Translations under genes and position numbers: made by a program | From: Flavobacterium sp. | GTDB taxonomy: Bacteria; Bacteroidota; Bacteroidia; Flavobacteriales; Flavobacteriaceae | Assembly: GCA_004296145.1 (NCBI GenBank) | Contig: SEBM01000002.1 | Coordinates: forward strand, 1 to 36,415 | DNA: 36,415 nucleotides | Direction: 5' to 3' | Notes under the pieces: model-generated | What the model saw: only the letters and a program-made list of their open reading frames with translations | The model's database searches: none | Told to the model about the DNA's origin: nothing | Shown here: positions 1 to 36,415 of the stretch, one piece after another | Layout of the letters: each line of letters begins with the position of its first letter | Position numbering within the stretch: position 1 is the first letter of the stretch

Positions 1-83
1 ATTTTTATCCTGATAAACGATTAAAAGCCCCACTTTGTCGATTATTTTGAATGGATATAAATAATTTCTAAAAAATAAATATT

Positions 84-683
84 ATGACTCCAAACCTACA
101 AATTGAACTTAGACGTTTCATATCTTCTAATGTTGTTTCAAAGTTGAATAAGTTTTATTTTGAAAATGATGCACTTTTAATAAAAGGAATTGATGTTTCA
201 ATAGGTACAGTCCTGATGGGATTGTATAATAAAGCTGAGGAGTCGGGTTTTTATAAAGAAATGGTTTCAATGATCGGCGAAAATTCTACCTTTTATGGAG
301 AAGTCGATTTTACTTCAGGCAGAATTTTATCAGTAGACGACTGCTACCGCCTAGAAGGAAATGATTTACTAAAAGAAATTTTCGGCAACAAAAAAGGAAG
401 AATTTCCGAAATGATCTCAAACGAAGTCGGAATAAAAAGCGAAACAGCACGCGAAATCCTTAATTTTTCAGCACTACTAGTTGTTTCTTATCTTAAAAAC
501 AACATCCAGCTTTTAGACAGTTTAAAATTACTTCTTGAAGAACAAAAAAGAGATATCCTGAACAGCATTCATCCCGGAATCAAAATTATATTAGGATTTT
601 CATGTTACGAATCTGTAGATGATAAAAATCAGGCAAACTTAGGAAGATCAATTTTTACACTTTTCGGTCACAATTTCTTCTAG
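84..683 (+). CDS. DUF937-like protein of unknown function
   Basis: 199-aa ORF with ATG start; overall character (ENSTFYGEVDFTSG...LLKEIFGNKKGRISEMIS..GI....A..ILN) resembles DUF937/YidB-like proteins. Confidence 0.6.
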   Translation: MTPNLQIELRRFISSNVVSKLNKFYFENDALLIKGIDVSIGTVLMGLYNKAEESGFYKEMVSMIGENSTFYGEVDFTSGRILSVDDCYRLEGNDLLKEIFGNKKGRISEMISNEVGIKSETAREILNFSALLVVSYLKNNIQLLDSLKLLLEEQKRDILNSIHPGIKIILGFSCYESVDDKNQANLGRSIFTLFGHNFF

Positions 684-762
684 AATTTTCTTTAATTAAA
701 ATAAAAAATCCCATTTTACAGAAGTAAAACAGGATTTATATGGCTTGAATTTGAAGCGTTTC

Positions 763-1671
763 TTAAACGTTTTTCAAATTAATAATTTCTTGTTCTGTCA
801 ATAAACGCCAATTACCTCTTGGTAAATTCTTTTTGGTAAGACCGGCAAAAGACACACGATCTATACGTAAAACATCATAATCAAAGTTTTCAAAAATAGC
901 ACGAACAACTTTTACATTAGACGAACGTAATTTAAGACCAATCTCGCTTTTAGGTTCATTATCAATATAACTAACCTCTTCAACAAAAACGCGGTGTCCG
1001 TCAAGGACTAAACCTTTGCTGATTTTTTCCAAATCCTCATACTTTAGGTTTTTATCCAAAGAAACCTGATAGATTTTTGATGATTTCTGACTCGGTAAAG
1101 TAAACTTACGAATCATATCAGTATCATTAGTAAACAACAATAAACCAGTTGTGTTCTTGTCCATTCTTCCAATCGGAGCAATTTTAGCCGTAGTAGAACC
1201 ACGAACCAATTCCAAAACATTACGGAATTCCTGACCTTCGTCAAGAGCAGTTGTAAAGTTTTTAGGTTTGTTCAATAAGATGTATTCTTTCTTTTCCGGA
1301 GTCAGAACAACGCCGTCAAAGTTTACAACATCATTAATTTTTACTAAATAACCCATTTCAGTAACCGGAACGCCATTCACTTTAACGTTTCCAGACTGAA
1401 TATATATATCAGCATCACGACGCGAGCATACACCAGAATTTGAGATGTATTTGTTCAGACGAATCTCGTCTGCCGCTTTTTGTCTCTTTGGCGCCTGATT
1501 TTGTTTTTTAAGTTTTTTCGCCGCTTCTTCTTCAGCTGCTTTCACAGCAGGTTTCACTTTTTTCGGCCCTTGCGCGCGTTTTGCCATCGCAGGTTTTGGC
1601 TTGTTAGAGTTTGATCTTGAGCTATTTGGTCTAGATCCGCCTCTTTTATTATTGCCTTCCTTATTATTCAT
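763..1671 (-). CDS. rRNA pseudouridine synthase, RsuA/RluB/RluF family, with S4 domain and Lys-rich N-terminal extension
   Basis: S4 motif RLNKYISNSGVCSRRDADIYIQSGNVKVNG; catalytic motif GRMDKNTTGLLLFTND. Confidence 0.93.
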   Translation of the reverse strand: MNNKEGNNKRGGSRPNSSRSNSNKPKPAMAKRAQGPKKVKPAVKAAEEEAAKKLKKQNQAPKRQKAADEIRLNKYISNSGVCSRRDADIYIQSGNVKVNGVPVTEMGYLVKINDVVNFDGVVLTPEKKEYILLNKPKNFTTALDEGQEFRNVLELVRGSTTAKIAPIGRMDKNTTGLLLFTNDTDMIRKFTLPSQKSSKIYQVSLDKNLKYEDLEKISKGLVLDGHRVFVEEVSYIDNEPKSEIGLKLRSSNVKVVRAIFENFDYDVLRIDRVSFAGLTKKNLPRGNWRLLTEQEIINLKNV

Positions 1672-1815
1672 AAATTCTGTAATTTGTGCAAAGATAGTTT
1701 ATTCTTGCCAAATAATCCTAAGTTCATTGTTCTTAGATTAATAGGGCTAACATTTTGATGTTCAGGAGCATCACATTTGGCATTTTTTAGAAACATGGGT
1801 TCCCGCTGTCATTCC

Positions 1816-1855
1816 AAATCTTTTATTTTTTTAAAGAAAAAAAATAAAAGGATTT
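1816..1855. repeat. AT-rich hairpin at the core of a putative dispersed flavobacterial intergenic element (approx. 1796-1873)
   Basis: AAATCTTTTATTTTTTT pairs with AAAAAAAATAAAAGGATTTT; flanked by TCCCGCTGTC on the left and ATCGGGGCTA on the right. Confidence 0.55.
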
Positions 1856-1980
1856 TCCCTTCCATCGGGGCTAAATTCAAACATTTGGCTTCTTTTAAAC
1901 AATTCCTTAAGTTTCTTCAAAGTAAACATAGAGATTAACCTAAAGATAAAAACAGCGAATCTCAATAAAATAAATAAAAA

Positions 1981-2937
1981 TCAGGTATTCAAAAGCAAAC
2001 TTTTTCCATGCCACAAAACACTTGGATTTATCAGAACGATGCAAAAAACACCCGAAACAATCAGGAATTTCAATACATTATGCAGTAGTAAATATTGTTC
2101 TTTTGAATTTGATCTCCAGAGATAAAGCAGAAAAAAAAGCATTACAACAAAACAGATATAAAAGTAAATATCCATAAAGCCAACATCGTAAATATTTACC
2201 AAAACATACACAGGAAAAATGGTAAAAATAGTTAAAGTGGTTATAATCTGTTTCGATACTTTTTCTCCATAAATAACCGGAATCGTACGATAATCATTGA
2301 CCAAGTCGCCTTTTAGATTCTCCAGATCTTTTATCATTTCGCGAATTAGTAAAAGTAAAAACAAGAAAACCGCATGGGCCGAAATCACTACAAAATGACT
2401 CATATGATTCTCAATTTCTTCAAACGAAATCTTATTATAGAAATAAAGCAGAATGGCAAAAAACGGAATTACAGCTAATAATGCCGACATTAAATTTCCA
2501 ACAATCGGATACTTTTTTATTTTATGTGAATAAAACCAAATCAGAAAAATGTAAGCCGAAAAGAATAAAAAAGCTCTCCATGAAACAATATATGCCATTA
2601 ATACAGCGATAAAATTCAAAGTAAAATAAACCGACAACTTTGTTTTTTGACTCACTAATCTGTCCAGCATAGATTTATTTGGGCGATTAATTAAATCTTT
2701 CTGACTGTCGTAAAAATTATTAATAATATAACCGGAAGCAATTGTAATGGCCGACGCAAAAACAATCAGGAATAAATAAAAATCCAGAATAATGTCTAAC
2801 GCCCTAATTTCGGGAGCGAGAATAAAAATGGCCGATAAATATTGTGCTAAAATTATAATTGGAATGTTATAGCCCCTTACGACAGAAAACAAACTAACAA
2901 TTTTCATTACTAAAAGTTTGTGCTGTCTGTTTAACAT
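1981..2937 (-). CDS. UbiA-family prenyltransferase (geranylgeranylglycerol-phosphate geranylgeranyltransferase-like)
   Basis: Multi-TM protein with NNFYDSQKDLINRPNK and DLENLKGDLVNDYRTIPVIYG Asp-rich motifs of the UbiA superfamily. Confidence 0.85.
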   Translation of the reverse strand: MLNRQHKLLVMKIVSLFSVVRGYNIPIIILAQYLSAIFILAPEIRALDIILDFYLFLIVFASAITIASGYIINNFYDSQKDLINRPNKSMLDRLVSQKTKLSVYFTLNFIAVLMAYIVSWRAFLFFSAYIFLIWFYSHKIKKYPIVGNLMSALLAVIPFFAILLYFYNKISFEEIENHMSHFVVISAHAVFLFLLLLIREMIKDLENLKGDLVNDYRTIPVIYGEKVSKQIITTLTIFTIFPVYVLVNIYDVGFMDIYFYICFVVMLFFLLYLWRSNSKEQYLLLHNVLKFLIVSGVFCIVLINPSVLWHGKSLLLNT

Positions 2938-2997
2938 AAATTATATTGGTATTGGATTAGATGGAGTAAGTTAAAAGTTATTTTTTGATTCTAAAAT

Positions 2998-3588
2998 TTA
3001 CAATTTGTTTTTTAACAATTCTTTAGAACCATAACCAAGTTTTCTGATACAGGCTAAAGCTTGTTTTTGAGTAATTCCGATTTCTGTAATATCTTTTTTT
3101 TCTACAAAAACCACAGAACCACTCCAGGGATTTGGCGCGTCCGGAATAAACACGGCAAAATTATTTTCGTTGATTTCTTCAATTAAAAATGCAAATTGAA
3201 GTCCTGCATCTGTTGGTACCAAAATGACTTTCAGATCTTTATTAGATTCAATTCCCATAATGCTTTCATTCATATTTTTCATAAATGAATATCCGGGAAC
3301 AAAACTTAAAATTCCGTTTTCAATTCTCAGGATTAATTTTTTAGCGGCAGGAGTTCTCGCTACAAAACCTGCAATAAAACAAATCAGGATAATCAATATT
3401 ATACCGACAAGTTCTTGAAGTGCAATTCCTAAAACATGTAATCTGGGTAAGTTATTTACAAGCGGAAGCGTGACTTTCTGAATTATTCCGTAACCTTTCT
3501 CCAGAATAATAAGCAATACTACTAAAGGTGCTAAAAAAAGAATTCCTCCTAAAAAAGTTGTTTTGATTATTTTAAAAATACTTTTCAT
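2998..3588 (-). CDS. DUF502 family membrane protein
   Basis: FLGGILFLAPLVVLLIIL...VPGYSFMKNM...PDAPNPWSGSVVFV typical of DUF502. Confidence 0.85.
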   Translation of the reverse strand: MKSIFKIIKTTFLGGILFLAPLVVLLIILEKGYGIIQKVTLPLVNNLPRLHVLGIALQELVGIILIILICFIAGFVARTPAAKKLILRIENGILSFVPGYSFMKNMNESIMGIESNKDLKVILVPTDAGLQFAFLIEEINENNFAVFIPDAPNPWSGSVVFVEKKDITEIGITQKQALACIRKLGYGSKELLKNKL

Positions 3589-3654
3589 AATAAATAACTT
3601 TAGGATGAAAACTTTATGAAAACAGAATCAAATAACTTCGGCTTTTAAGGGATT

Positions 3655-4593
3655 TTAGAATTGATAAACAACTTCTAATTTATAGTCTTTTAAAGAAACT
3701 TTAGCACGTTCTAAATCTTCGGTAAAACCAAGGATATAACCACCTCCGCCAGAACCACAAAGTTTTAAGTAATAATCGTTTGTGTCAATTCCGTGTTGCC
3801 AGATTCCATGAAATTGCTCCGGAATCATTGGTTTGAAGTTGTTTAGAACTACTTTAGAAAGCTTTTTAGTATTAGTAAACAAAGACTTCATATCGCCATG
3901 CAGAAAGTTTTCTACGCAGGCATCCGTATATTTTACAAATTGGTTTTTAAGCATCGTACGGAAACCTTTGTCTTTTAGGTTTTCCATAAAAATATTAACC
4001 ATCGGAGCTGTTTCGCCCACAATTCCTGAGTCTAATAAAAAGACAGCGCCTTTCCCATCAAAACTTTGAGTCGGAATTCCGGTTGCTTCAATATTATCTT
4101 TAGAATTAATTAAAATCGGAATGCTCAAATAACTGTTTAAAGGATCCAAACCAGAACTTTTTCCGTGGAAAAAACTCTCCATTTGAGAAAATATATTTTT
4201 TAATTGTAATAGTTTTTCGCGTGTAAGATTTTCTAAAACAGTGATTTTGTGTGTAGCATATTTATCATAAATCGCCGCAACAAGCGCGCCGCTGCTTCCA
4301 ACACCATATCCTTGCGGAATACTGGAATCGAAATACATTCCTGTTTCAACATCACTTTTTAGAGATGTCAAATCGAAAGAAACCAAATCAGGTTGTTCTG
4401 TTTGTAAGGTTTCAAGATAAACAACATAACGTTTTAAACTTGAATTTGATGCAATAGCTTCCGCCGAAGGTTCTTCGGATTTCTTTAAAGCACCATTGTA
4501 AAAATTATAAGGAATAGAAAGTCCTTTAGAGTCACGAATGATTCCGTATTCTCCAAAGAGTAATATTTTCGAGTAAAATAATGGTCCTTTCAT
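3655..4593 (-). CDS. GHMP kinase, probable mevalonate kinase
   Basis: SKILLFGEYGIIRDSKGLSIPY; GYGVGSSGALVAAIYDKY; LCGSGGGGYILGF; next to mvaD. Confidence 0.87.
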   Translation of the reverse strand: MKGPLFYSKILLFGEYGIIRDSKGLSIPYNFYNGALKKSEEPSAEAIASNSSLKRYVVYLETLQTEQPDLVSFDLTSLKSDVETGMYFDSSIPQGYGVGSSGALVAAIYDKYATHKITVLENLTREKLLQLKNIFSQMESFFHGKSSGLDPLNSYLSIPILINSKDNIEATGIPTQSFDGKGAVFLLDSGIVGETAPMVNIFMENLKDKGFRTMLKNQFVKYTDACVENFLHGDMKSLFTNTKKLSKVVLNNFKPMIPEQFHGIWQHGIDTNDYYLKLCGSGGGGYILGFTEDLERAKVSLKDYKLEVVYQF

Positions 4594-4652
4594 TTTTTAT
4601 TTTATGTCTTTTTTTATTTTTTTGATTTGGGAATTCAATGCTTTTTAAATAA

Positions 4653-4907
4653 TTAGTTTTTAATATATAAACCAATTATCATCATTGCAAGAGCAAAAAA
4701 CAAGCCGACAAACCATTTTATCATATCATTTTTTGCATCTGTAATTTCTTTTTTTACAAAATCTTTAGAAGCAATTTCATTTTTATCTTGTCTGATTTCT
4801 TCGCTAATAGTTCTGTCAATTGCTTCAACAAACTCTTTAGCCTTACTCTCATCAAGATTAAGTTCTTTTCTAAATAAATCGTAAAGTTTTATAGTCGCAG
4901 AATTCAT
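4653..4907 (-). CDS. Small coiled-coil protein with single C-terminal TM helix (DUF1640/CCDC90-like)
   Basis: 84 aa, charged helical N-terminus followed by WFVGLFFALAMMIIGLYIKN; lies between the mevalonate kinase and mvaD on the same strand. Confidence 0.65.
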   Translation of the reverse strand: MNSATIKLYDLFRKELNLDESKAKEFVEAIDRTISEEIRQDKNEIASKDFVKKEITDAKNDMIKWFVGLFFALAMMIIGLYIKN

Positions 4908-4944
4908 GTTTTAATTTAAAAATAATATATAAAGATACGCAAAA

Positions 4945-6027
4945 TTACAATGCAATTGCACCGTTTCCAATTTCGTCGCAAATGTACTGACCATTCTGAC
5001 AAAAAACAACTAATTCGGTTTGAATAAATTGTAATACTTTTTCTTTAACGTTTTCAGGATAAAGCACATGCACATTGGCGCCGGCATCAAGCGTAAAACA
5101 AACAGAAATCTGTGTTTCATTCCTAAATTTCCAGATTGAATTTATGATTTGAAGCGTATTTGGCTTCATCAAAATATAATACGGCATCGAAGTCATCATC
5201 ATAGCATGTAAAGTCAAAGCTTCACTTTCTACAACTTTGATAAATTCCTCAATATTTCCATTTTCAAAAATTGAAATTAAAAGATCCAGATTTTCGTGTG
5301 CCTGAGCAAAACGTCTTTCTGCATACGGATGATTGTGCATTAAATCATGCCCAACTGTGCTCGAAACTTGTTTTTCGCCTTTATCAACTAATAAAATAGT
5401 ATCTTGGTAATTCTTGAAATTTTCATGAATAGTATAAGGAAATTCAACTCCAAATAAATCGGTGCTTCCAGTTATATTTGCCTGATTTCCCCAAACCACA
5501 ACATTTCCTTTTACACTTCTGCATGCGCTTCCTGAACCTAAACGGGCCAGAAAAGAAGCTTTCTGAAAGAAATAATCATCCGTCATTTCCGGATTTAAAG
5601 CTTTCTCTAAACTCATAAAATTCATTGCCAAAGCAGCCATTCCAGAAGCCGAAGAAGCAATGCCCGAACTGTGCGGAAAAGTATTCTGAGTATCAATCGT
5701 AAAATGATACTCTTTCAAAAACGGCAGATAAACTTCAATTCTTTCTAGAAACTTCTGAATCTTTGGTTTGAAATCTTCTTTTGGTTTTCCTTCAAAAAGC
5801 AAATCAAAAGAAAAAGAATCTTGGTTTTCTTTTTTCGAAAAAGCAACCTTAGTAATTGTTTTGCAATTGTTTAATGTAAAACTTACCGAAGGATTTGCCG
5901 GAATCTGATTGTCTTTTTTCCCCCAATATTTTACTAATGCAATATTGCTCGGAGCGCTCCACTCAAAGTTTCCATTTTCGATTGTTGAAGTATATTTTTT
6001 TGGAATAAAATCAGCTGCTGTAAACAT
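4945..6027 (-). CDS. mvaD: Diphosphomevalonate decarboxylase
   Basis: ALVKYWGKKDNQIPANPSVSFTLNN; FPHSSGIASSASGMAALAMN; GSGSACRS; TLDAGANVHVLYP. Confidence 0.95.
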   Translation of the reverse strand: MFTAADFIPKKYTSTIENGNFEWSAPSNIALVKYWGKKDNQIPANPSVSFTLNNCKTITKVAFSKKENQDSFSFDLLFEGKPKEDFKPKIQKFLERIEVYLPFLKEYHFTIDTQNTFPHSSGIASSASGMAALAMNFMSLEKALNPEMTDDYFFQKASFLARLGSGSACRSVKGNVVVWGNQANITGSTDLFGVEFPYTIHENFKNYQDTILLVDKGEKQVSSTVGHDLMHNHPYAERRFAQAHENLDLLISIFENGNIEEFIKVVESEALTLHAMMMTSMPYYILMKPNTLQIINSIWKFRNETQISVCFTLDAGANVHVLYPENVKEKVLQFIQTELVVFCQNGQYICDEIGNGAIAL

Positions 6028-6068
6028 GAATTATAAAATTTTGGCAAAGATAGTTTTTAAATATTTCC

Positions 6069-6134
6069 ACCATATAAGTTATATAAGAAAATATAATCAG
6101 GCTTGCTAAAATGAACTCATATAACTTATATGGT
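6069..6134. repeat. 16-bp perfect inverted repeat with 34-nt spacer between divergent mvaD and tspO
   Basis: ACCATATAAGTTATAT (6069-6084) and ATATAACTTATATGGT (6119-6134). Confidence 0.85.
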
Positions 6135-6177
6135 TTAAAATTTCTTTTAACTATTTTTGAATACAAAATTTAATAAA

Positions 6178-6654
6178 ATGAATAAGTTCGTAAAAATCGC
6201 TATAGCTATAATTATTTGTTTAATGGTTGGATATTCTGCCAGTCTTGTTACAAGACCAAGCGTAGAAAGCTGGTATCCGACTATCGAAAAACCAATTTTT
6301 AATCCGCCCAATTGGATTTTCATGCCAATGTGGACATTGCTTTATATTTTAATGGCAGTTGCTGCAGGATTGGTTTGGGATAAAATAAAAGAACAAAATG
6401 CGGAAGTAAAAAAAGCGCTAGGTTTCTTTTTGATTCAATTGATATTGAATGCCATCTGGTCGTATCTTTTCTTCGGATTAAAAAATCCTATGCTGGCTCT
6501 AATCGAAATTGCTCTTTTAGAATTAATGATTTACGAAACATATTTAAAATTCAGAAAAATCAATAAAACTTCGGGATATTTATTGATTCCTTATATGGCG
6601 TGGGTAGGTTTTGCTATGATTTTGAATGCTAGTATTTGGTGGTTGAATAAATAG
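6178..6654 (+). CDS. tspO: TspO/MBR family protein
   Basis: WYPTIEKPIFNPPNWIFMPMWTLLYILMAVAAGLVW; NAIWSYLFFG; ATG at 6178 preferred over the upstream TTG at 6157. Confidence 0.93.
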   Translation: MNKFVKIAIAIIICLMVGYSASLVTRPSVESWYPTIEKPIFNPPNWIFMPMWTLLYILMAVAAGLVWDKIKEQNAEVKKALGFFLIQLILNAIWSYLFFGLKNPMLALIEIALLELMIYETYLKFRKINKTSGYLLIPYMAWVGFAMILNASIWWLNK

Positions 6655-6709
6655 TTTGTTTCAGGTTTCAGGTTTTATTTTGTTTCAGGTTTAATCTATA
6701 CGTTTATTT

Positions 6710-7690
6710 ATGAATAAATTCAAGGTTTTAATTGTTGTTTTGGTTTTGCTTTCATTTAAGAGTTTTGCCTGTTTGAATGGTGAATCCAGAATCCTTAAAA
6801 ATGGAGCTTATGCTTATCAAGATTATGAGGGAATAAATCCCGAAGGTCATCAGTTTTTTAGTGGTGATTTTCCAAAATTGATAATTGAACTGGATAGTTT
6901 GTATAAAAAGACAAAGGATCTGGATTATTTATCCGATAAAGGATATCTTTTAATTGTTCAGGGAAAATATAACGAAGCTTTAAATTTATATCTGAATATT
7001 GAAAAAATCGAGCCCAACAGATACTCTACGGCATCTAATCTTGGAACGCTTTATGAATTAATGGGAGAAAATCAGAAAGCGTATACGTGGATTAAAAAAT
7101 CTATTGAAATTAATCCAGAATCTCATAAAGGATCTGAATGGCTTCATTTGAGAATATTAGAAGCTAAAATCAAGAATTTAAAAGATATTTCTGGTCAGTT
7201 TTTAATTAATACAAATTTTGGAATTTCAAACGAACCTAGAACTAAATTATCAAAAGAAGAAATTGATGAATTAACTCAGTCTGTTTACTATCAGGTAAAT
7301 GAACGGATGTCGTTTATAGAACCAAAAGATAAAATTATTTCGATTTTGCTTTTTGAACTAGGAAATCTTGCAGAATTAAAAGGAGAGAATAATAGCGCTC
7401 TTGCAACTTACAAAAGTGCCAGACGTTACGGTTACGATGGAGATTTGATTGTGGCAAGAATGATTAACAGCGCTCAACACGAGGTTGATTATTATAGCGA
7501 AAGAGCCGTGAGTTACGGGTCTCAACTTAGGGATTTAAGAGAAAGTAGAAAGGCAATATATGCAGGTTATATATATCAAATTGAAACAAGTTTGATTGTT
7601 CTTTCTGGAATCGTAATTATTTTACTAATTGCTTTAATCCTATTTTTCTTAAAATGGAAAAAGCTTAAGAAATCTACTTTAGCTTCTTAA
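6710..7690 (+). CDS. Tetratricopeptide-repeat protein with C-terminal TM helix
   Basis: N-terminal signal peptide, TPR-like YNEALNLYLNIEKIEPNRYSTASNLGTLYELMGENQKAYTWIKKSIEINP, C-terminal TM helix. Confidence 0.8.
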   Translation: MNKFKVLIVVLVLLSFKSFACLNGESRILKNGAYAYQDYEGINPEGHQFFSGDFPKLIIELDSLYKKTKDLDYLSDKGYLLIVQGKYNEALNLYLNIEKIEPNRYSTASNLGTLYELMGENQKAYTWIKKSIEINPESHKGSEWLHLRILEAKIKNLKDISGQFLINTNFGISNEPRTKLSKEEIDELTQSVYYQVNERMSFIEPKDKIISILLFELGNLAELKGENNSALATYKSARRYGYDGDLIVARMINSAQHEVDYYSERAVSYGSQLRDLRESRKAIYAGYIYQIETSLIVLSGIVIILLIALILFFLKWKKLKKSTLAS

Positions 7691-8381
7691 ATTCCTCATT
7701 TTTAACATAAAGAAAATCCATAATAGTCAATACATTTGGATTTTCCAGAAGCGCTTTCGATTTGGGATCTGAGTCGCAAAAATCAATAAAAAGATCTTTT
7801 TCTTCGGGTTTTATTTTTAAATTTTTGATGAAAAAATCGGGTGGGCAATAAGCAATTACCAGTTTCTTAACACGTTCGTCGTCAACTTCAATTTTTTTGT
7901 TAGGTTTACCTTTTAAAGGAAATGCAACTCGAAGACCTTCTCTAATTGAATTATCATTAACTCCTGTATTCCAGAATAAGTCTTTGGCATTTTTGCTGAT
8001 TAAAACATCTGCAACAGCATCAGCATCAAACTTGACTTTATCCAATTTGACGTTAGTTAGTACAACTTCATTCAATTCTTCAGGTTTCAGAATCATATTG
8101 ACGATGATATTATTTTGATCAATATTTTGTTGATTGATTTTTAAACGGGTAAAAAAGTAATTTTTAGAGAAAAAAAGCAAACTATCTTGTGGCTTAACAG
8201 CAATAGAAAATTCTCCAAAATCGTTTGTTGTAGTGCTGATTTTAGCTGTCTTGTTTATCACCTCTACTTTTTTAAGTGGGAAATTTTGAGAAACAACCTT
8301 GCCATGAAGAAGTTTTTCTGTTTGGGAAATGCTAAGCTGATAAGTGAAAAAAGAAATTGTGGTAAGTAATTTTACTCTCAT
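7674..8381 (-). CDS. Exported carboxypeptidase-regulatory-like domain protein
   Basis: Signal peptide; LHGKVVSQNFPLKKVEVINKTAKISTTTNDFGEFSIAVKPQDSLLFFSKNYF (CarboxypepD_reg-like); 3' end overlaps the convergent TPR gene by 17 nt. Confidence 0.75.
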   Translation of the reverse strand: MRVKLLTTISFFTYQLSISQTEKLLHGKVVSQNFPLKKVEVINKTAKISTTTNDFGEFSIAVKPQDSLLFFSKNYFFTRLKINQQNIDQNNIIVNMILKPEELNEVVLTNVKLDKVKFDADAVADVLISKNAKDLFWNTGVNDNSIREGLRVAFPLKGKPNKKIEVDDERVKKLVIAYCPPDFFIKNLKIKPEEKDLFIDFCDSDPKSKALLENPNVLTIMDFLYVKNEEFKKLK

Positions 8382-8410
8382 AAAGAATTAATTAGTTGAG
8401 AGTAAAATTA
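8367..8410. promoter_or_regulatory. 14-bp perfect inverted repeat overlapping the translation start of the 7674-8381 gene
   Basis: TAATTTTACTCTCA (8367-8380) / TGAGAGTAAAATTA (8397-8410); the minus-strand start codon ends in the 8367-8381 arm. Confidence 0.6.
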
Positions 8411-8458
8411 TTGGAATCCTCTTAATGAAAACTTACAGATTCTGTAAATTCTTGTTAA

Positions 8459-9129
8459 TTATTTGATTGACGTTTTTAAAAATTTCTCCAGTTCGCCATT
8501 ATTAAATAAAACAGGTCCATGTCCAAAACAAAGTATTTTTGGTTTTAAAGAAGCTAATTTTAAAATTGATTTTCGATTAATTTCCTGATTGGTTGTAAAT
8601 AAACCCGGTGGCTCATGAAGCCCAACTTTTGTAGTCAAAAGATTCATATTGGTCATCACATCACCAACAATTAAAACCCCGTCTTTTTCTCTGAAAAAAG
8701 ATAAATGTCCTTTTGAATGTCCCGGAGTTTTAATTACCGTAAATCCGCCAATTATATCATTTTCTTTTAAAGTTTGAGAAACGGGATGACTTTTTCCGGC
8801 CCAGAAATTTTGCTGAAATTTGGAGATAAAATGATTCGGATTCGGATATTCAAATGTAACATTTCCGTTTTCAGCCAAAGCTTTTTCTGGTTCACTGCAT
8901 AAAAGCGGAATTCCTAAAGTTTCGCAGATTAATTTACTGCTTCCCTGATGATCGGCGTGGGCGTGTGTAAGTGCGTGTTTGGTTATGGATTTGTTTTTTA
9001 AAGCTTTTAAAATTGTACTTCCGGAGCTTCTGATTCCAGAGTCAATTAAGACATCTTCAATTACATAACAATTTATGGCATTTCTTGGAAATAACGGAAT
9101 CTGATAAACGTCTTTTGCAATATTCTTCA
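8459..9129 (-). CDS. MBL-fold metallo-hydrolase
   Basis: THAHADHQGSSKLI; TPGHSKGHLSFF; GDVMTNMN; likely start MKNIAKDVYQIPLF rather than the upstream M at 9175. Confidence 0.88.
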
Positions 9130-9190
9130 TCTTTTGAAATTTTATTTTGACAAAGATTTGAATTCCGTTTTTCAATCCACTTGATAAATG

Positions 9191-9763
9191 TTAAGAAATA
9201 CTTTGACGGATTCGACTCAGAGATTCGGGTGTAATTCCGAGAAACGAAGCAATGTAAATTAAAGGCGTTCGCTGAATTATTTTGGCTGGAGCCGATTCTA
9301 AAAAAGCGAGATATTTTTCTTTTGCCGGAATCATTTGCAATTTTAAAACACGATCTGCCATGCAAAGGTAATTTTGTTCAGCTAAAATTCTCCCGACACG
9401 TTCCCAATTTGGAATTTCCTTATAAAGAGATTGCATGTTTTCAAAAGTGATAGAAAGTACTTCACAATCTTCAATGCACTGAATATTCTCAAATGATTGT
9501 GCCTGATTGATAAAACTAGAATATGATGCAATAAAACCATCATCACAGCTTAAATAAGTCGTAATTTCTTTTCCGTCTTTTAAATAATAAACTCTTGCTA
9601 AACCATTTAAAATGAAAAAAATCCTGTTGCTGATTTTTCCCATTTTAGAAATATATTCTTTGGCATTGCATTTTTCATATTCAAAACAAGAAGCAATTTT
9701 TTCAATTTCATTTTCAGAAAAAGAAGTAATTGCTGTGATTTGTTTTTGTAATGAAGAATGCAT
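9191..9763 (-). CDS. Crp/Fnr-family transcriptional regulator
   Basis: Cyclic-nucleotide-binding-like N-terminus (YISKMGKISNRIFFILNGLARVYYLKDGKEITTYL) and C-terminal HTH (TPLIYIASFLGITPESLSRIRQSIS); the M at 9763 sits 1 nt after the upstream stop. Confidence 0.85.
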   Translation of the reverse strand: MHSSLQKQITAITSFSENEIEKIASCFEYEKCNAKEYISKMGKISNRIFFILNGLARVYYLKDGKEITTYLSCDDGFIASYSSFINQAQSFENIQCIEDCEVLSITFENMQSLYKEIPNWERVGRILAEQNYLCMADRVLKLQMIPAKEKYLAFLESAPAKIIQRTPLIYIASFLGITPESLSRIRQSIS

Positions 9764-9764
9764 T

Positions 9765-10412
9765 TTATAGGATTTCAATTAATTCCGAAGCTTTATGAAT
9801 CACTACTTTTGCGCCGCTTTGTTTCAATTCTTCTTCGGTTCTGTAACCCCAGGTTACGCCCACAGGAAACATCTTGGCATTGACTGCAGTCTGCATATCA
9901 ATGTCAGAATCGCCGACAAAAAGAACTTCTTCAGGACTTAAATTCCATTTTTTGCTGATTGCGACAGCTTCAAACGGATTTGGTTTTTTCAATTCTTCCG
10001 TGCTCAAACCAACCGCTTCGTCAAAATGTTCTGGGAATATTTCGGAAACTATTTTCTTCGTCAGTTCATCTGCTTTATTAGAAAAAACAGCCATTTTGAT
10101 ATTTTCCAAAGCGGGATTATTTAGTAGATCTAAAATGCCGTCGTATGGTTTTGTTTTTAAAGTACAGATTTTGCGATATTCGTTAATCATACATTCAAAA
10201 CAAATCTCGATTTGCTCGTCTGAATTGTGAGTTGCGGGCAAAGCTTTGCTTACTAGATTTCGCAAACCACTTCCGATAAAATATTGATACGTATCGTAAG
10301 TATGTGTTGGGTGATTTAAACCTGTTAAAACAATATTCATTGCATCTGAAATATCGTGTAATGAATTGACTAACGTTCCGTCTAAATCAAAAATAATTCC
10401 TTTAAATTTCAT
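9765..10412 (-). CDS. HAD-family hydrolase, phosphoglycolate phosphatase-like
   Basis: MKFKGIIFDLDGTLVNS; VFSNKADELTKK; KKPNPFEAVAI; VLFVGDSDIDMQTAVNAKM. Confidence 0.88.
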   Translation of the reverse strand: MKFKGIIFDLDGTLVNSLHDISDAMNIVLTGLNHPTHTYDTYQYFIGSGLRNLVSKALPATHNSDEQIEICFECMINEYRKICTLKTKPYDGILDLLNNPALENIKMAVFSNKADELTKKIVSEIFPEHFDEAVGLSTEELKKPNPFEAVAISKKWNLSPEEVLFVGDSDIDMQTAVNAKMFPVGVTWGYRTEEELKQSGAKVVIHKASELIEIL

Positions 10413-10419
10413 TTTATTC

Positions 10420-11628
10420 TTAAATATTATTTGCCACAATAAAACCGCTTGTCCATGCATTTTGAAAATTAAAACCGCCTGTAATCGCATCGATATTTAC
10501 AATTTCACCCGCAAAATAAAGATTTTCATGCAGTTTACTTTCCATAGTTTTAAAGTTAATTTCCTTTAAATCGATTCCGCCTGCGGTTACAAATTCTTCC
10601 TTAAAAGTACTTTTTCCGTTTACCTGAAATTTGGCTTTTGTAAGCTGTAAAGCCAGATTTTGCAACTGATTTTTAGATAAATCTGCCCATTTTGTTTCTT
10701 CATTAATATCTGAAGCCAAAACTAAACTTTCCCACAAACGATTCGGAAAATCAAAAGGAGATTTTTTAGAAACCGCTTTTTTAGCATGTTCCTGTTTTAA
10801 GTCTTTCAGAATTTTTTCGGCATCTTCTGTATCAACATCATTCAGCCAATTTACGAAAATCGTAAACTGATAATTTTTATCGTGCAAAATCCTCGCGCCC
10901 CAAGCCGAAAGTTTTAAAATTGCAGGTCCGCTCATTCCCCAATGCGTGATTAATAAAGGTCCTGTAGATTCTAATTTAGTATCTTTTACATTCACGGTAA
11001 CTTGTGCCGCAACACCGGGTAATTCTTTTATACGGGAATCTTTGATATTAAAAGTAAATAGGGAAGGAACGGGACTTACAATGGCGTGACCTTGTTCTTG
11101 CAACATTTCCCAAATTTTAGGATTGCTTCCGGTTGCCATTACTAATTTTTCACAAGCGTAATTTTCACTTTGTGTATCAATTTTCCAATGGTTTTCTTTT
11201 TTGAAAATAGATTGAACACTTTGACCCGTCAATACTTTTATGCCTAATTTTTCGGTTGCTTTTAAAAAACAATCGATAATAGTTTGTGATGAATTTGAAA
11301 CTGGAAACATTCGCCCGTCTTCTTCGATTTTTAATTCAACACCATGTTTTTCAAACCATTCGATAGTGTCGCCGGAACAAAATTGATGAAATGGCCCGCG
11401 AAGTTCTTTTTCGCCACGCGGATAAAATTTTACTAATTCGTTTGGCTCAAAACAAGCGTGTGTCACGTTGCATCGCCCGCCTCCGGAAACGCGGACTTTA
11501 GAAAGGACTTCTTTTCCTCTTTCTAAAATAGCAATTTTCAGTTTCGGATTTTTCTCAGCAATATTAATGGCTGTAAAAAATCCTGCAGCACCTCCGCCAA
11601 CGATTATTATGTCGAAATTTTTAATCAT
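10420..11628 (-). CDS. FAD/NAD(P)-dependent oxidoreductase, HI0933/YhiN (BaiN-like) family
   Basis: FDIIIVGGGAAGFFTAINIAEKNP; SGGGRCNVTHACF; FAGEIVNIDAITGGFNFQNAWTSG; start moved to MIKNFD because the longer ORF runs into a palindromic repeat. Confidence 0.9.
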   Translation of the reverse strand: MIKNFDIIIVGGGAAGFFTAINIAEKNPKLKIAILERGKEVLSKVRVSGGGRCNVTHACFEPNELVKFYPRGEKELRGPFHQFCSGDTIEWFEKHGVELKIEEDGRMFPVSNSSQTIIDCFLKATEKLGIKVLTGQSVQSIFKKENHWKIDTQSENYACEKLVMATGSNPKIWEMLQEQGHAIVSPVPSLFTFNIKDSRIKELPGVAAQVTVNVKDTKLESTGPLLITHWGMSGPAILKLSAWGARILHDKNYQFTIFVNWLNDVDTEDAEKILKDLKQEHAKKAVSKKSPFDFPNRLWESLVLASDINEETKWADLSKNQLQNLALQLTKAKFQVNGKSTFKEEFVTAGGIDLKEINFKTMESKLHENLYFAGEIVNIDAITGGFNFQNAWTSGFIVANNI

Positions 11629-11637
11629 ATTTTTTTT

Positions 11638-11741
11638 GCCACGAATTTCACGAATTGGCACTAATTTTTTTTGCCACAGATTTAAATGATTTACACAAAT
11701 TCTTTTAAAATTAATTCGTGAAAATTTGTGCAATTCGTGGC
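11638..11741. repeat. Imperfect palindromic intergenic element (CACGAATT family), composite copy
   Basis: GCCACGAATT (11638-11647) pairs with AATTCGTGGC (11732-11741); internal CACGAATT/CACAAATT and revcomp units. Confidence 0.75.
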
Positions 11742-11751
11742 TAACTTTACT

Positions 11752-12435
11752 TTATATTTTGTCTGGAAAATCACTAATGATTCCGTTTACTTTGTAACTT
11801 TTTATTTTTTGAATGTCTTCTTCAATATTGACTGTCCACGGTAAAACCAGAAAATCTTTTTCCTGGATTTCCTTTACACTTTCTGCATTCAATAAATGAT
11901 AATACGGATGAATGGCTTTTGCTTTTATTGTTTCGGCGAAAGCCACAGCCAAATCAAGATTGGTTTCTGCTAAAACTCCAATCGGAATTTTAGAATCTAA
12001 ATTTTGGACGTGTTGTAAAGCATTCCAGTCAAAACTCGAAACGATAAAATGATCGTAACTCCATTTTTTATCAGAAACATATTCGTCGATCAAAGAAACA
12101 ACTTTCGTTAAAGTATCGGCGTTTTTTAATTCGATATTGATGAAACATTTTTTGTTTACAAGATCAAAAACTTCTTTTAAAGTTGGAATTTCGTGTTGAT
12201 CTGCAATTCGAAAAGACTTTAATTCGGATAAAGAAAATGTATTTACATGACCTTTTCCGTTGGTCATTTTATCGATGGTTTCGTCGTGAATTACGATAAC
12301 ATGTCCGTCAGCACTTAAGTGAACGTCGAGTTCGATTCCGTCTGAATCTAGGTCTAAGGCTTTTTGAAAAGCTTTTAGCGTGTTTTCAGGTTCGTATGCT
12401 TTGGCGCCTCTGTGTGCTATTTTCAGCATTTGCAT
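11752..12435 (-). CDS. Glycerophosphodiester phosphodiesterase family protein
   Basis: KIAHRGAKAYEPENTLKAFQKALDLDSDGIELDVHLSADGHVIVIHDETIDKMTNG; start at M 12435 or 12429, the longer ORF start lies in a repeat. Confidence 0.92.
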   Translation of the reverse strand: MQMLKIAHRGAKAYEPENTLKAFQKALDLDSDGIELDVHLSADGHVIVIHDETIDKMTNGKGHVNTFSLSELKSFRIADQHEIPTLKEVFDLVNKKCFINIELKNADTLTKVVSLIDEYVSDKKWSYDHFIVSSFDWNALQHVQNLDSKIPIGVLAETNLDLAVAFAETIKAKAIHPYYHLLNAESVKEIQEKDFLVLPWTVNIEEDIQKIKSYKVNGIISDFPDKI

Positions 12436-12446
12436 GTGATAAAAAT

Positions 12447-12542
12447 TTAACCGCAAAGGTCGCAAAGTTTTACGCAAGGTTCGCAAAGTTTTTTATAATC
12501 TTTGCGAACCTTGCGATTTTCCCTTGCGACCTTTGCGGTTAA
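12447..12542. repeat. Long palindromic intergenic element (CGCAAAG family)
   Basis: TTAACCGCAAAGGTCGCAA (12447-12465) / TTGCGACCTTTGCGGTTAA (12524-12542), 19 bp perfect; CGCAAGGTTCGCAAAG (12473-12488) / CTTTGCGAACCTTGCG (12500-12515), 16 bp perfect. Confidence 0.92.
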
Positions 12543-12545
12543 GTT

Positions 12546-14213
12546 TTAGATTGTTTCTAATAAAATAATTCCATATTTACTATCAATAATCACTTTTCCA
12601 TCAATAACTTCCGTTTCCTGATCAGAGAAACAGTCTTTTACTTTAGTTCCGTTTTCGAAAATTGAATTTACAGGAAGTTCTTTTTTTCCTTCTGGTAAAT
12701 CCAAACCAATTATTACTTTATCTGTAAACGATCCATTTGAATAAGTTCTTGAGAAGACGTAATGTTCACTTCCTATTTTTGAATGGATTCCGGCACCAAC
12801 AGCAGGATGATTTCGTCTAAACTGCCCTAATTTCTGCCAATGCCAAAGCATTCTTTGCGTTTCAGGATTGTTTTGAATATCGTCCCAATTCATGTTCGAA
12901 CGCAAGGTGGCATCTCCCTGAGCGTCTTTAATTACCAAAGAGCGATTCGATTCGTCGCCATAGTAAACCTGAGATATTCCGGGTGAAAGCAATAATTTAG
13001 TTCCTGCTTCAAAACCTCTTGAGCGATTGGCATCAAAGGGTTGTCCGTCGTCGTGTGAAGACATATAATTAAGGACAGAATAACCTTTTAACTCATTATT
13101 TAAATGATTGGAATATTTCGAAAACAAAGTCTCATAATCGCTTTGTCCGGCATTCCATTTAAACTCAAAATTAATCATGCTGTTGAAGCCGTTTTGGAAA
13201 TAATTTACTTTTCGGTCTCCAAAATCATAATCCTGACCACCGCTGATTCCGTAACCGTAAACTTCTGCAATCGTATAAAACGGGTTTTGATCTAAAACCT
13301 GAAGTGGATGATGCTGTTTCCAATTCGCGAAAGCGTACTCGCATTCTTTCTTGAAATCGGCCCAAACGCCTTCTTCGGTATGTTTTACCGTATCAGCGCG
13401 GTAACCGTCAATTCCGAATTCCGTTATATAATCAGTTAGCCATTTTATAATATAATATTTCGGACTTCTTGGATAACCTGTTCTTTTGAAGAAAGCGTCA
13501 AGTGAAGCAATTTCTTTTTCGTAACGGCCTTCTTTTTTCCATTTTTCTATTAAAAAAGGCGGAAGTTCGACGTTTTGAGTGCTTTCAGTCTTAACATCCG
13601 GAAGATTTTCGACCAAAGTACACATTGTTGTGTTTTCGAAAGATTTATAATCGCAGACAACGCCAGTGCGAACCCAATCAGAAGGCCAAACAGGATCTTC
13701 TTCGGTTACAGGTCCAGTGTGATTGATAACGCCATCTAGAACAATTCTGATGCCGTGTTCGTGCGCTTTTTTAACCAGTTTAGCTAAATCTTCTTTTGTT
13801 CCAAAATTTGGGTCTAATGCTGTCCAGTCTTTTGCCCAATAACCATGAAAACCATAGCTAAGTCCGGTTCCTTCATCAACGCCGTCGTGAATCTGTTCTA
13901 CAATCGGAGTAAACCAAATAGCATTTATTCCGAGTTTGTCAAAATAACCTTCTTCGATTTTTTTGGTAATTCCTATAATGTCACCGCCTTCAAATCCGCG
14001 GAGTTTTCCGGGAGTTTTGGTTCGGTTAAAATTGATGTCGTTCGATTTATCTCCGTTGTAAAAACGGTCTGTAAGTAAAAAATAAACATTTGCGCCTTCC
14101 CAAAAGAAAGGTGTTTTTGAAGTATTGTCTTTATTCATTGAAACTGATTTTGAGCCAGAACAACCCATAATTATGAATACTAAAGATAAACAAAGGATAG
14201 CGTATTTTTTCAT
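12546..14213 (-). CDS. GH13 alpha-amylase family lipoprotein
   Basis: Lipobox MGC; DGYRADTVKHTE, TIAEVYGYG, YMSSHDDGQPF contain the GH13 catalytic triad. Confidence 0.92.
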   Translation of the reverse strand: MKKYAILCLSLVFIIMGCSGSKSVSMNKDNTSKTPFFWEGANVYFLLTDRFYNGDKSNDINFNRTKTPGKLRGFEGGDIIGITKKIEEGYFDKLGINAIWFTPIVEQIHDGVDEGTGLSYGFHGYWAKDWTALDPNFGTKEDLAKLVKKAHEHGIRIVLDGVINHTGPVTEEDPVWPSDWVRTGVVCDYKSFENTTMCTLVENLPDVKTESTQNVELPPFLIEKWKKEGRYEKEIASLDAFFKRTGYPRSPKYYIIKWLTDYITEFGIDGYRADTVKHTEEGVWADFKKECEYAFANWKQHHPLQVLDQNPFYTIAEVYGYGISGGQDYDFGDRKVNYFQNGFNSMINFEFKWNAGQSDYETLFSKYSNHLNNELKGYSVLNYMSSHDDGQPFDANRSRGFEAGTKLLLSPGISQVYYGDESNRSLVIKDAQGDATLRSNMNWDDIQNNPETQRMLWHWQKLGQFRRNHPAVGAGIHSKIGSEHYVFSRTYSNGSFTDKVIIGLDLPEGKKELPVNSIFENGTKVKDCFSDQETEVIDGKVIIDSKYGIILLETI

Positions 14214-14255
14214 TATTTAGAAATTTTTTAGACGTACATAATGTTGAAAAAAATA

Positions 14256-14316
14256 GCCACGAATTCACGAATTTTTATTCTTAAAGATTGTAAAAAATAA
14301 TTCGTGAATTCGTGGC
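14256..14316. repeat. Palindromic intergenic element (CACGAATT family)
   Basis: GCCACGAATTCACGAATT (14256-14273) / AATTCGTGAATTCGTGGC (14299-14316), 18 bp perfect, 25-nt loop. Confidence 0.93.
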
Positions 14317-14328
14317 GAAAAAAAATAG

Positions 14329-14403
14329 TTTCTCGCAGATCTTGCAGATCAGCAGATTTTCTTTTTAAATTATCTGCTCAATCTCCTAAATCTGCGAGAG
14401 AAA
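14329..14403. repeat. Imperfect palindromic intergenic element (GCAGAT family)
   Basis: TCTCGCAGAT / ATCTGCGAGA outer arms and AGCAGAT / ATCTGCT inner arms; arm units TCGCAGATC-TTGCAGATC-AGCAGAT. Confidence 0.82.
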
Positions 14404-14410
14404 TATATTG

Positions 14411-16267
14411 TTATTCTAACTCTAAAACTAAAGCCGATTTTGGTTCCAATTTAATTTCAGAACTTAAATCAAATGTTTTTCCTGTGATCACATCTTTTCC
14501 TGATTTAAAGTTTTTGATGTTTTCTTTAAAACGGTTTGTTTTTACAATTTGCTCTTTTGCATTGTTATTGAAAACTACCATTACGGTTTTAGCATCTGTA
14601 TATCTGAAATACACATAAGTATTGTTTTCCGGAATATAATGTGTCATTTTTCCGAAATGCACAGCTTCGTTTGTTTTTCTCCAGTTGAATAATTTTGAAG
14701 TGAAATCAAAGTAAGAAGCTTGTTGTGTCGTTCTTCCTTCTTTTGTGAAAGCATTGTTTTTATCGCCAGCCCATCCGCCTGGGAAATCCTGACGAATATC
14801 GGCATCGCCTTTGCTTTTGTCTCCGCCCATTCCGATTTCTGAACCGTAATAAACTTGTGGAATTCCACGAATAGTAGCTAACAAAGTCATCGCCAGTTTA
14901 TATTTTGGAAGATCGTATTTGAACTTATCATTCATACGATCTGTATCGTGATTTTCGGCAAAAACCAAAATGTTATTTGTGTTTGGATATAAAAAATCCA
15001 TTGCAAAATTGTTGTAGAATTTAATCAATCCGTTGTCCCAAGTTGGTTCGTCTTCGTTGAAAGTAGAAGTTACCTGACTTTGAAGCGTAAAATCCATTAC
15101 ACTTGGAAGATTCGAATTGTAGTTTTCAATTGCCCCAACTTTACTGTCTTTTTGCCAAAACGATAAATTTGCCTGATTGTGCATCCAGATTTCACCTACA
15201 ATATTAAAGTTTGGATATTCATCTGTAATCGCTTTTGCCCAATTTGACATTGCTGTTTTGTCTGAATAATTATAAGTATCAACACGGAAACCGTCAAGAT
15301 TTGCAAATTCAATCCACCAAATCGCGTTTTGCGTTAAGTATTTTGCCACAAGCGGATTTCTTAAATTTAAATCGGGCATAGAAGGCACAAACCAGCCATC
15401 AACACAAACTTCTTGATCTGTTTTTGAAGCGTGAATATCTGTAATAACCTCGCGTCTGTGATGTGTCTGTGTGAAAGTTTCGAATTGGTTGAACCAGGTT
15501 TTGGTTGGAATATCTTTCATCATCCAATGCGTAATTCCCCAGTGATTGGTTACATAATCCATAACCAGTTTCATGTTCTTTTTGTGCATTTCTGCAGATA
15601 AACGAGCGTAATCGTCATTTGTTCCGTAACGCGGATCGATTTTGTAAACATCAGATTGTCCGTAAGTATGGTATGAATGCTGTTTGTCGTTGTCTTCGCA
15701 TAAAGGTGTGCTCCAGATTGTCGTTGCGCCAAGAGACGAAATATAATCTAAGTTTTTGATAATTCCTTCGATATCTCCGCCGTGACGCCCGCCCGGTTCT
15801 GCGCGGTTTCCTTTTTCAGTTAAAGTTGCATCACTGTCGTTTTTCGGATTTCCGTTAGCAAAACGATCCGGCATAATTAAATACATCATGTCTGATGCAT
15901 CGTAACTTTTTCTGTCGGCTGAATTGGATCTTCTTTCTTTAAGAGAATATTTTTGAGTAAAAGCGACTTTATTTTTCAATTTAAAAGAAAAAATAAGTTC
16001 AGATGCTTTTAAGTTTTGTGTGTCAATTGTAATGAAAACGTAGTTAGGGTTTTCTGTTTTTTCTACATTTTTAATCGCAACATTGTTAGAAACCGAAGCT
16101 TCATATTGTGCAATGTTTTTTCCGTAGAACATGATTTGTACTTCCGGATTTTTCATTCCCGCGTACCAGAAAGGCGGTTCTACTTTTTGGATTTGCGCTT
16201 TCGCGGAAGCGGTAAATAAGAGAACTAGTAGAATTAGTTTATAAAATGAATGTTTTTGTGTGTTCAT
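14411..16267 (-). CDS. GH13 neopullulanase/cyclomaltodextrinase-like enzyme (SusA-like), exported
   Basis: Signal peptide; N-terminal PPFWYAGMKNPEVQIMFYGKNI (cyclomaltodextrinase N-domain-like); DGFRVDTYNYSD, IVGEIWMHN, FAENHDTDRM. Confidence 0.92.
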   Translation of the reverse strand: MNTQKHSFYKLILLVLLFTASAKAQIQKVEPPFWYAGMKNPEVQIMFYGKNIAQYEASVSNNVAIKNVEKTENPNYVFITIDTQNLKASELIFSFKLKNKVAFTQKYSLKERRSNSADRKSYDASDMMYLIMPDRFANGNPKNDSDATLTEKGNRAEPGGRHGGDIEGIIKNLDYISSLGATTIWSTPLCEDNDKQHSYHTYGQSDVYKIDPRYGTNDDYARLSAEMHKKNMKLVMDYVTNHWGITHWMMKDIPTKTWFNQFETFTQTHHRREVITDIHASKTDQEVCVDGWFVPSMPDLNLRNPLVAKYLTQNAIWWIEFANLDGFRVDTYNYSDKTAMSNWAKAITDEYPNFNIVGEIWMHNQANLSFWQKDSKVGAIENYNSNLPSVMDFTLQSQVTSTFNEDEPTWDNGLIKFYNNFAMDFLYPNTNNILVFAENHDTDRMNDKFKYDLPKYKLAMTLLATIRGIPQVYYGSEIGMGGDKSKGDADIRQDFPGGWAGDKNNAFTKEGRTTQQASYFDFTSKLFNWRKTNEAVHFGKMTHYIPENNTYVYFRYTDAKTVMVVFNNNAKEQIVKTNRFKENIKNFKSGKDVITGKTFDLSSEIKLEPKSALVLELE

Positions 16268-16327
16268 AGTATGTAGTTTTTAGTTTCCTGAAGGCTTTCT
16301 AAAACCTTGCAGATATATTGTTTGTTT

Positions 16328-17155
16328 TTAGTCACAAGGAATTCCAAATAGATCTAAACCGTCAACCCAGAATTTTTTTACAGGGTTGTCTTTATTCACG
16401 ATATAAATAGTTCTTGCTGGGAATTTGCATTTACTTTTTTCAAGATCTTTTCCCCAAATAAAATCATCGCGATATATAAAATACGCATTACCTATATTGG
16501 CAAATACAGTAGGTTTTATTTCATCTGTATAATCATAACTCGTACTTTCTTTATCATAAAATGCACGAACTTTCTTTTGAATATCAGAATAGCTTTTGTG
16601 ATAATTGATATTTAATAATTGTTTGGAACAGAAAATTGGTTTCCCGTTTTTAGCGGTGTCAAAATCTTCAATAGGAAAAGCAATGAAATTTGTTCGACAC
16701 TCATCAAGTCCCATAATAACATTATTTATAGTCACTTTTGAAAATCCCTTTGTACCATAAACATAATAGCTCTTTTCGATAATTTTTTTTACTTCTTTTT
16801 CTAATGTTTTGTTTTTTATGAGTTTGTAAGGCCCTAAAGTGTCATAATATTCAAAATTTTTAACTTTGGCTGAGTCTCTTTCCAATACATTATATAAAGA
16901 ATCTTTAGCATTTACCTGATCAAAAATTTTATCAAATTTAGCACCTTCATAAGTGTTTTTCTCTTGAAGATTTGCTACGATGGCTGTTGTTGTTTTTGAT
17001 AATTCATAAACAGAAAAAAGCGTTTTATCAATGTCAATTTTTTCAATAGAATCTGTTTTTGGAATCTCAGTTTTTGCTGTACTGATTTTTTCGTTTTTTT
17101 GATGACATGAAATGAGTAAAAGAGTCAAAAGGAAAGCTATAATGTTTGGTTTCAT
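16328..17155 (-). CDS. Hypothetical lipoprotein
   Basis: 275-aa ORF with lipobox LLISC; no family recognised. Confidence 0.65.
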   Translation of the reverse strand: MKPNIIAFLLTLLLISCHQKNEKISTAKTEIPKTDSIEKIDIDKTLFSVYELSKTTTAIVANLQEKNTYEGAKFDKIFDQVNAKDSLYNVLERDSAKVKNFEYYDTLGPYKLIKNKTLEKEVKKIIEKSYYVYGTKGFSKVTINNVIMGLDECRTNFIAFPIEDFDTAKNGKPIFCSKQLLNINYHKSYSDIQKKVRAFYDKESTSYDYTDEIKPTVFANIGNAYFIYRDDFIWGKDLEKSKCKFPARTIYIVNKDNPVKKFWVDGLDLFGIPCD

Positions 17156-17196
17156 TTATAATAATGATTAAGCGATTTTATCTTTAGATTTTAAAA

Positions 17197-17892
17197 TTAT
17201 TTTTTTTGATTCAATATCCATTGATAGATTTCGGGTTTTGTTTGATATAAATATTCAATTCCGTGACCTTCATTTTCTAAAGGAGTAAACTTGAAATTTT
17301 TATTGCTTTCGCATGATTCAAGTGCTTTTTCAATTCTTTCCGTTTCGCTAAATGGAATTTTATCATCAGCTGTTCCGTGAAATGCCCAGACCGGAATTTT
17401 GCTCAAATTGCATATTCGGGTTAAATCGCTGTCATTTACACCGCCACAAAGTGGTACAATAGCAGCAAATTTATCGGGAAAATCCAAAGCTGTAATAAAC
17501 GTTCCATAACCTCCCATACTTACTCCGGTTAGATAAATTCGGTCTGTATCAATTCTGTATTTCGAATTTAATTCGGCGTAAAGCGATTCAAACCAATTCT
17601 CTGTTGACCAGTATCTATTATCCGGACATTGTGGAGAAGCTATTATGAAATCGAAATTCTGACCTTTTTCTACTAAATAGGGTAGGCCGTAAATTTTCAA
17701 TTTATTTAAATCATTTCCTTTCTGCGAGCCACCATGTAAATAGATTACAAGAGGATATTTTTTGGTTCCGTTTGCATAATCTTTAGGCAAATACAAAAGA
17801 TAATTGTAAGAAGCTTTTGTTTTGGTTTGCGAATAGGTATTAATTCCAAATATGACAAAAAGAAAAGTCAGGAATTTAATTTTGAAGTTCAT
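17197..17892 (-). CDS. Secreted alpha/beta hydrolase (esterase/prolyl oligopeptidase-like)
   Basis: Signal peptide; PLVIYLHGGSQKGND, nucleophile elbow LTGVSMGGYGTF, FHGTADDKIPF, GHGIEYLY. Confidence 0.85.
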   Translation of the reverse strand: MNFKIKFLTFLFVIFGINTYSQTKTKASYNYLLYLPKDYANGTKKYPLVIYLHGGSQKGNDLNKLKIYGLPYLVEKGQNFDFIIASPQCPDNRYWSTENWFESLYAELNSKYRIDTDRIYLTGVSMGGYGTFITALDFPDKFAAIVPLCGGVNDSDLTRICNLSKIPVWAFHGTADDKIPFSETERIEKALESCESNKNFKFTPLENEGHGIEYLYQTKPEIYQWILNQKK

Positions 17893-17961
17893 ATTAATTT
17901 ATCTAATGATGGAAGAAAATAATTACCTCAAAGTTAACTTCTAAATTCCATTTGATAGAAA

Positions 17962-17999
17962 AAAAGACAAGCAATCTTGGGGAGGACTACTTGTCTTTT
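17962..17999 (-). terminator. Intrinsic terminator after the GH97 gene (minus strand)
   Basis: AAAAGACAAG (17962-17971) / CTTGTCTTTT (17990-17999), followed on the minus strand by a T-run. Confidence 0.8.
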
Positions 18000-18005
18000 A
18001 GGGTG

Positions 18006-22450
<4,445 letters not shown>

Positions 22451-22488
22451 TTGTTTTTACAGTGTTTTTTGTGATTGAATGATTGATT

Positions 22489-23154
22489 TTATGATTGATT
22501 TTTTGTGATTAATGATTCAATAAAGTTTTCATCTATTTGTGTGAAATCTTTAAAAATGAAATCAGCCTCATGTAAAATTGTTTCCTCACCAATTCCAACA
22601 CTTACCATTTCTGCGATATTCGCTGCCTGAATTCCGGCAACAGAATCTTCAAATACAATTGAATTTTTTGGATCAATATTTAAGAATTGAGCCGCTTTTA
22701 AGAAAACTTCAGGATCCGGTTTTGCGTTTGTAACGTCGTTTCCATCAACAATCACATCGAAATACGAAATGATACCTGTTTTTTCTAAAATAGGTCTTGC
22801 ATTTTTACTGGCAGAACCCAATGCAATTCCCTGGTTTTTATCTTTTAATAGTTTTAGAATTTTAGCAACTCCTGGAAGAATCTCACTTTCATCCATGTCA
22901 ACCAAATAAGATAAGTAATCTTCATTTTTCTGGATCAGCCATTTGTCTTTATCTTCCTGAGAAGCTTCAACATTTCCTAATCCAAGAATTATATCTAAAG
23001 AACGAACACGACTTACGCCTTTTAGTAATTCGTTGTCTTCGTGTGTAAAGTTTATGTTTAAAGACTGAGCAATTTTCTGCCAGGCTAAAAAGTGATATTT
23101 GGCAGTGTCTACGATTACGCCGTCAAGATCGAATATGAATGCTTTTTTAGTCAT
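22489..23154 (-). CDS. pgmB: Beta-phosphoglucomutase (HAD superfamily)
   Basis: KKAFIFDLDGVIVDTAKYHFLAWQKIA; LLKGVSRVRSLDIIL; ALGSASKNARPIL; VFEDSVAGIQAA; ATGACTAA overlap with the upstream MFS stop supports the start at 23154. Confidence 0.93.
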   Translation of the reverse strand: MTKKAFIFDLDGVIVDTAKYHFLAWQKIAQSLNINFTHEDNELLKGVSRVRSLDIILGLGNVEASQEDKDKWLIQKNEDYLSYLVDMDESEILPGVAKILKLLKDKNQGIALGSASKNARPILEKTGIISYFDVIVDGNDVTNAKPDPEVFLKAAQFLNIDPKNSIVFEDSVAGIQAANIAEMVSVGIGEETILHEADFIFKDFTQIDENFIESLITKNQS

Positions 23155-24667
23155 GAATTTCAATTTTAGTTCTGCTATTTACTCGAAGGGTCAATAATCC
23201 TGCGAAAATCATTGATACACCACCAATAATTAAGGCGTAAATAGGCTCATTATGGAAGAATTGTTTGATTACAAATCCTAAAATGGTCGCTGCTACAATT
23301 TGTGGAATTACTACGAAGAAGTTGAAAACTCCCATATAATACCCCATTTTTGCTGCTGGTAAAGCACCAGATAACATGGCGTAAGGCATAGATAAAATAC
23401 TTGCCCATGCGATACCAACTCCTAACATTGGGAGTATCAACATTTGTTTATCACCAATAAAATAGATAGAAATTAAACCAACACCTCCAGCACATAAGGC
23501 CAGTAAATGTGTTGCTCTAACGCCTACTTTTTTTGCAACGACAGGCAATAAAAAAGCAACTGCAGCGGCAATACCGTTATAAACTGTAAATAAAACTGAA
23601 ACCCAGTCAGCAGCGTCATTGTATACTTTTGAAGTAGTATCTGTTGTACCAAAAATGTGTTGTGTTACAGCTTGTGTAGTATAAATCCACATAGAGAAAA
23701 GTGCAAACCAAGAGAAAAACTGAACCCATGCCAATTTTTTCATTGTTTTTGGCATATTCAATAAATCGGTCATAATGATAGTGAAACCGTTATGAACTTT
23801 TTGATTTCTTAATTGTGAAGCAATGATGAATAAAACTCCCATGAAAACTAATCCGATGAAGAGAATGTAAAGTTCTTTCGCTAAACTGTTTTCAAAAATT
23901 AAAAAAGAAACTAAAGCACCAACCGAAGCCAATAATAAACCTAAAAACAATTGTCTTTTGATATTGCTTTTGGATTCATTTTCTGGTTCTATGATTAAAT
24001 CTTCTTTCCCTTTTTTGCTTTCTGTTTCAAAAGCATGAAGCTCTTCAGGAGTATATTCTTTTGTTTTGAAAACCGTCCATAGTACAGAAAGTAAGAAAGC
24101 TACTCCACCAATATAAAATGACCATTTTACAGAATCAGGAATAATTCCTTCAGGAGCAGTATTACTTACGCCAAAAACATTTGAGAAAAGATAAGGTAAA
24201 ACAGAACCCACAACAGCTCCGGTTCCGATAAAGAAACTTTGCATTGCAAAACCTAATGTTCGCTGTTTTTCGGGTAAATTATCTCCAACAAATGCGCGGA
24301 AAGGTTCCATAGAAACATTTATCGAGGCATCCATGATCCATAAAGTTCCAGCTGCAATCCATAAAGTTGGAGAGTTGGGCATAATAAATAAGGCGATAGA
24401 AGACAAAATTGCCCCAACTAAAAAATACGGACGACGTCTTCCTAAACGAGTCCAGGTTCTGTCACTAAAATAACCAATTATAGGCTGAATAATTAAACCA
24501 GAAACAGGAGCTGCAATCCATAAAATAGGGATTTCGTCAATTTTAGCACCTAGGGTTTCAAAAATTCTTGAGGTATTTGCGTTTTGCAGTGCAAAACCAA
24601 ATTGTATTCCTAAGAAACCGAAACTCATGTTCCAAATTTCCCAGAAACTTAATTTACGCTTTTCCAT
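23147..24667 (-). CDS. MFS sugar (maltose) transporter, SLC45/GPH-like
   Basis: 12-TM protein; SFGFLGIQFGFALQNANTSRIFETLGA; RTWTRLGRRRPYFLVGAI; operon with GH65 and pgmB. Confidence 0.88.
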   Translation of the reverse strand: MEKRKLSFWEIWNMSFGFLGIQFGFALQNANTSRIFETLGAKIDEIPILWIAAPVSGLIIQPIIGYFSDRTWTRLGRRRPYFLVGAILSSIALFIMPNSPTLWIAAGTLWIMDASINVSMEPFRAFVGDNLPEKQRTLGFAMQSFFIGTGAVVGSVLPYLFSNVFGVSNTAPEGIIPDSVKWSFYIGGVAFLLSVLWTVFKTKEYTPEELHAFETESKKGKEDLIIEPENESKSNIKRQLFLGLLLASVGALVSFLIFENSLAKELYILFIGLVFMGVLFIIASQLRNQKVHNGFTIIMTDLLNMPKTMKKLAWVQFFSWFALFSMWIYTTQAVTQHIFGTTDTTSKVYNDAADWVSVLFTVYNGIAAAVAFLLPVVAKKVGVRATHLLALCAGGVGLISIYFIGDKQMLILPMLGVGIAWASILSMPYAMLSGALPAAKMGYYMGVFNFFVVIPQIVAATILGFVIKQFFHNEPIYALIIGGVSMIFAGLLTLRVNSRTKIEIHD

Positions 24668-24690
24668 TATCGTAATTTGAAAAATTATAC

Positions 24691-24709
24691 GATAAGCGCT
24701 TTGCTTATC
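24691..24709. promoter_or_regulatory. Palindrome GATAAGC-N5-GCTTATC upstream of the maltose transporter operon (candidate operator)
   Basis: On the minus strand TTG-N19-TATAATTTTT flanks the palindrome, matching the spacing of a Bacteroidota -33/-7 promoter. Confidence 0.6.
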
Positions 24710-24792
24710 AAAACTTACTGTTTTTTCGAAGTAAAAGTAAAAGCCTTGACGGGCGTAAAAGTATAAATTATTTTTTTATTAATGCTAACAAA

Positions 24793-24819
24793 AAAGCCAT
24801 AAATATTAATTATGGCTTT
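24793..24819 (-). terminator. Intrinsic terminator after the lacI-type gene (minus strand)
   Basis: AAAGCCATAA (24793-24802) / TTATGGCTTT (24810-24819), followed on the minus strand by TTTGTTAGC. Confidence 0.75.
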
Positions 24820-24842
24820 AGAAAGTGTTGATTTTAAGAAAA

Positions 24843-25874
24843 TTAGTCAGTAGATTCTCTTTTTATAAGATGGGTTTCTATTACTTCTGTGGTGTAATTT
24901 TCATTTTCTTCTTCATCGTCGTCATGTTCGGCTTCGAGTCTTTCGATCAGCATTTTAGCTGCTTTATTTCCCATTTTTTCACCGCTTTGGCTTACTGTTG
25001 TAATACTTGGAGTTGAATATTTAGAAATAATTCCGTCGGTAAAAGCAATTACGGCCAAATCTTCTGGAACTTTAAGGCCCATTTTTGACGCAGTTTTGAT
25101 AATTGTCACCGCAAAAAGTTCATTTACAGCAAAAACAGCATCAAAAGCTCTGGCATGTAGAAGTTCGCTGATTGTGATTTCGCAGGTATCTACGTCTTCA
25201 ATTTTTATAATTAAATCTTCGTTGAAAGGTAATCCGTTGTCTAATAATGCTTTTTCATAACCATCTGTTCGCAATTTCCCAACACTTACATAATCTACGG
25301 TTGTTACTAAAGCTATTTTTTTTCGTCCGTTATCAATTAAACTCTGAACGGCTTCGTATGCTGCGGCTTTATCATCAATAATAACTTTATCACATAAAAT
25401 ATCGTTGGTTACGCGATCGAACATTACAACCGGCATTCCTTGATTGATGACTTCGGTAATGTGGTGAAAATCACCTTTGTACTGCGTTTCTTTAGAAAGA
25501 GACATGATAAAACCATCGATACTTCCGTTGGCTAACATCTCCATATTTAAAACTTCTTTATCAAAAGAATCATCAGATAAACAGATGACAACGCTATAAC
25601 CATTTTCGTTGGCAACCTGCTCAATTCCGTTGATTACGGTAGAGAAAAAATAATGTACAATTTCGGGAATAATGATACCGATACTTTTAGTTTTTCGGTT
25701 TTTTAAACTAAGGGCAATATTGTTGGGTTTATAGTTATAAAACTTCGCAAAAGCCTGCACTTTTAAGCGTGTTTCTTCTCCAATTTCGAGACTGTTTCTG
25801 AGTGATTTTGAGACAGTTGAAATTGACACGTCTAGTTCTTTTGCAATCTGTTTTAGAGTTATTTTACGTTTCAT
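24843..25874 (-). CDS. LacI-family transcriptional regulator
   Basis: ITLKQIAKELDVSISTVSKSLRNSLEIGEETRLKVQAFAKFYNYKPNNIALSLKNRKTKSIGIIIPEI; periplasmic-binding-like domain. Confidence 0.95.
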   Translation of the reverse strand: MKRKITLKQIAKELDVSISTVSKSLRNSLEIGEETRLKVQAFAKFYNYKPNNIALSLKNRKTKSIGIIIPEIVHYFFSTVINGIEQVANENGYSVVICLSDDSFDKEVLNMEMLANGSIDGFIMSLSKETQYKGDFHHITEVINQGMPVVMFDRVTNDILCDKVIIDDKAAAYEAVQSLIDNGRKKIALVTTVDYVSVGKLRTDGYEKALLDNGLPFNEDLIIKIEDVDTCEITISELLHARAFDAVFAVNELFAVTIIKTASKMGLKVPEDLAVIAFTDGIISKYSTPSITTVSQSGEKMGNKAAKMLIERLEAEHDDDEEENENYTTEVIETHLIKRESTD

Positions 25875-26109
25875 GCTTTTAATTGAAAAAAATCTAATTA
25901 ATAATAAAGGTATCTAATATTTTTAGAATTGATAATTTTTGACTGAAAAGATTACAAAATGTAGAAAGTTTTCAACACTACCACGTTTTCGTAACGCATA
26001 ATAATTTGTGTCTGGTCGGGCATGTTAATAAATTGATAATTTTGGAATTCGAAGTAAAATTAAAAACTTAACTAACAATCACAAACTCAAACTAATTTAA
26101 ACAAAAAGT

Positions 26110-29085
26110 ATGAAAACAATTTACAAAAAGTTGTTATTTTTATTCCTATTGTTGCCGTTCACTGTGTTAGCTCAAAACACTGTAAGCGGGACTGTTGTCG
26201 ATAAAGCAACAGGTCAGCCAATACCAGGGGTAAATGTAAGTGTGCAAGGTGCTCCAGGCGGAACATCTACAGGATTTGATGGTATTTACCAACTATCAAA
26301 TGTTAAGAATGGTAATAAAATTGTTGTTTCTTTTATTGGTTACAAAACTACAACGATTGATTTTAATGGACAGAAAACATTAAATGTAACTTTAGAGGAA
26401 GATACTAATCAACTTAAGGAAGTTGTAGTACAAGTAGGTTATGGAACTGTTAAGAAAAAAGACGCAACAGGATCTGTATCACAAATTTCTGCTAAAGAAT
26501 TTAACAAAGGTATAAATGTAACTCCGGAAAGTTTAATTAGCGGCCGTATTTCAGGTGTTAATGTAACAGGAGGAGGAGCTCCAGGTGCAAAAGCAGATAT
26601 TAGAATCCGTGGAGGATCTTCTTTAAATGCGTCGAATGAGCCATTGATTGTATTAGACGGTCTTCCGTTAAGTAATACTAAGCCAGAAGGATCTACAAGT
26701 ATTTTGTCTACAATTGATCCTAATGATATTGAGTCGTTTACAGTTCTTAAAGACGCTTCTGCTGCTGCAATCTACGGATCTCGTGCTGCAAATGGTGTTA
26801 TCGTTATTACGACTAAAAAAGGAACAAAAGGTGCTGTTAAAGTAAACTTTAGTTCTCAGGTAGGTATCAATACGGTTGCTAATACAGTAGATGTAATGAG
26901 TGCAAGTCAATACCGCCAATTAGTAAATACGAAAGGTTCAACTGCTCAACAAGCATTATTAGGAAATGCTAATACAAACTGGCAGGATGAAATTTTCCAT
27001 ACAGCATTAACAACAAACAACAATATCTCTGTAAGTGGTTCACTATTTAACAAGTTACCAGTACGTTTATCTGTTGGAAATGTTGATAATCCTGGAATCT
27101 TAAGAAATACTTCTTTTGAAAGAACTACGACATCGTTATCGTTAAATCCGGTTTTATTTGATAATCATTTAAAAATTGATATTAGCGGAAACCTTTCTTT
27201 CGGGAAGAATAGATTTCAAGATGAAGGAGCTGTCATAGGAAGTGCAATTGGTTTTGATCCAACACAGTCAGTTTATGAAGCAGGTTCTCGTTATGATGGA
27301 TATTTCGAATGGTTAGAGCCAACAGGAAACCTACCTTTATTACCGGCAAGAAATCCTGTTGCAAGATTAAATCAGGATGAAAGAAGAGCAACTTCTACAA
27401 GAAAATGGGGTAACATTAGATTAGACTACAAATTTCATTTCTTTGAAGATTTAAGAGCGGTTGTAGAAGCTGGTATTGATAGATTTGATAGTAGCGGTTA
27501 CACTGAAGTAAGCACTCAAAGTGCATTAGGATATCAGCCAAAAGCTTTTACTGATGCGGCTTATGTAAACTTAGGAAACTACTCTAGTTATACAGATGCA
27601 CTTCAAAACAAAAACTTAAATGCTTATTTTAATTATACTAAAGATTTAGGAAAAATTAAAGTTGATGCAACAGCTGGTTATAACTACCAATTGTTTCAAA
27701 GAGAAAAATATCAATCTGGAGAGACAAGACAACCAAATCCTAACGAGGATGTTACTACAGAACCGGATGTAAATTTACAATCGTTTTTTGGACGTTTGAA
27801 TTTAGGTTATGATAGTAGATATTTATTGACTTTAAATTACAGAAGAGACGGAACTTCTCGTTTTTCTGAAGATAACAGATGGGGTAATTTTGGTGGAGCT
27901 GCTTTTGCATGGAATCTTTCTGAAGAAGCTTTCTTGAAAGGAAATGAAACACTTTCAACTTTAAAATTAAGAGTTGGTTACGGTACAACCGGTCAGCAGG
28001 ATATTTCTGCTCAATATGATTATTTACGCAGGGTAACTATTGGAACAATCAATTCTCAGTATGTTTTTGGTAACACTATTTATTCAACAGCGAGACCAGA
28101 AGGTTACAACCCGGATATTAAATGGGAAGAATTAGCGGAAGCTAACATTGGTATTGATTACGGATTTTTAAACGACAGAATTACAGGATCAGTTAACTAC
28201 TTTGATAAAAAATCAACTGATTTATTAGCAGATATTGCAGTTCCTGATGGTGCTAATATTAGAAATCAAGGTTTCTTTAATATTGGTAGTGTAAGAACAA
28301 AAGGAGTTGAGTTTAGTATTGCTTCTGACATTGTTAAAAATGATAATTTGACTTGGAATGTAGCTTTCAACACAACTTATATTGATCAGGAAATATCAGA
28401 ATTAGGAACTACAGTTCCAGGTTTTCAAGGTTATTTGACCGGAGACAATATAGCGGGTGGAAATGGAAATAAAATCCAGATTAACTCAGTAGGATATGCA
28501 CCAAATTCATTTTTTGTTTACGAACAATTATATGATGCAAACAAAAGACCAATCGCAGGAGCTTATGTAGATAGAAATGCAGATGGAAAAATTGATGCAG
28601 GTGACCGTTACAGAGCTGGTAAAACTGCTCCGGATTATACTTTTGGTTTATTTTCTACTTTAAACTACAAAAAGTTTGATTTTACAATGAACTGGAGAGC
28701 AAGTGTTGGAAACAAAATTTTTGACAACGTAAGTTCTAATTTAGGATATTCTGATGCAGGTTTGAGAAGACAAACAGATTTGTCTAACGTAAGTTCAGAT
28801 TATTTTAATACAGGCTTTACTTTTGAAGATAACGGAACACAACGTTACTTATCTGACTATTTTATTAAAGATGCTTCTTTTATAAAGTTAGATAACGTTA
28901 CACTTGGATATACTTTTGATAAAACAATCATTAAAGCAGCTTCTTTAAGATTTACAGCTGGTGTTCAAAATGTTTTCATTCTTACGAAGTACAATGGATT
29001 AGATCCTGAGAAATTCAACGGAATTGATAATAATGTTTACCCAAGAGCAAGAACTTTCTTGTTTGGAGTTAATGCCAATTTCTAA
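26110..29085 (+). CDS. susC: SusC/RagA-family TonB-linked outer membrane protein
   Basis: Signal peptide, CarboxypepD_reg-like domain, TonB-box-like LKEVVVQVGYG, plug domain RIRGGSSLNASNEPLIVLDGLPLS...DASAAAIYGSRAANGVIVITTKKG. Confidence 0.96.
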   Translation: MKTIYKKLLFLFLLLPFTVLAQNTVSGTVVDKATGQPIPGVNVSVQGAPGGTSTGFDGIYQLSNVKNGNKIVVSFIGYKTTTIDFNGQKTLNVTLEEDTNQLKEVVVQVGYGTVKKKDATGSVSQISAKEFNKGINVTPESLISGRISGVNVTGGGAPGAKADIRIRGGSSLNASNEPLIVLDGLPLSNTKPEGSTSILSTIDPNDIESFTVLKDASAAAIYGSRAANGVIVITTKKGTKGAVKVNFSSQVGINTVANTVDVMSASQYRQLVNTKGSTAQQALLGNANTNWQDEIFHTALTTNNNISVSGSLFNKLPVRLSVGNVDNPGILRNTSFERTTTSLSLNPVLFDNHLKIDISGNLSFGKNRFQDEGAVIGSAIGFDPTQSVYEAGSRYDGYFEWLEPTGNLPLLPARNPVARLNQDERRATSTRKWGNIRLDYKFHFFEDLRAVVEAGIDRFDSSGYTEVSTQSALGYQPKAFTDAAYVNLGNYSSYTDALQNKNLNAYFNYTKDLGKIKVDATAGYNYQLFQREKYQSGETRQPNPNEDVTTEPDVNLQSFFGRLNLGYDSRYLLTLNYRRDGTSRFSEDNRWGNFGGAAFAWNLSEEAFLKGNETLSTLKLRVGYGTTGQQDISAQYDYLRRVTIGTINSQYVFGNTIYSTARPEGYNPDIKWEELAEANIGIDYGFLNDRITGSVNYFDKKSTDLLADIAVPDGANIRNQGFFNIGSVRTKGVEFSIASDIVKNDNLTWNVAFNTTYIDQEISELGTTVPGFQGYLTGDNIAGGNGNKIQINSVGYAPNSFFVYEQLYDANKRPIAGAYVDRNADGKIDAGDRYRAGKTAPDYTFGLFSTLNYKKFDFTMNWRASVGNKIFDNVSSNLGYSDAGLRRQTDLSNVSSDYFNTGFTFEDNGTQRYLSDYFIKDASFIKLDNVTLGYTFDKTIIKAASLRFTAGVQNVFILTKYNGLDPEKFNGIDNNVYPRARTFLFGVNANF

Positions 29086-29121
29086 TAGTAGACTGAAATC
29101 AAAAATTTAAAAATAAACAAA

Positions 29122-30747
29122 ATGAAAATATCATTTAAATATATATCTTATTTTTTCCTATTCGTTTTAGGATTAAGTATGACGCTTACCTCGTGTACGG
29201 ACGATTTAAACGTGACACCAAAGGATGATGATGAGTTTTTATCTGAGACATTCTTTCAAGATCCGGCATCTTATAAACAAGTATTAGCTAAATTATACGC
29301 TGGCTTGTATGTGGGAGGAAATGATGGTGATGGAGATGCTTCAATACCTGGAAGAAACCCGGATATTTCAGGACTTGGTGGTGACTTTAGCAGTTACTTA
29401 AGATTGCTTTTTGTTACACAGGAATTTTCTACAGATGAAGCTATTATTGCTTGGGCAGATGGTACTTTACCAACGATAAACGCGCAAACATGGGCTCCTG
29501 CTAATGAATTTTTAGAAGGGACATTCTCAAGAGCGTTTTATCATATTAGTGTAGCTAATGAGTTTTTAAGACAAACTACTGATGAGAAATTAACAGCAAG
29601 AGGTGTTGATGCAAACTTAAAAGCCGAAATCGCTACATTTAGAGCTGAAGCTCGTTTTTTAAGAGCGTTTTCTTATTATAACCTAATGGATTTGTTTGGA
29701 AATGTGCCAATTACTACAGAAAATGATCCTGTTGGATTCTATTATCCGGTACAAAAATCAAGAGCAGAAGTTTTTGCTTTTGTTGAATCTGAATTGAAAG
29801 ATTTAGATAATAGTTTGGCGGCTTCAAAAAGTAATGAATATGGTAGAGTAGATAAAACGGCTGCTAAATTTTTATTGGCACAAATTTATTTAAATTCTAA
29901 AGTATATACAGGAGTTGATAGAAATAATGACGCTGCTACAATGTGTAGTGAAGTTATTAATTCAGGATATACTTTCGCAAATGTTCCTTACCGTTATTTA
30001 TTCTCTGCTGACAACAACAGAAATGGTGCTCAGTCAGAATTTATTTTCCCAATTGTTGGTGATGGTAACGCAATCAGAGCTACTGGTGGAGGAATGAGTT
30101 TTATTATGCACGCTTCTATTGGAGGTAGTATGAATGCTGCATCAAGAGGTATGGATGGTGGATGGCAGGGAATCAGAACTCGTAGAGAGTTTGTAAATCT
30201 TTTCCCTGACGAAACAGCAACTGCTGATAACAGAGGAACATTTTATGTTGATGGTCAATCAAAAAACATTAACAATGTTGGAACTTTTACAGATGGTTAT
30301 GCGGTAACAAAATACATCAATAAGAATGCAGATGGTTCTGCAGCTCAAAGAAATGATATTCCGGATATTGATTTCCCAATGTTCAGATTAACTGATGCTT
30401 ATTTAATGTATGCAGAAGCAACTCTTAGAGGAGCGAGTACAGGAAACATTAATACAGCTTTAGGTTATATTAATCAAATTAGAACCAGAGCAAATGCACA
30501 AACAATTACACTTCCTGAGTTAACACTTGATTTTATCTTAGATGAAAGAGGAAGAGAATTGTTTTGGGAATGTCACAGAAGAACGGATTTAATTCGTTTT
30601 GGAAAATTCACAGGAGGATCTAAAATCTGGCAGTGGAAAGGTGGTTCTATCAATGGGAATTCTACAGAGTCTTACAGAGACCTTATGCCAATTCCTGCAA
30701 GAAACATTCAGGCGAACCCAACATTAAAGCAAAACACTGGATACTAA
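29122..30747 (+). CDS. susD: SusD/RagB-family nutrient-binding outer membrane lipoprotein
   Basis: Lipobox TSC, RAEARFLRAFSYYNLMDLFGNVPI, C-terminal DERGRELFWECHRRTDLIRFGKF. Confidence 0.95.
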   Translation: MKISFKYISYFFLFVLGLSMTLTSCTDDLNVTPKDDDEFLSETFFQDPASYKQVLAKLYAGLYVGGNDGDGDASIPGRNPDISGLGGDFSSYLRLLFVTQEFSTDEAIIAWADGTLPTINAQTWAPANEFLEGTFSRAFYHISVANEFLRQTTDEKLTARGVDANLKAEIATFRAEARFLRAFSYYNLMDLFGNVPITTENDPVGFYYPVQKSRAEVFAFVESELKDLDNSLAASKSNEYGRVDKTAAKFLLAQIYLNSKVYTGVDRNNDAATMCSEVINSGYTFANVPYRYLFSADNNRNGAQSEFIFPIVGDGNAIRATGGGMSFIMHASIGGSMNAASRGMDGGWQGIRTRREFVNLFPDETATADNRGTFYVDGQSKNINNVGTFTDGYAVTKYINKNADGSAAQRNDIPDIDFPMFRLTDAYLMYAEATLRGASTGNINTALGYINQIRTRANAQTITLPELTLDFILDERGRELFWECHRRTDLIRFGKFTGGSKIWQWKGGSINGNSTESYRDLMPIPARNIQANPTLKQNTGY

Positions 30748-30764
30748 TTTTATAAAACATTCAA

Positions 30765-31586
30765 ATGAAAAATATATATAAAATTTTAATCGCATTTATT
30801 GGTGTACTTGCGATCTCATGTAATGCTGATGATGTAGAAAACAGACCTGTTATTGCTGTAGGAACTGCTCCGGTATTATTAACACCACAAGACGGTTTCA
30901 GTATTGTGCTTTCAAAGGAAACTGAGAAACAAATTGCTACAACTGTTACATGGGACAAAGCAACCTATGTTGGAAGTGCTGTAATAGTAAACTATACAAT
31001 TCAAATTGCAAAAGCAGGAACTGATTTTAAAAGTCCAATGACGGTATCGAGTACTACTGCAGTTTCAAAGGCATTAACAGTAGAAGAACTAAACTCTGCA
31101 TTGGTTAATGGAGGGTTTATTGAGAAAGAAGTAAACGATGTGGAGTTACGTATTAAGGCTGTAATAGGTGCTGACGGGCTTCCGCAATATTCAGATTCAA
31201 TTACTTTTAAAGCGACTCCTTATCACGCGCCATTAGCTAGTTCTCACTGGTTAGTTGGAGGTGCAACTCCTGGCGGATGGTCATGGGATGGAGATGCTGA
31301 AACTGAATTTCCTCTTGTTAGCGGACAAACAAAAATCTATCAGGTAAGTCTTGTTCTTAAAAATGGAGAAGCTTTTAGAGAGTTTTTAAAGAACGACTTT
31401 ACAAGCGGAGGCAACTGGGGAGGAGATAATAGTCATAACTTTGAGTATTACGCTAACGCTGGTTATGTAATTGACTCAGAATTGGTAAATGCAAATGATG
31501 GAGATAAAAACTTCAAATATACCGGACCAACCGGACTTAGAGTTTTAAAAATTGACAACGTTGCAAAAACTATAACATTAGATTAA
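30765..31586 (+). CDS. SusE/SusF-like outer membrane starch-binding lipoprotein
   Basis: Lipobox ISC-NADD; SusE-like N-domain (APVLLTPQDGFSIVLSKETEKQIATTVTWDKATY); position directly after susD. Confidence 0.88.
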   Translation: MKNIYKILIAFIGVLAISCNADDVENRPVIAVGTAPVLLTPQDGFSIVLSKETEKQIATTVTWDKATYVGSAVIVNYTIQIAKAGTDFKSPMTVSSTTAVSKALTVEELNSALVNGGFIEKEVNDVELRIKAVIGADGLPQYSDSITFKATPYHAPLASSHWLVGGATPGGWSWDGDAETEFPLVSGQTKIYQVSLVLKNGEAFREFLKNDFTSGGNWGGDNSHNFEYYANAGYVIDSELVNANDGDKNFKYTGPTGLRVLKIDNVAKTITLD

Positions 31587-31605
31587 TTTTTAATGTAAAT
31601 ATTGG

Positions 31606-31634
31606 AAAGGCTATCTCTATGATAGCCTTTTTTT
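31606..31634 (+). terminator. Intrinsic terminator between the susE-like gene and the secreted amylase
   Basis: AAAGGCTATC-TCTAT-GATAGCCTTT plus T-run; 10-bp perfect stem. Confidence 0.88.
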
Positions 31635-31661
31635 ATAATACTAATCTAACCAAACCACATT

Positions 31662-34529
31662 ATGAAAAAAACTATACTAATAATATTTCTTCTGTTATCG
31701 GCAATTTCATTTGCACAATTGCAACAAACAGTAACTTACTCGATAAGTCCATCCAGTTTTGAAGATACAACTCCAATAACAATAACTATTAATGGAAATA
31801 TCGATGAAAGTAAATGGGGAGTAACCGGAAACGCATTATATCTTTGGTCATGGTCTTATGATGTAAGTGATGCTAATCAAATGGATTCGCCGTCAAACGG
31901 ATCGTGGACTGCATCAAATGAAGCCAGTAAATTCACTTATAATGCCGGAACAGATACTTATACAAAAACCTTTACGCCTTCTGTTTATTTTGCTAGAAAC
32001 GGAATTGGAAAAATAGGTTTTTTGGTTAAAGCTAAAGACGGCAGCGGAGGTAAGCAATCACAGGATATTGTGGTTGAAGTAGGCTCTTTTCAGGTTTCAC
32101 TTACTTCACCAGTAGAAAATAGTACAACAATTATTTCTTCCGGATCGAACTTTACTATTGCAGCAAAAAACACAAATGGAAATGCAAGTTATTCTCTAAA
32201 ATCAAACGGAACGGTTATTAATTCTAATACCGCTACAGCAAGTTATTCATTTAATCATACCGCTATTACAGCAAATCAAAGTTATGAATTAAGTGTAACA
32301 CAGGGAGCAACTACTATTTCTAAAAAGTTTTCAGTTGTTGTAAATCCAAATACAGTTTCTGCAGCAATGCCAACAGGTTTAGTTGATGGAATAAATTATA
32401 ATCCTACTAACGCTACAAAAGCAACTTTGGTTTTAGATGCGCCTTTAAAAGACTTTGTTTACGTTGCAGGAAGCTTTAATAACTGGCAGCCTACATCGGC
32501 GTATGCCATGAAAAAAGATCCAACTTCAGGAAAATTCTGGTTAGAACTAACCGGATTAGTTTCAGGAGCAAATAATACGTATCAATATTGGGTAGTAGAT
32601 GCAACGCCGCTTACAAATTCACCTTCAATGGTAAAAACGGCAGATCCATATTCTACATTAGTTTTATCACCTTATGATGATCCTTTTATACCTGCCGCAT
32701 CTTATCCAAATTTACCTGCTTATCCTGCGGGACAAAATTTTGAAGTTACAGTTTTAAAAACAGGTCAAGCTGCTTATAATTGGCAAGTAACCAATTTTAC
32801 AAAACCAGAAAAAGAAAAATTGGTGGTTTATGAAGTTTTGGTTCGCGATTTTGATGCTGCCAGAAATTATCAAAGTTTAATTGATAAAATCGATTATTTT
32901 AAAAACTTAAAAATAAATGCAATCGAATTAATGCCAGTAATGGAATTTGAAGGCAATGAAAGCTGGGGGTATAATACTTCATTTCATATGGCTTTGGATA
33001 AATTTTACGGAACTTCAGATAAGTTAAAAGAATTAATTGACGTGTGTCACCAAAATGGAATCGCAGTTATTCTTGACGTTGCTCTAAATCACGCCTTTGG
33101 AAGAAACCCAATGGTGAGAATGTGGATGAATGATCCTGACGGTGACGGATTTGGATCTCCAACAGCAGAGAATCCTTATTTCAATACAGAAGCAAAACAT
33201 ACTTATAGTGTTGGAGAAGATTTTAATCATCAATCGGTAAGAACTCAAAATTATGTAGAGCGTGTTGTAAAACAATGGATTGAGGAATATAAAATCGATG
33301 GTTTCCGTTGGGATTTAACAAAAGGATTTACACAGGCTTGTACAGCATCTGATGAAACTTGTACCAATGGCTATCAGCAGGATAGAGTGGAGATTCTTAA
33401 AAAATATGCAGATTACTCATGGAGTTTAGATCCAACACATTACACCATTTTTGAGCATTTGGGAACAGATTCTGAAGAACAGCAATGGGCAAATTACAGA
33501 GTTAATGAAACACCAAGTAAAGGAGTTATGATGTGGGGTAAAATGACAGATCCGTACAATGAATTGTCAATGGGATATGCCAGTAATATTTCTAAAATGG
33601 CAAGTGCGAGCCGTGGATTTACAGCAAATCGTTTGATGGGTTATGCAGAAAGTCATGATGAAGAACGATTAATGTATAAAAACGTTCAATACGGAGCTTC
33701 TTCAGGAAGTTATAATGTAAAAACATTAAATACTGCATTGTCAAGAATGTCTGCAATTGGAGCAGTTTCATTATTGGTTCCTGGTCCAAAAATGATTTGG
33801 CATTTTGGAGAATTAGGATGGGATGAATCTATTTTTACATGCAATAACGGAACTGTAAATGATTCGTCAGGAACTATTCCGGGAGATTGTAAATTAGATA
33901 CAAAACCACAGCCTCAATGGGTAGAAAACTGGACAGGTGATTCAAATAGAAATAAAATCTATAACGACTGGGCAAAAATGATTACTCTAAAAATGGCAGA
34001 ACCTGTATTTTTAGGAACGCCAACTATAGCGACAGCAAATTCATTAAGCGTAAATATTAAAATTACCAATTCAAATCTGGCTTCAACACAATTAAAAGAT
34101 GTATTGATTATCGCCAATTTTGATGTAACTACTAAAAGTGTTCCTACTGGTTTTCAATATACAGGAGCGTGGTATAATTTAATGGATAATACAACTATCA
34201 ATGTTACAGATGTAAACGCTGCAATTAGTTTGCCTTCGGGAGAATATAGAATTTATGGTAACAAACAGGCAAATTTAGCGATAGAGGATTTTGAAAAAGG
34301 AAATGCTGTGACTTTACATCCAAACCCTGTTGCCGATTATTTTACTTTAAATATAGAAACAACAAAAGTTCAGGTTTATTCAATTTCAGGTCAATTGGTA
34401 AAAAGTTTTACAACGAACGGAAATCCGGATTTTCAGTTTAGTGTAAGTGATCTTAAAACAGGATTGTATCTTGTAAAAGCGTTTGACACAAATAATAAAA
34501 CACAAGTGATGAAATTCATCAAAAAATAA
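31662..34529 (+). CDS. Multidomain GH13 alpha-amylase with T9SS type-A sorting domain
   Basis: Signal peptide; E-set/CBM48-like FVYVAGSFNNWQP; GH13 motifs DGFRWDLTKGF, FEHLG, YAESHDEERL; C-terminal LHPNPVADYFTLNIETTKVQVYSISGQLVKSF...GLYLVKAFDTNNKTQVMKFIKK. Confidence 0.94.
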   Translation: MKKTILIIFLLLSAISFAQLQQTVTYSISPSSFEDTTPITITINGNIDESKWGVTGNALYLWSWSYDVSDANQMDSPSNGSWTASNEASKFTYNAGTDTYTKTFTPSVYFARNGIGKIGFLVKAKDGSGGKQSQDIVVEVGSFQVSLTSPVENSTTIISSGSNFTIAAKNTNGNASYSLKSNGTVINSNTATASYSFNHTAITANQSYELSVTQGATTISKKFSVVVNPNTVSAAMPTGLVDGINYNPTNATKATLVLDAPLKDFVYVAGSFNNWQPTSAYAMKKDPTSGKFWLELTGLVSGANNTYQYWVVDATPLTNSPSMVKTADPYSTLVLSPYDDPFIPAASYPNLPAYPAGQNFEVTVLKTGQAAYNWQVTNFTKPEKEKLVVYEVLVRDFDAARNYQSLIDKIDYFKNLKINAIELMPVMEFEGNESWGYNTSFHMALDKFYGTSDKLKELIDVCHQNGIAVILDVALNHAFGRNPMVRMWMNDPDGDGFGSPTAENPYFNTEAKHTYSVGEDFNHQSVRTQNYVERVVKQWIEEYKIDGFRWDLTKGFTQACTASDETCTNGYQQDRVEILKKYADYSWSLDPTHYTIFEHLGTDSEEQQWANYRVNETPSKGVMMWGKMTDPYNELSMGYASNISKMASASRGFTANRLMGYAESHDEERLMYKNVQYGASSGSYNVKTLNTALSRMSAIGAVSLLVPGPKMIWHFGELGWDESIFTCNNGTVNDSSGTIPGDCKLDTKPQPQWVENWTGDSNRNKIYNDWAKMITLKMAEPVFLGTPTIATANSLSVNIKITNSNLASTQLKDVLIIANFDVTTKSVPTGFQYTGAWYNLMDNTTINVTDVNAAISLPSGEYRIYGNKQANLAIEDFEKGNAVTLHPNPVADYFTLNIETTKVQVYSISGQLVKSFTTNGNPDFQFSVSDLKTGLYLVKAFDTNNKTQVMKFIKK

Positions 34530-34551
34530 TGGTTTGTTAGTTATGTAAAAG

Positions 34552-34580
34552 GGCTGTCTGTAAATAGACAGCCTTTTTAT
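34552..34580 (+). terminator. Intrinsic terminator after the secreted amylase gene
   Basis: GGCTGTCT (34552-34559) / AGACAGCC (34566-34573) followed by TTTTTATTTTT. Confidence 0.88.
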
Positions 34581-34598
34581 TTTTAATCTGTTTGCAGA

Positions 34599-34826
34599 CT
34601 ATCTTTTCTTATTATTATATTCTCCAATTACAGCAAAATAACCAAATGTTCCTAACCCTAAAACAATAAGAGGAGTAAGGATAAAAAGAATTATGATTCC
34701 AAAGACCAGGTCATCTTGTTTGTCAGATAATAATTTTGGTAATCCAAATTCGAAAACACAGAAATAGGCAGCAGAAACTGCTAATATCACCCATAAAACT
34801 CCCAAAGCTTGTTTAATTCTATCCAT
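34599..34826 (-). CDS. Small two-TM membrane protein of unknown function
   Basis: ALGVLWVILAVSAAYFCVFEFGLPKLL and VFGIIILFILTPLIVLGLGTFGYFAVIGEYNNKKR; start MDRIKQ at 34826 avoids overlap with the upstream CDS. Confidence 0.65.
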   Translation of the reverse strand: MDRIKQALGVLWVILAVSAAYFCVFEFGLPKLLSDKQDDLVFGIIILFILTPLIVLGLGTFGYFAVIGEYNNKKR

Positions 34827-34836
34827 TTTTTCTAAT

Positions 34837-36330
34837 TTAAAGGTGATTCGTTTTATTTTTATTATCAATGTAAACCATTCCGATTACAAAACAAATTGAA
34901 GCAATAATGATAGGATACCAAAGTCCGTCAAGATAAAAATCAGTTTTGCCAGATTCCTTTGAGTGCGTTACAAGATAAGTAGAAATCGCAGGAAGCAAAC
35001 CTCCAAAAATTCCGTTACCAACATGATAAGGTAATGACATTGACGTATACCTGATTTTTGTTGGGAACATTTCTACCAAAAATGCAGCAATTGGTCCATA
35101 AACCATTGTAACAAATAGGACCTGAATGAAAACTAAAAATATTAAAGTCCATTCGTCACTAGAATTAATAGTGACTGAAATATTTTTTTGTGCCTCTTTA
35201 TTAGATATATACGTTTTTTTCTCTAATGCGGTTGTACCGTCCGTATACGTTTTTTGAGTTATTGTTATATTACTTCCGTCATCTTTATTTTCAATTGATT
35301 GTGCTGTCTTTTCTACGATTTCGGTTTTATGGCTAACATCAGTTGTATTGTACATCATCTTATAAATAGGCCTGTAAAATAAAATAGCCAGCAGCATACC
35401 ACCCATCATAATATACTTTCGGCCTATTTTGTCACTTAGCCATCCAAAAACAATAAAGAAGGGAGTTCCTAACAATAATGCAATTCCTAATAAGCTGTCG
35501 ACTTGAGAGGAATCTATATTCATTACCGTTTTCATGAAACTCATCGCGTAAAATTGCCCTGTATACCAAACAACGCCCTGTCCCATTGTAGCGCCAAATA
35601 AAGCAAGCAAAACAAACTTTAAGTTATATCTGTTTCCGAAGCTTTCTTTTAAAGGATTTGTGCTTGTTGTGCCTTCTTTTTTTGCTTTCTCGAAAACAGG
35701 AGATTCGTCCATATTTTTTCGGATTAAATAAGAAACACCAACCATAACAATAGAAACCCAAAACGGAACACGCCATCCCCACGAATCAAAAGCTTCTTGC
35801 GAAAGAATATTTTTTGTAGCCAGAATTACCATTAGCGAAATAAATAATCCAACAGTGGCGGTAGTCTGAATCCAGGATGTCCAATATCCTTTTTCTCCCA
35901 CAGGAGCATGTTCGGCAACATATGTAGCTGCTCCGCCATATTCGCCACCAACTGCAAGTCCCTGTAATAAACGAAGAATTAATACTAATAAAGGTGCTAA
36001 AAATCCAATAGTTTCATAACTCGGAATACATCCGATTAAAAACGTAGAGCCACCCATTAATAATAAGGTAGCCATAAAAGTGTATTTACGGCCAATAATA
36101 TCACCAAGTCTTCCAAAAAATAAAGCTCCAAATGGTCGAACTACAAATCCGGCTGCAAAAGTAGCGAGAGTCGATAAAAATGCTGCGGTTGGATTATCAC
36201 TCGGAAAAAATTTGGTTGAAATTACAACAGCTAAACTTCCAAAAATATAGAAATCATACCATTCGATCATTGTTCCCATTGAAGAGGCAGAAATTACTTT
36301 CCAAATGCCTTTAGTAGAAGTTTTGCTCAT
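34837..36330 (-). CDS. MFS transporter, metabolite:H+ symporter (MHS/ProP/ShiA-like) family
   Basis: SSMGTMIEWYDFYIFGSLAVVISTKFFPS; FGRLGDIIGRKYTF; RLLQGLAVGGEYGGAATYVAEHAP; FPTKIRYTSMSLPYHVGNGIFGG. Confidence 0.92.
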   Translation of the reverse strand: MSKTSTKGIWKVISASSMGTMIEWYDFYIFGSLAVVISTKFFPSDNPTAAFLSTLATFAAGFVVRPFGALFFGRLGDIIGRKYTFMATLLLMGGSTFLIGCIPSYETIGFLAPLLVLILRLLQGLAVGGEYGGAATYVAEHAPVGEKGYWTSWIQTTATVGLFISLMVILATKNILSQEAFDSWGWRVPFWVSIVMVGVSYLIRKNMDESPVFEKAKKEGTTSTNPLKESFGNRYNLKFVLLALFGATMGQGVVWYTGQFYAMSFMKTVMNIDSSQVDSLLGIALLLGTPFFIVFGWLSDKIGRKYIMMGGMLLAILFYRPIYKMMYNTTDVSHKTEIVEKTAQSIENKDDGSNITITQKTYTDGTTALEKKTYISNKEAQKNISVTINSSDEWTLIFLVFIQVLFVTMVYGPIAAFLVEMFPTKIRYTSMSLPYHVGNGIFGGLLPAISTYLVTHSKESGKTDFYLDGLWYPIIIASICFVIGMVYIDNKNKTNHL

Positions 36331-36415
36331 AAAACTGCTTTGCTATCTTGTTAATAAAAGAAAGATAAAAATATAGTTTTACGAATATAGAAGATATTTT
36401 CATATTCAGTTAATA

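Follow-up and report, generated by a model that had tools for sequence, protein, structure and literature searches.

The gaps around a glycerophosphodiester phosphodiesterase-like gene and an alpha-amylase-like gene of Flavobacterium sp. hold several short palindromes that differ in sequence and resemble each other in design. They lie in the 36,415-nucleotide stretch analyzed here (contig SEBM01000002.1, positions 1 to 36,415; the window), and they raise the question of whether they belong to one system and of what copies them. The accepted model links REPs to RAYT, and to our knowledge dispersed palindromes outside Proteobacteria are little characterized. The original prediction, made from the letters of the window, supposed a single generating system and named slippage plus template switching, or a REP-type transposase, as its possible source.

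Palindromes of the window and their word arrays

The palindrome cluster was confirmed as real and ordered. A mechanical inverted-repeat search found the gaps within positions 11638-14400 filled by four palindromes of three families (Table 1), as had been predicted, and none of 200 shuffles equaled any of them when folded as single-stranded DNA (z-scores of -5.6 for A1, -13.3 for B, -8.6 for A2, and -4.6 for C). With a strict ungapped score, two palindromes of the window (B and A2) were detected, whereas 100 dinucleotide shuffles averaged 0.05. The families are defined by the words CACGAATT (A), CGCAAAG (B), GCAGAT (C), and GCCACAGATT (D). The count of three families held for A, B, and C, but A1 additionally holds half of a D element; the right arm of D is absent from the A1 loop and present in relatives by syntenic comparison. 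The left arm of B contains four words (CGCAAAG/CGCAAGG), each arm of A2 has two words at a pitch of 8, and the outer ends of C are TCTCGC/GCGAGA. A near-copy of the A2 loop was found at other gaps in related species.

Table 1. Coordinates of the palindromes, word arrays, and flanking genes of the window, followed by small sequence pieces in other stretches. Positions of GCTTCGCCnGTTCGCTATCGCTCGGGT sites are those in the fetched stretches, and (-) marks a position counted on the reverse complement.
Feature	Position	Strand	Description
Aminoacetone oxidase family FAD-binding enzyme (TIGR00275)	10420..11631	-	Flanking gene
A1	about 11635-11744	.	Family A; 38-nt arms, 79% complementary; words CACGAATT/CACTAATT at a pitch of 9-10 nt; loop carries D left arm
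D left arm (GCCACAGATT...)	11673..11702	+	In A1 loop
Glycerophosphodiester phosphodiesterase-like	11752..12432	-	Under curated cutoff of equivalog model
B	about 12442-12547	.	Outer arms 24 nt, 96%; inner arms 19 nt
Alpha-amylase-like	12546..14213	-	Under curated cutoffs of equivalog models
A2	14256..14316	.	Short family A; 24-nt arms, 92%
C	about 14329-14400	.	19-nt arms, 84%; GCAGAT at 9-nt pitch
Glycoside hydrolase, maltodextrin glucosidase/cyclomaltodextrinase type	14411..16267	-	Under curated equivalog cutoffs
CAGGTTT word array	6661..6692	+	Three words, without partner arm
GCTTCGCCnGTTCGCTATCGCTCGGGT sites, G375	92972; 173969; 363895(-)		
GCTTCGCCnGTTCGCTATCGCTCGGGT site, G538	224391(-)		
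GCTTCGCCnGTTCGCTATCGCTCGGGT sites, G553	37002; 104462(-)		
TCCCGA..TCGGGA examples, G375	144990; 173865		
TCCCGA..TCGGGA example, G538	130356		
TCCCGA..TCGGGA example, L083	5375		
TCCCGA..TCGGGA example, L084	3292		

Two further sites had been named as possible relatives. The half element proposed at 6.66 kb is an array of CAGGTTT words, but its partner arm is absent. The same word also occurs beside other elements elsewhere, for example at L073, where CAGGTTT-word arms surround half of a B element together with a TCCCGA palindrome (positions 2100-2290). The decayed sequence at 16268-16327 looks more like a simple hairpin family, AAGGTTT..AAAACCTTG (TACAAGGTTT..AAACCTTGTAGG), than like the periodic-arm class.

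Words were scanned in a total of 1.69 Mb from the source genome (a 4.76-Mb assembly of 1047 contigs, of which those scanned were picked for holding words) and three related genomes. Adjacent words were 9 nt apart in 121/204 pairs for A, 105/156 for B, and 46/69 for C. The arms are thus periodic above random expectation, and three unrelated words share one pitch, which bears out the idea of one design in unrelated sequences and was counted in favor of the explanation preferred below. Autocorrelation of the pooled arms peaked at a lag of 9 (0.357 versus 0.262 in one shuffle); by eye, some arm families in G375 and G553 look 7- and 8-nt periodic. Genome-wide dispersal was evident from 54 A, 66 B, and 38 C word pairs in the source genome, where reversed controls gave 0, 0, and 1, respectively. 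A de novo inverted-repeat scan of 1.07 Mb from three relatives likewise detected 58, 57, and 44 palindromes in 400, 400, and 275 kb, compared to 0, 2, and 0 after one block-shuffle of each.

Within the order, 21 of 298 genomes had the A word pair, most of them in the same genus. Occurrence across the phylum was patchy: of 297 genomes in 140 genera, 47 (30 genera) had the B pair and 31 (17 genera) the C pair. Some of the single B and C matches are chance, because a few reversed controls matched too. A few exact copies were also seen in viral contigs (8 A and 43 B stretches). No account of families A to D was found in the open-access literature searched, in agreement with the suggestion that the elements are under-described.

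Gene context and constraint on words and arms

The elements had been expected to be strictly intergenic. This was the case for 127 of 131 paired A-D elements, which lay outside ORFs though coding sequence makes up 87% of the DNA, but not for the remaining four; ORF calling relied on a simple length criterion, and the starts are therefore approximate. Gaps holding paired elements were co-directional in 99 cases, convergent in 14, and divergent in 7, and the divergent class was depleted (about 23 expected from gap base pairs by our own arithmetic). In the co-directional gaps, the upstream stop was the nearer end for 78/99 elements. Element edges are T-rich 5' and A-rich 3' of the arms.

Hairpins that follow stop codons could be ordinary bidirectional intrinsic terminators, but in the same genomes short-loop hairpins have the opposite tract polarity, with A on the left and T on the right in about 82-89%. 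A terminator consensus scan found no terminator at the elements, and a stem followed by a T-run was not found among them. Intrinsic terminators were therefore rejected as candidates, and we give this reading hardly any probability.

Positions within the elements differed in how freely they varied. In the set of 76 paired A copies, departures from consensus amounted to 0-3% in the ATT core and 7-8% at the preceding A, compared to 17% and 38% for the G of CACGAATT, and the spacer had no consensus. The profile recurs among orthologous A copies, indicating that the pattern holds in place: change amounted to 2-8% at AATT, 4-7% at CAC, and 20% at the G position, with 12% in the non-word interior and 8.5% in the flank. 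B and C showed the same trend, more weakly. A cruder split of orthologue change gave 7.1% for words, 11.6% for the loop, 16.2% for the rest of the arm, and 9.1% for the flank. At orthologous sites the words appear to evolve at a lower rate than the intervening bases, which is support rather than proof because the orthologue pairs of the gap panel overlap phylogenetically and are not independent; the word mask also has some ascertainment.

Spacers of A and B were also compared across arms. Complementarity was found in 27/40 cases for A versus 13.2 shuffled and in 14/31 for B versus 7.7 (word-exact copies, 18/31 versus 10.1). When mismatched words were allowed, A spacers disagreed in 46% versus 66%, and the B excess was weak, present at one of two spacer columns, or gone. 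Among A-D orthologues, 68 changes were one-sided (55 breaking and 13 of the G-U type) versus 4 paired double changes, and compensatory upkeep of base pairs was not evident in this set. Because arm spacers match but orthologue changes are one-sided, copies seem to start as matched palindromes whose arms then drift. Neighboring spacers within an arm were no more alike than shuffled ones (7/22 versus 5.2 for A), and slippage as the sole source was therefore rejected. The template-switching part of the original prediction is possible: the arms match at variable spacers beyond chance (A and word-exact B), but this matching is not kept after species split.

The same data bear on the elements as selected regulatory RNA hairpins, serving 3' end stability or operon attenuation. 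The hairpins are strong, sit just past stop codons, and are depleted between divergent genes, as such a role would lead one to expect. However, the primary words rather than the pairing are conserved, compensatory changes are few, and copies appear and disappear at a given gap from one related species to the next. Rfam returned no family at gathering score, with sub-threshold matches to eukaryotic miRNA and snoRNA models only. We regard an RNA function of this kind as unlikely.

Y1 transposases and known palindromic repeats

REP/REPIN elements moved by RAYT, the second source proposed, are also small, palindromic, and intergenic and lack target duplication, and Y1 genes are common in the genus: Y1_Tnp matches were present in 18 of 31 genomes. 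However, A-D word clusters were absent within 1.5 kb of the Y1 genes at all 21 loci, and G161, where 3 A, 2 B, and 12 C word pairs were counted, gave no Y1 match. Several Y1 loci are adjoined by other hairpins, such as CCCACGGTTTCAACCGTGGG and CAACGGATTTTAATCCGTTG (palindrome scan of 13 loci and inspection of the flanks of six), and two of those Y1 proteins scored above the NCBIfam IS200 cutoff and under the REP-transposase cutoff. A RAYT gene flanked by two inverted copies of an A-D element was not encountered at the 21 Y1 loci. The terminal tetranucleotide head of the GTAG/GTGG type was absent from the copies inspected, whose edges are GCCAC, AACCGC, and CTCGC. The A-D elements do have the high copy number and extragenic location of REPs. 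They are explained neither by terminators nor by RAYT, and movement by RAYT is, in our estimate, very improbable. The families share a measurable rule (word, pitch, and loop nesting) yet have no tie to RAYT.

REP-like hairpin clusters were observed beside IS200/Y1 genes at L014 (1958-2052), L012 (1245-1372), and L013 (1378-1470), and hairpins and genes together are apparently a REP-type system of the genus. These hairpins look different from A-D and provide an internal contrast within the same genus.

The REPs known so far have been reported to flank RAYT genes (PMC2817692). Like the REP, BIME, and REPIN elements associated with RAYT (PMC2817692, PMC3116915), the A-D elements are small dispersed intergenic palindromes, often clustered, near gene ends, and without obvious target duplication. 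Unlike them, A-D have arms built of 9-nt word arrays and no visible GT(A/G)G head, do not flank a RAYT gene, are longer (60-190 nt) and loop-nested, and have constrained words with pairing that is not maintained. CGTC-tagged palindromes are reported from Bacteroidetes, and GTAG- and CGTC-tagged palindromes are likewise multi-copy palindromic repeats (PMC3733652), but their tag is a terminal tetranucleotide, whereas the termini of A-D are GCC, AACC, or CTC beside T/A tracts; the CGTC type is set apart here by its description, not base by base. The RepRanger survey has two Flavobacterium genomes in a table of REP counts, and its relevant passage on the genus is limited to counts, without families, arm periodicity, or nesting (PMC12306157).

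Turnover at orthologous gaps and a putative copying route

Comparison of orthologous gaps revealed gain and replacement between species, as anticipated. No element occupies the A1 gap in G347 and G348, where the genes meet at GATCATATTTTATC, and the gap is filled in all other relatives that could be anchored; the genes also abut in outgroups such as G074, G421, and G469 (BLAST pieces). Insertion has split a stop/start pair that overlaps in relatives, an example of how the palindromes reshape operon junctions. Same-gap comparison also showed D in place of A, A within D, chimeras of an A left arm and a D right arm, and, in G538, a D(A) within B. Extra elements in occupied gaps lay in the loop in 10 of 15 cases versus 2.2 expected (source genome and G538); most of this signal comes from G538, since the source genome alone gives just 2/6 versus 0.9.

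The filled A1 site has the 7-nt match ATATTTT on both flanks, which is a single copy when the site is empty. This match, together with inverted ends that hold word arrays, would agree with MITE-type remnants of a DDE transposon, the long inverted ends carrying several transposase binding words. MITEs (reviewed in PMC10969869) resemble A-D in being short, noncoding, and dispersed, with inverted ends; they differ from A-D, which show no target duplication signal, have periodic arms, and yielded no parent transposase. The flank matches of 130 elements were the same as those of shuffled pairings, with A1 as the one ambiguous 7-nt case of target-site duplication. A search of 1.7 Mb and 66 named loci for word-flanked spans of 0.3-6 kb gave a single one (525 bp); this span aside, no parent transposase with the same ends was seen in that DNA, and neither an autonomous copy nor a factor acting in trans was detected there. 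Loop nesting and half elements also argue against MITE remnants, a reading that is already weakened and that we consider quite unlikely. The 30 A and 30 B copies compared in the source genome included no near-identical ones (best identity, 0.85 for A and 0.84 for B), and no recent spread is therefore seen in this genome.

A close rival to the explanation that we prefer involves no transposition proper. A hairpin would stall replication, and the polymerase would switch to a similar element or to the other arm and copy a stretch of it. Such template switching, or ectopic conversion, would rebuild palindromes, exchange them, and nest them in each other. At one site, either A2 or D follows TTGAAAAAAATAGCCAC, so that the family changes while the left junction stays the same; A-left/D-right chimeras and an interlocked A-D-A-D order were also seen. 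Given these swaps and chimeric arms, conversion or template exchange fits at least as well as insertion. The E and H pieces within arms, the absence of a target duplication signal, and arms that match at spacers also speak for it. However, template switching alone fails to explain how an empty overlapping stop/start junction was filled, spacer matching is not kept up after divergence, and adjacent spacers are not homogenized. We consider it possible, with some doubt.

The explanation that we tentatively prefer is that the elements are REP-like, RAYT-unlinked, dispersed word-array palindromes copied via single-stranded or hairpin DNA by a putative factor, and our confidence in this mechanism is modest. 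In location the elements are REP/BIME-like, and each arm is an array in which a short set of words, specific to the family, recurs about every 9 nt; the words would be the recognized part. A sequence-specific factor may bind the word array as a duplex or as an extruded hairpin, which would be the source of the constraint. A new copy would be a near-perfect palindrome, probably placed through single-stranded or hairpin DNA without visible target-site duplication, and the preferred targets would be the region immediately 3' of a gene and the loop of a palindrome already in place. Afterward the arms, words excepted, would drift apart. This explanation draws on the observed pitch, dispersal, slower change of words, spacer matching across arms, lack of later compensation, loop nesting, empty site, and lack of linkage to Y1/RAYT genes; the recognizing factor and the copying route are inferred. 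Against it stand the failure to find a trans-acting factor or autonomous element, the lack of recent spread in the source genome, and the family swaps and chimeric arms. The shared rule offers a direct handle on the putative factor, as a binder of CACNAATT, CGCAAAG, or GCAGAT arrays. A more far-reaching view, which we hold to be doubtful, is that palindromes defined by recognition-word arrays of fixed pitch (about 9 nt) are mobile DNA of a class of their own. The factor spreading them would read the array and home in on the loops and arms of hairpins, and one machinery, involving neither RAYT nor a DDE transposase, would serve several families across Bacteroidota. New here are the slower evolution of the words, the unmaintained spacer matching, the loop nesting, the empty gap in two relatives, and the absence of detectable target duplication.

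Smaller pieces were also observed within the elements. In 6/6 cases, the 27-nt nonpalindromic piece GCTTCGCCnGTTCGCTATCGCTCGGGT is located precisely at the AATT^CGTGGC point of an A element; in the 66 named Flavobacterium stretches it was found after GTGnAATT, a context demanded by the search pattern itself. Another copy lies within a C arm. Small TCCCGA..TCGGGA palindromes occur within the arms of A, B, D, and other palindromes, where by eye they seem to replace 4-6 nt. At L061 (6042-6498), a B element and its flank are repeated three times in tandem, with a unit of about 157 bp.
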